A DNA stretch of 64,000 nt. It comes from a virus. The notes under the pieces were generated by a model, which made no database searches, was not told the origin of the DNA, and saw nothing but the letters and a program-made list of their open reading frames with translations. The DNA is taken from positions 1 to 64,000 of the IMG/VR virus record IMGVR_UViG_3300003937_000144. The stretch is one strand, 5' to 3'. A program made the position numbers and the translations under genes. Of the stretch, positions 1 through 64,000 are shown piece by piece (positions within the stretch are counted from its first letter, which is position 1; each line of letters opens with the position of its first letter).

Positions 1-453
1 TTGTATGAAAAGATAGATGGCGAGTATAGAAAGACAATGAAAACTCATAAAGAGATTGTAGACTATTTCAATGCGTATAATAAATCAGCAGGTCATAGAC
101 GATTCAATTTTCAATATGCAGCATTCTCTATGGACTGTTCAGATTATTTTCCTACAGCAGTAGATCCAGATTCACACACATACTTAGGTAACAATGCTGT
201 TCGTTGTTTAAAGAAGTTATCTACTGGATATAGTCATGATGAGTTTATGGATATATTAAGAGAACGTACAGGCGGAAGACCAAAAGATTTAGAAGATGTT
301 ATGTGTGACTTTGTAAGGTTTGGTCAGAACTATGTACCAAGAGGTAACGGCACATATGACCACATTCCAAGTGATATAACTAATAGTAGCGGATGGGAAT
401 CTGGTTGGAGACAAAGACAAGGAACACCATCAAATAATATACTACCAATATAA
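1..453 (+). CDS. Hypothetical protein, probably 5'-truncated by the window edge
   Basis: The frame is open from base 1, which reads TTG, so either a TTG start or a cut upstream part is possible; truncation seems likelier. The 150 visible residues are soluble and acidic/aromatic, with three scattered cysteines and no motif I recognise. Its stop overlaps the next ATG (taATG), so it is co-translated with the PLP-like gene. The ending ...NNILPI resembles the short C-terminal tails of neighbouring phage proteins but carries no function by itself. No function is assigned. Confidence 0.6.
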   Translation: MYEKIDGEYRKTMKTHKEIVDYFNAYNKSAGHRRFNFQYAAFSMDCSDYFPTAVDPDSHTYLGNNAVRCLKKLSTGYSHDEFMDILRERTGGRPKDLEDVMCDFVRFGQNYVPRGNGTYDHIPSDITNSSGWESGWRQRQGTPSNNILPI

Positions 454-1367
454 TGCCACATAACAAACATATAGAAGATGGGTTCAATATCGATATCGGT
501 ATGATGCAACCCGATGAAGCAAAGAATTATTATTTATGGTTAGCCAAAGACTGGAAGGACCCGAATCCACCTATAGTTGAAACAATGCATGAAGGAGTAA
601 GATGTGTAAGAGATGATCTTATTACTGGATCTAAAATACGTGGTGCAGATTTATTGATGTCAAGTATTAAAGAAGATACCGTGGCATACGTTCAACCAAG
701 AACTGGATTAGCTGGTGTAAGTATATTAGATGTTGCAAGTAAACATGGTAAAAAAGTACGTTTATATATGCCATCAAGTAAAAAAATAAGTCATCACCAA
801 GCATGTTGTATTGAAAGAGGAGCTCTAGTTAGTTTCCATAGAATTGCAGCAATGCCAAACCTAAACAAAATTGCTAAGGAAGATTCAAAGATACATGGAT
901 ATTACTTCATTCCCCTAGGACTGAAACACAAATTAATGACAGCAGGTATGGTAAAGGTTGCTAGTCAATTAAAAGAACCAGACGAAGTATATGTTGCAAC
1001 ATCAACTGGTGTACTCTCAAGGGCCCTGCAGATTGCTTGGCCTAATGCTAAGTTTACATCTGTTGCTGTAGCAAGAAATATGAAGGCAGGAGAGTTAGGT
1101 AGAGCAAAGGTTATATCTGAGCCACGGGCTTTCACGGCTCATGAGAGTAAAGAGAACTTACCACCATTTCCAAACATAGATACTTACGATGGTAAAGTTT
1201 GGAAGTATATACCAAAGAATACAGGCAGAGATATATTATTTTGGAATGTTGGTGCAGAACCAGTATTACATCAAAATCATATTATTGATGCAACAAATAG
1301 TTATAGAGATTGGGCTCCGCCTAAACGTGATAACGGAATACAAATATATGATAACAGGAACATTTAA
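453..1367 (+). CDS. PLP-dependent fold-type II-like enzyme (ACC deaminase / D-cysteine desulfhydrase-like)
   Basis: The 304-residue protein has VRDDLITGSKIRGAD at about residues 52-66. This matches the RDDL...GNK-R segment of fold-type II pyridoxal-phosphate enzymes, where the lysine (here K61) forms the Schiff base. It is followed by an alternating segment (GLAGVSILDVASKHGKKV) like the domain that binds the substrate carboxylate, then a MPSSKK...GA stretch typical of the superfamily. Substrate and reaction are unknown. Phages use PLP enzymes in some hypermodified-base pathways, but nothing here proves that role. The gene sits between two unknown genes and overlaps the next candidate start at 1348. 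Confidence 0.6.
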   Translation: MPHNKHIEDGFNIDIGMMQPDEAKNYYLWLAKDWKDPNPPIVETMHEGVRCVRDDLITGSKIRGADLLMSSIKEDTVAYVQPRTGLAGVSILDVASKHGKKVRLYMPSSKKISHHQACCIERGALVSFHRIAAMPNLNKIAKEDSKIHGYYFIPLGLKHKLMTAGMVKVASQLKEPDEVYVATSTGVLSRALQIAWPNAKFTSVAVARNMKAGELGRAKVISEPRAFTAHESKENLPPFPNIDTYDGKVWKYIPKNTGRDILFWNVGAEPVLHQNHIIDATNSYRDWAPPKRDNGIQIYDNRNI

Positions 1368-1489
1368 TAAGATACCAAAGAAAAAGAATAGCCTTTGGTG
1401 GTGGATTAAACCTATTTGGTGGATTTAATGGTGATCTTAAAAAGCGTATAGATAATTTTCTATTAGCTGAAGAAGTTTTCTCTCTTGAT
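1348..1489 (+). pseudogene. Out-of-frame N-terminal segment of the GDSH-motif gene
   Basis: An ATG at 1348 (overlapping the PLP-like gene's stop) opens MITGTFNKIPKK, then runs into a short stop-bound frame. If one A of the A5 run at 1381-1385 is skipped, the frame continues as RIAFGGGLNLFGG... without a stop straight into the downstream protein. The joined frame has no ATG, GTG or TTG of its own between 1355 and 1490. I read this as one gene broken by a single extra base, or as a +1 frameshift. Confidence 0.45.
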
Positions 1490-2179
1490 ATGCCTATGCC
1501 AAGGTATGGTGATATGTTAGCCAAGCGAAAAGATGTAGAGGATAAAGCGTGGTGTGCTCGTGTTCAAGACAAATGTGACAATGCAAAAACATTACTATCC
1601 ACAGATTTAGATACGGAATGGTTAACTATAGGCGATAGTCATACGGCAGCATTTGCCCCTAAAGGTAGTATGGTTATTAAGACAGATGGTCTTACACTTA
1701 ATGGTCAGATTAAATCTAATTTTCAATATGTTCTTGACCACATGGCTAAATGCAATAATCTAATTGGAGTTACATTATGCTTTGGTAATATCGATATAAG
1801 ACATCACCTATGCAGGTTAAATGTAGACCCAAGAGATATGTGGATAGATTTAAAAAGATTTGGTGATTGGCTACCGGTACCAGTTGAGTATTCAGTGCCT
1901 TGGCCCATAGAGTTTGAAGGTAGAAGATTACCTAAGACTGGTTATTATAAACACCAACCATTTTGGGGTACACATTATGAAAGAAAAATGATGTTAGATA
2001 GAGTAATTGATACCATGGATATGGTGGAAATGAATAAAGTTATGTATCCAACCGAGTGGTTAAAGATGGATCCAGAAGTATTTGCAAAAACAAAAATGGA
2101 AAGTACTAGCTCGGTACATATATCACCTGAAGTATACAGACGAAAAGAATTCGGGGAAGAGTATGTACTTCCAATATAA
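1490..2179 (+). CDS. GDSH-motif (SGNH/GDSL-like) protein, main part
   Basis: The 229-residue open part contains LTIGDSHTAAF at about residues 46-56, similar to block I (GDS) of SGNH/GDSL hydrolases. It also has FGNIDIRHH near residue 98, which could be the later Asn/His blocks. The ATG at 1490 is probably internal, because sensible coding sequence continues upstream in the same frame to about 1355 (see the 1348-1489 entry). SGNH proteins are usually esterases or acetyl/acyl-sugar hydrolases; the substrate is unknown. A second protein with a related GCSH block lies at 17066. Confidence 0.5.
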   Translation: MPMPRYGDMLAKRKDVEDKAWCARVQDKCDNAKTLLSTDLDTEWLTIGDSHTAAFAPKGSMVIKTDGLTLNGQIKSNFQYVLDHMAKCNNLIGVTLCFGNIDIRHHLCRLNVDPRDMWIDLKRFGDWLPVPVEYSVPWPIEFEGRRLPKTGYYKHQPFWGTHYERKMMLDRVIDTMDMVEMNKVMYPTEWLKMDPEVFAKTKMESTSSVHISPEVYRRKEFGEEYVLPI

Positions 2180-2191
2180 ATGTGATATAAT
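2162..2191 (+). promoter_or_regulatory. Early/middle-type promoter ahead of uvsX
   Basis: TATGTAC at 2162-2168 and TATAAT at 2186-2191 are separated by 17 bases. The same pair recurs at 18338, 21369, 27241 and 28370, with a diverged copy at 23347. Transcription would start near 2198, leaving a short leader with AGGAG before the uvsX ATG at 2220. Confidence 0.7.
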
Positions 2192-2219
2192 ATACCTATG
2201 AGATAACAAAGGAGTATAA

Positions 2220-3281
2220 ATGGGAATAATGGATAAATTAGCGAAGAACTCTCGTATAAAGGAGTCTTCCCAACTTGACAAAAGCAAGTTGTTTAGTAAT
2301 CAAGAAATGGTAACCACTAAGGTTCCAATGATTAACGTTGCACTATCAGGTGATCCAGACGGAGGTCTGACATCAGGTTTAACAGTATTAGCAGGACCAA
2401 GTAAGCATTTTAAGACTTCATTTGGATTGTTAATGGCGGCAGCATACTTAGATAAGTATGAAGAAGCTGTATTATTGTTTTATGATTCAGAGTTTGGTAG
2501 CCCGCAACAATATTTTAAGTCGTTCGGTATTGACACTTCGCGTGTTCTACATAGCCCCATTACTAATGTAGAAGAGCTTAAGTTTGATTTAATTCATCAG
2601 CTCGAACATATCGACCGCAACGACAAAGTCATTATAATGATTGACTCTGTCGGTAACCTAGCTTCTAAGAAGGAGCTAGATGATGCTATGAATGAGAAGT
2701 CAGTAGCAGATATGTCGAGAGCGAAAGCCCTCAAAGGTTTATTTAGAATGACTACCCCTTATCTAACGATGAAAGATATTCCATTGTTAGCAGTCAACCA
2801 CACATATCAAGAAATAGGCTTATTCCCCAAAGCGGTCGTATCCGGTGGCACAGGTATATACTACTCCTCAGACAATATCTGGATCATCGGACGGCAGCAA
2901 GAAAAGAAGGGGACAGAAATTAAAGGATATAACTTTGTTATCAATGTAGAAAAGTCAAGGTTTGTCCGTGAGAAATCTAAGATCCCTATTGCAGTTACAT
3001 GGGAAGGTGGTATTGAACCATATTCTGGTTTATTAGATGTAGCAATAGATGGTGGTTATGTTGTTAAGCCTACGATTGGTTGGTACTCAAAGGTTGATAG
3101 ATCTACCGGTGAGGTAGAAGATAAGAAAGTACGTATTGCTGACACACTTAAAGAAGAGTTTTGGAAACCTATCTTTGATAATACAGATTTTAAGACACAC
3201 ATTAAACTCAAATATGAAGTCGGCCATGCTGACATGATTAAAGTATCACACCTAGAAGAAGGGTGGGATGATGAAGATTGA
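2220..3281 (+). CDS. uvsX: UvsX, RecA-like recombination protein
   Basis: At 353 residues this is slightly shorter than T4 UvsX (about 390). The Walker A region GLTVLAGPSKHFKTSF spans residues 52-67 and closely follows the T4 form (GPSK-FK). Walker B is KVIIMIDSVGNLAS near residue 140. UvsX forms the presynaptic filament on single-stranded DNA and drives strand exchange in recombination-dependent replication and repair, working with gp32 and gp41, both encoded in this window. The start has a good AGGAG ribosome-binding site, and the gene is first behind the 2162 promoter. Its end overlaps the gp41 start. Confidence 0.95.
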   Translation: MGIMDKLAKNSRIKESSQLDKSKLFSNQEMVTTKVPMINVALSGDPDGGLTSGLTVLAGPSKHFKTSFGLLMAAAYLDKYEEAVLLFYDSEFGSPQQYFKSFGIDTSRVLHSPITNVEELKFDLIHQLEHIDRNDKVIIMIDSVGNLASKKELDDAMNEKSVADMSRAKALKGLFRMTTPYLTMKDIPLLAVNHTYQEIGLFPKAVVSGGTGIYYSSDNIWIIGRQQEKKGTEIKGYNFVINVEKSRFVREKSKIPIAVTWEGGIEPYSGLLDVAIDGGYVVKPTIGWYSKVDRSTGEVEDKKVRIADTLKEEFWKPIFDNTDFKTHIKLKYEVGHADMIKVSHLEEGWDDED

Positions 3282-4620
3282 GACATTAATCTTACGTAAC
3301 TTAATGTTGAATGAGGATTATACTCGAAATGTAATTCCTCATTTAAGAACTATATATTTTGAAGAACCACATAGAGCGGTCTTTAATGAGATTGTTGACT
3401 TCGTCAATAAGTTTAATAAGCTACCAAGTGCTGATGCACTAAGTATTGAATTAAGAAATAACCCTAAGGTTGGCTCTGAGTCTTTAGCTCTTATTCCTGA
3501 AATAAGTGTTATGGATAAAGAGAATACCCAAGAGTGGTTAGTTGAAAAGACTGAGAAATGGTGTCAAGACAGAGCAATCTATTTAGCAATTATGGATTCT
3601 ATTAATATTATTGAAGGTAAGCATGAGACATTAGATAAGAATGCATTACCGCAAGTATTAAGTGAAGCTCTTGGTGTTAACTTTGATTTAAGAGTTGGTC
3701 ACGATTATGTTGATGACTCTGATGGTCGTTATGATTTCTATCATAGGCAAGAAGAACACCTACCATTTGACTTAGAAAAGTTTAACACAATCACTAAAGG
3801 TGGTCTCGTCAAGAAATCATTGAATGTGGCTCTCGCAGGTACAGGTGTAGGTAAGTCTTTATTTATGTGTCATGTCGCTGCAGGGGCCTTGACTCAGATG
3901 AAAAATGTCCTATATATAACTATGGAGATGGCAGAAGAAAGGATAGCAGAACGTATTGACGCTAATCTAATGAATGTGCCTATTGACCAATTAGAGAATC
4001 TATCGAAAGATATGTTCGATAAGAAGATGCATAAGCTCACTGACAAAGGTGTTGGTAAACTTATTGTGAAAGAGTATCCCACTGGGGCAGCAAGCTCTAT
4101 TCACTTTAGAGCATTATTAAAAGAATTAAAGATCAAACGTGATTTCACACCTGATCTTATTTGTATAGACTATTTAAATATATGTGCAAGCTCACGTATG
4201 AAAGCTATGGGTGGATCCATTAACTCATATATTATGGTCAAAGCAATAGCAGAAGAATTGCGTGGCATGGCGGTAGAGTATAACTTACCTATCGTTACTG
4301 CCACACAAACCACTAGATCTGGTTTCGCATCATCTGATGTGGGATTAGAAGATACGAGTGAATCATTTGGTTTACCGGCAACGGCTGACCTTATGTTTGC
4401 ACTTATATCTACGGAAGAACTAGAGAACCTTAATCAGATAATGGTTAAGCAATTAAAGAATAGGTATAATGATCCTACAGGTGGGAACAAGAAGTTCGTA
4501 CTTGGTATTGATAGAGCAAAGATGAGACTATATGATGTAGAAGATACTGCGCAAACTCTCAATGTAAGGGATGAGCCACCTAAGAAAAATACACAATTTG
4601 AGGATTTTACATATGAATAA
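3268..4620 (+). CDS. 41: gp41, replicative DnaB-like DNA helicase
   Basis: The 450-residue protein (T4 gp41 is 475) has an N-terminal domain beginning IETLILRNLMLNEDY and a C-terminal RecA-like ATPase. Walker A is LAGTGVGKSLF at about residues 189-199 and Walker B is LICIDYLNI. The sequence also has ITMEMAEERIAERID and a late ATQTTRSGF segment as in DnaB helicases. gp41 is the hexameric 5'-3' helicase of the T4-type replisome, loaded by gp59 (damaged in this window, 27916). The start overlaps uvsX by 14 bases; two consecutive ATGs leave a one-residue ambiguity. Confidence 0.95.
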   Translation: MMKIETLILRNLMLNEDYTRNVIPHLRTIYFEEPHRAVFNEIVDFVNKFNKLPSADALSIELRNNPKVGSESLALIPEISVMDKENTQEWLVEKTEKWCQDRAIYLAIMDSINIIEGKHETLDKNALPQVLSEALGVNFDLRVGHDYVDDSDGRYDFYHRQEEHLPFDLEKFNTITKGGLVKKSLNVALAGTGVGKSLFMCHVAAGALTQMKNVLYITMEMAEERIAERIDANLMNVPIDQLENLSKDMFDKKMHKLTDKGVGKLIVKEYPTGAASSIHFRALLKELKIKRDFTPDLICIDYLNICASSRMKAMGGSINSYIMVKAIAEELRGMAVEYNLPIVTATQTTRSGFASSDVGLEDTSESFGLPATADLMFALISTEELENLNQIMVKQLKNRYNDPTGGNKKFVLGIDRAKMRLYDVEDTAQTLNVRDEPPKKNTQFEDFTYE

Positions 4621-4774
4621 TATTTTGAAACCTTACATATCCAGAATGTTGAATAAAGAACATATGATGGCTATGACTAAGGTCAAATTAGAAAAGCTAG
4701 CTCGCAAAGAAGGCGTTGAGTTAGATAGACGTGAGAAGAAAGAATCTCTTGTCGAACAAATATTAACCTTGTGA
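4613..4774 (+). CDS. Small basic protein with a SAP/HeH-like helix pair
   Basis: I chose the ATG at 4613, inside ATGAATAA at the gp41 stop, because translational overlaps are the rule here; the frame is open further upstream. The 53 residues end in TKVKLEKLARKEGVELDRR followed by a KKESLVEQIL helix. This looks like the two-helix SAP or HeH nucleic-acid-binding motif. It lies between the helicase and dCMP deaminase genes. DNA binding is inferred from the pattern only. Confidence 0.55.
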   Translation: MNNILKPYISRMLNKEHMMAMTKVKLEKLARKEGVELDRREKKESLVEQILTL

Positions 4775-5238
4775 GCACTCTATTAACAGGTCATGGTTGG
4801 GCATCTAAATATAAACACCTAGCCAAAGAGATCTCTACATGGAGCAAAGACCCAAGCACTAAAGTTGGTGCAGTGGTTGTAGGCGAACATGGTCAGTTAT
4901 TGTCTCAAGGATATAACGGTTTTCCAAGAGGCATAAAAGACTCAGATGAAAGATTAAATAATCGTGAAAGAAAGTATGAATTAGTTGTACATGCAGAAAT
5001 GAATGCTATATATAATGCTAGTCTTAATGGAGTTTCTTTAGCAGATTCTACATTATATGTATATGGTTTACCTGTTTGTAACGAATGTGCTAAAGGTATT
5101 ATTCAATGTGGTATTAAAAAGGTTGTTGCAACAAGACCAACAGAATATAATGGAGCATGGGATAATTCAATAAAAGGAGCCGAAGCTTTATTTAAAGAAG
5201 CAGAGGTAATGTATTTAATAGACGTGGAGGAAGAATGA
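4771..5238 (+). CDS. cd: dCMP deaminase
   Basis: The GTG start at 4771 overlaps the previous TGA. The 155-residue protein carries the zinc-dependent cytidine deaminase signature: H74-A-E76 (VHAEMNAIYNAS), where the glutamate is the proton shuttle, and C103-x2-C106 (PVCNECAKGI). It converts dCMP to dUMP, the feed into dTMP synthesis. This fits with nrdA/nrdB, the MazG-like protein and the HAD nucleotidase in the same window. An early PSTKVGAVVV motif is typical of the family. Length is normal for short dCMP/CMP deaminases; T4 Cd is longer. Confidence 0.85.
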   Translation: MSTLLTGHGWASKYKHLAKEISTWSKDPSTKVGAVVVGEHGQLLSQGYNGFPRGIKDSDERLNNRERKYELVVHAEMNAIYNASLNGVSLADSTLYVYGLPVCNECAKGIIQCGIKKVVATRPTEYNGAWDNSIKGAEALFKEAEVMYLIDVEEE

Positions 5239-5369
5239 GTAAGACTGCAATACCGTATGTCATACGGAAAAGGGATCATAATAAAAATATTATCTCTAAG
5301 AAATATTTAAGTCATGGAACATTCAGATGTAAACGTCATCCAAACAGTAAGAGGTGTAAAAGTGCTTAA
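5235..5369 (+). CDS. Possible small basic protein (44 residues)
   Basis: The ATG at 5235 overlaps the deaminase TGA and is preceded by GGAGG, a strong ribosome-binding site at good distance. The predicted peptide is basic, with two cysteines near its end (FRCKRHPNSKRC). Its stop overlaps the favoured GTG start of the next gene. The translational signals are good, but with no family match it could still be leader sequence. Confidence 0.4.
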   Translation: MSKTAIPYVIRKRDHNKNIISKKYLSHGTFRCKRHPNSKRCKSA

Positions 5370-5697
5370 AGCATTATTTAATCAAGGCTATTCGAAAAAG
5401 TTCATGGACCGAATAGAATTTAGAAGAAAGGAATACTACGAGAAACGTAGAATTCAAACGATCCGTGACAATGCTATGAAGATGGCATATAACTGGTCAC
5501 ATGAATATCCTACTGGTACGCCATTAGAATATATTCGTGATGACATTATTGAATGTTGGGAAAGGAATTCAAAGGTTGGTATTTTTGCGAATATAGATAA
5601 GAAGCAAAATATACAAGTACCAAACAAATATCCATTAGATCCATATGAAAAAGAAGTTGGAATCCCATACAAATTAGAAGGAAAACATGAAAAATAA
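5362..5697 (+). CDS. Hypothetical protein
   Basis: I favour the GTG at 5362 (111 residues): it has GAGG seven bases upstream and overlaps the preceding small frame. The in-frame ATG at 5314 would add 16 residues but has no ribosome-binding site. The protein is rich in Arg, Lys and Tyr with an acidic middle (EYIRDDIIECWERN). It has no signal peptide, membrane segment or recognised motif. Its end overlaps the next gene by 11 bases, so it is part of the same early operon. Confidence 0.55.
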   Translation: MLKALFNQGYSKKFMDRIEFRRKEYYEKRRIQTIRDNAMKMAYNWSHEYPTGTPLEYIRDDIIECWERNSKVGIFANIDKKQNIQVPNKYPLDPYEKEVGIPYKLEGKHEK

Positions 5698-6115
5698 ATT
5701 AATAGGTTTAATCTTAATTGCCGTATCTATGTCAGCACTCGCTGCCAATAGAGGCGCAGTTGTAACAGATCATTACCATGAGGTTGTATACTTACAACCA
5801 TATACAGTTGAAGTATGTCAGAACCAACAAGTACAGGTAGGCAATGCAGACATTGCAAATAGTGCATTTTGGGGAGCAATCTTCGGTGGAGTTGTTGGTG
5901 ATGCTTTAGATGATGAGAATGGTAAAGTTCCAGGAGCTATCATTGGTGCTATGATTGGTGCTAAAGATGCTGAAGGCAAGGTAGGTACAACTACAGCTAT
6001 GGTGTGTAAGACTGAGACACGTAAGAAGTCTACTACCGTTAATGAATACTCACACTCAGTTATTAGATTTGAGTACGATGGTATTATGTACGAGCTCGAC
6101 TTTATTAAAAGGTAA
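5687..6115 (+). CDS. Exported glycine-zipper protein
   Basis: The 142-residue protein begins with a clear signal peptide (two Lys, hydrophobic core, predicted cleavage after ALA-A near residue 20). A glycine-zipper stretch with GAIFGGVVGDALDD and GAIIGAMIGA lies at about residues 62-95, of the kind found in outer-membrane and periplasmic Gly-zipper proteins. One cysteine lies before and one after this region. It probably acts in the periplasm or outer membrane of a Gram-negative host; the exact role is unknown. It is embedded among early/replication genes, so it is unlikely to be a virion part. The start overlaps the previous gene. Confidence 0.65.
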   Translation: MKNKLIGLILIAVSMSALAANRGAVVTDHYHEVVYLQPYTVEVCQNQQVQVGNADIANSAFWGAIFGGVVGDALDDENGKVPGAIIGAMIGAKDAEGKVGTTTAMVCKTETRKKSTTVNEYSHSVIRFEYDGIMYELDFIKR

Positions 6116-6426
6116 TGGCTAAGAAAAAAAAGAAGTTTATACCATTTAATAGATGGTCATTCGTAGACCGCAATGATCTAGATACAGATCATTGGTATAT
6201 TAGATTAGAGGGTGGTGAATACCACGATGTGATCTATCGTTATATGGATGTCAAATTAAATGATACAACCAAATCTATAAATTTCGATTATGAAATTGTA
6301 GAATATCCAATGGAAACTCCTCACGGTAATCCACAATTTAATGAAGCTGTTGGCGCTATACTACAAAGTATATTGGCTGACTCAATGGAAAAACAGGACT
6401 TCGTATTAGGTCCACGATCTAAATGA
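6115..6426 (+). CDS. Hypothetical protein
   Basis: The ATG at 6115 overlaps the previous stop (taATG). The 103-residue protein begins with a lysine cluster (MAKKKKKF) and is otherwise mixed alpha/beta in character, with WYIRLEGGEYHDVIYRYMDVK as the densest part. I see no motif that suggests a function. Its stop overlaps the MazG-like start, so it is in the same operon. Confidence 0.6.
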   Translation: MAKKKKKFIPFNRWSFVDRNDLDTDHWYIRLEGGEYHDVIYRYMDVKLNDTTKSINFDYEIVEYPMETPHGNPQFNEAVGAILQSILADSMEKQDFVLGPRSK

Positions 6427-6695
6427 ATGTAAAAGAAACACTAACCATTCTCTCAGAAGAGTGCGCGGAAGTAATACAAGCTAACTCAAAATTAATTAGA
6501 TTCGGACCATATGATGAAGATAATATTCACGAACTAGAAAAAGAGTTAGGTGATATCATGGCTATGATACTTATACTTGATTATTATGGCTATGTTTCAA
6601 CAGAAAAAATAACAGACAATGTTATTCCTAAGCTTACTAAACTTAAAAAGTACAGTAAAATTAAGAATTTGAATAAGATTATCAAGAATTTATAA
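6423..6695 (+). CDS. mazG: MazG-like nucleotide pyrophosphohydrolase
   Basis: The 90-residue protein has SEECAEVIQANSK near residues 11-23 and ELEKELGDIMAM near residues 38-49. These match the EExxE and ExxD metal-binding pairs of the all-alpha NTP-PPase (MazG) superfamily. Such enzymes hydrolyse (d)NTPs to monophosphates. Phage copies have been proposed to clear non-canonical nucleotides or to act on alarmones. It lacks room for a second MazG domain. It ends the early operon; a late promoter follows 5 bases after its stop. Confidence 0.75.
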   Translation: MNVKETLTILSEECAEVIQANSKLIRFGPYDEDNIHELEKELGDIMAMILILDYYGYVSTEKITDNVIPKLTKLKKYSKIKNLNKIIKNL

Positions 6696-6699
6696 AACC

Positions 6700-6707
6700 T
6701 ATAAATA
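6700..6707 (+). promoter_or_regulatory. Late promoter (TATAAATA)
   Basis: An exact match to the T4 late -10 octamer, in the only gap (6696-6735) between the MazG-like gene and the kinase operon. The ATG at 6736 is 28 bases downstream, with AAAGG in the leader, so this is a conventional leadered late promoter. It probably drives the tightly overlapping run up to about 12.45 kb. Confidence 0.75.
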
Positions 6708-6735
6708 CCTTTATAATTATTCATATAAAGGTCCG

Positions 6736-7455
6736 ATGCAGTCTTTACAAACATTTCTCGAGGGTCGAAATGACCCTTCAATATTCAAAGCAGTTTTTAT
6801 GGCAGGCGCTCCAGGCGCAGGCAAGTCTTTTGTCTCTGATTGGATGGCATTAGGACCGCAACTTGGCTTTAAAGTAATTAATTCTGATAAAGAATTCAGT
6901 CGTTATATGAGAGAAGCAGGCCTTACCGATGATAAAGGCGCAGTCATTATTGACCCTAAAAGATCTTTCGAACGTGATGTTGTACGCACGGTAGCAAAAC
7001 GACATACTGCAGCTATCCAGAGACATGCTTTAATTGGTAGATTAGGTCTTGTTATTGATGGTACAGCTGCAAATGCTACTAAAATAATAGCGCAAAAGAA
7101 AAAGTTAGAGTTACTTGGTTATGAATGTGCTATGGTTTATGTTAATGTTCCTTTGAAAATGTCAATAGCAGCAGACAAACAGCGTGGTGAAGAGGGTGAA
7201 AGAACTATTGGAGCAGAACTTGTTACGGCTAAATACAATGAATTAGATACAGGTATACCTAAATTAATAAAAGCATTTGGTTCAGCAACTACTGGGTTCG
7301 GGCCTAGGCCTAGTAAATCAATGTTTTTTATAGTAGATAATACAGTAAGAGAAAAAACACCAAGTCTAATTAGAAAGGTGTTAGGTGAGATTACTAAATG
7401 GGCTAAAAAATTGCCAAAGAATAGGGCAGCAAAACTATGGATGAAGAATAACTAA
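6736..7455 (+). CDS. P-loop kinase (zeta-toxin / polynucleotide-kinase-like)
   Basis: The 239-residue protein has a Walker A motif FMAGAPGAGKSF at residues 21-32. NSDKEFSRYMREAGLT follows, as in zeta-toxin and small-molecule kinases, and VIDGTAANATKI is a likely substrate-site segment. Fold class is clear; substrate is not. It is first in the late-promoter operon and its stop overlaps the next ATG. The C-terminus is basic (KKLPKNRAAKLWMKNN). A nucleic-acid or nucleotide kinase role would fit the neighbours but is inferred. Confidence 0.65.
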   Translation: MQSLQTFLEGRNDPSIFKAVFMAGAPGAGKSFVSDWMALGPQLGFKVINSDKEFSRYMREAGLTDDKGAVIIDPKRSFERDVVRTVAKRHTAAIQRHALIGRLGLVIDGTAANATKIIAQKKKLELLGYECAMVYVNVPLKMSIAADKQRGEEGERTIGAELVTAKYNELDTGIPKLIKAFGSATTGFGPRPSKSMFFIVDNTVREKTPSLIRKVLGEITKWAKKLPKNRAAKLWMKNN

Positions 7456-9026
7456 TGTTAAATTTTAAAGAACAAGTAAATGAAACAACTGGCATGCGCT
7501 TAGTCGATCTTCTTCCGAAGAAGGTTAAGCGTCTGATATACAGAGTTGCACATCAAGACAAATATAAAGGTGCTTTGCTTATGATAAAGCATTTAAGACA
7601 AGATCCTGATGTAATCTCAAGAGGCTTAACTAAACACCAGATTCAAAATATTGCTGCTGACCATTTTAAATTAGATCATAGAGAGTTTGCAAAGATACTC
7701 AATCGTCAAACAAGATACGAAGAAGCTCCTCCAGGAATGGCAGACACCGTCAAGAAATTTAAAGCTGATGGTATGGATGACGAGACGGCATTCGCACTTG
7801 CTTGGTCTATATATAATAAGAAAGAGGATGAGGTAGTACAATTATCAGAGGCAACAACTAAAGCCTCTACGTATTTTGAGTGGGCTCTTATTGCTATGAT
7901 TAATGATAAGTCAAAAGACGAAGGCGACTTTATTCGTAATATGAAAAGAGATAAAGGTTATACCGCTTGGTTTAAAGCTACAGATAAAAAATGGAATCAA
8001 AATCAATCAGATCATTATGAATTCTCTAAAAAATTAAAGAGTATTACAAGATCAAAGACCGCCGAATCAGCTGGTCAATCTTCTCCATCGACTTCAGCTA
8101 TGTGGAAAGACGTTACTGGTAAAAGCAAAGATACTTCTAAAGCTGATATTAATATAGGTTCACACAAAGTAAGTGTTAAAGGTACACAAGCCCGGTTAAT
8201 GTCTGGTGTTAAAGAGGAAAGTCTTGCTACACTATATGCAGCATTTGATACTATAGGCGTGGATAATCTCGGCCAAAACTTAGAAAAAATAGTAAATGAA
8301 TTTGTGTCAAAGGTTAGAACGGTTGGTGATGAAATGACTTCGACAGCTATCAAAGAAAAAGATCCTAAAACATTATCTGCAGAAAATAAAGCAGCATTTA
8401 AACAATTAGAAACACAAGTTCAAGTTAAAGCTAAAGCTGAAACTGCATTTAAAAAAGCATTTGCTAATAGGGAATTCGCTGATGCATTTGCTTGGGAAGC
8501 TATGAGTGGTGAAAAGAAATTTGGTAATGGTGAAGGTACAGCTGATGCAATGCTGGTCTGGCCATATGATCTAAGAAATATTGCATGGTATCCTGCCTTA
8601 AGTCTTAATCATAAGTATGTTAAAAAGGTTTCAGGTCAAATGAAGTTCTCAGCTAATGTTAAATCAGCAAGCTATAAAAAGAAAAATAAGAAATATGGTT
8701 ATGCTATATCACAAGTTGTTGACTTAGCTTTTAAAACTGCTGATTCTGAATTTGATATTGCTAAGAATGAGAGTATAGAACAAAGATTAGATCTAGAGAC
8801 TATGTTACAAGAAGGTAAAATTGATGAAGCAAAGTTATTAGATAAGCTTAAAGGTATTTGGGAAAGATTAAGGAATGCAATAGCAACAGCATGGGCTAAG
8901 TTAATGAATGCAATCACTAATCTTGCCCAACAAATAAGAGATGCAATTGATGGTGGTTTAGATACTTTACTAGATGCATTTGAATTAGAACCAGTTATCA
9001 AATTTAATAACAATATAAAACTATGA
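7455..9026 (+). CDS. Large unknown protein, possible PD-(D/E)XK-like nuclease
   Basis: The 523-residue protein starts with a helical region and a short module GMADTVKKFKADGMDD near residues 94-109. It then has KADINIGSHKVSVKGTQ near residues 228-244, followed by ARLMSGVKEES. An acidic residue in a beta strand followed by VSVKG resembles the core (D...xxK) of restriction-type nucleases; this is a weak pattern. The last 60 residues are amphipathic helices (ERLRNAIATAWAKLMNAITNLAQQIRDAI). It overlaps both neighbours in the late operon. Confidence 0.5.
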   Translation: MLNFKEQVNETTGMRLVDLLPKKVKRLIYRVAHQDKYKGALLMIKHLRQDPDVISRGLTKHQIQNIAADHFKLDHREFAKILNRQTRYEEAPPGMADTVKKFKADGMDDETAFALAWSIYNKKEDEVVQLSEATTKASTYFEWALIAMINDKSKDEGDFIRNMKRDKGYTAWFKATDKKWNQNQSDHYEFSKKLKSITRSKTAESAGQSSPSTSAMWKDVTGKSKDTSKADINIGSHKVSVKGTQARLMSGVKEESLATLYAAFDTIGVDNLGQNLEKIVNEFVSKVRTVGDEMTSTAIKEKDPKTLSAENKAAFKQLETQVQVKAKAETAFKKAFANREFADAFAWEAMSGEKKFGNGEGTADAMLVWPYDLRNIAWYPALSLNHKYVKKVSGQMKFSANVKSASYKKKNKKYGYAISQVVDLAFKTADSEFDIAKNESIEQRLDLETMLQEGKIDEAKLLDKLKGIWERLRNAIATAWAKLMNAITNLAQQIRDAIDGGLDTLLDAFELEPVIKFNNNIKL

Positions 9027-10246
9027 ATCTAAAGAAACACATAGCAGAAGCTAAGAATACTCACATGACTCACATTGAGGACATGGTGATTGACGGTGGT
9101 GTACAAGGAGCACGGTCAGCTATCTTCGCATTACGTGATTTAAGAGACATGTTAGCTGGTCATTCGAATGACACTAAGCAAGTCACGGTCAAATGGGATG
9201 GTGCACCAGCTGTATTTGCTGGTATCGACCCGAGTGATGGTAAGTTCTTTGTTGCAAAGAAAGGAATATTCAATAAGAATCCTATGGTATATAAGAGCGT
9301 TAAAGAAGTTAAAGCCGATACCTCTGGAGATTTAGCAGCAAAACTCACAATAGCATTTCAAGAATTAAGTAAACTTGGTATTAAACAAGGAGTCTACCAA
9401 GGTGATATTATGTTCACTAAAAAAGACTTAAAGAAACAAACAATTGACGGGAGGAAGTATGTAACCTTTCACCCGAACACTATAGTATATGCAGTACCCG
9501 TTGAAGCAGCAAAAGATATTATGAGAGCAAAGATTGGCGTAGTGTGGCATACTTATTACTCAGGCGCAACCTTTGAAAAAATGAATGCATCCTTTGGTGT
9601 AACCATTGGATCATTTAAAACAGTCCGAACGGTATGGCAAAAATCAGCCAACCTACCAGACATATCTGGTTTAGCCACACTAACTAAAAGGGACACAGAT
9701 GAAATTACGAAACATATATCAAACGCAGGAAAGCTCTTTCAAAAGATCTCTGCCAATACGCTTACTGACGTATCTACAAATACGGATATTAATTTACTTA
9801 TTAATACCTTTAGAAACACGAAAGTTAGATCGCAAGATGAAGTTACTAACTCAGCAAGATACGTACAAGAGCTCATTAGCTGGATCGAAGATCGATATAA
9901 CACAGAAAAAGAGAGACTTAAAAGCGATGCTGGCAAGGATAGGAAGGAAGAAGCGAAGCTTGCAGCACTAGAATTCTTCTCAGATGAGAACAAAGATGGG
10001 CTTATAAGTATGCTTGATATGCAAAACGAGCTAGTAATGGCTAAGAAAATGCTATTAAAGCATCTTGACAGCATGGATAGTATAAATACTTTTATAAAGA
10101 CTAAAGACGGTTTTAAAGTAACAGGTGCTGAAGGATATGTTGCTATAGATCATTTAACTAATGGCGCTGTTAAAATTGTAGATAGGATGGAATTTTCTTA
10201 TAATAACTTTAGCAAAGACATTATAAAAGGATGGGAGTCCGATTAA
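9023..10246 (+). CDS. KxDG nucleotidyltransferase-like protein (DUF6267-like)
   Basis: The 407-residue protein has TVKWDGAPAVFAG at residues 55-67. This is the motif I K-x-D-G of covalent nucleotidyltransferases (DNA/RNA ligases, capping enzymes), with K57 as candidate adenylated lysine. VYQGDIMFTKKD near residue 130 fits motif III/IIIa. Near the end, AEGYVAIDHLTNGAVKIVDR resembles motifs IV and V (EG-V ... VK-V). I recall homologues in T4-like phages under DUF6267. Ligase activity is untested. It is translationally coupled to the previous gene. Confidence 0.6.
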   Translation: MNLKKHIAEAKNTHMTHIEDMVIDGGVQGARSAIFALRDLRDMLAGHSNDTKQVTVKWDGAPAVFAGIDPSDGKFFVAKKGIFNKNPMVYKSVKEVKADTSGDLAAKLTIAFQELSKLGIKQGVYQGDIMFTKKDLKKQTIDGRKYVTFHPNTIVYAVPVEAAKDIMRAKIGVVWHTYYSGATFEKMNASFGVTIGSFKTVRTVWQKSANLPDISGLATLTKRDTDEITKHISNAGKLFQKISANTLTDVSTNTDINLLINTFRNTKVRSQDEVTNSARYVQELISWIEDRYNTEKERLKSDAGKDRKEEAKLAALEFFSDENKDGLISMLDMQNELVMAKKMLLKHLDSMDSINTFIKTKDGFKVTGAEGYVAIDHLTNGAVKIVDRMEFSYNNFSKDIIKGWESD

Positions 10247-10259
10247 AAGAAAATCGAAA

Positions 10260-10547
10260 TTGCCAGATCCTAAAATTTATTATTTTGATGTAAAAATTAA
10301 TAAGAGAGAACCTATAGAGGGTAGAATTGCAGATACTAGTAATACTGGTTATACACATGAACGTAAAGCTGGCGGACCACTAAATCCAACAAAAGTTAAA
10401 TACTTTGATTCTGCACAAGCAATAAAAATAGCTTTAAACAATACTAAAGTACCAGAAGATTTTATAAGAGATTTTTTAAGTAATGACTTTCTTGTAAGCC
10501 CACGAGCTATATTAGTAACCAAAAATGGTAAAAAGGAGAAGTTATAA
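10260..10547 (+). CDS. Hypothetical protein
   Basis: The best start is TTG at 10260; there is no ATG near the start and the only GGAG (10233) is rather far upstream. The 95 residues begin MPDPKIYYFDVKINKREPIEG and are beta-rich, ending KNGKKEKL. There is no recognised family. A TATAAATA octamer at 10081, inside the preceding gene, could serve it but may be chance. Confidence 0.55.
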   Translation: MPDPKIYYFDVKINKREPIEGRIADTSNTGYTHERKAGGPLNPTKVKYFDSAQAIKIALNNTKVPEDFIRDFLSNDFLVSPRAILVTKNGKKEKL

Positions 10548-10549
10548 CC

Positions 10550-11095
10550 ATGAAATTAATAGACAAATTAGTAAAAGAGTTTACCTCAATAAATGAGGCT
10601 AGACCAAAAGATAATCATAGATGGAATGCTAACGATGAGATATCAACTATGAATTACATCTACAAAGATTTTAAAAAAGAATTAGGTAGAGATCCAGGTA
10701 AACCATATATGGACGATGATGCATTAGTAGTAGGTGATGAGACTGTGCTTAATGTTAAAGACAACACATCAGTCGGTGATATGAAAAAAGCAGTAGGAGC
10801 ATGGGTTGCAAAAAATGCAAAGGCAGCACCTGGTGAAACTAAGTTCGGTAAATTTAATGTTAAGTTACCTACTGAATTAGGTGGAGTACTTGGTAATAAA
10901 GCAACTAAGCTTGAAAATCCACGTGCGGTATTAAAGACCGATGTTGACAGCGCGAAAGAAATTCAACGTGTTGTGAAAGGCAAAGGTGTTAAATTCCGTA
11001 TGATGAAACGTAAAGATCACGTTGCTGTATATCTTGACTTCGATGACGGTAAATTAATGCAAGATGCACTGAAGAAAATAGCAAAAATTAAATAG
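10550..11095 (+). CDS. Hypothetical protein
   Basis: The 181-residue protein starts 2 bases after the previous stop with AAGGAG upstream (10532-10537). It is Lys-rich and soluble. VLNVKDNTSVGDMKKAVGAWV and a C-terminal segment with VKFRMMKRKDHVAVYLDFDDG suggest a compact alpha/beta domain. Several neighbours share an N-terminal short helix with a basic patch (MKLIDKLVKEF here, MSLHSFKEHLLKE at 11380). I do not recognise a function. Confidence 0.6.
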   Translation: MKLIDKLVKEFTSINEARPKDNHRWNANDEISTMNYIYKDFKKELGRDPGKPYMDDDALVVGDETVLNVKDNTSVGDMKKAVGAWVAKNAKAAPGETKFGKFNVKLPTELGGVLGNKATKLENPRAVLKTDVDSAKEIQRVVKGKGVKFRMMKRKDHVAVYLDFDDGKLMQDALKKIAKIK

Positions 11096-11104
11096 GAAAA
11101 TAAT

Positions 11105-11380
11105 ATGTCAGTAACTGTAACAGCAGCATTGAGAGATATGCAAGAAGCACAAGAACTAAAAGAAAAATGGAATGAAAAGGTTTCCCTTAAAGGCTTAGAC
11201 CAATTCCGCGCGATGTATAAAACATGGTTAAAATCTGGAGTTGATCCAAGATTTATTAAAGCAATGGAAAAATTATATGACGATATGGTAATTGGCGGCA
11301 TGTATTCTTCTCGTAGTGCTGAAGATGCTGGCATTCTAAAAATCGACGGCAAAACCAAATATAAGAACGCGAACTGGTAA
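11105..11380 (+). CDS. Hypothetical protein
   Basis: The 91-residue, predicted largely helical protein (MQEAQELKEKWNEKVSLKG) starts 9 bases after the previous stop with AGGAAAAT upstream. WLKSGVDPRFIKAMEKLYDDMVIGG is the best-structured part. It overlaps the following ATG by one base (taATG), showing co-translation with the nucleotidyltransferase. No known motif is seen. Confidence 0.6.
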   Translation: MSVTVTAALRDMQEAQELKEKWNEKVSLKGLDQFRAMYKTWLKSGVDPRFIKAMEKLYDDMVIGGMYSSRSAEDAGILKIDGKTKYKNANW

Positions 11381-12198
11381 TGTCACTGCATAGCTTTAAA
11401 GAACACCTTCTCAAAGAGGCCGCAGCAAAAACGGTCACAGTAAACTTTGGTCGTTTCAATCCTCCCACTATCGGTCATGAAAAACTACTAGATATTAGTA
11501 TGTCCAAAGGTACCGGTGACCATAGAGTATATGCATCCCAAACCGCAGGCAATAAAAAGAATCCATTAGATTGGAAGACTAAAATTAAATTTATGCGTAA
11601 GATGTTTCCTAAGCATGCAAGACATATCCTTATGGATAAGAAAATTAAAACAATTTGGGATGTAGCAGTTACTTGTTATAAAGATGGATATACAGAATTC
11701 GAATTAGTTGTTGGTGATGACAGACACCAAGAATTTGTTAAACTTTTAGATGATTTTAATGGTAAAAAAGCTAGACATGGATTTTATGAATTTGATGTAA
11801 TAGATGTTATAAGCGCTGGTGTAAGAGACCCAGATGCTGAAGGTGCTGAAGGTATGTCAGCTTCCAAGATGAGAGCCGCTGCTGAAGACAATGACCTAAT
11901 TGCATTTACTAAGGGTGTACCAAAGAAATTTAAAGATGCCGAGGGACTAATGAAAGCAGTTCAAGCCGGCATGGGTATAAAGGAATCAAAACCTTATAGA
12001 CATATCAAATTAAAGAAAACTTCAAATCTAAGAGAAAAGTTTGTGGCTGGTAAACTGTTTAAAGTGAATGATCCGGTTGTAACTAAAGGTGGCAGAGAGG
12101 GTGTTATAGATACATTAGGAGCTAATCACGTTAAGGTGAAATTGAAAGAATCAGAAACATTTAAAACATTCTGGTTACAAGATATAATTACTACATAA
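11380..12198 (+). CDS. TxGH-type nucleotidyltransferase (NMNAT-like fold)
   Basis: The 272-residue protein has VNFGRFNPPTIGHEKLL at residues 21-37, the T/H-x-G-H nucleotide-binding block of the cytidylyltransferase/NMNAT superfamily. MSASKMRAA near residue 160 corresponds to the ISSTxxR block that contacts the nucleotide phosphate. It probably transfers AMP or CMP to a phosphate-bearing substrate; NAD synthesis is one option but nothing fixes the substrate. The last 60 residues (KVNDPVVTKGGREGVIDTLG) look like a separate small KOW-like beta domain. Confidence 0.7.
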   Translation: MSLHSFKEHLLKEAAAKTVTVNFGRFNPPTIGHEKLLDISMSKGTGDHRVYASQTAGNKKNPLDWKTKIKFMRKMFPKHARHILMDKKIKTIWDVAVTCYKDGYTEFELVVGDDRHQEFVKLLDDFNGKKARHGFYEFDVIDVISAGVRDPDAEGAEGMSASKMRAAAEDNDLIAFTKGVPKKFKDAEGLMKAVQAGMGIKESKPYRHIKLKKTSNLREKFVAGKLFKVNDPVVTKGGREGVIDTLGANHVKVKLKESETFKTFWLQDIITT

Positions 12199-12207
12199 GG
12201 AGAAAGT

Positions 12208-12453
12208 ATGGCATTAAGAAGAGTAGGCGCGTATGCAAATAGTATTGCAACACCACGTGGTATTGTTAGTGTGGAAGGCCAGTTATTAATAGCTAACGAT
12301 GGCACTAGATACATCCATAGCCAAGAGTTTATGGATAAATGGAATGGATTAAGCTCGGACTTACCAGCGACTGGCGATACAACTACCAGTAGCGCTAGTC
12401 CAAAACCAAAAGCAAAGGTAAAGAAAAAGAAAAAATCTTGGTTTAAAAAATAA
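12208..12453 (+). CDS. Small protein with lysine-rich tail
   Basis: The 81-residue protein starts with AAGGAGAAAGT upstream, a strong ribosome-binding site. Residues 1-45 look folded (RGIVSVEGQLLIANDGTRYIH). The rest is a Ser/Thr linker followed by a basic tail (KPKAKVKKKKKSWFKK), which suggests nucleic-acid or membrane-surface contact. It ends the operon that began at 6736. No family is recognised. Confidence 0.6.
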   Translation: MALRRVGAYANSIATPRGIVSVEGQLLIANDGTRYIHSQEFMDKWNGLSSDLPATGDTTTSSASPKPKAKVKKKKKSWFKK

Positions 12454-12455
12454 AG

Positions 12456-12463
12456 TATAAATA
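12456..12463 (+). promoter_or_regulatory. Late promoter, leaderless type
   Basis: TATAAATA lies in the 16-base gap between two genes, with only 6 bases between its end and the ATG at 12470. T4 late transcription starts 5-6 bases after the octamer, so the mRNA would begin at or just before the start codon. No ribosome-binding site is visible ahead of 12470. Confidence 0.65.
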
Positions 12464-12469
12464 TATATT

Positions 12470-12826
12470 ATGGAATTGACTAAGAGTAACTTCGAGTTAT
12501 ATGCTGCAAAGCATTATCAGAAAGATAAGTGGGCAACTACAGAGGATTTCAAGGAAGATATATCTAGATTTAAGTATATTAACCGGCTTGTCAATAGATA
12601 TTATCGTGATGACGATTTAAAAGAGCGATTAATACTAAACCATATTATTATATTAGGTAATGTTTTAGGACCTAAGATCTGTGCAGAGATACTAATGTGC
12701 AAGACGCATGACGTATTAAAAAGTACAGTTAAAACATTTCTGGTTTATTTGAACTATTTGCCAGAAGAAGAGTTTGTCGAGGTCCCATTAGATGTAACAA
12801 TTATAGATGTATTAAGGAAGCTATGA
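12470..12826 (+). CDS. Hypothetical protein, conserved in marine T4-like phages by recall
   Basis: The 118-residue helical protein has a charged N-terminal half (YLNYLPEEE follows later) and a hydrophobic helix around RLILNHIIILGNVLGPKICAEIL. From memory, similar proteins occur in T4-like cyanophages next to the gene that follows here. It is translationally coupled to that gene (ATG inside its last codons). Function is unknown. Confidence 0.6.
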   Translation: MELTKSNFELYAAKHYQKDKWATTEDFKEDISRFKYINRLVNRYYRDDDLKERLILNHIIILGNVLGPKICAEILMCKTHDVLKSTVKTFLVYLNYLPEEEFVEVPLDVTIIDVLRKL

Positions 12827-13344
12827 GTCAATATTTAAAAGAGAGTGCTGTAGATTTATTCATTACGTATAAGTTTCTTCGCTTACTTACAACACCTTGG
12901 AAAAAGACCGATGCCTATAAGGAAGGTGTAATTGACGATAGGGGTAAGTTACTTGTTAAGGGTGACATACAATCAAACTCTCAAAAGAAAACTTATACGG
13001 TATTTCATAAGTTAGTATTTAATTTAAAAAGAATTTTAGAGAAGGTACCATTCGGTAAATCTAGAATAGCTTCATATGCTGCTGCATTGTTTCTCCTTAG
13101 GGAAGAGACTGGCATGGCAGAAGAAGATATGCTTAAAGTATTACAAGACTTAGGTCATGATACTTCACTTGACTTAAATGAAGACTTCAAGAACCTTGAA
13201 GAAGGTCAACACATCCTGAATCACGAAGGATACAAAGGAACGGTTGTGCATTTAGAATCAACAAAGCCAGTTGGATACTTCGCTGGTGTTCCTATATATA
13301 ATACCAAAGAAAACATTTTTATATCTGTTAATAACATACTGTAA
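12823..13344 (+). CDS. Hypothetical protein, conserved in marine T4-like phages by recall
   Basis: The 173-residue protein contains FITYKFLRLLTTPWKKTDAY near the start and VFNLKRILEKVPFGKSRIAS in the middle. These segments strongly resemble a conserved T4-like marine phage family that I recall without a known function. The N-terminal half is basic/aromatic and the C-terminal half acidic. The gene is coupled to the upstream gene by a 4-base overlap and precedes nrdA. Confidence 0.6.
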   Translation: MSQYLKESAVDLFITYKFLRLLTTPWKKTDAYKEGVIDDRGKLLVKGDIQSNSQKKTYTVFHKLVFNLKRILEKVPFGKSRIASYAAALFLLREETGMAEEDMLKVLQDLGHDTSLDLNEDFKNLEEGQHILNHEGYKGTVVHLESTKPVGYFAGVPIYNTKENIFISVNNIL

Positions 13345-13366
13345 TACATAATTTAATTGGAGTGAC

Positions 13367-15661
13367 ATGACGTCTATCTTTGTAACGAAGCGTAGCGGCG
13401 AGACTGAGCCGTTCAATATTAATAAAATCCACCGAGTTCTTGAATGGGCGTGTCAAGACTTAGTTGGGGTATCGGTCTCTGAAATAGAGATGAGAGCCAA
13501 TGTTCAAGTATATGAGGCAATGGAATCTGTTAAGATCCATGATCTCTTAATCAAATCAACATCCGAACTAATAAGTGAAGCAACACCTAACTATCAGACT
13601 GTTGCAGCAAGGCTAATCAATTATAAATTAAAGAAACTTGTATATGGTGACAAGGACCCATGGCGATTAAAAGATATTATTGACCATAATATTGATGCTG
13701 GAGTCTATGATGCAGATATATTAAACATGTATTCTGATGCTGAATTAGATTATATTGATTCGCAAATAGTAGATCATTCACGTGATGATGACTTCACATA
13801 TGCTGGTATGGAACAAATGAGATCCAAGTATTTGGTACAGAATAGATCAGATGGTACCATATACGAAACGCCTCAGGTATTATATATTATGATTGCCATG
13901 ACATTATTCGGTAGATATAATGGTAGGCGTATAAAGTTTATAAGAGAATTCTATAATGCTATATCACAATTCTATATCTCATTGCCAACACCTATCATGG
14001 CTGGTTGCCGAACGCCTACAAGACAATTCTCGTCATGTGTAGTCTTAGAATCTAATGACTCATTAGACTCAATCAATGCAACATCAACTTCAATCGTTAA
14101 ATACATTTCAAAGAAAGCCGGCTTAGGAATTAATGCTGGAAAGATTAGAGCGGTTGGTAGTAATATTGGTGATGGTTCTATTGCACATACTGGTCTAATA
14201 CCATTCCTCAAATTGTTTCAAGCATCGGTCAAATCTTGTTCTCAAGGTGGAGTGCGAGGTGGTGCCGCAACTGTATATATGCCTGTTTGGCATTATGAAT
14301 TTGAGGATCTTGTTGTATTAAAAAACAATAGAGGTACTGAAGAGAATCGTGTACGTAATATGGATTATGCATTTCAGTTTAACCAGTTAATGTATGAACG
14401 ACTATTAGAAGGTGGCAAAATAACATTCTTCTCACCTAATGATGTCCCTGGATTGTATGATGCATTCTTTGAGGATCAAGATCTATTCAAAGAGTTATAT
14501 GAAAAGTATGAGAGGTCATGGAAGATCCGTAAGAAATCTCTACCAGCCCTCGAGGTATTCTCTCAATTCCTAACAGAACGTAAAGAGACTGGACGAATAT
14601 ATCTACAAAATGTAGACCATGCAAATACACATGGGGCATTTATAGAGAAACAAGCTCCGATACACCAGTCGAATTTATGTTGCGAAATCGATCTGCCAAG
14701 TCACGGATTAGAATCATATGACGATACAAGTAAAGGTGAGATCAGTTTATGTACTCTTTCAGCAATTAATTGGGGTCTAATAAATGACCCACGTGATTTT
14801 GAAAAGTATTGTGAGTTAGCAGTACGTTCTCTTGATGCTCTCCTTGACTATCAAAACTATCCTGTTGTTGCGGCAGAAAGATCCACAATGAACCGCAGAC
14901 CACTAGGTGTAGGCATCATAAACTTTGCCTACTTCTTGGCGAAGCGTGGGCTGAAGTACAATGAGGAAGCCCTTGCCACCGTTGATATCTACGCAGAAGC
15001 ATGGTCATATTATCTCATAAAAGCTAGTGCAGATCTAGCAAAAGAGAAGGATTGTTGTTATAAAAATCTCGAGACTAAGTACGGGCATGGTATCTTGCCG
15101 ATAGATAGCTATAAACCCGAGGTCAATGAATTAGTCAAACATAAGGAAAGAATGCCTTGGAAGGCGTTACGGGCGCAGCTTTTGAAATCCGGCATAAGAA
15201 ATTCGACATTAATGGCTATTATGCCCGCTGAAACCTCGGCCCAGATAGGTAATGCTACAAATGGTATTGAACCACCTCGTGCATTAGTATCATATAAGCA
15301 ATCGAAGGACGGAGTTATGGCACAAGTTGTACCACAAATCCATAATCTTAAAAACAAATATGATCTATTATGGGACCAACCTGGACCAGAAGGTTACTTA
15401 AAGATCATGGCAGTACTTCAGAAGTATGTTGACCAAGGTATATCAGTAAACACCAGTTATAATCCAGCACAATATGAAGACAATAAAATACCAATGTCTG
15501 AGATGATGAAGGACTTAATTACCTTCTATAAATATGGTGGTAAACAATTATATTATTTTAATACTAATGACCTGACTAATGAAGATGAGTCACAATTAGG
15601 AAGAGAGGATTTTAGCAGTGATAAAGAATATGATGACTATTGTGAAAGCTGTGTTTTATAA
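13367..15661 (+). CDS. nrdA: Ribonucleotide reductase class Ia, large subunit NrdA
   Basis: The 764-residue protein has an N-terminal ATP-cone (MTSIFVTKRSGETEPFNINKIHRV). The catalytic barrel includes FSSCVVLE and SNLCCEIDLPS, which hold active-site cysteines, and PAETSAQIGNATNGIEP. The redox-shuttle tail CESCVL lies at the extreme C-terminus. It reduces ribonucleoside diphosphates to dNDPs with NrdB (19453), and glutaredoxin (20532) can re-reduce the tail. Here nrdA is separated from nrdB by about 3.8 kb holding a carbamoyltransferase, tmRNA and other genes. Its stop overlaps the carbamoyltransferase ATG. Confidence 0.95.
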   Translation: MTSIFVTKRSGETEPFNINKIHRVLEWACQDLVGVSVSEIEMRANVQVYEAMESVKIHDLLIKSTSELISEATPNYQTVAARLINYKLKKLVYGDKDPWRLKDIIDHNIDAGVYDADILNMYSDAELDYIDSQIVDHSRDDDFTYAGMEQMRSKYLVQNRSDGTIYETPQVLYIMIAMTLFGRYNGRRIKFIREFYNAISQFYISLPTPIMAGCRTPTRQFSSCVVLESNDSLDSINATSTSIVKYISKKAGLGINAGKIRAVGSNIGDGSIAHTGLIPFLKLFQASVKSCSQGGVRGGAATVYMPVWHYEFEDLVVLKNNRGTEENRVRNMDYAFQFNQLMYERLLEGGKITFFSPNDVPGLYDAFFEDQDLFKELYEKYERSWKIRKKSLPALEVFSQFLTERKETGRIYLQNVDHANTHGAFIEKQAPIHQSNLCCEIDLPSHGLESYDDTSKGEISLCTLSAINWGLINDPRDFEKYCELAVRSLDALLDYQNYPVVAAERSTMNRRPLGVGIINFAYFLAKRGLKYNEEALATVDIYAEAWSYYLIKASADLAKEKDCCYKNLETKYGHGILPIDSYKPEVNELVKHKERMPWKALRAQLLKSGIRNSTLMAIMPAETSAQIGNATNGIEPPRALVSYKQSKDGVMAQVVPQIHNLKNKYDLLWDQPGPEGYLKIMAVLQKYVDQGISVNTSYNPAQYEDNKIPMSEMMKDLITFYKYGGKQLYYFNTNDLTNEDESQLGREDFSSDKEYDDYCESCVL

Positions 15662-17079
15662 TGAAAATATTAGGAATATCTGAAGGAAGCCACGATGCTT
15701 GTTGGTGCTTAATTGAAGATGGCGAGATACTAGAAGCTCACCATCAAGAAAGACATGATCGTATTAAAAATTCTAAATGGTTAGATGCTAGCCTACTCCC
15801 AAAAGCCGATGTTGTAGTCGGTCATCAAATACTTGACAATGTAAATGCCCGCCGTAAATGGTCAGGACAACCACCAATGAAAAGGAATATTCCTGTTGAC
15901 TATGAATATAACCATCATGAAACACATGCATGGGCTGGTTGGGCCACATCTCCATTTGATGATTGCGATATATTAACTATGGATGCTGTAGGTGAATGGG
16001 AGACTGCTACAGTTCATGAAGTACGTGATGGAGTAATGAAACAAACTTGGGGAATGAAATACCCTAAGTCTTTTGGTATGCCATACTCTTATGTAACAGA
16101 AAAGTTAGGTTATAAACCAATGCAAGACGAATATATTGTTATGGCAATGGCAGCACTTGGTGGTAGATACGATAGAGAAGACTCAAAGCTTTTTGGTTTT
16201 ATAGATGCTGTACCTAAAATATCTCCGTTGTTCCAAGGCAGTTGCCATTCAGAGCATTGGTTATTTCAACGACGATATGAGAATGCTCAAATACAGATTA
16301 ACGATAAAAATGATAATAGAAATATGGCTCGAAATATTCAAGACCATTATGAATACTATTTCCTTAAAACAATTCAAAGACATACCTCTCATGATAATTT
16401 AATTATTATGGGTGGATGTGCATTAAACTGTGTAGCTAATAGTAAAGCAAAGTCTATGAAGGAAGCTATTTGGATAATGCCAAACCCTGGTGATGGAGGC
16501 TCTGCCCTCGGAGCAGCGGCAAGACATTACGGAAAGAAACTAAATTGGAAAGGACCATACTTAGGAACTCAAGTACCTAGAATGGATCCACATAAAATAA
16601 TAAAAGAATTATTAGGTGGTGGTATAGCTGCGGTATGTTCTGGTAGAGCAGAGTTCGGACCAAGAGCATTAGGTAACAGATCACTATTATGTGATCCAAG
16701 AGGAAAACAAGAATTCCTTCATCCTATATATGGTATAAAAAAACGAGCAGAAACTTGGAGACCATTCGCACCTGCAATTTTATCAGAATATTATGAGCAA
16801 TATTTTATAGGACACGCCAGTCAGTATATGCAATTCACACCTAAACACCTAAGCCCAGATTTTAATTTAGTTGAGCATGTAGATAGGACAGCAAGAGTTC
16901 AATTAGTTAAACCACAATGTGATAGTATATTAAGAGAAGTATTAGAATTGTGGTATAAAGAAACAGGTTGCCCTATGTTACTTAATACTTCTTTGAACGT
17001 TAAAAATGAACCAATAGTTGATACAATGGATGACTATAGAAACTTTATTAAATGGAGTGGATTAAATGATCTTAGCTAA
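15661..17079 (+). CDS. O-carbamoyltransferase (NodU/CmcH/TobZ family)
   Basis: The 472-residue protein shows the family's N-terminal Kae1-like half (ILGISEGSHDACWCLIEDGEI, then HHETHAW near residue 84 as metal-binding histidines, then LTMDAVGEW). It also shows the C-terminal half with GGCALNCVANSKA and EFGPRALGNRSLLCDPR near residue 330. These enzymes move a carbamoyl group from carbamoyl phosphate onto a hydroxyl via carbamoyl-AMP. It is shorter than many members (about 550-600). Known phage relatives carbamoylate hydroxymethylated cytosine in DNA; sugar acceptors are the other option. It overlaps nrdA and the next gene. Confidence 0.85.
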   Translation: MKILGISEGSHDACWCLIEDGEILEAHHQERHDRIKNSKWLDASLLPKADVVVGHQILDNVNARRKWSGQPPMKRNIPVDYEYNHHETHAWAGWATSPFDDCDILTMDAVGEWETATVHEVRDGVMKQTWGMKYPKSFGMPYSYVTEKLGYKPMQDEYIVMAMAALGGRYDREDSKLFGFIDAVPKISPLFQGSCHSEHWLFQRRYENAQIQINDKNDNRNMARNIQDHYEYYFLKTIQRHTSHDNLIIMGGCALNCVANSKAKSMKEAIWIMPNPGDGGSALGAAARHYGKKLNWKGPYLGTQVPRMDPHKIIKELLGGGIAAVCSGRAEFGPRALGNRSLLCDPRGKQEFLHPIYGIKKRAETWRPFAPAILSEYYEQYFIGHASQYMQFTPKHLSPDFNLVEHVDRTARVQLVKPQCDSILREVLELWYKETGCPMLLNTSLNVKNEPIVDTMDDYRNFIKWSGLNDLS

Positions 17080-18289
17080 CGGTTGTTCACACACGCATGG
17101 TACTAATCATGCTGTACTTAATAATTATGCAGATAAGCTATGGCCCAATATAGCTGGAAAGATGTTAGGTGATACTAATGTTGTTAACCTTGCTAAGGGT
17201 GGAGATTCAGCTGGAGCTATAGCAGATTCTACAATACACTGGATGGAAACAAATACAATCAAGCCAGATATGGTTATGATACAATGGACGTATGCAGATA
17301 GGTTTGATATTCCATATCATCGCTTATACGCAGATGATCCATTTCGTGATGGATGTTTTGTTGATAATATTAGATTAGGTATTGATCCGCCTTACTCAGA
17401 TAAGTTCACTTATTTAAATCAATATCCACGTGAAGGAATGATTAGGTTGACATCTACAGGAGGTTATCTATCTAAAGATGAGTCGACAGGAATGTTAAAA
17501 AGAATTCCTGATCTAATGGCTCACTTAGGTTTAAAGTTTCCAAACATATTATATCAGGCTGGGTACAAACAAAATGTGCATCCATATTATTTAGAGAACC
17601 ATGAAGATGAACATATGCAAGAGATCATAGAATATTATAAACGATATGTAGATTATAGAGAAGCTTATTTAAATCTACCAACAGCACATAATGAACTTAG
17701 ACATAAATGGGCAATGGCACAAAATCATGTTGCAGCTTATTGTGAAGCAAATGATATTCCTTATTATTGGTGGGGAACTGATGTGTGGTATCAACCAAAG
17801 TTTGCAGATCTTATGTATCTAAAACCTAAAACTGGTCATGAGATGTTTGCTAACTTAGGTTTTATAGACCAGTGGTTAGAGAGGCAGGGTATAATTGCAA
17901 ATGGTGATGCTATTGAAGGTGATATATCTGAAGAAGAAGTAGCAAAGAATCCTAACCTCATGCAAAACATAGACGATCATAGAGGAGAGGATGGTCATAA
18001 ATTCATTGGTGAAATGGTTGGTAATTTTATTAAGCATGGTATTGAGCCAGATCAAGATGATATAAATAAAGAATTATTAAAGGCAAACATATTATCTAGG
18101 CCTAACTTAACTCTGGAGAACGATGCAACAGGATTAAACCAGACTGGTGGGGACAATAATAGAAAAGAACACTATGAAGCATTACTCAGATGGTGTAACA
18201 GTGATGAGGCATTCCCAGGAGAAGGTTATCGCAGTGACATCTATGCAGCAACAAAAAGGCCATGGAGACCTCAATTTTACTATGATTAA
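17066..18289 (+). CDS. GCSH-motif (SGNH-like) hydrolase candidate
   Basis: The 407-residue protein starts MILANGCSHTHGTNH, matching the GxSx(H) block I of SGNH-type hydrolases (here GCSH, as in several phage members). VNLAKGGDSAGAIAD near residues 40-54 fits block II, and MVMIQWTYADRFD may hold block III. The substrate is unknown. Its 14-base overlap with the carbamoyltransferase argues that the two act together, for example adding and removing groups on the same glycan or base. The C-terminal 60 residues are less ordered. Confidence 0.6.
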   Translation: MILANGCSHTHGTNHAVLNNYADKLWPNIAGKMLGDTNVVNLAKGGDSAGAIADSTIHWMETNTIKPDMVMIQWTYADRFDIPYHRLYADDPFRDGCFVDNIRLGIDPPYSDKFTYLNQYPREGMIRLTSTGGYLSKDESTGMLKRIPDLMAHLGLKFPNILYQAGYKQNVHPYYLENHEDEHMQEIIEYYKRYVDYREAYLNLPTAHNELRHKWAMAQNHVAAYCEANDIPYYWWGTDVWYQPKFADLMYLKPKTGHEMFANLGFIDQWLERQGIIANGDAIEGDISEEEVAKNPNLMQNIDDHRGEDGHKFIGEMVGNFIKHGIEPDQDDINKELLKANILSRPNLTLENDATGLNQTGGDNNRKEHYEALLRWCNSDEAFPGEGYRSDIYAATKRPWRPQFYYD

Positions 18290-18337
18290 TCATAATATGG
18301 ATTTTTTCAATTATTTTGCGAAAATAGTTGCGTTTAC

Positions 18338-18368
18338 TATGTACTTTGCCTATAAATTATGTTATAAT
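18338..18368 (+). promoter_or_regulatory. Early/middle-type promoter
   Basis: TATGTAC at 18338-18344 and TATAAT at 18363-18368 have an 18-base spacer, the same pair as ahead of uvsX and gp32. It lies in the 130-base gap after the GCSH-motif gene and would transcribe the two small membrane proteins and perhaps the tmRNA. Confidence 0.65.
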
Positions 18369-18384
18369 GGTTCTTTAAATAAAA

Positions 18385-18409
18385 AAACGTATCCTGGACG
18401 TTTCAGGAT
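18385..18409 (+). promoter_or_regulatory. Two mutually exclusive leader hairpins
   Basis: AAACGT (18385-18390) can pair with ACGTTT (18398-18403). Alternatively ATCCTG (18391-18396) can pair with CAGGAT (18404-18409). The two 6-bp stems overlap, so only one can form. They lie in the leader from the 18338 promoter, just before a late octamer. No U-run follows on this strand. Regulatory meaning is inferred from geometry only. Confidence 0.35.
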
Positions 18410-18416
18410 ATAAATA
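18409..18416 (+). promoter_or_regulatory. Late promoter, leaderless type
   Basis: TATAAATA ends 4 bases before the ATG at 18421. Its first base is the last base of the preceding hairpin. No ribosome-binding site lies between it and the ATG. Confidence 0.6.
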
Positions 18417-18420
18417 AATT

Positions 18421-18567
18421 ATGATTGAACTACTTACATGGGCGGGGATCGGATTCATAATAACACTCGCTGTCATAGGATTGTTATCCTCTTTTTTCTT
18501 CCCACTATTCCTTGAACTAAATAATGAAATAAATAAAAGGTTTAAGGATGATCTACCTCCGAACTGA
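18421..18567 (+). CDS. Small single-pass membrane protein
   Basis: This 48-residue frame has a continuous hydrophobic segment from about residue 4 to 31 (LTWAGIGFIITLAVIGLLSS, then FFFPLF) followed by a charged tail (NEINKRFKDDLPPN). It has a late octamer 4 bases upstream but no ribosome-binding site. A membrane role such as lysis accessory protein is possible but unproven. The next gene is also a small membrane protein. Confidence 0.5.
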   Translation: MIELLTWAGIGFIITLAVIGLLSSFFFPLFLELNNEINKRFKDDLPPN

Positions 18568-18603
18568 GGCTAAACTATTTTTAAAAACGACATAGGAGAA
18601 TAT

Positions 18604-18831
18604 ATGTTAGATAAAATCACAAACGGCGTAGCCGCCGCAACGGCTATAGCAATGTCACTTATTGGTTTGGCAATTATGTTGCAAATCGTATTTGGCGGCA
18701 GCGTGCCTTTTCTTGGCGGAGACGTCATTGGTACGATTATTGCAATAGTCCATCAGCTAGGTGACGCTGGATTGGTTGGATTAATTTCCGCAGCAATACT
18801 TTGGAAATTACTAACTTCAGATGATGCATAA
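18604..18831 (+). CDS. Small two-helix membrane protein, holin candidate
   Basis: The 75-residue protein starts with AGGAGAATAT upstream. Two hydrophobic segments (about residues 10-31 and 41-68) are separated by a short Gly-rich turn (GGSVPFLGGD), and it ends in a short acidic tail (TSDDA). Size and topology are those of a small two-span holin, but many phage membrane proteins look alike and no endolysin lies nearby. It directly precedes the tmRNA. Confidence 0.55.
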   Translation: MLDKITNGVAAATAIAMSLIGLAIMLQIVFGGSVPFLGGDVIGTIIAIVHQLGDAGLVGLISAAILWKLLTSDDA

Positions 18832-18859
18832 ATAACATTCATTCAAAAATGAAGTGAGT

Positions 18860-19088
18860 TATAAAACGACGTAAAGGTGAAGGTAGGAGCACTTAACACG
18901 TGGGTTCAATTCCCACCTCCTCCACCAAATATATTTTAAACGAGATGTATTTGATGGGGGAGACACGGCTTCGATTAGGTAGCAGATCCGCTTGAGACTC
19001 GTCAGCCAACAAAGGCTATAAAATGAAAAATTAATCGGCAATCAGTCAGATTATTTACTAGCGGCGTAGAGTCAGCTAGTTGAGGTTT
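18860..19088 (+). ncRNA. ssrA: Permuted two-piece tmRNA (ssrA)
   Basis: The acceptor piece comes first. Its T-arm is GTGGG / TTCAATT / CCCAC (18900-18916), followed by 3' acceptor strand CTCCTCC (18917-18923), A, and encoded CCA (18925-18927). After a 28-base spacer the coding piece begins with GGGGGAG (18956-18962), which pairs with CTCCTCC (one G-U). The hallmark GGCTTCGATTAGG follows. The tag frame is GGC AAT CAG TCA GAT TAT TTA CTA GCG GCG TAG (19037-19069). It encodes GNQSDYLLAA with a hydrophobic LLAA end and TAATC just upstream of the resume codon (compare TAGTC in E. coli). ACTAGC/GCTAGT (19057-19062, 19075-19080) closes a stem over the stop codon. The outer 5' end of the acceptor piece is approximate. 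Confidence 0.85.
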
Positions 19089-19091
19089 TCT

Positions 19092-19130
19092 CCGGAGTTC
19101 CTTATCACCCAATACTCCGGTCTTTTTTTT
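19092..19130 (+). terminator. Rho-independent terminator of the tmRNA
   Basis: CCGGAGT (19092-19098) and ACTCCGG (19114-19120) form a perfect 7-bp stem with a 15-base loop, followed by TCTTTTTTTT (19121-19130). Confidence 0.9.
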
Positions 19131-19144
19131 ATATACATAATACT

Positions 19145-19456
19145 ATGATATCTCTAACTTCCCACGCAACTGAAAAATTACATGGCCTTCTAACTGGTCA
19201 AATGGGATTACGTGTATTAGTAAAAACTACAGGCTGTTCAGGTCTGGCCTATCACTTAGAATATTCTATAGATAAAAATATAGACGATATAGAAGAAACT
19301 ATTAATGGTGTTCGTGTAGTCATTGATCCTAAATCACTTGCATACGTCGATGGATGTGAGATAGACTATAAATATGAAGGTCTTAATGAAGGCTTTGAAT
19401 TTTATAACCCCAAAGAAAAAGCCAGGTGTGGTTGTGGAGAATCATTTACAGTATGA
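19145..19456 (+). CDS. iscA: IscA/HesB-type iron-sulfur carrier
   Basis: The 103-residue protein has the three conserved cysteines of A-type Fe-S carriers: C31 in KTTGCSGLAY, and C95/C97 in the terminal RCGCGESF. The overall length is that of the family. A-type carriers deliver Fe-S clusters or iron. Its overlap with nrdB, whose product needs a diiron centre, suggests iron supply for reductase assembly, or support of Fe-S proteins such as the radical SAM protein at 63317. Both links are inferred. It starts after the tmRNA terminator. Confidence 0.88.
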   Translation: MISLTSHATEKLHGLLTGQMGLRVLVKTTGCSGLAYHLEYSIDKNIDDIEETINGVRVVIDPKSLAYVDGCEIDYKYEGLNEGFEFYNPKEKARCGCGESFTV

Positions 19457-20535
19457 AAATGAAAAAATCTGTATTTAAAATAAATACAAAAAGCCACTTA
19501 GAAAAAGATTTATTCTTTGACGAAGGTGTTGACGTTGCAAGATATGATGTAGTTAAATACCCAGCCTTACAAAAACTATATGAGAAGATGTTATCATTCT
19601 ATTGGACTCCTGATGAGATCGATGTCACAAAAGACAAGATTGATTTTAGTAAGCTAACAAAAAACGAACAACACATATTTACATCCAACCTAAAAAGACA
19701 AATCATATTAGACTCGGTACAGGGCAGATCACCTGACTTGGCTTTATTGCCACTTGCAAGTAATCCTGAACTTGAGTTACTTATTGAAACATGGGCATTC
19801 TTTGAGACTATTCACTCAAGATCGTATACACACGTTATCAGAAATGTATATCCTAATCCATCAAAGGTATTCGATGAGATAACTTCGATACCGGCAATAT
19901 CCGAATGTGGTAATGCAATCTCAGAACATTATGACAACCTCATCAATTATAAGGGCCCTCACGGTAGCTATACACATAAAAAACTGTTATATCTCTGTTT
20001 GATCAGTATATATATTCTGGAAGGTATAAGATTCTATGTGAGCTTTGCATGTTCATGGGCATTCGCAGAGCTTAAACAAATGGAAGGCAATGCAAAAATT
20101 ATTAAGTTAATTGCAAGAGATGAGAATCTACACCTTGCAGCATCGTTAAATATTATTCGTACGCTGATTAAAGAAGATAAAGACTTTGAAGACATTAAGC
20201 TTTCAACTAACGATCAAGTAATGAATCTATTTGAAGATGCATTGGTACAAGAAGAGGAATGGTGTGATTACCTATTTGGTAATGGTTCAATGATTGGATT
20301 AAACACAGACCTCTTAAAAGAATATGTACGTTGGATTGGAGCAAAGAGAATTAGAACACTAAATTATCCTGTACCATTTTCAACACATCAGCATAACCCA
20401 CTTCCATGGACAGAGAAATGGATTAGTGGCGGAGCAGTACAAGTTGCTCCACAAGAAACAGAGATAACATCTTACACATTAGGTGGTGTCAAACAAGATG
20501 TTAATAAGAAATCATTCGAGGGATTAAGTTTATGA
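19453..20535 (+). CDS. nrdB: Ribonucleotide reductase class Ia, small subunit NrdB
   Basis: I chose the ATG at 19453, overlapping the IscA stop by 4 bases, giving 360 residues; the frame is open a little further upstream. Diiron ligands are visible as LDSVQGRS (Asp), FFETIHSRSYTHV (Glu, His and the radical Tyr region), LEGIRF (Glu) and RDENLHLAA (Glu, His). The C-terminal tail contacts NrdA. It makes the tyrosyl radical for ribonucleotide reduction with NrdA (13367). The order iscA-nrdB-glutaredoxin forms one overlapping operon. Confidence 0.95.
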   Translation: MKMKKSVFKINTKSHLEKDLFFDEGVDVARYDVVKYPALQKLYEKMLSFYWTPDEIDVTKDKIDFSKLTKNEQHIFTSNLKRQIILDSVQGRSPDLALLPLASNPELELLIETWAFFETIHSRSYTHVIRNVYPNPSKVFDEITSIPAISECGNAISEHYDNLINYKGPHGSYTHKKLLYLCLISIYILEGIRFYVSFACSWAFAELKQMEGNAKIIKLIARDENLHLAASLNIIRTLIKEDKDFEDIKLSTNDQVMNLFEDALVQEEEWCDYLFGNGSMIGLNTDLLKEYVRWIGAKRIRTLNYPVPFSTHQHNPLPWTEKWISGGAVQVAPQETEITSYTLGGVKQDVNKKSFEGLSL

Positions 20536-20777
20536 GTACAGCAATAGTATGGTCTAAAAATAATTGTATATATTGTACAAAAGCAAAAGACTATTTAAAG
20601 AAAAAGAAAATTAATATAGAAGAGAGAAATGTTCAATCAGGTGAATGGTCAATGACTGATCTTCAAGAAAAGGTTCCAGGCGCAAGAGCATTTCCACAGA
20701 TATTTATTGACGGTAAGTATGTAGGATCATATGACAAGATGATGGCACATGTTCAAATGGGAGAATTAAGTTTATGA
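20532..20777 (+). CDS. grx: Glutaredoxin
   Basis: The 81-residue protein has the redox motif C12-I-Y-C15 (SKNNCIYCTKAKDYL), the cis-proline segment FPQIFIDGKYVGSYD and a length normal for glutaredoxins. It probably re-reduces the NrdA C-terminal cysteines, as T4 NrdC does. Its start overlaps nrdB by 4 bases and its stop overlaps the zinc-ribbon gene. Confidence 0.9.
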   Translation: MSTAIVWSKNNCIYCTKAKDYLKKKKINIEERNVQSGEWSMTDLQEKVPGARAFPQIFIDGKYVGSYDKMMAHVQMGELSL

Positions 20778-20968
20778 TTTGTAATGAATGTAATAGTGAA
20801 CCATTTCAGGTTACTGTTAAAGAGGAATTAGGCTTTGACAATGAAGCAATTGAACTTGGATTGGAAGTGACGCACTGCCCATTTTGCGGTGCTAATTTAG
20901 AATGGGCCCAGCGTGGAGGATATGATGCATCAGAATACGATAACGATGAAGACCGATTGGACGTATAA
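20774..20968 (+). CDS. Small zinc-ribbon protein
   Basis: The 64-residue protein has two CxxC knuckles, CNEC near residue 3 and CPFC near residue 35 (THCPFCGANLEW), the pattern of a small zinc ribbon. The tail is strongly acidic (DASEYDNDEDRLDV). Partner and function are unknown; such proteins often bind nucleic acid or act as protein adaptors. It is coupled to the glutaredoxin gene and overlaps the next gene. Confidence 0.65.
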   Translation: MICNECNSEPFQVTVKEELGFDNEAIELGLEVTHCPFCGANLEWAQRGGYDASEYDNDEDRLDV

Positions 20969-21392
20969 TGGGAGACAATTTACTTCTGCTGATATTAATG
21001 ATTTTTATGGTTTTGTGTATCGCATTACCAACTTGGTCACCGGATATGACTATGTCGGACGTAAGTATTTCAGGACAGTTCGAAAGCTTAAGCCCCTAGT
21101 AGGTTTTAAAAGGAAACGTAAGGTTACAAAGGAAACTGACTGGCAAGAGTATTGGGGGTCAAGTAATAGGCTAACCGAAGATATAGAGAAACTAGGTAAA
21201 GAGAATTTCAAACGTGAGATCATTTGTTTATGTAAGACTCGTGGTGATACAAACTATATGGAAGCGAAGATCCAATTTGATGAGGATGTTCTATTGAATG
21301 AGAAAAATTATAATGGTATTATAGCTGTAAAGATTGGCGTAGGATCAGTTAAAAATTTAGCGGAAAACTATGTACATAAGCAAAAACTATGA
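20946..21392 (+). CDS. GIY-YIG-like endonuclease
   Basis: I chose the ATG at 20946, which overlaps the zinc-ribbon stop, giving 148 residues; an upstream ATG at 20913 would add 11. The region DFYGFVYRITNLVTGYDYVGRKYF matches the GIY...YIG core (here GFVY and DYVG). It is followed by a YWGSSNRLTEDIEKLGKENF segment like the conserved region of Seg-type and other GIY-YIG nucleases. It could be a free-standing homing endonuclease or a host-DNA nuclease. Catalysis is not shown, but the motif layout is good. Confidence 0.65.
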   Translation: MKTDWTYNGRQFTSADINDFYGFVYRITNLVTGYDYVGRKYFRTVRKLKPLVGFKRKRKVTKETDWQEYWGSSNRLTEDIEKLGKENFKREIICLCKTRGDTNYMEAKIQFDEDVLLNEKNYNGIIAVKIGVGSVKNLAENYVHKQKL

Positions 21393-21398
21393 TATAAT
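21369..21398 (+). promoter_or_regulatory. Early/middle-type promoter ahead of RNase H
   Basis: TATGTAC (21369-21375), a 17-base spacer and TATAAT (21393-21398). The RNase H ATG at 21406 lies 8 bases after the -10 element, so transcription would begin at about the start codon, leaving almost no leader. It sits inside the end of the GIY-YIG-like gene. Confidence 0.65.
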
Positions 21399-21405
21399 AT
21401 AGAGT

Positions 21406-22263
21406 ATGGTATTAGTAGATTTTAATGGTTTAGCAATTGGTTCTATCATGGGCCAATTAGGACGAGGTGAAGAGCTTAGTGAGAATTTAGTTAAACATAT
21501 AATTCTTAATAATCTTAGAGTATATCGTAACAAATACCCAGAGTCAAATCATGGCAAAATGGTTATCTGTTGTGATAGTTACTCTTGGCGTAAAGATGTA
21601 TTCCCTGAATATAAAGCTCAGCGCAAAACTAATCGTGCTAAAGATAAACATGACTGGACAATGATCTTCGACTTAATAGAAGATACTCTCAAAGATTTAC
21701 GTGAGAATTTCCCTTATGCTGTTATTAAGGTAGACGGTGCAGAAGCAGATGATATCATTGGAGTACTTACTAAGGAAGCAGCCCAACCTCTTCTAGGTGA
21801 AGATGTAGTTATTATATCAGCTGACAAAGACTTTATTCAATTACAAGTAGATGGTCATGTCATACAATGGTCACCACTATTTAATAAAATGATTAAGGAA
21901 GATAATCCTCGTAGTTACCTATTCGATCATATTCTTAAAGGTGATGCTAGTGATGGTGTTCCTAATGCAAACTCTCATGATGATGTATTTCTGTCAGAGG
22001 CAAGACAAACACCTATGACACAAAAAGCTATAAATAAATACTGGGATAATCGTGATGACTTAGAAGCTATCATGAAACCTAATGTCTATCGTAACTTTAT
22101 GCGTAATGTACAAATGATAGATCTAGAGAATACACCACAAGAGATGGCAGGTGAAATATATATTGATTATCTAGAATATCAATATCCTCCTCGTACGAAT
22201 ATACTTACGTACCTTGTAGAGAATAGAATGAAAATGCTTATAGAGTGTGCTAACGAATTTTGA
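21406..22263 (+). CDS. rnh: RNase H, 5'-3' flap exonuclease (T4 Rnh type)
   Basis: The 285-residue protein (T4 RNase H is 305) belongs to the FEN-1/5'-nuclease family. Acidic metal-binding motifs are visible: VLVDFNGLAI at the N-terminus, CCDSYSWRKDVFPEYKAQRK, VDGAEADDIIGVL and ISADKDFIQL, then KGDASDGVPN of the helix-hairpin-helix region. It removes RNA primers of Okazaki fragments together with gp32 and the replisome. It has its own promoter overlapping the upstream gene. Confidence 0.92.
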   Translation: MVLVDFNGLAIGSIMGQLGRGEELSENLVKHIILNNLRVYRNKYPESNHGKMVICCDSYSWRKDVFPEYKAQRKTNRAKDKHDWTMIFDLIEDTLKDLRENFPYAVIKVDGAEADDIIGVLTKEAAQPLLGEDVVIISADKDFIQLQVDGHVIQWSPLFNKMIKEDNPRSYLFDHILKGDASDGVPNANSHDDVFLSEARQTPMTQKAINKYWDNRDDLEAIMKPNVYRNFMRNVQMIDLENTPQEMAGEIYIDYLEYQYPPRTNILTYLVENRMKMLIECANEF

Positions 22264-22415
22264 ATGAAGAAGAGTTAAAAGAATTCATTGAATATTTTAA
22301 AGATGAATTACCAAATCCAGACCATCATCCACAGAAAGTTATGTGGTTATATAAATGGTGGAAGAGTATAGTTATAAGGAATAGAGATGCCGACGTACAC
22401 GTTCGAAAGCAATAA
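22260..22415 (+). CDS. Small conserved-type protein (51 residues)
   Basis: A TTG start at 22260 overlaps the RNase H stop (tTTGA). The frame reads NEEELKEFIEYFKDELPNPD, then HHPQKVMWLYKWWKSIV. The DELPNPDHHP segment resembles, from memory, a small family in T4-like cyanophages. It overlaps the next gene by 29 bases. Function unknown. A rare start and short length lower confidence, but the coding pattern is good. Confidence 0.5.
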   Translation: MNEEELKEFIEYFKDELPNPDHHPQKVMWLYKWWKSIVIRNRDADVHVRKQ

Positions 22416-22644
22416 GACTGGTAAAATATGGGATGATACCATGAGCTGGAAAAAGCTTGAAGAGTATTATAAAGAACATGACTGTGTCCAAATATTTACT
22501 TCGATGCCAAAAGTTGTATCAATGGTTGGCGATGTTCAATCGAAGACCACTAGTGAATTCAAAGACAAAATGGCAGATATCCACAAGCAGGCTGGACAAC
22601 ACAGCCAAATGTTTAAAGGAACTAAAGAACAAGGTAATCATTAA
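22387..22644 (+). CDS. Hypothetical protein
   Basis: The 85-residue protein begins MPTYTFESNKTGKIWDDTMS, reminiscent of small MPxYxF proteins that carry a zinc ribbon, but it has only a single cysteine, so no ribbon can form. The second half is charged and helical (SEFKDKMADIHKQAGQHSQ). It has AAGGA upstream and its stop overlaps the nuclease start. Function unknown. Confidence 0.6.
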   Translation: MPTYTFESNKTGKIWDDTMSWKKLEEYYKEHDCVQIFTSMPKVVSMVGDVQSKTTSEFKDKMADIHKQAGQHSQMFKGTKEQGNH

Positions 22645-23309
22645 TGTTTAAACATGAACCCGTTGACTTAGGTTATGAAGACTTAGCTACTATCAGTAAA
22701 GGTGGTAGACAATATGTTATAGAGAAAACCGATGTCAAGACTGTATACTATCCGTCAATCACAAATCTCCTTGGCAATCTAAGTAAAGAAGCTATTAAAG
22801 CATGGAGAGATCGTATAGGTCACGAAGAAGCAAATAAGATATCTAGACAAGCAGCAGGAAGAGGCACAGCAGTTCACCAAGTCTGTGAAGATTATGTGAA
22901 CAATAATCCTGATTATGACAAAGATTTAATGCCTAATATCTTATATGACTTCAATAGAATTAAAGATATACTTGATACCAGGATAGGTACAGTATATGGA
23001 CAAGAATTACCGTTGTATTCTGACCATTTAAAAGTCGCTGGAAGAGTTGACTGTGTGGCAGAGTTTGATGGTAAAGTAAGTATAATAGATTATAAGACCA
23101 GTCGAAAGACTAAAAAAAAGGAATGGATCCATTCTTATTTCATGCAAGAATGCTTTTATGCTATTGCATGGGAAGAGAGAACTGGTATTCCTATCACACA
23201 ATTAGTAACAATCATATCTGTTGACAACGCAGAACCACAGGTGTTTATTGAACATCGTGACAATTGGGATAAAGAACTTGTACAAGTTATAGAAAAATAT
23301 TCTACATAA
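22644..23309 (+). CDS. Cas4/RecB-like PD-(D/E)XK exonuclease
   Basis: The 221-residue protein has AAGRGTAVHQVCEDYV near residue 75 (motif I histidine region). VAGRVDCVAEFDG near residue 129 (motif II Asp) and VSIIDYKTSRKTK near residues 144-156 (motif III D-x-K) follow, and QECFYAIAWEERTG is the helix with the conserved Gln/Tyr. This is the full RecB-type nuclease core without the Cas4 iron-sulfur cysteines. It probably processes DNA ends in recombination or replication. It ends the RNase H operon. Confidence 0.8.
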   Translation: MFKHEPVDLGYEDLATISKGGRQYVIEKTDVKTVYYPSITNLLGNLSKEAIKAWRDRIGHEEANKISRQAAGRGTAVHQVCEDYVNNNPDYDKDLMPNILYDFNRIKDILDTRIGTVYGQELPLYSDHLKVAGRVDCVAEFDGKVSIIDYKTSRKTKKKEWIHSYFMQECFYAIAWEERTGIPITQLVTIISVDNAEPQVFIEHRDNWDKELVQVIEKYST

Positions 23310-23346
23310 GCCGCATTTCATAGAAAAATCTTACTATTTTCGAAAA

Positions 23347-23379
23347 TAGTTACACAAGCGCCGCAAACTATGATATAAT
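23347..23379 (+). promoter_or_regulatory. Early/middle-type promoter, diverged upstream box
   Basis: TATAAT at 23374-23379 follows ACTATGA as at other sites of the class. The upstream box is diverged: TAGTTAC at 23347-23353 with a 20-base spacer. The gap 23310-23411 holds this promoter and AAAAAGGAAG before a very short frame. Confidence 0.5.
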
Positions 23380-23411
23380 GGTACCATATTTAATAAAAAA
23401 GGAAGATAAAA

Positions 23412-23486
23412 GTGGAAAGTGAAATTGTGTTTTTTCTAGTTATGTTAGGAAATTTAGGTTTACATGTTCTTTTAGGGAGATACTAA
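23412..23486 (+). CDS. Possible 24-residue membrane microprotein
   Basis: GTG start with AGGAAG upstream; the peptide MESEIVFFLVMLGNLGLHVLL plus three residues is almost entirely hydrophobic after an acidic start. It is first behind the 23347 promoter. A second frame of the same length and character occurs at 24245. Very short, so it could be chance. Confidence 0.35.
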   Translation: MESEIVFFLVMLGNLGLHVLLGRY

Positions 23487-23487
23487 A

Positions 23488-23793
23488 ATGGTTGTTACAG
23501 ATTTAATATATAGGTTGGTTGGACGTTCAGATACAACATGGACTGAAACAGTTGAAGGCCATCCGGAACGAGATACCTTACATATAGGATTCTCGGGTGA
23601 TGAAGACAGGCGAGAAACTGTCCGCTCAATACTGCAGCAAAGCGGTGTTCTATTGAGTGAAGTTGAACGCTTAAGGGAAGAAGGTGTTGTCTTAGATGTT
23701 GTCTTAGACGATTACTTTGTTGGACTTAGGCTGAGTTTAGAGCGTGTCTGGTTATTTACATCTTGGTCACGTGAAACAATATTGAGATTTTAA
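23488..23793 (+). CDS. Hypothetical protein
   Basis: The 101-residue acidic protein has AGGGAGA upstream of its ATG. The middle (RRETVRSILQQSGVLLSEVERL) is helical and the end (YFVGLRLSLERVWLF) more hydrophobic. No motif is recognised. It is one of a run of small early-type genes from 23.4 to 25.9 kb. Confidence 0.55.
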   Translation: MVVTDLIYRLVGRSDTTWTETVEGHPERDTLHIGFSGDEDRRETVRSILQQSGVLLSEVERLREEGVVLDVVLDDYFVGLRLSLERVWLFTSWSRETILRF

Positions 23794-23803
23794 GGAGAAA
23801 ATT

Positions 23804-24091
23804 ATGAATACATTAGAACTATTAGAAAAATATGCAAGTCCAAAAGGAGAAGCTTCTTTTGCAAAAGGTATACCTATAAAATATCTTAAAGAAGTTCGAG
23901 AAGCTTTAAAGCTTGGCGATACTGTTGAAGCTGTCGAGAAAAAATGGACAGAAGCTGGATGGACTTATAACAGCTTTAGATACGTATTTCGCGGGAAGTC
24001 TAAACCTGGGTTTGTACGTCCACGAGCGTGGTGTCCTAAACCACATGCAGAAACATTTGCAATTTATGAGCGAGGTAATTATGCCTACTAG
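23804..24091 (+). CDS. Hypothetical protein
   Basis: The 95-residue protein has AAGGAG upstream. The part GIPIKYLKEVREALKLGDT followed by VEAVEKKWTEAGWTYNSFRY looks like a helical, possibly helix-turn-helix unit; the rest is basic and aromatic (RPRAWCPKPHAETF). DNA binding is conceivable but not shown. It overlaps the next frame by 11 bases. Confidence 0.55.
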   Translation: MNTLELLEKYASPKGEASFAKGIPIKYLKEVREALKLGDTVEAVEKKWTEAGWTYNSFRYVFRGKSKPGFVRPRAWCPKPHAETFAIYERGNYAY

Positions 24092-24248
24092 ATCTAAATC
24101 AACACAGGCATTTATTGATGCCAATCCAGATAAATTCAGAATTATTACCCCGGAGGAAACTGCCAAGACTTTAGCAAAGCAAAGCGGTGGATATTTTAAA
24201 GGTAGATCTGTTATGGGTCCATCTAAAAAGAAGGGGAAATCGTCATGA
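24081..24248 (+). CDS. Hypothetical small basic protein
   Basis: I chose the ATG at 24081 (GAGG upstream, 55 residues) over the longer open frame that starts inside the preceding gene. It begins MPTRSKSTQAFIDANPDKF and ends in a basic tail (GPSKKKGKSS). Codons and overlaps support expression; function unknown. Confidence 0.5.
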   Translation: MPTRSKSTQAFIDANPDKFRIITPEETAKTLAKQSGGYFKGRSVMGPSKKKGKSS

Positions 24249-24319
24249 TGACATTTAATAATATTTTAGTAATGCTATTACTCGTTGCCAATTTCTTTAT
24301 ATGGAGTTGGGTTTTATAA
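24245..24319 (+). CDS. Possible 24-residue membrane microprotein
   Basis: The ATG at 24245 overlaps the previous TGA (ATGA), and the stop overlaps the next ATG (TAATG). The peptide MMTFNNILVMLLLVANFFIW plus four residues is a single hydrophobic segment. The translational coupling at both ends supports it, and it matches the length and character of the frame at 23412. Confidence 0.45.
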   Translation: MMTFNNILVMLLLVANFFIWSWVL

Positions 24320-24558
24320 TGTGGGTTAAAGATAGCAAGCGTGCACGAATACACGAATTAGAAGGTATACGTCTTAGATCAGCCAGACTATGGTTAGACA
24401 AAGATGGATTCCATCCTTTCCTAGATCAGGATAAATTAACTAAACCCGACTTGCAAAAATCTATGGGTTGCAAGTATGATGAATTACCTAAAGAAGCATG
24501 GGATGTGATGGATCGTTATGATGAAGCATTAGCAAGAGGGAGCGAGTATGCTACGTGA
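24319..24558 (+). CDS. Hypothetical protein
   Basis: I chose the ATG at 24319 (79 residues), which overlaps the preceding stop and has GGAG upstream; an in-frame ATG at 24301 lacks a ribosome-binding site. The sequence is charged, with RIHELEGIRLRSARLWLDKDG and an acidic end. No known motif. It overlaps the nucleotidase start. Confidence 0.55.
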   Translation: MWVKDSKRARIHELEGIRLRSARLWLDKDGFHPFLDQDKLTKPDLQKSMGCKYDELPKEAWDVMDRYDEALARGSEYAT

Positions 24559-25138
24559 AATAAATGACAAATTAATACTGACTGACTGTGATGGAGTCCT
24601 ATTAGATTGGGAGTACCATTTCTATAAGTGGCTTAAGGAGACTGAAGGTTATGAGAGACTTGGTCCCGAATATAACATTGGTAAAGCTATAGGTGTTGCA
24701 CAGAAAACTGGTGCAAAGTTTGTAAACTTGTTTAACAGATCAGAGTATATGAAAACTTTATCGCCTATGCGCGATGCTATTAAGTATGTTCGTAAGTTAC
24801 ATGAGGAGCATGGATATATATTCCATGTGATTACTTCTCAGACTAACTGTCGACTTGCACAAGAGTATCGTAAAGAGAACTTGCGCAATGTATTTGGTGA
24901 AGTCTTTGATGGCTTTACTATACTAAACACTGGTCAAGACAAAGACGAAGCTCTTAAAAAGTGGGAAGGTACTGAATGTTTCTGGGTTGAAGACAAAGCT
25001 GCTAACATTAAGATGGGCAACGATGTTGGTCTTAGAGGAATTCTTATAGACCACACTTGGAACAGAACTTGTACGTACGAATGCGAACGTGCAAGGAAAT
25101 GGAAAGATGTTTATGAAATTATTACAGGAGAAGCATAA
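24548..25138 (+). CDS. HAD-family 5'(3')-deoxyribonucleotidase-like phosphatase
   Basis: The 196-residue protein has the HAD nucleophile motif LTDCDGVLLDW (D13 and D15) near its N-terminus. VITSQTNCR near residue 96 is motif II, and CFWVEDKAANIKMGNDVGLR near residue 140 is motifs III/IV. This layout fits phage 5'-nucleotidases that dephosphorylate (d)NMPs. It would work beside the dCMP deaminase and MazG-like protein in nucleotide turnover; the substrate is inferred. The stop overlaps the next ATG. Confidence 0.7.
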   Translation: MLREINDKLILTDCDGVLLDWEYHFYKWLKETEGYERLGPEYNIGKAIGVAQKTGAKFVNLFNRSEYMKTLSPMRDAIKYVRKLHEEHGYIFHVITSQTNCRLAQEYRKENLRNVFGEVFDGFTILNTGQDKDEALKKWEGTECFWVEDKAANIKMGNDVGLRGILIDHTWNRTCTYECERARKWKDVYEIITGEA

Positions 25139-25287
25139 TGGCTTTAGTAACAAATAAAACTGAAGAGACTAATCACTTACGTGGTAAATCTAGGTTCTAT
25201 GTTGCTGGTTGGGTAGCTAATCGTGAGTGTGAACCGAATCTTGCAAAGGTGACATTGTCGTTGAGAAATGGCATGAAGAATACCTAA
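25138..25287 (+). CDS. Small protein, N-terminal part of an apparently frameshifted gene
   Basis: The frame from ATG 25138 gives 49 residues (MALVTNKTEETNHLRGKSRF, then YVAGWVANRECEPN...). From about 25245 the -1 frame reads a more protein-like continuation (KGDIVVEKWHEEYLSGYGD) ending at 25346. There is no classical slippery heptamer at the join. A missing base in the assembly or a genuine disrupted gene are both possible. Function unknown. Confidence 0.4.
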   Translation: MALVTNKTEETNHLRGKSRFYVAGWVANRECEPNLAKVTLSLRNGMKNT

Positions 25288-25346
25288 GCGGATATGGCGA
25301 TTCATTTGCTAATGGCGAATGTTTAAGCCCACCGGTTGAAGATTAA
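25245..25346 (+). pseudogene. Out-of-frame C-terminal part of the 25138 gene
   Basis: The frame KGDIVVEKWHEEYLSGYGD...CLSPPVED has no start codon of its own and begins exactly where the upstream frame loses protein character. Joined, the gene would be about 69 residues. Confidence 0.4.
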
Positions 25347-25351
25347 AATGA

Positions 25352-25359
25352 TATAAATA
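25352..25359 (+). promoter_or_regulatory. Late promoter (TATAAATA)
   Basis: The exact late octamer lies in the gap 25347-25384, 25 bases before the ATG at 25385. The leader has a weak AGGG ribosome-binding site. Confidence 0.6.
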
Positions 25360-25384
25360 ACTCTATATCACATAGGGTTCTACA

Positions 25385-25555
25385 ATGTCGACTAATGATC
25401 GATTAGAAGTTCTTGAAACAAAGTTAAAGCACATCGGTATGATGGGGCAGTGGTACCAACGGTACGATATTTCTAAGAGTGCCGAAGAATGTAAGGAGAT
25501 CATTAAAGAAGTAAAAGAGGAATTGAACGAACCGTGTGGTATGAGTAGAAAATAA
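25385..25555 (+). CDS. Hypothetical small protein (56 residues)
   Basis: A charged, helical protein (MSTNDRLEVLETKLKHIGMM ... SAEECKEIIKEVKEELNE) with coiled-coil character. It directly follows a late octamer and is coupled to the zincin-like gene through a GGAGGTG that overlaps its stop region. No family recognised. Confidence 0.55.
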   Translation: MSTNDRLEVLETKLKHIGMMGQWYQRYDISKSAEECKEIIKEVKEELNEPCGMSRK

Positions 25556-25566
25556 TGGAGGTGACC

Positions 25567-25872
25567 ATGGCGTTACTGGAAGATATAGTTGATTTTTGTA
25601 AAAAGGAATTGGAGATACCCCAAGAAGTTTTAGTGTCTGTTGAGGTTGAAGATATATCAGAAGATAATGTTAAAGGTTGGACCACTGATTCTGCTGAAGA
25701 TGATGAGTACGATATTGAAATAGATACAGGTCTCGGTTTCAAAGAAACTATCTTAACTGTGTGCCACGAGATGGTACATGTTCTCCAACTACACGAACAT
25801 CGTGAGCTTGATGAAAATGAAGCTTACGAAAAAGAGGAGTTGTTATATAGAAAGTATATAAATAACTCCTAG
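25567..25872 (+). CDS. Minimal HExxH (zincin-like) protein
   Basis: I chose the ATG at 25567, which has a textbook GGAGGTGACC before it; the in-frame ATG at 25555 would overlap that site. The 101-residue protein has VCHEMVHVLQLHEHRELDENE near residues 65-85. This is an HExxH zinc-binding motif followed by further His and Glu residues that could complete the site, in a strongly acidic context. It looks like a minimal metallopeptidase or a metal-binding relic. Substrate unknown. Confidence 0.6.
   Translation: MALLEDIVDFCKKELEIPQEVLVSVEVEDISEDNVKGWTTDSAEDDEYDIEIDTGLGFKETILTVCHEMVHVLQLHEHRELDENEAYEKEELLYRKYINNS
25857..25864 (+). promoter_or_regulatory. Late promoter ahead of the porin-like gene
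   Basis: TATAAATA overlaps the last codons of the zincin-like gene and lies 61 bases before the ATG at 25926, which has AAAAAGGAAAG as ribosome-binding site. An inverted repeat TAGTAG/CTACTA (25870-25887) lies in the predicted leader. Confidence 0.55.
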
Positions 25873-25925
25873 TAGCCATCCCTACTATAAAAAGGATTTT
25901 TTTGTTTAAATAAAAAGGAAAGTAT

Positions 25926-26684
25926 ATGTTTAAAAAACTACTAGTCGCGACGGCGGCAATGGCAGTATCTGCAACTACGTTTGCTGGTATTAGTCTTTCG
26001 GGTTTATACGAAGGTACGTTAGATAGTCACGGAACGTACACTCAAGACATTCATACTACAATGAAGGGAACGGCAGGTGCGTCTAGCGTAACCGTTGTTC
26101 TTGATAAAGATTTCAGTGTAGATGACATGTGGGTAGAGAGCACAGCTGGTGCATTTACTCTTAAAATCGGTGATTCATCTGGCGATGATCCTGATTCCAC
26201 TACGATTGGTGTAACAACCACTCTTGGTGCTTATACAGTCGGACTAAGTCAAGTGAGTGGTGGTAGCACTACTATTGACGCAAGTGGTACGATCGGTGGT
26301 ATTGCTGTAGCGGTAACTGACGTTGCAAATTCTACTAGAGAAACTACTGGTTCTATTACAACGGGTGGTGTAACCGCTAAAGTTGTACATAGCAAAGTTG
26401 CAGCAGGACATAATGCTGAAACGACGGTATCTACTACTGTTGCAGGCCTAGGCTTAACAGTTGTTAATGATAGAAATGCTGGAGCAACGAATGACAACGA
26501 AGTATCAGTCTCTCGTGTTATCGGTACGTTAGGTACTCTTAAAGGTACTTACAATAAGACAGACGCAGCGACTCCTGTTGTCACGAAAACTGTAGAGTTA
26601 ACTCGTGGTATATGGACAGCTTCTTGGTCACAGGTTGATAGCGCAGACGCTACAACTTCACTGAAGGCAAGTCTATCGTTTTAA
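25926..26684 (+). CDS. Porin-like outer-membrane protein with signal peptide
   Basis: The 252-residue protein starts with a classical signal peptide (MFKKLLVATAAMAVSATTFA, cleavage expected before G21). The mature part is made of alternating Ser/Thr/Val/Gly stretches typical of beta strands (TTIGVTTTLGAYTVGLSQVS, VTAKVVHSKVA, IWTASWSQVDSADATTSLKA). It ends in SLSF: a C-terminal Phe after alternating hydrophobics is the outer-membrane beta-barrel assembly signal. It is short for a general porin (about 300-400). Host-derived by origin is likely but not proven. It has its own late promoter and a downstream hairpin. Confidence 0.7.
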   Translation: MFKKLLVATAAMAVSATTFAGISLSGLYEGTLDSHGTYTQDIHTTMKGTAGASSVTVVLDKDFSVDDMWVESTAGAFTLKIGDSSGDDPDSTTIGVTTTLGAYTVGLSQVSGGSTTIDASGTIGGIAVAVTDVANSTRETTGSITTGGVTAKVVHSKVAAGHNAETTVSTTVAGLGLTVVNDRNAGATNDNEVSVSRVIGTLGTLKGTYNKTDAATPVVTKTVELTRGIWTASWSQVDSADATTSLKASLSF

Positions 26685-26708
26685 AAAAACTTAGGTAACT
26701 AAGTACTC

Positions 26709-26731
26709 GGGGGAGTTATTATTACTCCCCC
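26709..26731 (+). terminator. Hairpin after the porin-like gene
   Basis: GGGGGAG (26709-26715) pairs with CTCCCCC (26725-26731) around a 9-base AT loop. The following bases (ATCTTAAAT) give only a poor U-tract, so termination may be partial, or the stem may protect the mRNA 3' end. Confidence 0.5.
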
Positions 26732-26753
26732 ATCTTAAATTATTGGAGATCAT

Positions 26754-26987
26754 ATGAGCTATAATAATACAAAATTAATGAGCGAGCACTATAAAGATGA
26801 TGGTAGTGTTGCAAAAATTTATCAAGTAGTAACAGGAATGGATGGTGAACATTCGTTTTTTTCAATCACGTATAAAGATCCTATAGGTAACAGAATAATG
26901 CAAGAAGATTTTCCATACAAAGCTCTAGGCTATGTTGAAGATGCAGCAACGAACTGGACTAAAGGTATCAAATTACTTAAAGGATAA
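26754..26987 (+). CDS. Hypothetical protein
   Basis: The 77-residue protein has TTGGAGATC upstream of the ATG. It looks like a small alpha/beta domain (KIYQVVTGMDGEHSFFSITY, then an amphipathic helix LGYVEDAATNWTKGIKLL). No family recognised. It is separated by 4 bases from the following conserved gene. Confidence 0.55.
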   Translation: MSYNNTKLMSEHYKDDGSVAKIYQVVTGMDGEHSFFSITYKDPIGNRIMQEDFPYKALGYVEDAATNWTKGIKLLKG

Positions 26988-26991
26988 TCAG

Positions 26992-27240
26992 ATGGCAGAC
27001 GTATTCGATTTTGGTTTCACTCTCGTTGATGAGAAAGAGTTAGACGTTGCACAAGCAGCAACAACATCAGCGGCAGCAGCAGAAACTACACAAGACAGAT
27101 TAGATGATCTATACAATGCTATTACACCTCTACTCAATAACCTTAAGGCTAATCCAGAAAAAGAAATGATTAAGTGGCCTAATCGTGTTGAGAAGGTAGA
27201 AGCATTTGAAGATCATATTTACAAAATATATAAAGGTTAG
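26992..27240 (+). CDS. Conserved phage protein, function unknown
   Basis: The start is ATG 26992 with AAAGGA upstream (82 residues). It begins MADVFDFGFTLVDEKELDVA and has a helical core LYNAITPLLNNLKANPEKEM followed by IKWPNRVEKVEAFEDHI. I recall a similar family in T4-like marine phages near gp32/gp33. An Ala/Thr-rich linker separates the N-terminal FDFGF segment, which could be a docking motif. Function is not known. Confidence 0.6.
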   Translation: MADVFDFGFTLVDEKELDVAQAATTSAAAAETTQDRLDDLYNAITPLLNNLKANPEKEMIKWPNRVEKVEAFEDHIYKIYKG

Positions 27241-27270
27241 TATGTACAAATTGTAAATCTATGTTATAAT
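27241..27270 (+). promoter_or_regulatory. Early/middle-type promoter
   Basis: TATGTAC (27241-27247), a 17-base spacer and TATAAT (27265-27270) in the 62-base gap between genes. The next ATG (27303) has AGGA before it. Confidence 0.7.
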
Positions 27271-27302
27271 ATACTTAACACACACAAAATAGGATTTATA
27301 TT

Positions 27303-27689
27303 ATGGCAAAACGTAAGATGACAGAAGCACAAAGAACAGCCGCGGCAGCTAATTTAGCTAAGGCAAGAGCTGCGAAAAAACCTGCTTCATACAAAACTAT
27401 TGCAGCTAATGTTGTTGCGTTAGATGATGACCATGGCTTATCGATGGTCAACGTCAAAAGATATATCAAAGCAACTACAGAAAAAATGGCGGCATTAAGA
27501 CGTGGAATCCAAACAAATGAAAGAGGTGCTATTGCTAAATATGAATCAGCAAGAGTATACCGAAACCATTGTCAAACATATTTGAGAGAAGGTGTATGGT
27601 CACTTGATTTCTATGGTGAGAATGAAGAGAAGCCAGTCTATTGGTCTACACTTGTCCCAGCGTATGACAGCGATGGGATGCAAAAGTAA
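27303..27689 (+). CDS. Conserved basic protein of T4-like marine phages
   Basis: The 128-residue protein opens with a basic Ala/Lys-rich helix (MAKRKMTEAQRTAAAANLAK, ARAAKKPASYK). LDDDHGLSMVNVKRYIKATTEK follows, then an aromatic C-terminal half (NHCQTYLREGVWSLDFYGEN). I recall homologues next to the gp33/gp59/gp32 genes in cyanophages; function is unknown to me. The N-terminus suggests nucleic-acid binding. It is coupled to gp33. Confidence 0.6.
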   Translation: MAKRKMTEAQRTAAAANLAKARAAKKPASYKTIAANVVALDDDHGLSMVNVKRYIKATTEKMAALRRGIQTNERGAIAKYESARVYRNHCQTYLREGVWSLDFYGENEEKPVYWSTLVPAYDSDGMQK

Positions 27690-27919
27690 TGGAGGATATC
27701 AATAAGAAAGCCTTCTCAAATTTAGTTGAAACATTTGTTCGTACTCATAGAGATACCAATTATATAGATGCTATTATACAGGTATGTGAGGACAACGAGA
27801 TCGATCTTAGAGACAGTAAGAAACTTATCTCTAAGGAGATTATAGAACATGTTGAGTTCGAAGCAAAGGAACTTAACTTATTACAAGGGGGTAACCCAAC
27901 TTATGTGTTGCCTATATGA
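27689..27919 (+). CDS. 33: gp33, late-transcription coactivator
   Basis: The 76-residue protein has NYIDAIIQVCEDNEIDLRD in the middle and ends EAKELNLLQGGNPTYVLPI. This closely follows the gp33 of marine T4-like phages as I remember it, down to the terminal LPI; T4 gp33 is 112 residues. gp33 bridges host RNA polymerase and the gp45 sliding clamp so that late promoters (TATAAATA) are activated; many such promoters lie in this window. The gene precedes gp59 and gp32, as expected. Confidence 0.7.
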   Translation: MEDINKKAFSNLVETFVRTHRDTNYIDAIIQVCEDNEIDLRDSKKLISKEIIEHVEFEAKELNLLQGGNPTYVLPI

Positions 27920-28367
27920 GAATGACAGGATATGAGGCCTTCACATTACATAATGCAATTAACCTCCACTTATATTATATTTTGCTGCGCATCAAGTAGC
28001 AGGTAATAAGTATAGTGGTGATATGATCAGAGACGAAGAGTCTTATACCAAGTTCTTAAAAGTTATAGATAGTATATCGTATGTATTTAAGAACGAATTA
28101 GAACAGATTTCAGATGTAAAGTTTGATTCACTCTTGGAAATAGAAGAAACATATCCAAGAATTATCCAGCTTCATCTCGAAGGCACGGTTTCATTAGAGA
28201 CTGTGTGTATTATCAATAGGCTCACGGGCTTTATTGATAGAGCGAATAAGCAGATCACAGAAACAATTCTATGGCCTGACTTATATAAGAAGATAACTAA
28301 TTATCAATCCTTTTTAAAGTTTGACGACATTAAAATGAGAAAGATTATTGTAGATATTTTCAAATAA
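27916..28367 (+). pseudogene. 59: gp59 helicase loader, broken (frameshift plus missing middle)
   Basis: The N-terminal frame from ATG 27916 (MRMTGYEAFTLHNAINLHLYY) ends at a stop at 27999. The rest is in another frame, open from 27963: FAAHQVAGNKYSGDMIRDEE, then the gp59-type C-terminal half SISYVFKNELEQI, FDSLLEIEETYPRIIQLHLE, TILWPDL. Joining them gives about 150 residues against 217 in T4. The segment that would hold the ...KYFFQKL... region of gp59 is absent. gp59 loads gp41 at forks. The C-terminal part may be expressed alone from ATG 28023 (114 residues). Confidence 0.6.
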
Positions 28368-28369
28368 AG

Positions 28370-28399
28370 TATGTACTTTTATCAAAAATATGATATAAT
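28370..28399 (+). promoter_or_regulatory. Early/middle-type promoter of gp32
   Basis: TATGTAC (28370-28376), a 17-base spacer and TATAAT (28394-28399). The predicted leader is about 48 bases and ends in AAAGGAG, the best ribosome-binding site in the region, as expected for an abundant protein. Confidence 0.75.
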
Positions 28400-28453
28400 A
28401 TATACTGATACAAAGCAATATAAATTAATATAAATCTTTAAAGGAGAAATAAA

Positions 28454-29365
28454 ATGAGTTTTGCAGACTTAAAGGCTAAAGCTAATGACATGAGCACATT
28501 AGTTGGTGCGGCCGGAAGCACCGAAAAGAAATCATACGGCGACGATCGTATGTGGAAACCCACGGTAGATAAAGCAGGTAACGGTTATGCCGTTATTAGA
28601 TTCCTACCAACTGTCGAAGGTGATGACTTGCCTTGGGCAAAGTACTGGGACCACTTCTTCCAAGGACCAACTGGACAATGGTATGTTGAGAAATCACTAA
28701 CTACTATTCAGAAGGACGATCCTGTGTCGGAGATGAATTCTAAACTTTGGAATACAGGCATTGAAGCCGACAAAGATTTAGCACGTAAACGTAAGCGTAG
28801 GCTTCACTATGTGTCAAACATCTATGTCGTTGCGGATCCTGAGAATCCTGAAAACGAAGGTAAAGTATTTCTATATGGATACGGTGCTAAAATCTTTGAG
28901 AAGATCATGGATAGCATGCAACCTAAGTTTCAAGATGAAACACCAGTCAATCCATTTGATCTATGGAAAGGTGCTAACTTTAAAATGAAGATTGCGAACG
29001 TAGCTGGTTACAGAAACTACGACCGATCTGAGTTTGCTAATGCTGAAGCTTTGAATGCAGATGATTCTGTACTAGAAGGCATCTATAACAAGCAGTATGC
29101 ATTAAGTGAGTTTACTGATCCTACATCATTTAAATCTTACAGTGAGCTTAATCTTAAGCTAACTCGTGTGTTAGGTGAGGAAGTTAAAACTAATCGTACG
29201 GAAATTGATTATGTTGATGAAGATATCAAAAATGAATCTCCATTCAATGATTCACCAAACGATGTTAAAGATCCTGTCGCAACCGCTGCTGATCCAGTAG
29301 CCAGAGCTGATTCGGATAATGATGACACTATGAGTTATTTCGCTAAGTTAGCGGCTGAAGCTTAA
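28454..29365 (+). CDS. 32: gp32, single-stranded DNA-binding protein
   Basis: At 303 residues this matches T4 gp32 (301). The sequence follows the family: a short N-terminal segment, then the OB core with MWKPTVDKAGNGYAVIRFLP, WAKYWDHFFQGPTGQWYVEK and KVFLYGYGAKIFEKIMD, and an acidic C-terminal tail with a SYFAKLAAEA end. It coats ssDNA and recruits gp59, UvsX partners and RNase H. The zinc-binding cysteines of T4 gp32 are absent, since the protein contains no cysteine at all. A strong terminator follows. Confidence 0.95.
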   Translation: MSFADLKAKANDMSTLVGAAGSTEKKSYGDDRMWKPTVDKAGNGYAVIRFLPTVEGDDLPWAKYWDHFFQGPTGQWYVEKSLTTIQKDDPVSEMNSKLWNTGIEADKDLARKRKRRLHYVSNIYVVADPENPENEGKVFLYGYGAKIFEKIMDSMQPKFQDETPVNPFDLWKGANFKMKIANVAGYRNYDRSEFANAEALNADDSVLEGIYNKQYALSEFTDPTSFKSYSELNLKLTRVLGEEVKTNRTEIDYVDEDIKNESPFNDSPNDVKDPVATAADPVARADSDNDDTMSYFAKLAAEA

Positions 29366-29379
29366 GAGTTAAATCTGAG

Positions 29380-29403
29380 AACCCCCTTGATTGGGGGTTT
29401 TTT
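29380..29403 (+). terminator. Rho-independent terminator of gp32
   Basis: AACCCCC (29380-29386) and GGGGGTT (29393-29399) form a 7-bp stem with loop TTGATT, followed by a T-run to 29403. It lies between convergent genes. Confidence 0.9.
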
Positions 29404-29404
29404 A

Positions 29405-31351
29405 TTATTTAGGGCCTTTAGCTAGATGATGTACATTCTCTTTAGGTTGGTTAATAAATATTGTTTCAGAATTATGTACAGTTATTATATCTCCGCCTCT
29501 ACTTAAATCTGTATAGCCACCATAAGTACCTACACCAGTTCCATAAAGAATATCATCATTCATAGTTAAGCCAGGTGAATAAGCCGCATTCGTATATTCT
29601 TTTGCAAATGCCAATGACTCTTCAAATGCTCTAGCGGCTGCAGCCTTATCAGCAGCAGGATGTAGTGAATTTAAATTAGTTCCATACTGAGAACGAGGAG
29701 TGTTTATACTCGTTTGCATTTGTCTTAATTCTGTCTCAGACCAACCATGCTTCATTAATTCTTGTATATAAACCTCTTGAGCTTCTTTATTCTTCTTAAC
29801 TGTTTCAAGTAACATCCTTACGTTTTCTTTCTGCTTTGTATTTGGATCAGCAAGCATCATCGGGCCTTGCGTAAGGTGTTTAAACTTTTCCATATCAGTA
29901 TTTGCGATAAAGTCCATAGCACTAGCTTCAGTATCTACATCTAACATCTCTTGCATAAGTGCATCATTCTCGCCTTGTTGTGCCTTAATTGCATCAAGTC
30001 TCCATATAACTATTTCTGATACAGCCCATGCAGCTAAACCCCAAGGACCAAAGAATCTAAGAAAACCTCTACCTGCCATTTTCCAACCACCAGACTTAAT
30101 CATCTTCGCCCACATCTTACCTCTTAAAGTATTCTTACCAGCGTTTTTAAATATTTTAGTTATTCCTAATTTTGTTAGAGTTGAAACTCTGGTTACTAAT
30201 GATTTAACTGGAAGTAATGTAGTAATCAATAGAGCATTAATAGCATTATCTAAAGTAAGAATTGATTTACCAGCTGGACCATCTCCTATTTCAATCTCGG
30301 ACCCATCTCCACCATCATCATCCATCTTGAAGTCATCCATCTGTTCAGTTGACTGATTAATAAATCCACTAGCAATCATACCAGCAAGTAAAATTGGCCA
30401 CATCCTTGGATTACGTGCTCCCCTTCCTCTACCAAAGAGTTTCCTACCCATAATCTTTAATCTTAATTTCATAGTTTTAGCAAAACCACGTTTAGTTTTA
30501 AACCCAAACCATTTTTTAGTTAGAGCCCAAAGTGTAAGAGCGCCAGCACCAAGACCAACATTTTTAGAATTTTGACTTAACCAACCAAATATACCACCGC
30601 TTTCTTCATCAGCATCACTACCACCTTCACGACCACCGCCAACAGCACCAACACCAAGACCAGCATTCTTAATAGATTCTCTACGTGCTTCTTCTCTATC
30701 ACGCTGAGTTGTATTCCATCTTAGATCACTATCAACTTTAGATTGTTTTAAGAAGTCTAATATTTGATGATTGATGTTTTTAATTGTGGATAATGTGTTG
30801 GTTGATTTGTCACTATTAACTTTTATTAAAGGTAAAGACTTTAAATTTTCATCATCATAACCACTGCCACCGGGTTGTTGAGATTTTGGTATACCACCTA
30901 AAGCATCTCGCCATGCAGGCTGTGGACGTTTTGAATCGTCCCAATGTCCAGGATTTAATATTTCTATTAGATCCATCATGTATAGGCCAAATGACTTATT
31001 AAAATCTATTAGCTGTTCATCAAGACTATGAAGAAACTCTCTAGATATTTCAGCTTCTCTCAATATCATCATTTGAGCAAACTCTTTGGCAGGTCTATCT
31101 TTTATAGCAGCGTTAAATTCTGTTCTGGCTTGTCCCGCTAAGAACCTACGTTGGAAGTCTTGTGCATCGCTTACTAGGGCACCTTGAGTCTCATTTGCAA
31201 CAACGTTAGCCGCTGCTAAACTCTCTTGACGTTTTAGGGCTTCAGCATCTCTAAGTAGATCTTTTGCATTTGCACGATTCAGTTGTTGTAATTGACTTAC
31301 AATATTCTTTAATAATGCATTACCCTCTTTATTGTTACTTTTATCAGCCAT
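29405..31351 (-). CDS. Tape-measure-like / tail length protein (gp29-like by position)
   Basis: The 648-residue protein has a helical N-terminal third (NALLKNIVSQLQQLNRANAK), a Gly-rich linker, then several hydrophobic segments between about residues 260 and 440 (GLGAGALTLWALTKKW, WPILLAGMIASGFI, FFGPWGLAAWAVSEIVIW) set among basic stretches. Helical ends with internal hydrophobic spans are typical of tape-measure proteins. It lies directly downstream of gp26/gp51-like, the position of tape-measure genes after frameshifted chaperones. Family identity by sequence was not established. Confidence 0.55.
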   Translation of the reverse strand: MADKSNNKEGNALLKNIVSQLQQLNRANAKDLLRDAEALKRQESLAAANVVANETQGALVSDAQDFQRRFLAGQARTEFNAAIKDRPAKEFAQMMILREAEISREFLHSLDEQLIDFNKSFGLYMMDLIEILNPGHWDDSKRPQPAWRDALGGIPKSQQPGGSGYDDENLKSLPLIKVNSDKSTNTLSTIKNINHQILDFLKQSKVDSDLRWNTTQRDREEARRESIKNAGLGVGAVGGGREGGSDADEESGGIFGWLSQNSKNVGLGAGALTLWALTKKWFGFKTKRGFAKTMKLRLKIMGRKLFGRGRGARNPRMWPILLAGMIASGFINQSTEQMDDFKMDDDGGDGSEIEIGDGPAGKSILTLDNAINALLITTLLPVKSLVTRVSTLTKLGITKIFKNAGKNTLRGKMWAKMIKSGGWKMAGRGFLRFFGPWGLAAWAVSEIVIWRLDAIKAQQGENDALMQEMLDVDTEASAMDFIANTDMEKFKHLTQGPMMLADPNTKQKENVRMLLETVKKNKEAQEVYIQELMKHGWSETELRQMQTSINTPRSQYGTNLNSLHPAADKAAAARAFEESLAFAKEYTNAAYSPGLTMNDDILYGTGVGTYGGYTDLSRGGDIITVHNSETIFINQPKENVHHLAKGPK

Positions 31352-31538
31352 TCATTTTACCTTTTGTCTGTTTAGTTCTTTCGTTTACTTCCTTAACGTG
31401 TTGCCTTAAAAGAGAAACATAGATTTCCCTTTCCCATGGCATCATACTATCAAGCTCTTCCAAATTAAACCCATGTTGGTTCATCAACGTAAAATTTAAT
31501 TTATAATAGCCTACTACACTACTATGAGAAAGGGCTAT
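31344..31538 (-). CDS. 51: gp51-like baseplate hub / tail assembly chaperone extension
   Basis: On the minus strand a 64-residue frame reads IALSHSSVVGYYKLNFTLM, then EELDSMMPWEREIYVSLLRQ, then a basic end. This resembles the short gp51-type protein next to gp26 in marine T4-like phages, from memory. No ATG, GTG or TTG lies at its start: the only candidates are ATA at 31538 or an internal TTG-ATG that would remove the first 17-18 residues. The T TTT TTT heptamer at the end of gp26 allows -1 entry into this frame. Its stop overlaps the tape-measure-like start by 8 bases. Confidence 0.6.
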   Translation of the reverse strand: MALSHSSVVGYYKLNFTLMNQHGFNLEELDSMMPWEREIYVSLLRQHVKEVNERTKQTKGKMNG

Positions 31539-32239
31539 TGAAAAAAATCAGTTAACCCTTTTAACTCTATAGAGTTTTCTTTATTACACTTCTTACAATT
31601 ATAATTTACATTATAACTTAAATATGGTGCTTTAGCTAATACATTCACAATCTGTTCAAACTGATCTGTACTCAAGCTTTCAATAAAGTCTTTTATTTCT
31701 TCTCTAGGACTATCTCTTAAATCAAAAGTTTCTTCACCGCTATAGATTGTTTCAATAGAAGCTATCATTAAATTAATGATTGTTTCAGTCTCACTATCAC
31801 TTTGAAGCTCACCTTTTCTATCTTTCATGGTAGTCCATTTTAAATCAAGAGATATATCATCTGTCAATTTAATATGTCTATCAACGGCTTTACCAAGATT
31901 AGTTATAGTAACCTCATCTAAGTTAACCTTTATTTCATTTTCTTCTTCACAATGTACACAGCTTGGGCCTAGTTTAATACCTTCACCTACTGACTTACTT
32001 CGTAAAGTCACAAATATAAATTCCACATCAAATGTTGTTAATGAATTTATATCAAGCGGTGTTTCTACACACGACTCAATAACATTCATAACAGCATTCT
32101 CAATTTGTTTCTCATCTTGAGATTCCATTGCTATTAACAATATCTTCTCTTCTCTGACCACGTATGGTCTGTATGTAATACTTTCGCCTGTTGAGGGCAC
32201 AATCATATCATACTTTGGCGTTACTAGTTTAGGTAACAT
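31535..32239 (-). CDS. 26: gp26, baseplate hub / tail assembly protein
   Basis: The 234-residue protein (T4 gp26 is 208) begins MLPKLVTPKYDMIVPSTGES, continues with a helical domain (REEKILLIAMESQDEKQIEN) and has two CxxC pairs (CVHCEEEN and CKKCNKEN) that could hold zinc. It ends LKGLTDFFQ at a slippery run. This is the gp26-type protein common to T4-like phages. It is transcribed leftwards from the gp4 side, after gp54 and before the tape-measure-like gene, which is where tail assembly chaperones sit. Confidence 0.75.
   Translation of the reverse strand: MLPKLVTPKYDMIVPSTGESITYRPYVVREEKILLIAMESQDEKQIENAVMNVIESCVETPLDINSLTTFDVEFIFVTLRSKSVGEGIKLGPSCVHCEEENEIKVNLDEVTITNLGKAVDRHIKLTDDISLDLKWTTMKDRKGELQSDSETETIINLMIASIETIYSGEETFDLRDSPREEIKDFIESLSTDQFEQIVNVLAKAPYLSYNVNYNCKKCNKENSIELKGLTDFFQ
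31538..31547 (-). other. Candidate -1 ribosomal frameshift site (gp26 to gp51-like)
   Basis: The minus strand reads GAT TTT TTT CAA TAG at the end of gp26; the T TTT TTT heptamer (plus-strand A-run 31541-31547) is a classical -1 slippery sequence. Slipping yields ...LTDFFSIALSHSS..., joining gp26 to the gp51-like frame one codon before the gp26 stop. Confidence 0.6.
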
Positions 32240-32272
32240 ATCAATCTCACTCCATATTAAAAATTAAATTAT

Positions 32273-33349
32273 TTACTGTCCTGCTGCTTTTCTTCTATTC
32301 AAATCAGCTAATGCCGCACTATAATCTCCGCGGTTAGTTCGCTTACTACTTTGATAAGCTTCTTGCGCTGCCTTCCCAGATGTTCTAGGACCTGGTCTTT
32401 CAGGTCTATATGCTCCACTAAATGGTGCACCTTGTCCAGATGTTCTTGGTCCTGGTCGAGGCACTTCAACTGCAACCTCTTCATTTCTTGGTCCTGCACC
32501 TTTAGTACCAGAATCTCTGGCTCCTGGACCATTGTATGTTTCTTCACCTGACATTGGTGGAGCTTGACCAGATGTTCTTTCACCTGGTCCAGTCCAATCT
32601 TGTTCTTCTTCATTCCTTGGGCCACTACCCTTAGGTCCAGAATCTCTTCTACCAGGATGAGTCCATTTTTCTTCAACACTTGCTGCCTTAAATCCTTTAT
32701 CAATGTCAAGAGATCGCCAGTTATCATATTCCCATGTAATAGTTACTTCCATTAAACTTTCATTGGTATTACCCAATTCAACTTGACTCATTTGTATAGG
32801 ATATGCATTCTCTAATAGATTACCATATCCAACAACACCGTCTTCATTTCCTTGTAAGGCTCTTATTTCTACATCAGCAACATATTCTTTTTTATATAAT
32901 GTCTTATAATGATTGTGTGTACTATCTACAATCATGTTCATCCACATATCAAAATACTTTTTAATATAATAATCACCTGTTAATAAGAAGCTCATTGTGA
33001 CTTCATCAGTAGCCATTGAGTAAGGCTTCTTTGCAAGGTTATGATCGTGGGAAGCTTCAGTTGTGGATATACGTTTTCCAGGAAGTGATACGGATGTGCA
33101 TAGCATATATGTATCCTGGCCATCTTGTATAAAATTAGCCATAGGACTATCGTTTTTTTCGAATCGACCAACCACAGGGTTGTCATTAGATATTGAATTT
33201 CTTGCAAAGTGATTATCAATTGCAGTATCTGAATTCCGTTTAACTTGAGCAAGGTAAGGATGGCTAATCATTACTGAATATCTATTACCTCGTGCTATAC
33301 CACCACGGCGATCTAATAATGCTTTCATGTCGTCTATTGCAGTCTTCAT
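32273..33349 (-). CDS. 54: gp54-like tail tube initiator with repeat-rich tail
   Basis: The first 225 of 358 residues are a tail-tube-type domain: NRYSVMISHPYLAQ at the start, TSVSLPGKRIST, then EVTMSFLLTGDYYIKKYFDM, and ENAYPIQMSQVELGNTNESL before a final strand EVTITWEYDNWRS. This order fits gp19/gp54 folds. Position in the baseplate cluster and the separate gp48 at 34676 favour gp54. The remaining about 130 residues are unusual Gly/Pro/Arg-Ser-Gly repeats (separate entry), absent from T4 gp54. Confidence 0.65.
   Translation of the reverse strand: MKTAIDDMKALLDRRGGIARGNRYSVMISHPYLAQVKRNSDTAIDNHFARNSISNDNPVVGRFEKNDSPMANFIQDGQDTYMLCTSVSLPGKRISTTEASHDHNLAKKPYSMATDEVTMSFLLTGDYYIKKYFDMWMNMIVDSTHNHYKTLYKKEYVADVEIRALQGNEDGVVGYGNLLENAYPIQMSQVELGNTNESLMEVTITWEYDNWRSLDIDKGFKAASVEEKWTHPGRRDSGPKGSGPRNEEEQDWTGPGERTSGQAPPMSGEETYNGPGARDSGTKGAGPRNEEVAVEVPRPGPRTSGQGAPFSGAYRPERPGPRTSGKAAQEAYQSSKRTNRGDYSAALADLNRRKAAGQ
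32366..32664 (-). repeat. GP-x-R-x-SG repeat region in gp54-like C-terminus
   Basis: Units such as GPGERTSGQAPPMSG, GPGARDSGTKGAGPRNEE, GPRTSGQGAPFSG and GPRTSGKAAQ recur at uneven spacing of about 15-25 residues. Two alternate subtypes (RTSG... and RDSG..KG.GPRNEE) can be seen. The stretch is predicted disordered. Confidence 0.7.
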
Positions 33350-33930
33350 TAATATTGTTTCCTTGAGTCAGCCCATATAGCACCTTCACTAGCTTTCTTG
33401 AATGATGCTGTTTGTAAAAAAATTGCTATGCTCCATTCTGCCGAAGGAACTTTCATTATCTTTGAAGATACTTTCTTAGTCAGATAATGTTTAAAGCACG
33501 GTTTAAAGTATTTATAGTTCTTTGTTGCTTTTAATAAGTTATATGTAATTCTAAACTTAGTCATATCATTAAACTTTTGATTAGTTGCTACATCATTTAA
33601 ATGGTCTAAGAAGATTGCACGAACTTTAGGTGGTAAGTAATGTAAGTTAATACCATAGAAACCATCTTTCGCTGGGCCCACGACAATAGTCAAAGGGAAT
33701 GTATCATAGTAAGGCAATGTTGCTTTAAGCTTTGGATCATATGTGTACATAACCATTTCACCAGCCTTGGCACTTTGTCTTGCTATTAATCTCTCATCCT
33801 TCAACACACTCTTACCTAACGGCCCAAGCTTCTTCACATTCTTAGCAAACCAAACGTTTGCTTCTTTAGATCTTGCTGTTATGCCTTTACGAAAAGCTTC
33901 TGATTCTAACTTGTCAAATAGACTAGCCAT
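33349..33930 (-). CDS. 2: gp2-like DNA end protector (tentative)
   Basis: The 193-residue basic protein has MVMYTYDPKLKATLPYYDTF, then PLTIVVGPAKDGFYGINLHY followed by LPPKVRAIFLDHL. This signature matches a protein I recall from T4-like cyanophages that is often labelled a DNA end protector. In T4, gene 2 neighbours gene 4 and gene 53; here it is next to gp4 with gp53 on the divergent side. The function is assigned by recall and position, not by an independent motif. Its stop overlaps the gp54-like start. Confidence 0.5.
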   Translation of the reverse strand: MASLFDKLESEAFRKGITARSKEANVWFAKNVKKLGPLGKSVLKDERLIARQSAKAGEMVMYTYDPKLKATLPYYDTFPLTIVVGPAKDGFYGINLHYLPPKVRAIFLDHLNDVATNQKFNDMTKFRITYNLLKATKNYKYFKPCFKHYLTKKVSSKIMKVPSAEWSIAIFLQTASFKKASEGAIWADSRKQY

Positions 33931-34114
33931 TAAACGTCTCCATTAATTGTGGTCCGAACACTACCATAATATATGCTATGATAGCCATGGCAGCAATACC
34001 TCCTAATAGCCATTTTATTTTAAAATCGTCGACCATCATTTTAAATCCTATTATTTCGTTCCCTAATATACGTAGGGATATTTCTAACTTACCGTCACTA
34101 TCTTCTTCTGCCAT
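33923..34114 (-). CDS. Small single-pass membrane protein
   Basis: The 63-residue protein has an acidic N-terminus (MAEEDSDGKLEISLRILGNE) and one membrane segment near residues 35-54 (WLLGGIAAMAIIAYIMVVFG). It has its own late octamer 5 bases upstream of the ATG, inside the end of gp4, and overlaps the gp2-like start. A similar small gene beside gp2/gp4 is known to me from marine T4-like phages without a function. Confidence 0.6.
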   Translation of the reverse strand: MAEEDSDGKLEISLRILGNEIIGFKMMVDDFKIKWLLGGIAAMAIIAYIMVVFGPQLMETFNG

Positions 34115-34119
34115 ACTTA

Positions 34120-34127
34120 TATTTATA
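34120..34127 (-). promoter_or_regulatory. Late promoter, minus strand, leaderless type
   Basis: TATTTATA on the plus strand is TATAAATA on the minus strand; 5 bases (TAAGT) separate it from the ATG at 34114. It overlaps the gp4 stop codon. Confidence 0.6.
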
Positions 34128-34620
34128 CTCTTTTCTTAAGAGATTTCCATATTCTTTTGCCAGTCTTTGTTTTACTTGCTTTAAATCTCATAGTCATAGT
34201 TTTAATACCCATTGCTTCTAATTCATTCTCAGTCCATATTTGAAATTCATATCCACGTTCCTCACAAAACTTACGTGCATACTTCCACTTAGAAGTATTC
34301 TTCATATAGGTTAATGCCTCTGTTAACTTTTTTCTTTTAGGTGGCACGGTTTGAGATGATGGTTTGATCTCGACTAAAAGAGTACGGCCTGTATCTGTTC
34401 GTATAGTAAGATCCACAAAGTATCTGTGAGCCTTGTTATCGGTTGCACATACGTAACCTATAACAGTTTCTTCAGAATTCCACCACTTAACCCATGATGC
34501 TTTATCTAAATACCTAAATGCATTGCGCTCCCATAAAGATCTATAATGTATATTATCTACATTACCTTTATACTTTGCTATATTTGTTGGTCTCCATGAT
34601 CCAGAATATGTTTTTTTCAT
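34123..34620 (-). CDS. 4: gp4, head completion protein
   Basis: I chose the ATG at 34620 (165 residues; T4 gp4 is 150), since the protein then begins MKKTYSGSWRPTNIAKYKGN like T4 gp4 (SYQGSYRPKNPEKYKG). IHYRSLWERNAFRYLDK, the ATDNKAHRYFVDLTIRT segment and LVEIKPSSQTVPPK follow. VD...VEIKP is the core of a TnsA/PD-(D/E)XK-like fold. gp4 acts in head completion before tail joining. A late octamer lies 5 bases upstream. Confidence 0.85.
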   Translation of the reverse strand: MKKTYSGSWRPTNIAKYKGNVDNIHYRSLWERNAFRYLDKASWVKWWNSEETVIGYVCATDNKAHRYFVDLTIRTDTGRTLLVEIKPSSQTVPPKRKKLTEALTYMKNTSKWKYARKFCEERGYEFQIWTENELEAMGIKTMTMRFKASKTKTGKRIWKSLKKRV

Positions 34621-34625
34621 ACAAC

Positions 34626-34633
34626 TATTTATA
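34626..34633 (-). promoter_or_regulatory. Late promoter of gp4, leaderless type
   Basis: Minus-strand TATAAATA, then GTTGT, then the gp4 ATG at 34620. It forms a divergent pair with the plus-strand octamer at 34642, only 8 bases apart. Confidence 0.7.
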
Positions 34634-34641
34634 CAAATCGT

Positions 34642-34649
34642 TATAAATA
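34642..34649 (+). promoter_or_regulatory. Late promoter of gp48
   Basis: Plus-strand TATAAATA, 26 bases before the gp48 ATG at 34676, with CAAGGAA as ribosome-binding site in the leader. Confidence 0.75.
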
Positions 34650-34675
34650 AGTAATATACAAACCAAGGAACTATT

Positions 34676-35935
34676 ATGGCAGACAACATCAAAGGTTATC
34701 CAATGAATCTCTCAGGAAGACTTTCATCAGACGAAACCCCGGCAGACGCAAACGCAAGAAGAGCACGAGAGATTAAAGAAAATAAATTTTTCACAACTGA
34801 AAAACCATTTTCTTTTAAATATCCGTCAACGGTAGCAGAGAATTTCAAAGAAGAAATAAATTTTAATACTCATGATTCTAGTGAGTATGCTTTAGTACGA
34901 TCTTCAATAGATGCAAATGGAAACCAACTTGGTATTGATGATGATGCTATTGAGCCATATGTTATATTTGAATTTATGAGACTAATGACTGATGATAAGA
35001 AAAAAGCTCTGTCTAAATGGCAAGATAAAAATAATTTTACTAGACGTAATTCTTCAGCATTAAAGAAAGAAATATATGATGCAAAGGATGCAACCGCGCC
35101 ACAATCGGCCGATGACATAGAAGCTGGTGCAGAAAAGAATTTTGTAATGCATGCAGAGAATAGAGCATTAATAGAAGCTTCCGGTATAGAAGATAGTATG
35201 TTTGATAAAGCTAAAAGAGTATTTGGTGGTTCAATAGCAATGTACATGCCTACAGATATTCAGATAAATGATGCAATAGGCTATAGTGAAGAGTCAAGAC
35301 AAATTGCAGCTATGCTAGAAGATTTTGGTACCTCTGATAAAGTTAATAATGCTACAATGTTTAATCCTACTACAATTGCTGCTGGTGCTGGTGGTGTAAG
35401 TTGGTTAGCAGATGCAGCTAGTAAATCCACAAATACTAGAATTGCTGGAAGTAAAATAACTAAATGGTTATCTAAAGGTAACGTTGGTCTTTCTTCAATT
35501 CTTGGTTATGGTGCTGGTGGTGTAATTAGTGATGAAATGCAAAGACATCACGGTCAGGCTTTAAATCCTAATGAATATATGGCTTATCAAAATACTCCAA
35601 TGAGAAGCTTCTCGTTTAACTTTACATTTTTACCAGACAGTGCAGAAGAATCTACTGAGGCAACTGATATTATTAGACAATTCAGATATGCAGCCCACGC
35701 AGAAAAAAGAGATAATCTTACAATCAATGTTCCGGATCATGTTGTTGTATCATTTCATGGAGCAAATGATATGATTCAATTGCCAGCTGTTGTTATCGAT
35801 TCAGTAAATGTTTCATACAACCCAAATAATACTTCATTCTTTAAACATAATAATGCACCAGTTGAAATAGGATTAGCTGTAACACTTAAAGAAATAGCAC
35901 CTATATTTAAGGGTGATGTAGAGAGGGGATTCTAA
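34676..35935 (+). CDS. 48: gp48, baseplate tail tube cap
   Basis: The 419-residue protein (T4 gp48 is about 364) has the diagnostic C-terminal region NTPMRSFSFNFTFLPDSAEE, then IIRQFRYAAH, INVPDHVVVSF, and VVIDSVNVSYNPNN before PVEIGLAVTLKEIAPI. These are the strands of the tube-like domain. The N-terminal 200 residues are charged, and the middle has a Gly/Ala-rich stretch (IAAGAGGVSWLADAASK). gp48 caps the baseplate and starts tube polymerisation with gp54 (opposite strand). First gene behind the plus-strand late promoter. Confidence 0.85.
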   Translation: MADNIKGYPMNLSGRLSSDETPADANARRAREIKENKFFTTEKPFSFKYPSTVAENFKEEINFNTHDSSEYALVRSSIDANGNQLGIDDDAIEPYVIFEFMRLMTDDKKKALSKWQDKNNFTRRNSSALKKEIYDAKDATAPQSADDIEAGAEKNFVMHAENRALIEASGIEDSMFDKAKRVFGGSIAMYMPTDIQINDAIGYSEESRQIAAMLEDFGTSDKVNNATMFNPTTIAAGAGGVSWLADAASKSTNTRIAGSKITKWLSKGNVGLSSILGYGAGGVISDEMQRHHGQALNPNEYMAYQNTPMRSFSFNFTFLPDSAEESTEATDIIRQFRYAAHAEKRDNLTINVPDHVVVSFHGANDMIQLPAVVIDSVNVSYNPNNTSFFKHNNAPVEIGLAVTLKEIAPIFKGDVERGF

Positions 35936-35936
35936 T

Positions 35937-36647
35937 ATGTATTTTAAAAATATAAGTAATGCAGTTATAGATGTTGATGGGTCAGGTAATTTTGATGTAT
36001 TAAAAAATCTAACAGCAAAAGCATTAGTATCAGATGAGTTAACTAATAATGCTGCACATTATGAAACAGTAACAATTCAAGATGGTGAAAGACCTGATAT
36101 ACTTTCTATGAGATTGTATGGAACTGAAGTCTATCATTGGACATTCTTGTTACTTAATCCACAAATAAAAAATATATGGGATGACTGGCCGATGAAGTAT
36201 GGTCAATTAATAGAGTATTGTACACAAAAATATCAATACCTTGCAGCTGACACCGATGCTGATCTAAATGATAAATTTAAAGTTGGCGAGACTGTAGTAG
36301 GTGGTGTGTCAGGAGCAACAGGCTTAGTTAAAGAGATCCATGTAAATATGGGTTATCTTGTTATAGAATTAACTACCGGTACATTTGCTGAAACTGGTGA
36401 GACTATAAGTGGTGTTGATACACAAGACAATGTATCATGTATCTTTATTAAGTCACAAGCTTATGCACCTCATCATCATGTTGATGATTCAACTGGAGAG
36501 TGGACAACAAGGCGGACTGCTGGAACTACACCTTATACCTTTCTTGATTTTGAAGAAGCTGTTACCGATCAAAACAGAAATATTAAAGTAGTTAAATCTC
36601 AATACGTAAGTCGTATTGCTAGACAGTTTATAAAAATAATGGGTTAA
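35937..36647 (+). CDS. 53: gp53, baseplate wedge protein
   Basis: The 236-residue protein (T4 gp53 is 196) contains DGERPDILSMRLYGTEVYHW followed by TFLLLNPQIKNIWDDWPM, the LysM-like gp53 signature (compare PEELANAIYGNPQLYWVLLM in T4). The C-terminal QNRNIKVVKSQYVSRIARQF is also family-like. An inserted beta-rich segment (about 100-150, GVSGATGLVKEIHVNMG) is not in T4. gp53 helps join wedges around the hub. It follows gp48 by 1 base. Confidence 0.85.
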   Translation: MYFKNISNAVIDVDGSGNFDVLKNLTAKALVSDELTNNAAHYETVTIQDGERPDILSMRLYGTEVYHWTFLLLNPQIKNIWDDWPMKYGQLIEYCTQKYQYLAADTDADLNDKFKVGETVVGGVSGATGLVKEIHVNMGYLVIELTTGTFAETGETISGVDTQDNVSCIFIKSQAYAPHHHVDDSTGEWTTRRTAGTTPYTFLDFEEAVTDQNRNIKVVKSQYVSRIARQFIKIMG

Positions 36648-36648
36648 T

Positions 36649-37794
36649 ATGGAATTAGAATCTCTTGTAGTTACTGGTGGTGCCACTGATATATCAGGTT
36701 TAGTCCAAGATGTAACGCTGTTTGAAAGCATAGAAGGTTATATACAAGGAAGTATCCATATTCTTGATGGTACTAACTTCTTTGATAGGGTTATTGGTTC
36801 AACTGACGAATTAGTACCTATCACAATTAGTTATATTTATATGGGTATAGAAGTTGAGTATGTATTCCAGGCTGATGGTATCAGCAATATGAAGATAAAC
36901 AAAGGTAGTAAAGATTACAATATACATTTAATAACGCTTATCGAACAAAACTTAAAATTAGTTCCAATTAATGCAGCGTTTTCAGGAACAAGTCATGAAA
37001 TTGCTGCAAACATATTTCACGATGCAAATCTAGATGTTGGACCTCTCTTATATGTAGATAGCGCAGCAGTTACTACGGGTAAATATATTGTACCAAATAT
37101 TCCTGCTGGAGATGCTATAAGAAATGTAGTAGATGGTGCAATGGATATTGATAGTACTGGTTTTTATATCTACCAAAGACTCAATGATAATGGAAAAACA
37201 AGAATGGGTTCTTTGAAACAAATGGCTAATAATAAATTTATGAAAAGCCGAAAGGATGAATTTGTAATTTCTGGTAAATTAACAGGTAATGATGATGAAG
37301 ATGCTGGAGATAATATAGACAATATAGGAACATCAAATAAGTTTAATGTTCTAGAATATAAAAGAAACTTTACTGATAAAATCGCTGCTGGAGATTTCGG
37401 AAATAAAATTCATTCAGTTAGTCTTGACGAAACTGATGTTATAAAAAATGAAGCAACTGAAGATGTTAGTATTGTGCGAACTGTATATAAATCATCTAAT
37501 AATTTATATAATACTGAGAAGAATATATTTGCTACGGTTAATGATCCTCAAAGCAGTATGGCAGTAAATCAGATTGCACGTGTACACCATACAAGATTAA
37601 GTGTTGAGGATATAGTGCCAATACCTAATATTGGATGTGGCATGACTATAGAAGTTGAATTGGGTAAACAAGAAAATAGTGAATCAATATCAGATGGACC
37701 TTATATAATTTCTGATATTAATCATGTCTTGACATATAACGGTAAGGCATATGATTATAAACAACGTATGACATTAATAAGAGAGTATGCATAA
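36649..37794 (+). CDS. 27: gp27, baseplate hub protein
   Basis: The 381-residue protein (T4 gp27 is 391) has the hub opening ESLVVTGGATDISGLVQDVT, then FESIEGYIQGSIHILDGTNF, a first tube-like domain, and VVDGAMDIDSTGFYIYQRLN, where gp27 proteins carry the insertion. The C-terminal DGPYIISDINHVLTYNG and YKQRMTLIREY follow, as in gp27/gpD/VgrG. gp27 forms the trimeric hub on which gp5 sits. It overlaps gp5 by one base (taATG). Confidence 0.85.
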   Translation: MELESLVVTGGATDISGLVQDVTLFESIEGYIQGSIHILDGTNFFDRVIGSTDELVPITISYIYMGIEVEYVFQADGISNMKINKGSKDYNIHLITLIEQNLKLVPINAAFSGTSHEIAANIFHDANLDVGPLLYVDSAAVTTGKYIVPNIPAGDAIRNVVDGAMDIDSTGFYIYQRLNDNGKTRMGSLKQMANNKFMKSRKDEFVISGKLTGNDDEDAGDNIDNIGTSNKFNVLEYKRNFTDKIAAGDFGNKIHSVSLDETDVIKNEATEDVSIVRTVYKSSNNLYNTEKNIFATVNDPQSSMAVNQIARVHHTRLSVEDIVPIPNIGCGMTIEVELGKQENSESISDGPYIISDINHVLTYNGKAYDYKQRMTLIREYA

Positions 37795-38480
37795 TGTATT
37801 TTGGAATAGTAAAAGATATAGAAGATCCTTTAAAGCTTGGAAGAGCTAAAGTAAAAGTATTTCACGTTCACGATAATATATCTACAAACGATCTTGGCTG
37901 GTCAAATATTGCAATGCCAGCAAATGTACCTGCTAAAAGTGGTATAGGTTCTTCAGTAAATTTATTAATTGGTACATTAGTGTTTGGCTTCTTTGAAGAT
38001 AATATGTTACAAGAGTTTGTGGTTGTAGGAACTTTACCTACAAAGACTGCTGGGCTACATGATAACAATGTTAGAGTAAGAGCTGAAGCAGATCCAAATG
38101 CACGTGATCCTAAAGGTACATATGAACCAGCTAGCGGATACGCGCCTGTCTATCCATTTAATAATGTTATGGAAACAGAGAGTGGACATGTTAAAGAGTA
38201 TGATGACACTCCTGGTGCAGAACGTATTGTGGAAAGACATAAGAGTGGTACTCAATATGAGATCCAACCCAATGGTTCAAAGAATGAAAGAATTGTAAGA
38301 GATAATTATACATTGGTATGTGGCAATGATACACTTGAAGTTAAAGGTAATGTTAGAATTTATGTGCGTGGTGATGCGAATATTTTAGTAGCAAAAGATC
38401 TAACTACACAAGTTGGTGGCGATATGGTTGCAGATGTAAAGAATATACTAATGATGTTGGGTCAACATATTCAGGAATAA
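37794..38480 (+). CDS. 5: gp5, baseplate central spike (no lysozyme domain), 3' frame broken
   Basis: The 228 in-frame residues start with the OB domain (YFGIVKDIEDPLKLGRAKVK, VFHVHDN) as in gp5/VgrG. A linker and the start of the beta-helix follow (NERIVRDNYTLVCGNDTLEV, KGNVRIYVRGDANILVAK). The T4 lysozyme domain is absent, as in many marine relatives. From about 38440 the sensible continuation is in the -1 frame and runs to 38632 (separate entry), so the true protein is probably about 279 residues. Confidence 0.8.
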   Translation: MYFGIVKDIEDPLKLGRAKVKVFHVHDNISTNDLGWSNIAMPANVPAKSGIGSSVNLLIGTLVFGFFEDNMLQEFVVVGTLPTKTAGLHDNNVRVRAEADPNARDPKGTYEPASGYAPVYPFNNVMETESGHVKEYDDTPGAERIVERHKSGTQYEIQPNGSKNERIVRDNYTLVCGNDTLEVKGNVRIYVRGDANILVAKDLTTQVGGDMVADVKNILMMLGQHIQE

Positions 38481-38632
38481 TATCATTAGATGGCGATGTA
38501 GCAATTACTAAGAATTTGTCGATTGAAGGTATAACAACTACTAGTAACGCTACTGATAAACTTATATTAGATGGACATGTCCATAATGAGAACAATGTTA
38601 ACCAAGATAGAACGGGTGGTCCGATTAATTAG
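38441..38632 (+). pseudogene. 5: Out-of-frame C-terminal part of gp5
   Basis: The -1 frame reads EYTNDVGSTYSGIISLDGDV, then AITKNLSIEG...LILDGHVHNENN and RTGGPIN, ending at TAG 38630. This has the repeating beta-helix and terminal His-rich tip expected of a spike protein, and no start of its own. No slippery heptamer is present at the join, so an assembly indel or a real mutation is likelier than programmed shifting. Confidence 0.6.
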
Positions 38633-38640
38633 TATAAATA
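38633..38640 (+). promoter_or_regulatory. Late promoter of gp25, leaderless type
   Basis: TATAAATA starts directly after the gp5-tail TAG and ends 6 bases (AGATAT) before the gp25 ATG at 38647. No ribosome-binding site is visible. Confidence 0.7.
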
Positions 38641-38646
38641 AGATAT

Positions 38647-39045
38647 ATGGCAGAGATAGCACGACAAGAAACGTATAAAGATTTAGATTTTACTTTTAAG
38701 CAAAATCCTAATACCAATGACATTGGAATAAAGAAGAACAATGCAGCGGTAATACAAAGCTGTCTTAATATACTTCGCACTAATCACGGTGAGCGACCAT
38801 TTGATTATCTTTTTGGTGCAAACCTAAGAGCATATCTCTTTGAGAACATGACAAATGTAACAGCATCGAACATGGGAACAAGTGTTAATATAGCTTTAAA
38901 GAATTACGAGCCAAGAATAGAGGTACTTAATACTAATATTAACGCAAAGCCCGATGAGAATATGGTATATATTACAGTAACCGGTAGAGTTAAATCAACT
39001 AACGAGATATTAGACATCGCTACCACAATAGAGAGAATACGATAA
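38647..39045 (+). CDS. 25: gp25, baseplate wedge / sheath initiator
   Basis: The 132 residues equal the length of T4 gp25. The family signature is visible as NAAVIQSCLNILRTNHGERP followed by FDYLFGANLRAYLFENM and a C-terminal strand pair VYITVTGRVKSTNEILDI. gp25 nucleates sheath assembly at the baseplate and belongs to the conserved gp25/TssE family. It overlaps gp6 by one base. Confidence 0.92.
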   Translation: MAEIARQETYKDLDFTFKQNPNTNDIGIKKNNAAVIQSCLNILRTNHGERPFDYLFGANLRAYLFENMTNVTASNMGTSVNIALKNYEPRIEVLNTNINAKPDENMVYITVTGRVKSTNEILDIATTIERIR

Positions 39046-40934
39046 TGGCAATAGAACGCAGAATTTCAGCAAGTGAATTAGACTTTGACCAAATAAAATT
39101 AAATCTAGTTAATTATATGAAGGCAACAGATACAACCTTCAATGATTATAACTACGATGGCTCAGCGATGAGTACCATCATTGATGTATTAAGTTATATA
39201 ACACACATTAACTCTATGAATGCGAACTTCGCTTTGAATGAAACATTTCTTGATACAGCTCAGCTACGAACTTCAGTTGTATCTCATGCCAAACTATTAG
39301 GATATACTCCAAGATCTATTGCCCCTTCGGTTGCTTATGTCGATGTTAAAATGAATTACGATACTACAGCAACTCCTTTATGGAATCATGATTCTGCTAA
39401 TGCTCCATTGCCTTTGTCAATGCCAAGAGGTACTACATTCCAAACAATAATTAATGGTGTCACATATCCAATGTTTAATTCAGTTACAGAAAATATTGTA
39501 TTTGATTCAACAGATGGTTGGAATTTCTCTAATGTTGCAATTGAACAAGGGGTATTAACTAGTATAACATACACATTCCAAAATAATAATTTCGAATCGT
39601 ATATACTTCCTATGGTAAATGTTAACACAAGCTCGATTAAGGTAACAGTTACCGATTCAAATTCAACATCAGCAGCTAAAGTTTATTCTCTTAATAGTAA
39701 TGTAGTTGACTTAGATGGTTCAAGTGAAGTGTTCTTCTTAGAAGAAGGAAGAGACGGGCATTATGAAGTTAAATTTGGTGATAACATTGTTGGTAAGAGA
39801 CCAGGCAATGGTAACAGTGTTGAGATAGAATATTCACATATACCTACTGGTGTTAATGTGAATGGTGCTACAGTGTTTAGTATGACAGGAACACTTAACG
39901 GCAATACCGATGAGACGATGACACTTGTGACTAAAGCTACTGGTGGTGCAGCAAGAGAAACTAAAGAGGCAATTAAATTTAATGCTCCTCTTGCTCACGT
40001 ATCTCAAAACAGAGCTGTTACACCAGATGACTATAAAGCTATTATTAAAAACGAATTTGCTGACGTTGAAGCAGTATCAGTATGGGGTGGTGAAGATCAT
40101 GATGTACCTGATTATGGTAAAGTATATATTAGTATCAAGCCTTTATCGGCTGATGTATTAACCACAGTACAAAAGGAAACAATCATTGGAAATATTCTTA
40201 AACCTAAAAATGTTGTAAGTATCACTCCTGTCCTTCTTGACCCTGAGTATACGTATATTAATTTAGAGGTTTTCTTTAAATTTAATCCGAACCTTGCTTC
40301 AGTAACTGCAGAAGGTTTGGCAACATCAGTAAGGAGTTCACTTATCTCACATAATACCGACGTACTAAAAAGTTTTGGTGGAGTATTTAGAGCAAGTAAT
40401 GTTATGAAGAAAATAGACGATACTAATATTGCTATCCTATCTAACATCACTCGTATTAGAATGACAAAGAAGATCATACCAGTGCTTGGTACAGCAACAT
40501 CATACTCACTTAAGTTTAATCAAAAGTTAGATAGTTTAGATGGTACTACATCAACTCTTGGTTCTTATGTGTCATCAAATTTATTTACATATAGTGGTCA
40601 GCAATGTATGTTAAAAGACTTCTATGATACTTCAAGCGGTACAAGAATTATTCAAATCGTTGATGCTAATGGAATAATATATAATACAAATGCTGGTTCG
40701 GTAAATGAAACTACTGGAACTGTTACATTAAATGGCTTTAATCCAACTGCACTTCCTACTGGACAAACTACAATCGATGTTAAAGTTAATCCAGCATCGA
40801 ATGATATTAAACCTATGAGAAATGAATTACTAACTATTGATACATCAGGCGCAACTATAACAGGAACAATTGATACTATGGCTACTGGTGGTACGACTGC
40901 TGGAATCGATTACGAAACAGAGGCTAGCTGCTAA
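39045..40934 (+). CDS. 6: gp6, baseplate wedge protein
   Basis: The 629-residue protein (T4 gp6 is 660) begins with the gp6/gpJ-type N-terminus RRISASELDFDQIKLNLVNY and NYDGSAMSTIIDVLSYITHI. VSVWGGEDHDVPDYGKVYIS and SITPVLLDPEYTYINLEVFF, the conserved J-like core, follow. gp6 forms the dimeric ring that carries gp7/gp25/gp53 and drives the hexagon-to-star change. Start and stop overlap gp25 and the gp7-like gene. Confidence 0.9.
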   Translation: MAIERRISASELDFDQIKLNLVNYMKATDTTFNDYNYDGSAMSTIIDVLSYITHINSMNANFALNETFLDTAQLRTSVVSHAKLLGYTPRSIAPSVAYVDVKMNYDTTATPLWNHDSANAPLPLSMPRGTTFQTIINGVTYPMFNSVTENIVFDSTDGWNFSNVAIEQGVLTSITYTFQNNNFESYILPMVNVNTSSIKVTVTDSNSTSAAKVYSLNSNVVDLDGSSEVFFLEEGRDGHYEVKFGDNIVGKRPGNGNSVEIEYSHIPTGVNVNGATVFSMTGTLNGNTDETMTLVTKATGGAARETKEAIKFNAPLAHVSQNRAVTPDDYKAIIKNEFADVEAVSVWGGEDHDVPDYGKVYISIKPLSADVLTTVQKETIIGNILKPKNVVSITPVLLDPEYTYINLEVFFKFNPNLASVTAEGLATSVRSSLISHNTDVLKSFGGVFRASNVMKKIDDTNIAILSNITRIRMTKKIIPVLGTATSYSLKFNQKLDSLDGTTSTLGSYVSSNLFTYSGQQCMLKDFYDTSSGTRIIQIVDANGIIYNTNAGSVNETTGTVTLNGFNPTALPTGQTTIDVKVNPASNDIKPMRNELLTIDTSGATITGTIDTMATGGTTAGIDYETEASC

Positions 40935-42235
40935 TGGCCCATATCGGTAAATATAATATATCATCTTATGTTAATGACTTAATACCGGAACATGTAGCTA
41001 CTTCATATCCTGATCTTATTGAGTTCATTAAGGTATATGCATTATATTTAGAACGTCAAAACAAATCTGGATTCTATCTTAACGCATTAGATATCCAAAG
41101 AGATATTGATGAAGTAGAAGAGACATTACTTACAGAGCTTCAGAATGAAATTGGTATTGCTATACCTAGAGACTTTGCTACAGATCCAAGGATGTTCTAT
41201 AAGCATTTGATTGAGTTCTATAGAAGTAGAGGTACACCTGAATCAATCACATCATTTTTTAGAACTATATATGATGATGAAGTTGAGACATACTTTCCGT
41301 ATATAGATTTACTTGTTCCATCAGATGGAGACTGGACGGATCAAGCTGCGGATATTAAAATTAATCAATCTAAGTATACCCCTTGGAATACATTTACAAT
41401 ATCCGGTACACCTACAGTCGTAAGTGGAAATAATGATGCAGGTAACTCTGCATTTTTTGATGACGATATTGTATTTGTAAATGATGTATATAAAACTCCA
41501 GGTACAGATTATGCTGAAGGAGTATATTCAGAATCAAGTACAACTAAATATAAATTAACATTTACAAGTGCATTAGCAAACAGCGATGTGGTTAAGACAT
41601 ATCCTAAAGGTTTGTTTACTACAGCAAATGGTTTCTTATCAGATAGAAAATATATACAGGACTCTTATTATTATCAAAAGTTTTCATATGTTCTTAAGAC
41701 TGGTAAAAATATTTCTGATTGGAAGAATGCATTTACAAGACTAATTCACCCTGCAGGATTTATATTCTTCGGGGAAGTATCAATATTTATTCAGCTATTA
41801 ACTTCAACTAATGATGAAGTACAGCCTGGCTGGTTAGCAGCTGCTGGTCTGATAAATATAAACATAGCACAACTTCAAATTGGTCCAGTTTCATTCCATG
41901 AAGTTGGAAGCTATTTAGAGAAAACTTGGACATACTTTGCAAGAGGTAGTTCAGAGTTCAGCATTATTGGAATGCAGAATCATTGGGATAACATGAAGTT
42001 TAGATATTTAGGTCCAAATTCAAACTTTGCTCATTATACACTTCAAGATGCTATAAATAACAATATAAGGATACAACATAACCAAGAGGTTATGAAATTA
42101 ACGTGTGATACCGTTGCCGTACAAGCTGGTGAACCATATACAAGTACATATACTAGACCATATATAGTAAATGGAGTAAACCAAAATAGTGATATAACTT
42201 ATTACGTGCAAGATTGTACATCAACATATTCATAA
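40934..42235 (+). CDS. 7: gp7-like baseplate wedge protein (short form)
   Basis: The 433-residue protein follows gp6, the position of gp7, but is far shorter than T4 gp7 (1032). Its N-terminal half has YPDLIEFIKVYALYLERQNK, RDIDEVEETLLTELQNEIGI and HLIEFYRSRGTPESITSFFR, a helical signature I recall in the gp7-type proteins of marine T4-like phages. The middle and end are beta-rich. It probably forms the wedge core with gp6 and gp8. The stop is 21 bases before gp8. Confidence 0.65.
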   Translation: MAHIGKYNISSYVNDLIPEHVATSYPDLIEFIKVYALYLERQNKSGFYLNALDIQRDIDEVEETLLTELQNEIGIAIPRDFATDPRMFYKHLIEFYRSRGTPESITSFFRTIYDDEVETYFPYIDLLVPSDGDWTDQAADIKINQSKYTPWNTFTISGTPTVVSGNNDAGNSAFFDDDIVFVNDVYKTPGTDYAEGVYSESSTTKYKLTFTSALANSDVVKTYPKGLFTTANGFLSDRKYIQDSYYYQKFSYVLKTGKNISDWKNAFTRLIHPAGFIFFGEVSIFIQLLTSTNDEVQPGWLAAAGLININIAQLQIGPVSFHEVGSYLEKTWTYFARGSSEFSIIGMQNHWDNMKFRYLGPNSNFAHYTLQDAINNNIRIQHNQEVMKLTCDTVAVQAGEPYTSTYTRPYIVNGVNQNSDITYYVQDCTSTYS

Positions 42236-42256
42236 ACATATAACAGAGGAAATAAA

Positions 42257-43759
42257 ATGTCAGCAATTATTACAAGTAAATTTAGATTAGATACAACGAA
42301 TAAGTTCGTAGATAGTCTTGCAGCTAACCAATTCTATATGGCACTGGGAAGGCCGAATGCTTGGGCAGACGACACCTCTCCAACGGTTCCATACGAAAAT
42401 GATTATGCAAACAACACTTTATGGGAAAACATGTTTGCCATGAAGAAACTAGACGCAACAGATATTGTTCATTGCGCAACAAGAAACTTATGGGTATCTG
42501 GTACAACATACATCGAGTATGACGATCAAGATACAAATATTGAAAGCAAAAAGTATTTTGTTATTACAGATAATAACAATGTATATATGTGCTTAAAAGC
42601 AGGAGCAGGAACAAGCTCAACTAACCCGGATATAATAGGTGTACAAACTTCTGGAGTTTTAAATCACTCAGGATCAGATGGTTACATATGGAAATATATG
42701 TTCACTGTCCCAACAGCGGATGTAACAAAATTCTTAACATCTACTTTTATACCAGTTAGACTTATTGAATCAGCTCCGGTAGCTGGATCAGATACTGCAT
42801 TGACAAATCAATGGAGTGTTCAACAAGCGGCTATCGATGGTGCAATATATAATATGAAGATAACAGCGGGCGGTACAGGTTATACAAGTACTCCTACATT
42901 AACTATTACAGGTGACGGCACAGGTGCTACTGCTACGGCAACTCTTACATCAGGTGTTATTACAGACATCACGATGACGGCTGCTGGTACAGGATATACT
43001 CACGCGACTGTTGCAGTAAGCGTAAGTGGTGGTTCTGGTGGTGCGGTAAGACCAGTCATTGGTCCTCCAGGTGGATACGGCGCTAGCCCTACTAATGATT
43101 TACGTGCACACTATGTAACAATTAATAAAGCATTTACTGGTGATGAATCAGCTTCTATTCCTGATGCAAACGACTTTAGACAAATAGCTATTTTGAAAAA
43201 CCCAACTACATTAGCCGCTAGCTCAACTGCTATCGGTGGTGCTGGCTCAATGGTTGTTGGTCAATTTTATAAAATCTTAACATTAGGTAATAGCTCAGCT
43301 GCAAACTGGGCAACTGCTGGAGCACCAGCTGATTATGTTGTTGGAACTGTATTTAAAGCAATAGCTACTACAAGTACTGGTACAGGTACCGTTGGTGCTA
43401 TAGCAAGTGCTACAGCATATAATACGTGTTCAAGCTTAACGGTTGCTACGGGTAATACATTCCCGTCAGACCAAGTTGTTGAAGGTACTATAACAGGTGC
43501 TAAGGCTTTTGTTGTTGAATATAATGCCACCTCTGGTGTATTACATTATATACAAAACGAAGCTACAGGCTTTGTAGCATTCACTGCTTCAGATTATATT
43601 CGTGAAGAAGGCACATCAATTGCAGGACAAGACTGCACAGCAGTAACAGCACCTTTAATTAACCATCATTCAGGTGATGTTATGTTTATCGAGAATAAAA
43701 CAGCAACTAGCAGGGCAACAGATCAAGTAGAAACAGTACGATTAGTAGTCGCATTTTAA
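42257..43759 (+). CDS. 8: gp8, baseplate wedge protein with Gly-rich insertion
   Basis: The 500-residue protein (T4 gp8 is 334) starts AIITSKFRLDTTNKFVDSLA and has NQFYMALGRPNAWADDTSPT and GSDGYIWKYMFTVPTADVTK, all typical of gp8. Between about residues 195 and 265 lies an inserted repeat-like segment (GGTGYTSTPTLTITGDGTGA, then AGTGYTHATVAVSVSGGSGG) that accounts for part of the extra length. AGAGG... AGAGGAAA provides the ribosome-binding site. Confidence 0.8.
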   Translation: MSAIITSKFRLDTTNKFVDSLAANQFYMALGRPNAWADDTSPTVPYENDYANNTLWENMFAMKKLDATDIVHCATRNLWVSGTTYIEYDDQDTNIESKKYFVITDNNNVYMCLKAGAGTSSTNPDIIGVQTSGVLNHSGSDGYIWKYMFTVPTADVTKFLTSTFIPVRLIESAPVAGSDTALTNQWSVQQAAIDGAIYNMKITAGGTGYTSTPTLTITGDGTGATATATLTSGVITDITMTAAGTGYTHATVAVSVSGGSGGAVRPVIGPPGGYGASPTNDLRAHYVTINKAFTGDESASIPDANDFRQIAILKNPTTLAASSTAIGGAGSMVVGQFYKILTLGNSSAANWATAGAPADYVVGTVFKAIATTSTGTGTVGAIASATAYNTCSSLTVATGNTFPSDQVVEGTITGAKAFVVEYNATSGVLHYIQNEATGFVAFTASDYIREEGTSIAGQDCTAVTAPLINHHSGDVMFIENKTATSRATDQVETVRLVVAF

Positions 43760-43772
43760 ATAGGACAGACAC

Positions 43773-46700
43773 ATGGCAATTTCATTTAACGTAGAACCAT
43801 ATTGGGACGATTTTGAAACCGCAGGAGCGGATGGATTATCCCCAAAAGAAAAATACCAAAGAGTATTATTCAGACCCGGTAAGGCTGTACAAGCAAGAGA
43901 GTTAACTCAGTTACAAACATCATTACAACATCAACTATCTTCTACGGGAGATCATATATTTAAAGAAGGTTCGGTTGTTGTTCCTGGTGCACTTCACTTG
44001 CATAATAAACTTGACTATGTAAGACTATCAGCATGTAACACCGGTTTAGTTGCCGATATAGTTGGTACTGAATATACCGATGGTACAAACGTTGCTAAAG
44101 TTATCCATGCAGCTCTAGCTTCGGGTGATGACTCTATAACAATATGGGTACAATATATATCTGGTGCAGTATTTGCATCAGGCGCTTCATTAACAGCAAC
44201 AGGAAGTAAGACAGCGACTGTTGCAAGTTCTAATGATGCTAATGCAAATACGCCTACAGGCTTTGGCTCTATTGTGTCACTAGAAGATGGCATATATTAT
44301 ATTAAGAAACATATGGTTGTAGCTAAGGCTAAGACAATTATATTATCTAAGTATACAAGCAATGTGTCATTTGATATCGGCTTACTTGTCACTGAAGCTC
44401 TTGTTAGTTCAGGTACTGATGCATCGTTAAACGATAATGCTACAGGAACTCCTAACGCATCAGCTCCAGGTGCACATCGTTATTCTATTACAGCAGTATT
44501 ATCTACTCAAGCAGTTAATGCGACAACAGGTAACTTTGTTCTTATAGCTCGATTAGAAGAAGGCATTGTTATTAAGAATGCTCGCACCGCAGATTATAAT
44601 CACCTTGAAGATGAACTAGCTCGTAGAACATTTGACGAATCTGGTAACTACTATGTAAATCCATTTAAAGCTCTTGTTAAAACACATCAAGCAGCAAGTC
44701 CTGATGCTACCAAATTAACTCTTGCTGTTGAGCCTTCTAAAGCTTATGTAAGAGGTTATGAAATCCAAACATTATCAACTACTAATGTAACCGTTGACAG
44801 AGCAAGAACATCAGAAGTTGTTTCAGATAAGCTTACAGAGGTAACACACAATAACTATATTGAAGTCACAGCAATGACCGGCGTTCCTGATATTACTACA
44901 TTCGGCAAAATCTCTATTGAGAATTCAGGTGGAAATGAAATTGGTACTTGCCGAGCTCGTTCGATTGAACGTGTTTCAGGTGATGGTGCAACGGCTGGAT
45001 CAAGATATAGAATACATATATTTGAAGTTGTTCTTGATTTAGCAACGTATCCTACTGGTATGGCAGTTGCAACTCAACTAGATGACAAAGAAGGTACAGC
45101 GGCAGGTACAGCTTTTGCTGCGACTATTGCAACTTACAACTTTGGTCCAGACTCATTAATATATGAATTACCATATAAAAGAATTAAGACACTTAACGGT
45201 GAAGTAGATCCAAACTTATCTGCTGTATATGACTTTAGTTATAATACTAATCGCATCGTTGGTTCGGCTACAGTATCAGGTTCTGGTACCGCAACATTTA
45301 CTGCGGCAGCTACTGGTGAACAATTTGGATCTAAGTCAGCTAATACAAACTGGATTCTAATAAATGATACTAATGATGGTGATGGCGGTGAAGAAGTTTT
45401 AGTTGGTGATATTACAATTGATAATAATGCAACTCCACCGAATGTTGTTATAGATGGCTTACCAACCACTGGAGATTTAGGCGGTGGCGGCAGTGATGGT
45501 GCTGTAGGTGATACAGTAAGATTAATTGCACCTATGGTTAGAACTCTAACACATAAGACTAAAACATTATCTGCAAATACATCCGTAGCTTTTGGTGCTG
45601 GTGTGACTGGAGGATATGATGGTGCAGCGGCTGGATATGAAAAAGGTCAAGCACTTGGTCATGCTGACGTACACCAATTAGTAACTGTTGTTGAGACTTC
45701 AGGTTCTACTGATGTTACTGAACATTTCGAATTAGATACAGGACAAAGAGATGATTACTATGATGTAGGTCATGTTAAATTAAAGAGCACATCAAACTAT
45801 ACTGCGGCTGTAGCACTTACTGTTACATACAAATACTTCTCACATTCAACAGGAGACTTCTTCACAGTTGATTCATACACTGGTCAAATCGATTATGCAG
45901 ACATTCCTAAGCTTGGTGATTTAGAATTAAGAGCTTGTGTTGACTTTAGACCACGCGTAGCAGATGCTGGTGGTAACTTTACAGGAACAGGTAATTCAAT
46001 ATCAAATGCTCCAGTTAAAGGTACACAATTCTCAACTGATATTCAATTCTATCTACCAAGAATAGATAAAGTTTATTTAAATTCTGCTGGTACATTTGGT
46101 GTTGCGCCTGGCGTTCCATCACGTTACCCAGAAAAACCAAATATTCCATCCGATGCAATGCATTTATATACATTAACTATTCCTGCATATACATTAAATC
46201 CAGGTGAAGTAGAAGTTGAATACATAGATCAGCGTAGATTTACTATGCGCGATATTGGTCGTATTGAAAAACGAATTAATCAAGTAGAATATTATAGTGT
46301 GCTTTCATTCTTAGAAGCTGAAGCACAGAATACACAAATTTTAGATGCATCTAATAATGCAAGATGGAAATCAGGTTATTTAGTAGACGCATTTTCAAAT
46401 ACTAGAATGTCGAGATCTAATTCCTCAGAGTATAAAGCCTCTGTTGATTTAAAGAGTCGTACATTAAGACCTCCATTCTCTCAAGGTAATGCTTCATTAG
46501 ATTATCATGCGTCATCTACTACAGTTAGAACTGGCGATTTAGTTACATTGCCATATACCTCAGCTGCTATGATAACACAAGGGCAGTACTCTGGTCTAAT
46601 TAATGTTAACCCTTACGATGTATTTAATTGGACTGGTGGAATGACACTAACTCCTACTACTGATGAATGGCGCGATGTTGATAGAAGGCCTGAAGTAGTA

Positions 46701-48881
46701 ATTAATAACGATGGTGAATTTGATGCGATGGTAGCAAACCTTCAGCCTCAGGTAGGTACTGTATGGGGCGAATGGTCAACTAACTGGACTGGTCAAGAAT
46801 GGCGTGGAGTCGGTGGTAGAACTAGTGGACTCTTTCAGACTGGTACATCTACACGAACAGGTATTCAACAAACTATTGAGGTTGTAACATCAAGATTTAG
46901 TATTGGTGATCGTATTGTTGAAGTTAACTTTGTTCCATTTATGAGAACAAGACTTGTAGAATTTTCCGCAACACGCATGAAACCTGCAACTCAAGTCTAT
47001 GCATTTTTTGATGGTACATCTGTAGCAGACTATGTATCTACTACATCAACAAGCTATACACCTTTAGTTGGTGTTAATACTGTTACTGCTCACCCCGCTG
47101 GGGCCACGACATTAACAACCGATGCGAATGGCGCAATAAGTGGTACATTCTTAATACCTAATAACTCTGCCTTAAATTTCCCAGCTGGTGAAAAAGAATT
47201 TAAACTAACTCAAAGATCTGATAATGACGATTCAATAACAACAACATCCGCTACAGCAATGTATACAGCTGCGGGATTAATTGAAACTAGAGAGAATGTT
47301 ATTATTTCAACAAGAACTCCATTCATTCAGAAAACTTCGGCTGGTACTCAAACACAAAGTGCTAGTAGAGATACAGGACAAAGAACGACGCCAAGGGTTA
47401 ATTGGGGTGATCCACTTGCTCAATCTATCTTACTTGACCAAGCTGCATTTGTTACTTCAGTAGATCTTAACTTTACTACTAAAGATGATAACATACCAGT
47501 TCAAATACAGATTAGAGAAATGGTTAATGGATTCCCAACACAGGTTATTATTCCATTCTCTGATGTAACACTTAATCCAAGTGCTGTTAGTACATCTGCT
47601 GCAACAACATTTACATTCCCATCCCCTGTTTATTTACAAGATGGTGTTGAATATGCAATAACAGTTATATCTAACTCAAATAAATACCATGTGCGTTATG
47701 CTCAGATTGGTGATGAAGATCAAAATGGTAATAGAATAAGCCAACAGCCATACGCTGGTGTATTATTTAAATCACAGAATGCTTCAACATGGACTCCTGA
47801 TCAGAATAAAGATTTAATGTTCACATTGAATAGAGCAGTATTTGATATTTCAACTTCACGTAATTGTGTACTTAGAAATGCTGCATTGCCTTCAAGAGCT
47901 TTAGAAGCAAATCCATTAACAACTGTAGCATCGGCTGCCGGTGCGGCTAATACATTTAAAGTAACTCATAGAGATCACGGCTTTAAAGTTGGTGACACAG
48001 TTACTTTAGCTGGATTTGCAGATACAAATGGTTATGATGCAGACGAATTAAATATAACACACACTATTGTGGCAGTAACTATGGATAGTTATACTATTAC
48101 AACAGCGGCTGGTTCTCCTGGTGGTCATGTTCTTGCGATTACTGCTGGTAATGGTGGTGGTACTGCATGTACTGCAACTCAACATCTAGCTTGGAATACA
48201 ATACATCCAGTTGTACAAGGGATTGTATTACCTGATACTACAGCAACATGGACAGTTAAAGATGCATTAATGTCAAGTGGAACTATTACTGCTACTGGAG
48301 CGGCTATAGTACTTAACGAAGACTATACTCCTTTATATCCTAAAGTAATTAAATCTGGGGCCACGCAAACATTACAGTTTGATGGTACATTCGCTTCAAC
48401 GAATGCTTACCTATCACCTGTTATTGATATGGAACGTTGTTCAGTAATTACTATTGGTAATAGAATTGATAATAATGCTGGTGTATTTAATGCAGGGTTA
48501 ACTGCATTAACTGCTACTGCTGAGACAACGGCGGCATTAGGATCTAACTTAGCAAAGTATGTAACTAAAACAATTGAATTACAAGATACATCAGATGCAA
48601 TTAAAATATATTTAGATATTAATAGACCAAACGGATCATTTGTTGACGTGTACTATAAGACTGGTAACACGGCTGGAACATTTGATGCTGAGTCATGGGT
48701 TGAAGCTACACCTAATGCAACAGTTAAATTCTCGGATGGATCTACATACGATGAAACAGTATATGATATTGCCCCTGCAGCTTCATTTACTATATTTGCA
48801 ATTAAGATTGTAATGAGATCTACTGGTACAAGTTATATTCCAATGTGTCAAGATCTTAGGGCTATAGCAATGAGAGTGTAA
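43773..48881 (+). CDS. Large baseplate/fibre structural protein (DUF4815-like)
   Basis: The 1702-residue protein starts FNVEPYWDDFETAGADGLSP, then YQRVLFRPGKAVQARELTQL and QTSLQHQLSSTGDHIFKEGS. From memory this is the DUF4815 signature of large virion proteins in marine T4-like phages. The body is beta-rich with repeated Ser/Thr/Gly segments; an unusual middle part (RKQ-free, Trp-rich TVWGEWSTNWTGQEWRGVGG) lies near residue 1000. It follows gp8 where T4 has gp9/gp10, so a baseplate-periphery or fibre-attachment role is likely but inferred. Confidence 0.7.
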   Translation: MAISFNVEPYWDDFETAGADGLSPKEKYQRVLFRPGKAVQARELTQLQTSLQHQLSSTGDHIFKEGSVVVPGALHLHNKLDYVRLSACNTGLVADIVGTEYTDGTNVAKVIHAALASGDDSITIWVQYISGAVFASGASLTATGSKTATVASSNDANANTPTGFGSIVSLEDGIYYIKKHMVVAKAKTIILSKYTSNVSFDIGLLVTEALVSSGTDASLNDNATGTPNASAPGAHRYSITAVLSTQAVNATTGNFVLIARLEEGIVIKNARTADYNHLEDELARRTFDESGNYYVNPFKALVKTHQAASPDATKLTLAVEPSKAYVRGYEIQTLSTTNVTVDRARTSEVVSDKLTEVTHNNYIEVTAMTGVPDITTFGKISIENSGGNEIGTCRARSIERVSGDGATAGSRYRIHIFEVVLDLATYPTGMAVATQLDDKEGTAAGTAFAATIATYNFGPDSLIYELPYKRIKTLNGEVDPNLSAVYDFSYNTNRIVGSATVSGSGTATFTAAATGEQFGSKSANTNWILINDTNDGDGGEEVLVGDITIDNNATPPNVVIDGLPTTGDLGGGGSDGAVGDTVRLIAPMVRTLTHKTKTLSANTSVAFGAGVTGGYDGAAAGYEKGQALGHADVHQLVTVVETSGSTDVTEHFELDTGQRDDYYDVGHVKLKSTSNYTAAVALTVTYKYFSHSTGDFFTVDSYTGQIDYADIPKLGDLELRACVDFRPRVADAGGNFTGTGNSISNAPVKGTQFSTDIQFYLPRIDKVYLNSAGTFGVAPGVPSRYPEKPNIPSDAMHLYTLTIPAYTLNPGEVEVEYIDQRRFTMRDIGRIEKRINQVEYYSVLSFLEAEAQNTQILDASNNARWKSGYLVDAFSNTRMSRSNSSEYKASVDLKSRTLRPPFSQGNASLDYHASSTTVRTGDLVTLPYTSAAMITQGQYSGLINVNPYDVFNWTGGMTLTPTTDEWRDVDRRPEVVINNDGEFDAMVANLQPQVGTVWGEWSTNWTGQEWRGVGGRTSGLFQTGTSTRTGIQQTIEVVTSRFSIGDRIVEVNFVPFMRTRLVEFSATRMKPATQVYAFFDGTSVADYVSTTSTSYTPLVGVNTVTAHPAGATTLTTDANGAISGTFLIPNNSALNFPAGEKEFKLTQRSDNDDSITTTSATAMYTAAGLIETRENVIISTRTPFIQKTSAGTQTQSASRDTGQRTTPRVNWGDPLAQSILLDQAAFVTSVDLNFTTKDDNIPVQIQIREMVNGFPTQVIIPFSDVTLNPSAVSTSAATTFTFPSPVYLQDGVEYAITVISNSNKYHVRYAQIGDEDQNGNRISQQPYAGVLFKSQNASTWTPDQNKDLMFTLNRAVFDISTSRNCVLRNAALPSRALEANPLTTVASAAGAANTFKVTHRDHGFKVGDTVTLAGFADTNGYDADELNITHTIVAVTMDSYTITTAAGSPGGHVLAITAGNGGGTACTATQHLAWNTIHPVVQGIVLPDTTATWTVKDALMSSGTITATGAAIVLNEDYTPLYPKVIKSGATQTLQFDGTFASTNAYLSPVIDMERCSVITIGNRIDNNAGVFNAGLTALTATAETTAALGSNLAKYVTKTIELQDTSDAIKIYLDINRPNGSFVDVYYKTGNTAGTFDAESWVEATPNATVKFSDGSTYDETVYDIAPAASFTIFAIKIVMRSTGTSYIPMCQDLRAIAMRV

Positions 48882-49075
48882 TGCATATACCAGTTCAAGG
48901 ACATCCGGGAATGGTAAGAGATACAAACTCAGGTGCAGTTATAAATATGGGCAGCGAAGGTGATAGACATTCTGCTAATAGAGCAAGGATGGCACGAGAA
49001 GCTGAGAGATTAAATAAAGTAGAACAAGATGTATCGGAAATTAAAGATATGTTAAAACAATTAATAGAGAGATAA
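48881..49075 (+). CDS. Small structural-type protein with coiled-coil end
   Basis: The 64-residue protein begins MHIPVQGHPGMVRDTNSGAV and ends in a heptad-like helix (LNKVEQDVSEIKDMLKQLIE). From memory, the HxP-GHxxLVRD opening recurs in a small gene at this place in marine T4-like phages. The start overlaps the large structural gene and the stop is one base before the fibre gene, suggesting a virion or fibre-chaperone role. Confidence 0.6.
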   Translation: MHIPVQGHPGMVRDTNSGAVINMGSEGDRHSANRARMAREAERLNKVEQDVSEIKDMLKQLIER

Positions 49076-49076
49076 T

Positions 49077-50282
49077 ATGGCAACAGTAAACGTAACAACA
49101 GCAAATACATTTGAAGAATGGAGAGTCAAGACCAATGAGTTGGGAACAGCTGTTGGTAACTTAACTAATCTGACTGAGCCATTAGCAGGTGCAACAGATA
49201 TAGTTTCTGCATTAGCAGACCATGAGACACGAACAGAAGCGCTTGATCTTATTGTTGGTACTGCTGCATTATGGGACACAACTAATTATGGTACTTTGCG
49301 TAAAGCTGCAAATAAGAACCATGCAGATATTACGACACTAGCTGCAACAGCCGGTATTGATTTAGCTAACAATAGTTTATCTGGATATAATGGTTCAGAG
49401 ACAACTCTAGTAGCTATTCTTAATGCTCAATATGCAGTTGACAATACTCAAACAACTAATATAACATCTAACGATACTGATATTGCTGCTATAAATACGA
49501 AGCTAGGTACAATCTCGGCAGCTGCGATGGGAACAACTGCGGCAACGGTTGGTCCTGCTATTTTAGAATTACACGGTGAATTAACCACCGCTACTTCAAA
49601 TATTGCTGCCGTCGGTGCTGCTTATGTAGCTGTTGCTGGTGATACAATGACTGGCACACTTGTTACTGCAAGCTCTGGATTAAGTGGTTCAACAGCGGGT
49701 GTAAGTGCTGCAACGCTATTAACATTTGGTACTGGTTCTAGTACAGCAATGCAAATTAACTCAAGCCAACGTATTGGTATTGGTACAAGTGCTCACGCAT
49801 CGCATAAGGTAGATGTATCTGGTAGCTTGAATGCTACAACATTATCATATGGCGGAACAGATTTAAAATCAGTATTCCATGAACAAGGTGAGTCATTCCA
49901 AGATGCGGTAGGTGCAATGCTTGGTGGTACAGAAACTGGTGGAATATCAGTAACATATGATGATGCTAATAACCATATAGACTTCGCAATTGCAGATGAT
50001 GGACATAATCACGTAGTTGGTAACATTGATAACTTCGCTGAAGAAGTTCAAGATGTTGTTGGCGCTATGGTTGGCTCTAATACTGAGTCAGGCATATCGG
50101 TTGTGTATCAAGATGGTGATGGAACTATTGACTTTGATGTTAACGATCCAACCATTACTTTGACAGGTGCGGTTACAGGTTCTGGTACAATAACAAACTT
50201 AGGTTCAGTGAGCATAACAACAACAGGTGCGCCATCGCTTAAACTAGATATTTATGATGTTGCTGGCAACCAGTTGTTCTAA
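49077..50282 (+). CDS. Tail-fibre-like structural protein
   Basis: The 401-residue protein is low in Cys and rich in Ala, Thr and Gly. Its N-terminal NTFEEWRVKTNELGTAVGNL segment is typical of phage fibre/virion attachment parts. Later segments repeat QDAVGAMLGGTETGGISVTY and QDVVGAMVGSNTESGISVVY, a module also found in the fibre gene at 58433 (VEDLVGAMVTSNTETFITVT). This shared module marks it as a fibre or adaptor. It ends LDIYDVAGNQLF. Confidence 0.6.
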   Translation: MATVNVTTANTFEEWRVKTNELGTAVGNLTNLTEPLAGATDIVSALADHETRTEALDLIVGTAALWDTTNYGTLRKAANKNHADITTLAATAGIDLANNSLSGYNGSETTLVAILNAQYAVDNTQTTNITSNDTDIAAINTKLGTISAAAMGTTAATVGPAILELHGELTTATSNIAAVGAAYVAVAGDTMTGTLVTASSGLSGSTAGVSAATLLTFGTGSSTAMQINSSQRIGIGTSAHASHKVDVSGSLNATTLSYGGTDLKSVFHEQGESFQDAVGAMLGGTETGGISVTYDDANNHIDFAIADDGHNHVVGNIDNFAEEVQDVVGAMVGSNTESGISVVYQDGDGTIDFDVNDPTITLTGAVTGSGTITNLGSVSITTTGAPSLKLDIYDVAGNQLF

Positions 50283-50293
50283 ATTGACAATAA

Positions 50294-50301
50294 TATAAAT
50301 A
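50294..50301 (+). promoter_or_regulatory. Late promoter (TATAAATA)
   Basis: Exact octamer in the 32-base gap after the fibre gene, 13 bases before the ATG at 50315; the short leader carries AGGG. Confidence 0.65.
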
Positions 50302-50314
50302 AAGGTATAGGGAA

Positions 50315-50653
50315 ATGGCAGTATTAAGCAATTTAAGTATAGACCAAGGTGCAGACTATAGTGCTGACATCGTGGTAGAAGATGGTAATGGTAACGTTGC
50401 AGATTTAACTGGATATACTGTAGCGGGTCAAATGCGAAAAAGCTATGCCTCAAGTACCGCAACAAATTTTGGAGCTACTATAGCTAATGCCGGACAGGGA
50501 TTAATTACAATAACTCTATCGAATTCGGTTACAAATGGATTGAAGGCCGGAAGATACTTATATGATGTGGAGATAACCAAGACTTCTACAAGTGAGAAGA
50601 CTAGGGTTGTCGAAGGACAAGTTACGATTAACCCAGGAGTTACACAAACATAA
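50315..50653 (+). CDS. Small Ig-like virion protein (BppU-type pattern)
   Basis: The 112-residue beta-rich protein shows NLSIDQGADYSADIVVEDGN followed by LTGYTVAGQMRKSY, GLITITLSNSVTNGLKAGRY and LYDVEIT. This pattern matches small Ig-like or BppU N-terminal domains used to dock receptor-binding parts to baseplates. Position among fibre genes fits. Family assignment is by pattern, not alignment. It overlaps the next gene by one base. Confidence 0.55.
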   Translation: MAVLSNLSIDQGADYSADIVVEDGNGNVADLTGYTVAGQMRKSYASSTATNFGATIANAGQGLITITLSNSVTNGLKAGRYLYDVEITKTSTSEKTRVVEGQVTINPGVTQT

Positions 50654-50904
50654 TGGCATTACAAGGAAAGATTACAGCAAATAGGGGATACCAATCCGCT
50701 GGAATCACAAAGAAAGTTATAATGGCAAGAAATGTAAGTGTCTCGGGGGTAACGTCGCAGCTCGCAGCGTTAACTGATGTTGATGTTTCTGCTAGAGCTG
50801 ATGGTTCAATTATACAATGGGATGGTTCTGCCGGAACATTTAAAGTTAAGCCGACTATGGAAGATACGAATAGTAATACAAAAATTAATGGAGGGTCATT
50901 TTAG
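50653..50904 (+). CDS. Small fibre-region structural protein
   Basis: The 83-residue protein has a basic start (MALQGKITANRGYQSAGITK) and then a short fibre-like module (LAALTDVDVSARADGSIIQW, DGSAGTFKVKP), ending NGGSF. Similar ...GGTF / GGSF ends close the fibre at 52812, suggesting a shared C-terminal signal. It probably belongs to the fibre or its attachment; the exact role is unknown. Confidence 0.5.
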   Translation: MALQGKITANRGYQSAGITKKVIMARNVSVSGVTSQLAALTDVDVSARADGSIIQWDGSAGTFKVKPTMEDTNSNTKINGGSF

Positions 50905-50940
50905 TGGCGCTACAACTTAACAAATTAGAGGAGAAATAGG

Positions 50941-52812
50941 ATGGCAGGAACAGTCATTGTAACTAAATATAGTTTAGCCACAGGCTCGCCGGCAACAGAT
51001 GCATTAGCGGTTGGTGAACAGGCTTACTCATTTAGTTCAGATAAATTATTCATTGGCGAAACATCGGGTTCGGATGTAGTAGCACGAGTAATTGGTGGTC
51101 AAGTCTACACAGACATGTTGGACCACACTGCGGGTACGCTAACAGCGTCATCAGCAATTATAACAGACGCATCGAGTAAAATTAGTGCATTAAATGTTGA
51201 CAACTTAACATTAGATGGTAATGCAATCACATCAACAAATACAAATGGTGATATTACAATCACACCACATGGATCTGGTAAGGTTATCCTTGATGGTTTA
51301 TCTCATCCAACGGCTGACGGTTCGAATGGTCATGTCTTAACAACTGACGGTTCGGGTAACTTAAGCTTTACTGCACCAGCTTCATCAAGCTTATCGCTTG
51401 CTGCTGATTCAGGTTCAAATGATACCTTTAATACTGGTGAGACATTAACCTTTACAGGTGGTGATGGTATTGATACAACAGTATCAGATAATACAATAAC
51501 AATTGCCGCAGAAGTTGCAACCTCAGCTAATAAGGGTGTTGTAACATTAAACACTGCTGACTTTGATGTAACATCAGGTGATGTAACGGTTAAAGCTTTA
51601 GGTATATCGAATGCACAACTTGCTGGTTCAATTGCTAATGGTAAATTAGCAAACTCAACTGTTGCATACGGTGGTGTTACATTATCATTAGGTACTGCAG
51701 ATACAACTCCTGCATTTGACCTAACTGATGCAACTAACTATCCAACATCTTCATTAACTGGCAGCATTACTAATGCTCAGTTAGCAGGTTCAATTGCTAA
51801 CGGTAAACTAGCAAATGATGGTATAACAATTGGTTCTACTGACACATCTCTTGGTGATACAATTACAGCATTAGCTGGAATGACAGCAATCGCTGTTGAC
51901 AATGTATCAATAGATGGTAATGCAATTTCAACAACTGATTCAAACGGTAACCTATCACTTGCACCACATGGTACAGGAACAGTTACGGTTCCTTCAAGTT
52001 ATGAAGGTCGTGCTGGATTTGGTTCTGATTCACTTACAAATAAAGCATATGTTGACTCTGTTGCAAACGGTTTAGATGTTAAAAAATCTTGTCGTGTTGC
52101 TACAACAGCCAACCTTGCTGCAACATATAACAATGGTGCAGGTACACTAACTGCAACTTCAAACGCTGCAATTTCTATCGATGGTGTAACTCTTGTTGCA
52201 GATGATAGAATTCTTGTTAAAGACCAAACAGCTGGTTTACAAAATGGTTTCTATAAAGTAACAACTGTTGGTGATGGTTCTACTGCATTTGTTATAACAA
52301 GAACACCAGACGCTGATGCAGCCTCTGAATTAACCGCAGGTGCATTTACATTTGCTGAAGAAGGTACTGATAACGGAGACAATGGTTATGTAATGAGCAC
52401 AAACGGTGCCATCACACTTGGTACAACTGCAATTACATTTGACCAATTCTCAGGTGCTGGTCAAATTAGTGCTGGAAATGGTTTAACTAAGTCTGGTAAT
52501 ACAATCAATGTTGTTGGTACAGCAAACAGATTAAGTGTTGCTGCTGATGCAATTGATATTGATTCAAACTATGTTGGTCAAGCTACAATAACAACATTAG
52601 GTAGTATTGCTACAGGTACTTGGGCAGCAACAGATGTTGCAATAGCTCATGGTGGTACAGGTGTAAGTTCACATACTGGTGACGGATATTGGGTATCAAA
52701 CGCTGGCGGTACAGCATTAAGCTACATAACTGGTACACAATACCAGCATTTAGGATTTAGTTCAACTGGAGTTCCACAAGCAAGTGGAACAATTGATGGT
52801 GGAACATTTTAA
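50941..52812 (+). CDS. Tail fibre protein
   Basis: The 623-residue protein begins VIVTKYSLATGSPATDALAV, GEQAYSFSSDKLFIGET (a common docking module of phage fibres). Repeated beta motifs follow, for example SLTGSITNAQLAGSIANGKL, ANSTVAYGGVTLSLGTADTT, and twin copies of ...DNLTLDGNAITSTNTNGDIT. The C-terminal part (GNTINVVGTANRLSVAADAI) is fibre-like and it ends SGTIDGGTF. It is likely trimeric and involved in receptor contact; no enzymatic domain is seen. AGAGGAG lies upstream. Confidence 0.7.
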   Translation: MAGTVIVTKYSLATGSPATDALAVGEQAYSFSSDKLFIGETSGSDVVARVIGGQVYTDMLDHTAGTLTASSAIITDASSKISALNVDNLTLDGNAITSTNTNGDITITPHGSGKVILDGLSHPTADGSNGHVLTTDGSGNLSFTAPASSSLSLAADSGSNDTFNTGETLTFTGGDGIDTTVSDNTITIAAEVATSANKGVVTLNTADFDVTSGDVTVKALGISNAQLAGSIANGKLANSTVAYGGVTLSLGTADTTPAFDLTDATNYPTSSLTGSITNAQLAGSIANGKLANDGITIGSTDTSLGDTITALAGMTAIAVDNVSIDGNAISTTDSNGNLSLAPHGTGTVTVPSSYEGRAGFGSDSLTNKAYVDSVANGLDVKKSCRVATTANLAATYNNGAGTLTATSNAAISIDGVTLVADDRILVKDQTAGLQNGFYKVTTVGDGSTAFVITRTPDADAASELTAGAFTFAEEGTDNGDNGYVMSTNGAITLGTTAITFDQFSGAGQISAGNGLTKSGNTINVVGTANRLSVAADAIDIDSNYVGQATITTLGSIATGTWAATDVAIAHGGTGVSSHTGDGYWVSNAGGTALSYITGTQYQHLGFSSTGVPQASGTIDGGTF

Positions 52813-52847
52813 TTAACGTATATATATAAGAAAGAGAGGAAAATAAT

Positions 52848-53825
52848 ATGCCAAAACCTTTAAAGTGGAATGGAAGTGCAGGACTTAAGGAAATGTCCGC
52901 AGCTGAAATTGATGACAACGTCGATCTAATATTAGACCATTTTTCTGGAATGACATCTAATAATACTGGCCACCTTGCAATGAATGCAGAGTCGGGCTGG
53001 ACAGACATTGGTACATTCGCAGATACTAGACGTGACCAAGCACAGGGAACTCACCCGGCTAATACAACCATTCATACAGACAACTATGTCTTTAGACAAA
53101 ACTTAACTGACGTTACTCCTAGCCCAACAGCTAGGCCGTTCGCAGTTAAATATGATGGTGGTTCTTTTGATGGTATGATTGAAATGACAGATGCTGAATG
53201 CAGAGCTGACATTGTTGATAGAATCAATATTAAAATTGCTGCAGGTGGTGTAGGTTCATATGTATTACAACCAGCAGCTCCTGGTACAGGAACATGGACT
53301 AACGTTGGTACAGTTAATAACAAATTAGCTGTGGATTCAGTTGCTAATAGCACAATACTTTGGAAGAGAACAACTGGTTCGAATACAACTGCAACAAGAC
53401 CTCTAAAATGGAATTCAAATCAAGTGAAAGAGATGTCTGATGCTGAGATTAATGACTTAGTAGAAATGTATCAAGAATCTATTGTTGATACAGGTATTGG
53501 TAAGTACACATTAGCTGCAGCCGCTCCTGGTACAGGAACATGGCAAACAGTAGGTTCGGCCTTTGTTGATACAAGAAAACAAAGAACAGACCAAAACTAT
53601 TCAGGTGATTATACTGGTGCTTATACCGGTAACTATACTGGAGCTTATACAGGTTATTACTCAACATACTACTCAGGACGTCAAGTAGGTCCATATACTG
53701 GATATTACTCAGGCACATATACTGGATATTATTCAGGAACTTATACTGGTTCATATACTGGTGCAACAATTATGGCCGCAACAGACTCAGTAACTACAAT
53801 GAAACTTTGGTTAAGGACAGCATAA
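52848..53825 (+). CDS. Structural protein with internal repeats and YTG/YSG tail
   Basis: The 325-residue protein is built from related units starting PKPLKWNGSAGLKEMSAAEI, ARPFAVKYDGGSFDGMIEMT and TRPLKWNSNQVKEMSDAEIN, each followed by a GxGxY..AxxAPGTGTW segment. A Tyr-Thr/Ser-Gly tripeptide repeat (separate entry) lies before the C-terminus. The repeats suggest a fibrous or surface-exposed virion part. Tyr/Gly-rich repeats occur in some marine phage structural proteins, from memory. It is coupled to the next gene. Confidence 0.6.
   Translation: MPKPLKWNGSAGLKEMSAAEIDDNVDLILDHFSGMTSNNTGHLAMNAESGWTDIGTFADTRRDQAQGTHPANTTIHTDNYVFRQNLTDVTPSPTARPFAVKYDGGSFDGMIEMTDAECRADIVDRINIKIAAGGVGSYVLQPAAPGTGTWTNVGTVNNKLAVDSVANSTILWKRTTGSNTTATRPLKWNSNQVKEMSDAEINDLVEMYQESIVDTGIGKYTLAAAAPGTGTWQTVGSAFVDTRKQRTDQNYSGDYTGAYTGNYTGAYTGYYSTYYSGRQVGPYTGYYSGTYTGYYSGTYTGSYTGATIMAATDSVTTMKLWLRTA
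53598..53762 (+). repeat. Tyr-(Thr/Ser)-Gly tripeptide repeat
   Basis: About 55 codons consist mainly of Y-[TS]-G separated by single residues (YSGDYTGAYTGNYTGAYTG, then YYS..YYSGRQVGPYTG, YYSGTYTG twice). The DNA repeats near-identical 12-base units around TATACTGG, interrupted by one RQVGP. Every unit offers Tyr plus Thr or Ser hydroxyls. Confidence 0.85.
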
Positions 53826-53826
53826 T

Positions 53827-54261
53827 ATGGCAAAGCATAAAATAGTTTCATGTTATACCAAATCAGGTGCAGCATTTAATACAATAACAGAAGCAATAGA
53901 AACACATATGGCGGCTTCATCTGCTACTGAAACAACAATTGCTGAGTATGAATCATGGGTTGATGGACAAACTAACTTTACTGAAACAAAATCATTAACA
54001 TCTAATGGTTCAGCTGTTGCCTCTGGTACTGCAGGTAATGGTTATGCATTAACTAGAACTTGGACACAAGCTAAGTTAGCAGCATTGGCAGCAACATGGA
54101 CTTCTCTTGCTGAAGCTAAAGGTGAACCAACAACTATTGGTACTGGATGGACAGTAACCCATACTGATACTGATCCTGCTAGTGGTAATCCATCACCTGT
54201 ATGGGGTGGAGATGGAACAGGTGGTCCAGAAGGTTCAACATTTGGAGTAGAAGGCATTTAA
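53827..54261 (+). CDS. Structural-type protein
   Basis: The 144-residue protein is Thr/Ala/Gly-rich with a charged start (MAKHKIVSCYTKSGAAFNTI) and Trp-rich middle (WTQAKLAALAATWTSLAEAK). It ends in a Gly/Pro-rich tail (GGDGTGGPEGSTFGVEGI). The position between fibre-type genes and its composition suggest a virion component. No family recognised. Confidence 0.5.
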   Translation: MAKHKIVSCYTKSGAAFNTITEAIETHMAASSATETTIAEYESWVDGQTNFTETKSLTSNGSAVASGTAGNGYALTRTWTQAKLAALAATWTSLAEAKGEPTTIGTGWTVTHTDTDPASGNPSPVWGGDGTGGPEGSTFGVEGI

Positions 54262-54269
54262 TAAGCGAG

Positions 54270-54277
54270 TATAAATA
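54270..54277 (+). promoter_or_regulatory. Late promoter (TATAAATA)
   Basis: Exact octamer in the 44-base gap 54262-54305, 28 bases before the ATG at 54306; the leader ends in GAAAGGAAT as ribosome-binding site. It probably also serves the overlapping glycosyltransferase/oxygenase genes. Confidence 0.7.
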
Positions 54278-54305
54278 ATTATATTATAACTGAAAGGAAT
54301 ATATC

Positions 54306-54755
54306 ATGGCAACTGAGAATAAAAAAATCAATGATCCGTACTACGCGGATGCATCTTCCAATCTAATCGTATGCGACTTCTTATATGAAGATGGCACATC
54401 TACAACTGTGTCAATTGGAAATACTCCTAAGGGAGAAAAAGATAATCCGGATTGGAAACAAGTATTTAAAGAGTTTACTCACGAAGAAATTAAAGCAAAT
54501 ACTAAATTAAAAGAAGATTCATATCATGCTAACCAAGCTGGAAGACTGGCCAAAGAAAAAGCTGATCAAGATAAAGCAAAGAATGAAGCATTATTTGCAG
54601 CAAAGGTTGATGCCTTTGAAATCGCAGAGGTTAAAGCTTCTAAGAATAGAGTGGCAAAATCTAAAATTCGTAAAGCAAGTAATCTAGTAGAGATCTTTGC
54701 TTATAGTGCATCTATTATCTTAGAAGAAAATGCCAAACCAAAAGAAGAAGCTTAA
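54306..54755 (+). CDS. Hypothetical protein with coiled-coil region
   Basis: The 149-residue protein starts with a small beta-type part (NLIVCDFLYEDGTSTTVSIG). A long charged helix follows (KLKEDSYHANQAGRLAKEKA, DQDKAKNEALFAAKVDAFEI). It overlaps the glycosyltransferase start by 26 bases. Late expression and position suggest a virion protein or an assembly factor; function not known. Confidence 0.55.
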   Translation: MATENKKINDPYYADASSNLIVCDFLYEDGTSTTVSIGNTPKGEKDNPDWKQVFKEFTHEEIKANTKLKEDSYHANQAGRLAKEKADQDKAKNEALFAAKVDAFEIAEVKASKNRVAKSKIRKASNLVEIFAYSASIILEENAKPKEEA

Positions 54756-55443
54756 TGGGTTCATAATTGTAGCAAGTCAGTTTTACGAGTATTATGAGGC
54801 GGCTCATATGCTTATAGATTCACTGCTAGATTATATGCCAGAGGCAAACATTGCCCTATTCGCTCATGACCAATGGACCAAGAATGATTCACGCTGTGAC
54901 GATCTTTATATGGTTGATGATTGTCCTAATCATGTTCGAGCCAAACTCTATTGCCTATCTAAAACCCCATTTGATAAAACTGTATACTTAGATGCTGATA
55001 CTTATGTGCAGCATGAAGATGTATCTAAGATGTTTGACTTCGATTCCGATTTAGTATTCACTAATATAAGACCATACGCAGGTAAGATAGCTAAGTTTGT
55101 TGGAGGTGAAATGGTATTACATGGTGGCGTATTCGGTTATAAGTCAACGCCTAGAGTATTTCAATTCATGGATGATTGGTGGAATTATTATAATAAGCAA
55201 AGAACTAATGAATGGTGGCCAGAAGGGGTTCAACCAAAATCACAATTAATTAGTTGGGATCAGCTAACTTTATGGTGGTTAACTGAAAATACGTATTCTG
55301 ATTTAGATATAAGTATATACGAAGATGATGCAAGATGGAATTTTGTTTATGTATATAAAGAAGATGAATGCAAAGGACCAATAGTAATATGGCATTATAC
55401 ATTACCATTAAAAAAACCGGCAGATGCGCGAAGTCTTAATTAA
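54730..55443 (+). CDS. GT-A fold glycosyltransferase-like protein
   Basis: The 237-residue protein begins LNGFIIVASQFYEYYEAAHM and has KLYCLSKTPFDKTVYLDADTYVQ, in which the DAD triad near residue 91 is the metal/nucleotide-sugar-binding DxD of GT-A enzymes (GT8-like). HGGVFGYKSTPRVFQFMDDW is the acceptor-side segment typical of that group. Donor and acceptor are unknown. It overlaps the genes on both sides, so it is expressed with them as late genes. Alternative start codons do not change the domain. Confidence 0.7.
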   Translation: MPNQKKKLNGFIIVASQFYEYYEAAHMLIDSLLDYMPEANIALFAHDQWTKNDSRCDDLYMVDDCPNHVRAKLYCLSKTPFDKTVYLDADTYVQHEDVSKMFDFDSDLVFTNIRPYAGKIAKFVGGEMVLHGGVFGYKSTPRVFQFMDDWWNYYNKQRTNEWWPEGVQPKSQLISWDQLTLWWLTENTYSDLDISIYEDDARWNFVYVYKEDECKGPIVIWHYTLPLKKPADARSLN

Positions 55444-56044
55444 AAATAAAGAGATATTAAAAAGACTTGATGGCTTTATTGAAAGTATCAAGGGCCTTGA
55501 CATGTCTATTTTAGATATTAAAGAGCAAGGAGACAAGGGTAAAATATATGCCACCTCCAAAGAATATCTACAACTCGTATTAAATAAAGCTGAGAATAAA
55601 CAATTTAGAGGGCCACCTGAAATGATGTGGGGTGTAGACTTATGTAACAATCATAAGTACGGTGGCGAATGGTTAATACTTGCAGAGGATGTAGGATTTA
55701 ATTTTGCAAGAGAATTAGGTGCACAACAGAATGCATTGTTCATGTATTATCCTAAGGATGGTTATATAGGTTGGCATGATAATAGAGATGCTCCAGGATA
55801 TACTATATTATTTAATTGGAGTGAGGGTGGAGATGCATTCTATAGATATCGTGATTGGAAAACTGGTAAGGTGCATACTATACATGACAGACCTGGTTGG
55901 ACCTGTAAGACTGGTTGGTATGGACCAGGTAAAGAGTCAACATTCCATTGCGCTATGACTAATGAACCAAGATGGAGTATAGCATTCTATGCACGTAATG
56001 AGACGATGAGAGATCTAATCATTGATGAAATAGAAAATGACTAA
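55424..56044 (+). CDS. 2OG-Fe(II) oxygenase-like protein
   Basis: The 206-residue protein has YIGWHDNRDAPGYTILFNWS near residues 114-133 and ESTFHCAMTNEPRWSIAFYA near residues 176-195. An early His with an acidic residue close by, and a late His followed by Arg nine residues on, are the double-stranded beta-helix metal and 2-oxoglutarate sites. The first motif is H-D-N rather than strict H-x-D, as in a phage subgroup I recall. It probably hydroxylates a protein or sugar; prolyl-hydroxylase-type enzymes occur near cyanophage fibres. It overlaps neighbours on both sides. Confidence 0.5.
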   Translation: MREVLIKNKEILKRLDGFIESIKGLDMSILDIKEQGDKGKIYATSKEYLQLVLNKAENKQFRGPPEMMWGVDLCNNHKYGGEWLILAEDVGFNFARELGAQQNALFMYYPKDGYIGWHDNRDAPGYTILFNWSEGGDAFYRYRDWKTGKVHTIHDRPGWTCKTGWYGPGKESTFHCAMTNEPRWSIAFYARNETMRDLIIDEIEND

Positions 56045-57407
56045 AACAAAACTCATAAAATTTATAAAAGACAACAAACATAAATTTGTATTCTTTAATT
56101 ATAGAGGTGGAATGGGTGGTGAAACCATTTGTAATCATCTAACACTAACAAATGATTACTTCTATAATGAAACTTTTAAGCAAGATATCATAGATAATAA
56201 GTCACACATATTCAGTGCCGAGCTAGATGATGGAGGTTCTAAGCCTGTAACAGATGCTTATGATACCGCAAATAGATCTAGGTTTAGAGATTGGATGTTC
56301 GGAGATTGGTTTATGCTACATTCATTATACGATAATTATAATTCTAATAATAATAACCTATGGGATGGTGAAAATATATTTCCACAGTATGATGATGTAC
56401 ATGGTGATAATGAATTTTATGATAAACTATATGAGATATCAGATTCAATAGAACATAGAAATTCAAATCTAGGTGATATCAATTGTATTTTTGGTTGGGA
56501 CAATAGAATTAATGATGGTAAATGGGACCATGAATGGAAAGATGTAGATCATGAATGCGATGAGGTATTAGAAAGATTTGCTGCACAAGATAAACCTTAC
56601 TTGATTCGAACACATGGTATAACCCCTTTTATGAAATTTTTAGGTGGTGCAAAGTTTATTGATATTGTTTGTAATGAATGGGAAAGGTATTGTACAAGTT
56701 TATCCGAAGCAAAAGTATTTGTTAATCCTATTAAAGGCAAAGAAGAAATAGCCGCTATGGTTAAACAGGTAATACATTGTTGGTCAATTGGACTCGAAGC
56801 AATTGGTGTAGATAATAAGAATCAACCAGTGGGTGGAGTGTCACCTATTATAACACATAGCGAGATGGAAGCAGAACTTAAAGAAAAATTTGTTTTAGAT
56901 TATATAGGTGATGCGGAAGAGATATGTCTTAAGACAATAGGTGTTATAATAGATCCTGAAAAATATGAATTAAATTTAAATACTTTTAAAGATGCAACTG
57001 AATTAAATAAATTTGTTCATGCGTTACAAATGTTTAGATCATATCCAAAGATGCTACCTTTTTTTATGAGAGATGAACTTACAAAATGGGATATGGGTGG
57101 ACCATGGGGAACAAAGATTGAAGAGCCAAATCATAAAGGTGCATGGTGGCAAACAATATATAAGCATGAGCGATGGTGGTATGACATAATTAACCCACAA
57201 TTATATAATATGCAAGATATGTTTGATGGTGATTGGGTAGAAGAACAATTCGGAATGGATCCAAAACCTATAAGAGAAATGATGGCTAAATGGCATGAAG
57301 GCAATTGTAAGTTCTTAGACGATATGCATATTACTAATTATCTTCCTAAGGCACCTTCAAAAGAAGCACAAGATATATACCATACACATCGAATAACGCC
57401 GTCATGA
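56037..57407 (+). CDS. Unknown protein of the fibre-region cassette (possible P-loop/sulfotransferase-like)
   Basis: The 456-residue protein begins with a basic helix and KHKFVFFNYRGGMGGETICN near residue 16, where RGGMGGET vaguely resembles the phosphosulfate-binding loop of sulfotransferases. Trp- and Asp-rich segments follow (FRDWMFGDWFMLHS). The C-terminal part is also Trp-rich. I cannot assign a family. It overlaps the oxygenase-like gene by 8 bases and the next glycosyltransferase by 4, so it belongs to the same translationally linked cassette. Confidence 0.45.
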   Translation: MTKTKLIKFIKDNKHKFVFFNYRGGMGGETICNHLTLTNDYFYNETFKQDIIDNKSHIFSAELDDGGSKPVTDAYDTANRSRFRDWMFGDWFMLHSLYDNYNSNNNNLWDGENIFPQYDDVHGDNEFYDKLYEISDSIEHRNSNLGDINCIFGWDNRINDGKWDHEWKDVDHECDEVLERFAAQDKPYLIRTHGITPFMKFLGGAKFIDIVCNEWERYCTSLSEAKVFVNPIKGKEEIAAMVKQVIHCWSIGLEAIGVDNKNQPVGGVSPIITHSEMEAELKEKFVLDYIGDAEEICLKTIGVIIDPEKYELNLNTFKDATELNKFVHALQMFRSYPKMLPFFMRDELTKWDMGGPWGTKIEEPNHKGAWWQTIYKHERWWYDIINPQLYNMQDMFDGDWVEEQFGMDPKPIREMMAKWHEGNCKFLDDMHITNYLPKAPSKEAQDIYHTHRITPS

Positions 57408-58063
57408 ATATAGTAACAGTTAAATGGGGTGACAAATATTCTGTTGATGATGTCAATAAATTGTATTATAGTTGCGTAGCTACTACTCATGAGAATGATA
57501 TTCATTTTTATTGTTATACAGATGATTCTATTGGGTTAAATCCTCATATAAATTGGTTACCTCTTATTGATATGGATCTAGATGGGGTATGGAATAAGTT
57601 ATCATTGTTTAAGCCGGGTATGTTACCAGAAGGTAAGTGGTTATATTTAGACTTAGATGTAATTATACAAGGTAGATTAGATGAGATCTATATGCAAAAT
57701 CAGTTTACAATGGTTAAATGCTATTGGAAACCTATAGAAGTTCTTCGCCCTGATTGGGTATTTGAAGGCAGAACTATAAGAGATCATGATATAAACTCTT
57801 CTGTTATGTTGTTTCATAATGATGAGAACCATCATATATGGGAACACTTTTGGGAATCACCTGATGATTATATGATGGCTTATCCAGGAATAGATGGGTT
57901 TATATATTGTGAAGGCTTTGCCCCTAACAATTATTGGAAACAAGGTAGGATATATTCAAAGTACTATGGAATTAAAGAAGAGTCATGGTATAATCCACCT
58001 GATGAGCCTTATTATTTAGAAACAGCTGCAATCTGTTTACTTAACGGACCCCTTAAGATATAA
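57404..58063 (+). CDS. GT-A fold glycosyltransferase-like protein (second)
   Basis: The 219-residue protein has a GT8-like layout: NIVTVKWGDKYSVDDVNKLY at the start, then WNKLSLFKPGMLPEGKWLYL running into DLDVIIQG near residues 83-90, where DLD is the DxD triad. HDINSSVMLFHNDENHHIWE follows, and a C-terminal GPLKI. It is only distantly similar to the first enzyme of this cassette at 54730 and begins inside the previous gene's stop. Donor and acceptor unknown. Confidence 0.65.
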   Translation: MNIVTVKWGDKYSVDDVNKLYYSCVATTHENDIHFYCYTDDSIGLNPHINWLPLIDMDLDGVWNKLSLFKPGMLPEGKWLYLDLDVIIQGRLDEIYMQNQFTMVKCYWKPIEVLRPDWVFEGRTIRDHDINSSVMLFHNDENHHIWEHFWESPDDYMMAYPGIDGFIYCEGFAPNNYWKQGRIYSKYYGIKEESWYNPPDEPYYLETAAICLLNGPLKI

Positions 58064-58066
58064 ATA
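58059..58066 (+). promoter_or_regulatory. Late promoter, first of a tandem pair
   Basis: TATAAATA overlaps the stop of the second glycosyltransferase-like gene. The gap 58064-58150 otherwise holds only the second octamer and AT-rich sequence. Confidence 0.55.
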
Positions 58067-58094
58067 AAGCTATAAGGATTGAATATTCAATTAT

Positions 58095-58102
58095 TATAAA
58101 TA
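58095..58102 (+). promoter_or_regulatory. Late promoter, second of a tandem pair
   Basis: TATAAATA 48 bases before the ATG at 58151 and 28 bases after the first octamer's end. Confidence 0.6.
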
Positions 58103-58150
58103 AAGACAACGGTGGTTATATAATCATCACAATAAAATTAGAGCATAGAT

Positions 58151-58429
58151 ATGGCTGGTACTGTAGTAAAAATCAAGCAGTCCTCTGTTGCAGGTAAAGT
58201 ACCTTCAGCGAGTGACTTACAACAAGGCGAATTAGCACTTAACACGGCTGATGTCAAGCTATACTCAAAGAACGGATCAGGAGAAGTCATTACGTTAGCG
58301 GCGGGGGCTAGTACGTTTACTCAAACATTTGATATGGGTAACCATGCTGGAGATGTAATATTAGACGGCGGTGATTATAATGATTCAATTTATGTAACAC
58401 AGGGTTCATATGACGGCGGGGGAGCATAA
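58151..58429 (+). CDS. Short fibre-attachment-type protein
   Basis: The 92-residue protein starts VVKIKQSSVAGKVPSASDLQ followed by QGELALNTADVKLYSKNGSG, the N-terminal docking module of many phage fibres (also called the tropism-determinant N-terminus). It stops after a short Gly-rich tail, so it looks like a separated fibre N-terminus. The next gene starts 3 bases later with another such module. A GGGGGAG in its last codons is the ribosome-binding site of that gene. Confidence 0.6.
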   Translation: MAGTVVKIKQSSVAGKVPSASDLQQGELALNTADVKLYSKNGSGEVITLAAGASTFTQTFDMGNHAGDVILDGGDYNDSIYVTQGSYDGGGA

Positions 58430-58432
58430 GAT

Positions 58433-60964
58433 ATGGCAACAATATTTAAGATAAGAAGAGATACGGCGGCCAATTGGGCGTCTGGCAATCCTACCCTAGC
58501 AGCGGGAGAAATGGGTCTTGACCAAACAAATAACTTCATCAAAATGGGTGATGGCTCAACTGCTTGGAATTCGTTAGCCCAATTCACACAAAACATTGAG
58601 AACGTAGAGGATTTAGTAGGTGCAATGGTCACCTCAAATACTGAAACATTTATTACAGTAACCTACGATGACTCAGATGGAACACTAGATTTCGTTGTTC
58701 CAGTATTAGATGAAGACAACTTATCAACAGATTCCGCAACACATTTAGCTACACAACAAAGTATTAAAGCATACGTGGATGGACAAACCCACTTAAGCTT
58801 ACTTGACGAAGACAATATGGCATCTAACAGTGCTACGCAAGCCGCTTCTCAACAATCAATCAAAGCTTATGTGGATGCACAAGTAGATACAGAAGATACC
58901 CTTGCTGAATTAGATGATGTTACTCTTACAACTCCAGCAGATGGTTCCCTATTACTTTATGATACTGGCAACTCAGTTTGGATTGACAATATCATGTCAG
59001 GTGATGCTACTCTATCAGACACTGGTGCTATAACACTTGCAACAGTTAATTCAAATACTGGTGCAATTGGTTCATCAACAGCTATTCCAATTATTACAAC
59101 TAACGCCAAGGGTTTAGTTACAGCAGTAAGCACGGCAAGTATTACAACATCATTAACGGTTGGAGCTGATTCAGGTTCTAATGATGCAGTAGCTCTAGCC
59201 ACTGATACATTAGATTTCTCAGGTGGTACAGGTATTGATACAACAGTTTCTGATAATGATATCTCAATTGCTATCGACGCTACTGTTGCTACATTAGCTG
59301 GTTCACAAACATTAACAAATAAAACATTAACTAGTCCAGTTCTAAATACGGGTGTTAGTGGTACTGCGGTTAAAGATGAAGATAATATGGCGAGTAATTC
59401 TGCCACTCATCTTGCTACTCAACAATCTATTAAAGCATATGTTGATAGCGTAGCGGATGCTCAAGATAATACAGATGAAATAACAGAAGGTTCAACTAAC
59501 TTATATTTCACTAACGCAAGAGCTAGAGCTGCGGTATCTGTTACAGATGCGGGTGGCGATGGTTCATTAGCATATAACTCTTCAACAGGTGTTATCACAT
59601 ATACAGGCCCAAGTGCTGCAGAAGCCAGAGCACATATTAGTGTTACTGATGCTGGTGGTGATGGTTCAGCTGCATACAATAGTTCAACTGGTGTTATAAC
59701 TTATACTGGTCCAAGTGCCGCAGAGGTTAGAGCTCATATAAGTGCTGGTACTGGCGTTGCAATTTCAAATGGTGCAATATCTATTGGACAAGCAGTAGCC
59801 ACAAGTTCTGATGTTCAATTTGCTGACCTAGTATTAAGTGGTGATTTAACTATTAATGGTACTACTACAACAGTTGCCTCAACTAACACTACACATACAG
59901 ATGCATTAATTGAATATGCTACTGGTACCACAGGTACACCGGCTAATGATGCTGGTATTGTTATTGAACGTGGTGATCAGAATAATGCATTCATCGGTTA
60001 TGATGAGAGTGCAGACGAATTTACTATGGGTACAGGTTCATTTACAGGTGCTTCAACCGGTAACTTAACAATTACAACTGGTACCCTTAATGTTGGTCAA
60101 GTAAAAGCCACATCGATGGCTTTGACAGGAGCTGTTACAACTAATTCCACATTTGATGGACGAGATGTAGCAACCGATGGTGCTAAGCTAGATAATATTG
60201 AAGCTTCAGCAACAGCTGACCAAACAGGTGCACAAATTAAAGTATTATATGAAGCAGAATCTTCAGCATTTACAGATGCACAATTTACTAAGCTAGCTAA
60301 TATTGAAACTGCAGCTGATGTAACCGATGCAACAAATGTTAATGCTGCTGGTGCTCTTATGTTATCAGATACTTCAACCTCTGGTTTGGGTATTGTTGTT
60401 GATGAAGATAACTTAGTATCAGATAGTGCTACTAAAGTACCTACTCAACAAAGTGTTAAAGCATATGTCGATGCTGGATTAGCAGCACAAAATCACCTAA
60501 ATGAAATGTTAGGTAATATGGATGACATAGATAATGGTACAACATTTGTTAAAACAGCAAACAACTTTACAGATGCTTTAAAGACTTCATTAGATACAAT
60601 GGAAGACAATGCAGATGTCACAGATGCTACTAATGTAGCGGCTGCTGGCGCTGTAATGGAATCAGGTGATACAGCTTCGGCTAAGATACCTGCTGGAACA
60701 ACGGCACAGAGAGACGGTTCACCGAGTGCAGGTTATTTCAGATGGAATACAACATCCGGTGGTGCTGAGATATTTGACGGCACTTCTTGGGGATTAGTAG
60801 GTGGTGGTAACACTACCGGAAAGGCGGTATGGGAACATAGTTATACAGTTGCAGAAGATTATGAAGTAACTTCTGGTAACAACGCATTAACAGCGGGACC
60901 AATTACCATTAATACTGGCTATTCAGTCACTGTTCCTTCGGGATCATCGTGGGTGATAGTTTAA
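58433..60964 (+). CDS. Tail fibre protein
   Basis: The 843-residue protein begins IFKIRRDTAANWASGNPTLA and AGEMGLDQTNNFIKMGDGST, a fibre-docking module. Modules with DEDNMASNSATHLATQQSIK + AYVD occur several times, and two tandem copies of an about 38-residue unit (SVTDAGGDGSLAYNSSTGVI, TYTGPSAAEARAHI) lie near residues 365-440. GYFRWNTTSGGAEIFDGTSW near the end is a common fibre-tip segment. It is probably trimeric. The C-terminus (TVPSGSSWVIV) is also typical of fibres. Confidence 0.75.
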   Translation: MATIFKIRRDTAANWASGNPTLAAGEMGLDQTNNFIKMGDGSTAWNSLAQFTQNIENVEDLVGAMVTSNTETFITVTYDDSDGTLDFVVPVLDEDNLSTDSATHLATQQSIKAYVDGQTHLSLLDEDNMASNSATQAASQQSIKAYVDAQVDTEDTLAELDDVTLTTPADGSLLLYDTGNSVWIDNIMSGDATLSDTGAITLATVNSNTGAIGSSTAIPIITTNAKGLVTAVSTASITTSLTVGADSGSNDAVALATDTLDFSGGTGIDTTVSDNDISIAIDATVATLAGSQTLTNKTLTSPVLNTGVSGTAVKDEDNMASNSATHLATQQSIKAYVDSVADAQDNTDEITEGSTNLYFTNARARAAVSVTDAGGDGSLAYNSSTGVITYTGPSAAEARAHISVTDAGGDGSAAYNSSTGVITYTGPSAAEVRAHISAGTGVAISNGAISIGQAVATSSDVQFADLVLSGDLTINGTTTTVASTNTTHTDALIEYATGTTGTPANDAGIVIERGDQNNAFIGYDESADEFTMGTGSFTGASTGNLTITTGTLNVGQVKATSMALTGAVTTNSTFDGRDVATDGAKLDNIEASATADQTGAQIKVLYEAESSAFTDAQFTKLANIETAADVTDATNVNAAGALMLSDTSTSGLGIVVDEDNLVSDSATKVPTQQSVKAYVDAGLAAQNHLNEMLGNMDDIDNGTTFVKTANNFTDALKTSLDTMEDNADVTDATNVAAAGAVMESGDTASAKIPAGTTAQRDGSPSAGYFRWNTTSGGAEIFDGTSWGLVGGGNTTGKAVWEHSYTVAEDYEVTSGNNALTAGPITINTGYSVTVPSGSSWVIV

Positions 60965-60982
60965 TTTTTTAGGAGACGATAA

Positions 60983-63262
60983 ATGTCGAAATTAAAACTA
61001 AAGGGTGACTCAGGCGGAACTGGTGTATTTACATTAACTTCTCCTAACTCAAACACCGATAGAACAATTACTTTACCAGATGATACTGGTAATATTTTAA
61101 CTTCAGCACAAACTACGGTAGCTGCATCATCGTGGGTTATTGATGAAGATAACATGGCAAGTGATTTAGCAACAAAAGTACCTACACAGCAATCCGTCAA
61201 AGCTTATGTAGATGCTCAAATTAGCGCTGAAAACACACTAGCTGAAGACAACGATGTTAACCTTACCTCACCAGGTGATGGTGCATTATTAATATATGAT
61301 ACAGGTACATCAACATGGCGCGATGGTGCTATGTCTGGTGATGCAACGATTAGTGATACAGGTGCTTTAACAATTGCTAATGATGCTATCGATAGTCAAC
61401 ACTATGCTGCTGATTCAATCGATGCAGAACATTATGCTGCAGGTTCAGTTGATGGAACTGCTATAGCAAACGATGCTGTTGATAGTCAACATATAGCTGC
61501 GGATAGTATTGATGCAGAACATTATGCTGCTGGTTCAGTAGATGGCACAGCAATAGGTAATGACCAAGTTGATAGCCAACACTACGTAGCAGGTTCAATT
61601 GATAACGAACACTTAGCAGCGAACTCGGTTGATTCCGACAACTATGTTGATGCTTCAATTGATCTAGCCCATATGAGTGTAAACTCAATTGATTCAGATC
61701 AATATGTGGACGGTTCAATTGATACAATACATATTGCAGCAAGTAATATAACAAACGCTTTGATGGCAGATGATGCTATTGATTCAGCAGAGATTGCTGA
61801 TGGTGCGGTTGATCTAGTTCATATGAGTCCAAACTCAGTGGATAGTGACCAATACGTTGACGGATCTATTGATACAGTTCATATTGGAGCAGATCAAATC
61901 ACTGCAGCTTTGATTGCAGATGATGTAATTAATAGTGAGCACATTGTTGCAGACTCTATTGATGCGGAACATCTAGCACCAAACTCAGTTAACACTGATG
62001 CTATTATTGATGCTGCTGTAAGAACAGCTCATATACAAGCTGATAATATTACATCGGCACTTATTGCTGATGACCAAATTGATTCAGAACATATTGTAGA
62101 TGCTTCAGTCGATCTAGCCCATATGGCGGCTAACTCTGTAGATAGTGACCAATACGTTGATGGTTCAGTGGATAATGTTCACTTAGCTAACTCTGCTATT
62201 ACAGTTTCAGATGGTTCAAACACAACAGCTATATCACTCGGAGGCACTGCTACTTTCGCCGGTACGGCCAACGAGGTTACAGTTGCTGAAAGTTCAGGAA
62301 CGATCACTGTAGGTTTACCAGATAATGTAACAATTGCTGGTAACTTAACTGTATCAGGTACAAACACTTCAGTTAGTTCAACAACTATCGAAGTTGCTGA
62401 TCCATTACTACACTTAGCAACAACCAATAATGCTGCGGACGCAGTTGATATTGGTATGTATGGTTTGTATGATACATCAGGTTCATTAGACCTTTATGGT
62501 GGTATCTTTAGGGATGCTTCTGATTCAGGTAAGTGGAATATATTTAAAGACTTACAAGCTGCTCCAACTACAACGGTTAATAAATCGGGTACTGGATATG
62601 CAGTTGGTACATTAGTATCAAACCTTGAAGGTGATGTTACTGGTGATGTAACAGGTGACTTAACTGGTACAGCTTCATTAGCAACAAGCATTACGCTTAC
62701 AGCTAATGACTCAACTGATGAGACCGTTTATCCGGTATTTGTTGATGGTGCTACAGGTACACAGGGTCTTGAAACTGATACTGGATTATCATATAATCCT
62801 TCATCAGGTAACTTAGTTATCGGTGGTACGGTTGATGGTCGTGATCTACAAACTGATGGTACTAAATTAGATACTATTGAAACTAGTGCGACAGCAGACC
62901 AAACAAATGCAGAGATAAGAACAGCTGTTGAAGCTGCGTCTGATTCAAATGTGTTTACCGATGCTGACCATAGTAAACTGAATGCTATTGAAGCTTCAGC
63001 TACTGCGGACCAGTCAAATGCTGAGATTAGAGCGGCAGTAGAAGCGGCAAGTGATTCAAATGTATTCACAGATGCCGACCATACTAAATTAAATGCAATT
63101 GAAGCTTCTGCAACGGCTGATCAAACAGCTGCAGAGATTTTAACTGCTATTAAAACAGTTGATGGTGCAGGTTCTGGTTTAGATTCTGACTTGCTAGATG
63201 GTCAATCCGGTGCTCATTACCGTGTTGATATCTACAACGCAGCAGGTTCACTACTTAACTAA
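60983..63262 (+). CDS. Tail fibre protein with IDxxH repeats
   Basis: The 759-residue protein has AGGAG upstream. It begins KLKLKGDSGGTGVFTLTSPN, shares DEDNMASDLATKVPTQQSVK with the preceding fibre, and then carries more than a dozen repeats of the type DSIDAEHYAAGSVDGTAI (separate entry). Near the C-terminus there are about 2.5 copies of a 39-residue unit (EASATADQTNAEIRTAVEAA, SDSNVFTDADH). It ends RVDIYNAAGSLLN. The long repeat region predicts a thin fibrous shaft. A strong terminator follows, so this closes the fibre operon. Confidence 0.75.
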   Translation: MSKLKLKGDSGGTGVFTLTSPNSNTDRTITLPDDTGNILTSAQTTVAASSWVIDEDNMASDLATKVPTQQSVKAYVDAQISAENTLAEDNDVNLTSPGDGALLIYDTGTSTWRDGAMSGDATISDTGALTIANDAIDSQHYAADSIDAEHYAAGSVDGTAIANDAVDSQHIAADSIDAEHYAAGSVDGTAIGNDQVDSQHYVAGSIDNEHLAANSVDSDNYVDASIDLAHMSVNSIDSDQYVDGSIDTIHIAASNITNALMADDAIDSAEIADGAVDLVHMSPNSVDSDQYVDGSIDTVHIGADQITAALIADDVINSEHIVADSIDAEHLAPNSVNTDAIIDAAVRTAHIQADNITSALIADDQIDSEHIVDASVDLAHMAANSVDSDQYVDGSVDNVHLANSAITVSDGSNTTAISLGGTATFAGTANEVTVAESSGTITVGLPDNVTIAGNLTVSGTNTSVSSTTIEVADPLLHLATTNNAADAVDIGMYGLYDTSGSLDLYGGIFRDASDSGKWNIFKDLQAAPTTTVNKSGTGYAVGTLVSNLEGDVTGDVTGDLTGTASLATSITLTANDSTDETVYPVFVDGATGTQGLETDTGLSYNPSSGNLVIGGTVDGRDLQTDGTKLDTIETSATADQTNAEIRTAVEAASDSNVFTDADHSKLNAIEASATADQSNAEIRAAVEAASDSNVFTDADHTKLNAIEASATADQTAAEILTAIKTVDGAGSGLDSDLLDGQSGAHYRVDIYNAAGSLLN
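61384..62193 (+). repeat. Tandem I-D-x-x-H-x-A repeats in fibre shaft
   Basis: Roughly 9-10-residue units recur in long array: (A)DSIDAEHYAAG, SVDGTAIAND, AVDSQHIAAD, SIDNEHLAAN, SVDSDNYVDA, SIDTIHIAAS and so on. A conserved aliphatic-Asp pair is followed by a H/Y position. Nearly identical DNA blocks (for example around 61384, 61500 and 61860) show recent expansion or gene conversion. Confidence 0.8.
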
Positions 63263-63277
63263 TAAGTAAAATTCTAA

Positions 63278-63299
63278 GGGCTCTTCGGAGCCCTTTTTT
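63278..63299 (+). terminator. Rho-independent terminator of the fibre operon
   Basis: GGGCTC (63278-63283), UUCG-type loop TTCG, GAGCCC (63288-63293), then TTTTTT (63294-63299). Confidence 0.95.
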
Positions 63300-63303
63300 A
63301 TTA

Positions 63304-63311
63304 TATAAATA
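63304..63311 (+). promoter_or_regulatory. Late promoter, leaderless type
   Basis: TATAAATA just after the fibre terminator, 5 bases (TTGTT) before the ATG at 63317. No ribosome-binding site. Confidence 0.7.
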
Positions 63312-63316
63312 TTGTT

Positions 63317-64000
63317 ATGAAAACAAGTGATACTTTTTGTGCCCTTCCATGGGTACACCTCTCAACAAGACCGAATGGACATATGCGGGTATGTTGTACA
63401 GCAAATGCTTCCGGCGTTCAGAACCCAGACTCTCAAGATAAGATAGAATCAGACATTGGCATTTTAAAGAATGATGATGGTATGCCTTCTAATCTTGCCA
63501 ACACATCATTAGCTGATGCTTGGAATAATAACTATATGAGAGGAACACGTAAAGCAATGATGCGTGGTGAAAAGCCTGCAAGTTGTATTAAATGTTATAA
63601 AGAAGAAGATGCAGGACATAGATCCAAGAGGATGTGGGAGACCGATAAATGGATTAAGAAACTTGGTATAGAGTCAGTATTAGAAGGATATGATCCAGAG
63701 ACTGGTACAGTGCCACCACAAATCCGATACGTGGATCTTCGCCTTGGGTCTAAGTGTCAGTTAGCTTGTGTTATGTGTTCACCTAATGATTCATCGGGTT
63801 GGATAGTAGAACATAAAAAGATACATCCTAAATTAAAGAACGATAATCTAGAAAAAACAATGCGTTGGGAGAAGGAGACAGGTAAATTAGCCTTTGTAGG
63901 TGGTAGTTATGCGTGGCATAAAAAGAATCCAATGTTCTTTGATGAACTCTATGAACAGATACCTAAGCTAAAACAATTATATTGGGCAGGTGGTGAACCA
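63317..64000 (+). CDS. Radical SAM protein (twitch/SPASM-like), 3' cut by the window
   Basis: From ATG 63317 the frame is open to the window end (228 residues). TFCALPWVHLSTRPNGHMRV followed by CC lies at the start, a segment with SPASM/twitch-like cysteines (later CIKCYKEED). Then RYVDLRLGSKCQLACVMCSP carries the C-x3-C-x2-C cluster motif of radical SAM enzymes, and AGGEP is the last visible part, the SAM-binding GGE motif. It cleaves S-adenosylmethionine via a 4Fe-4S cluster to start radical chemistry, often peptide or sugar modification. Its late promoter and the neighbouring fibre genes suggest a virion-related substrate; that is inference. Confidence 0.85.
   Translation, partial: MKTSDTFCALPWVHLSTRPNGHMRVCCTANASGVQNPDSQDKIESDIGILKNDDGMPSNLANTSLADAWNNNYMRGTRKAMMRGEKPASCIKCYKEEDAGHRSKRMWETDKWIKKLGIESVLEGYDPETGTVPPQIRYVDLRLGSKCQLACVMCSPNDSSGWIVEHKKIHPKLKNDNLEKTMRWEKETGKLAFVGGSYAWHKKNPMFFDELYEQIPKLKQLYWAGGEP

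Follow-up and report, generated by a model that had tools for sequence, protein, structure and literature searches.

Phage-encoded tmRNAs are already known, including the phage-borne ssrA genes of Bacillus phage G, mycobacteriophages Bxz1, Wildcat and others (PMC4131195). The paper on the 2025 tmRNA database gives 79 phage tmRNAs (PMC11915505). A two-piece phage tmRNA was reported in Melnitz, in a paper that counts 53 two-piece cases, 50 of them marine or aquatic (PMC9004378). Melnitz, a marine Kyanoviridae myophage, encodes a permuted two-piece tmRNA in its ssrA gene (MZ577097; PMC9004378), which resembles the gene described here in these respects, and the T4-like baseplate proteins of the two phages are related (40% identity). 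Permuted tmRNAs are also present in two related marine myophages, Pelagibacter phage HTVC008M and Mosig. The tmRNAs of Bacillus phage G, Bxz1 and Wildcat, by comparison, are one-piece molecules. Thus, the permuted phage tmRNA is known as a kind, and the gene analyzed here is a further member and represents a new clade, although the two-piece phage tmRNAs of the Melnitz paper may include part of this clade. The Melnitz tmRNA differs in being of the alpha type, with the tag ANDNYVPVDYALAA and the acceptor strands CGCCTCC/GGGGGCG; it lies upstream of a late-transcription coactivator, whereas ours lies in an nrd/iscA cluster, and its intervening segment is 143 nt long and contains a nested ORF, compared to 28 nt here. 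The tmRNAs of HTVC008M and Mosig are likewise alpha-type, precede a late-promoter factor gene and carry other tags.

The window, i.e., the whole stretch of 64,000 nucleotides that we analyzed, belongs to an IMG/VR virus record of 94,019 bases. This record encodes UvsX, a DnaB-like helicase, baseplate wedge and tail tube proteins, and ribonucleotide reductase, all T4-like, and the carrier of the tmRNA is a marine T4-like phage. The tmRNA is located in the ribonucleotide-reductase cluster, between a hydrophobic ORF and the iscA-nrdB-glutaredoxin genes, with the following neighbors:

13367-15661: nrdA (PHROG 84)
18604..18831, plus strand: small hydrophobic ORF of 75 aa, upstream of the tmRNA and likewise upstream in relative L320
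19145..19456, plus strand: IscA-like Fe-S carrier gene, iscA (PF01521, 51.5 bits), the constant neighbor downstream of the tmRNA
19426..20535, plus strand: nrdB, ribonucleotide reductase small subunit (PHROG 86)

Also in the nrd region, the protein encoded at 20913-21392 matches PHROG 447 (annotated as NAD synthetase) and several homing-endonuclease families. A near-identity DNA search of named phages with 16 kb around the tmRNA locus gave zero matches, and the tmRNA by itself, in a distant search, mainly matched stretches of about 40 bases, which in several cases belong to tRNA genes. A sigma-70 promoter scan upstream of the tmRNA detected nothing above chance, and the sequence TATAAA at 18861-18866, considered as a promoter element, is not kept in relatives.

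The Rfam model of permuted tmRNA (RF04321, tmRNA_permuted) matches positions 18867-19069 with 65.6 bits (cmscan, E = 2.1e-10 over 64 kb), above the curated cut-off of 47 bits; the preliminary description of the locus had named the absence of a covariance-model hit as refuting its reading. The folding energy z-score is -3.5, and none of 200 shuffled sequences folded as well. ARAGORN called no tmRNA in the window. The sequence is diverged enough for this program to miss it, which calls for caution in annotation. The parts of the gene are as follows:

18866..18927, plus strand: acceptor (3'-terminal) piece, comprising a P2 strand, T arm, acceptor strand, A73 and CCA (RF04321 match)
18900-18916, plus strand: T arm GTGGG/CCCAC, in which one stem pair covaries (UA/GC/AU)
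18917-18923, plus strand: acceptor 3' strand CTCCTCC, its pairs invariant in 26 sequences
18924 and 18925-18927, plus strand: A73 and encoded CCA, read as ACCA directly after CTCCTCC
18928..18955, plus strand: intervening segment of 28 nt, predicted to be removed in the mature RNA, with flanks forming a stem that lengthens the acceptor helix
18956..19069, plus strand: coding piece, comprising the 5' acceptor strand, D-arm signature, P2, a small hairpin, resume codon and tag (RF04321 match)
18956-18962, plus strand: 5' acceptor strand GGGGGAG, forming 7 bp with CTCCTCC, including G3-U70
18967-18979, plus strand: D-arm signature GGCTTCGATTAGG, read from the sequence
19032..19053 (arms 19032-19036 / 19049-19053), plus strand: resume-codon hairpin TAATC/GATTA with the resume codon in its loop, supported by covariation
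19037..19069, plus strand: tag frame GGC AAT CAG TCA GAT TAT TTA CTA GCG GCG TAG, translated as GNQSDYLLAA
19057..19080, plus strand: tag-end hairpin ACTAGC/GCTAGT, which holds the end of the tag and shows AU-GC and CG-UA compensatory changes
19081..19120, plus strand: post-tag H-type pseudoknot, both stems 100% paired and with compensatory changes
19081-19085 / 19100-19104, plus strand: pseudoknot stem S1, TGAGG/CCTTA (UA-CG compensatory changes)
19092-19098 / 19114-19120, plus strand: pseudoknot stem S2, CCGGAGT/ACTCCGG (AU-GC compensatory changes)
19121..19129, plus strand: U-run after the second pseudoknot stem, a probable intrinsic terminator, the U-rich tail being kept in relatives

The preliminary description had claimed a phage-borne, permuted, two-piece tmRNA with its own tag, and all the elements it named are in the sequence, in agreement with the RF04321 match: acceptor strands that pair, the GGCTTCGATTAGG signature after the 5' acceptor strand, and a stem-enclosed reading frame ending in YLLAA and a stop. 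The gene is slightly larger than described there, with helices from 18868 and the pseudoknot and U-run reaching approximately 19128.

Relatives were gathered through the neighboring IscA-like gene, yielding 56 viral loci, in 43 of which a tmRNA lies directly upstream of this gene. A pattern built on the post-tag pseudoknot matched 68 viral contigs. After pooling with the IscA-like-gene loci there are at least 48 distinct forms of this tmRNA type in IMG/VR contigs, adjoining the IscA-like gene. RNAalifold recovered the tmRNA fold from 26 distinct sequences, and the pseudoknot pairs were added to this alignment by hand for counting covariation. In these 26 sequences, the 66 base pairs, including those of the post-tag pseudoknot, are paired in 99.5% of the cells; in 16 of these pairs, both partners have changed. 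Double changes occupy 80 cells, compared to a mean of 15 after shuffling and 1-13 in slid controls. The compensatory changes are located in P2, the T stem, the intervening stem (five pairs at columns 64-69/191-196, in a segment that varies in length among relatives), the hairpin after P2, the resume-codon hairpin, the tag-end hairpin and both pseudoknot stems. Given the RF04321 score above the cut-off, the folding z-score and the excess of covariation over the controls, the match is not a chance one. The G3-U70 pair, the 7-bp acceptor stem and the CC of the CCA end are invariant among relatives. In L022, L025 and L029, CCT replaces CCA; the terminal A is not encoded there, so that host CCA repair would be needed. 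The acceptor strands and the tag frame are both kept in related phages, i.e., the conservation on which the preliminary description had staked its reading is observed. As judged from these alignments, the complete tmRNA gene is under selection.

There are ten variants of the tag in the 26 sequences and twelve in the 48 forms, and synonymous changes are present. Tags of the clade have 9-10 codons, all ending in ALAA or LLAA followed by a stop; the codons before the stop vary (GCG GCG, GCC GCA, GCT GCT, GCA GCC), as does the stop (TAG, TGA or TAA). The A at position -4 of the resume codon is retained in relatives (UAAUC or UAAAC), the E. coli equivalent being UAGUC. In L036 and L040, a U-A pair of the resume-codon hairpin is swapped to A-U; the tag residue D becomes V in step with the upstream U to A change, indicating a joint constraint on RNA helix and peptide. 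All tags in the clade start with G/D-N or G-K and none with AND, whereas all 28 bacterial permuted tags sampled start with AND. In E. coli, docking of the SspB adaptor uses the AND start of the tag, and by analogy its loss could weaken SspB docking. With the AND start lost and the LAA for ClpX kept, the idea that the phage tag evades the adaptor is open to direct test.

Among the three older permuted Rfam models, the best for the window is beta_tmRNA (RF01850), with 60.0 bits (E = 1.6e-17); this is short of the curated cut-off of 84 bits, and the gene is therefore beta-like and not filed as RF01850. The same model is the best of the three for L189 (69.9 bits). An alphaproteobacterial affinity, the first group named in the preliminary description, is not supported: beta_tmRNA outscores alpha_tmRNA (RF01849), whereas alpha_tmRNA is preferred by Melnitz (106.7 bits), HTVC008M (83.8 bits) and Mosig (67.6 bits). 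In a maximum likelihood tree without the single cyanobacterial row, the sampled sequences of the window clade group with the beta copies (split support 100/99), although the phage-clade branch has 2.5 changes per site and long-branch error is possible, so that this placement is provisional. The pseudoknot stretch CCTT[AG]TCACCCAA is common to the window clade and bacterial copies from the order of G004, and the bacterial betaproteobacterial-type copies L193-L202 share this motif and a 10-codon tag. They differ in having AND-initial tags instead of G/D-N or G-K, and CACCTCC/CATCTCC instead of CTCCTCC in the acceptor. Provisionally, the window clade appears to be a separate betaproteobacterial-type branch, common to dozens of ocean phages. 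A search of genome contigs with the pattern CTCCTCCACCN{15,45}GGGGGAG listed matches that were apparently due to chance in GC-rich sequences (Streptomyces and others); the pattern is too loose, and the bacterial source of the acceptor stem was not found by it. The type of the tmRNA is a poor guide to the host, for which it had been proposed at this locus, because the Melnitz host is the betaproteobacterium OM43, yet the phage's tmRNA is alpha-type; hosts should not be named from it. From the difference in type (beta versus alpha) and in locus, it seems that permuted tmRNAs entered marine T4-like phages on two or more occasions, out of different bacterial lineages and into different genome places, two separate captures being the simplest reading.

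Taken on its sequence, the gene most probably encodes a functional permuted, two-piece tmRNA that would work with the SmpB of the host, a reading to which we assign a probability of about 0.88. The steps proposed below, as well as the benefit, are extrapolated from tmRNA biology. A precursor would be transcribed within or beside the ribonucleotide-reductase cluster, host tRNA-processing enzymes would excise the 28-nt intervening stem-loop, and RNase P would cut at GGGGGAG, with the 3' end trimmed and CCA repaired wherever this is required. The two RNA pieces would be held together by the acceptor and P2 helices. G3-U70 is the identity element of AlaRS, and the host AlaRS would charge the tmRNA through this pair. 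With host SmpB and EF-Tu, the tmRNA would enter ribosomes stalled on broken mRNA, and the ribosome would switch to the GGC resume codon and add (A)GNQSDYLLAA, an LAA degron of the ClpX type. As its benefit, the tmRNA would most likely keep ribosomes free during the turnover of host and phage mRNA in infection. It might also redirect rescue and tagging in infected cells, as the preliminary description supposed. The strong structural selection on a phage tmRNA speaks for a role of ribosome rescue in infection.

The same degron could serve another end. The Melnitz authors offer the alternative that host proteins are the main target of the phage tag, to be degraded for amino-acid recycling (PMC9004378). 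The retained LAA C-terminus is consistent with such a role, as is a tag N-terminus unlike those of all bacterial permuted tags sampled, which could change the use of adaptors; however, trans-translation tags anything that is stalled rather than host proteins as such, and we consider this role unlikely. Still less probable is a decoy, in which the main action of the tRNA-like part would be to titrate the SmpB of the host and so block host trans-translation, even though the tRNA-like domain of tmRNA alone inhibits host tmRNA (PMC4131195). Ten phage records, partly fragments and including the window's 94-kb record, a relative of 140.5 kb, Melnitz, Mosig and HTVC008M, yielded no SmpB gene, which would suit such a decoy as well as a working tmRNA that uses host SmpB. 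A decoy role has been proposed for the RNA of phage DS6A, which to our knowledge has no tag frame. However, a decoy needs no tag frame, resume hairpin, stop or pseudoknot, all of which are kept here with synonymous or compensatory changes. The same compensatory changes (80 cells, with 99.5% pairing), together with the position kept in 43 of 56 relatives and the completeness of the gene in a T4-like phage, make it highly improbable that we are looking at a passive remnant of a host ssrA gene acquired by a temperate ancestor, although ssrA is a common integration site (PMC9004378).

Compared to the tmRNA of the window, six relatives (L011, L012, L013, L014, L042 and L310) carry an addition: a conserved 50-aa zinc-ribbon ORF (CxxC...CPHCGKP; L013:5687-5839, with matching places in the other five) inside an intervening segment of 137 nt. 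The ORF runs into the 5' acceptor strand and ends within the 5' acceptor/D-arm region. In the more diverged pairs, pS is 0.27-0.40 versus pN of 0.04-0.09. Zero matches were obtained for this ORF in Pfam, PHROGs and named phages, and no copy was found in the window's record. Of the standalone homologues, one directly follows iscA in L320, where the tmRNA spacer is short, and one directly precedes it in L322; the gene seems, therefore, to have moved from the neighborhood into the tmRNA. Melnitz (alpha-type tmRNA, L184 / MZ577097.1 46013-46345) and 18 contigs (L327-L344) contain another, unrelated nested ORF with a length of 36-62 aa (mostly 52-62) and a Shine-Dalgarno sequence GGAG; the more diverged pairs have pS of 0.24-0.35 versus pN of 0.08-0.11. 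The predicted product in Melnitz has 54 aa and begins MFKWLSKT. In the public Melnitz record, the tmRNA alone is annotated and the nested ORF is not. The searchable part of the 2025 database paper mentions intervening sequences that hold a tRNA and a repeat, with no mention of a protein gene in such a sequence (PMC11915505). Nested ORFs of this kind have their flanking stem in common with the processing helix and mostly overlap the 5' acceptor strand, so that the transcript could serve either role. Tentatively, the excised segment might have come to house small translated genes in two phage tmRNA lineages that are unrelated, the transcript being either the mRNA of the nested protein or, folded and cut, a tmRNA; such a translation-coupled switch, of which the window would be the empty form, is possible but rather doubtful.

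Two observations concern other loci. In L187, a 205-kb phage-like contig with many tRNAs, there is a permuted tmRNA at 1501-1801 on the minus strand (150.3 bits) with the tag ANDESYRIAA; a candidate tRNA in its intervening segment has a tRNA-like T arm but is not intact according to ARAGORN or Rfam. In Melnitz, a glutamine riboswitch (L184:1886-1934) lies beyond the tmRNA match on the 3' side, ahead of the next genes, so that it need not control the tmRNA, contrary to the abstract of the Melnitz paper (PMC9004378).
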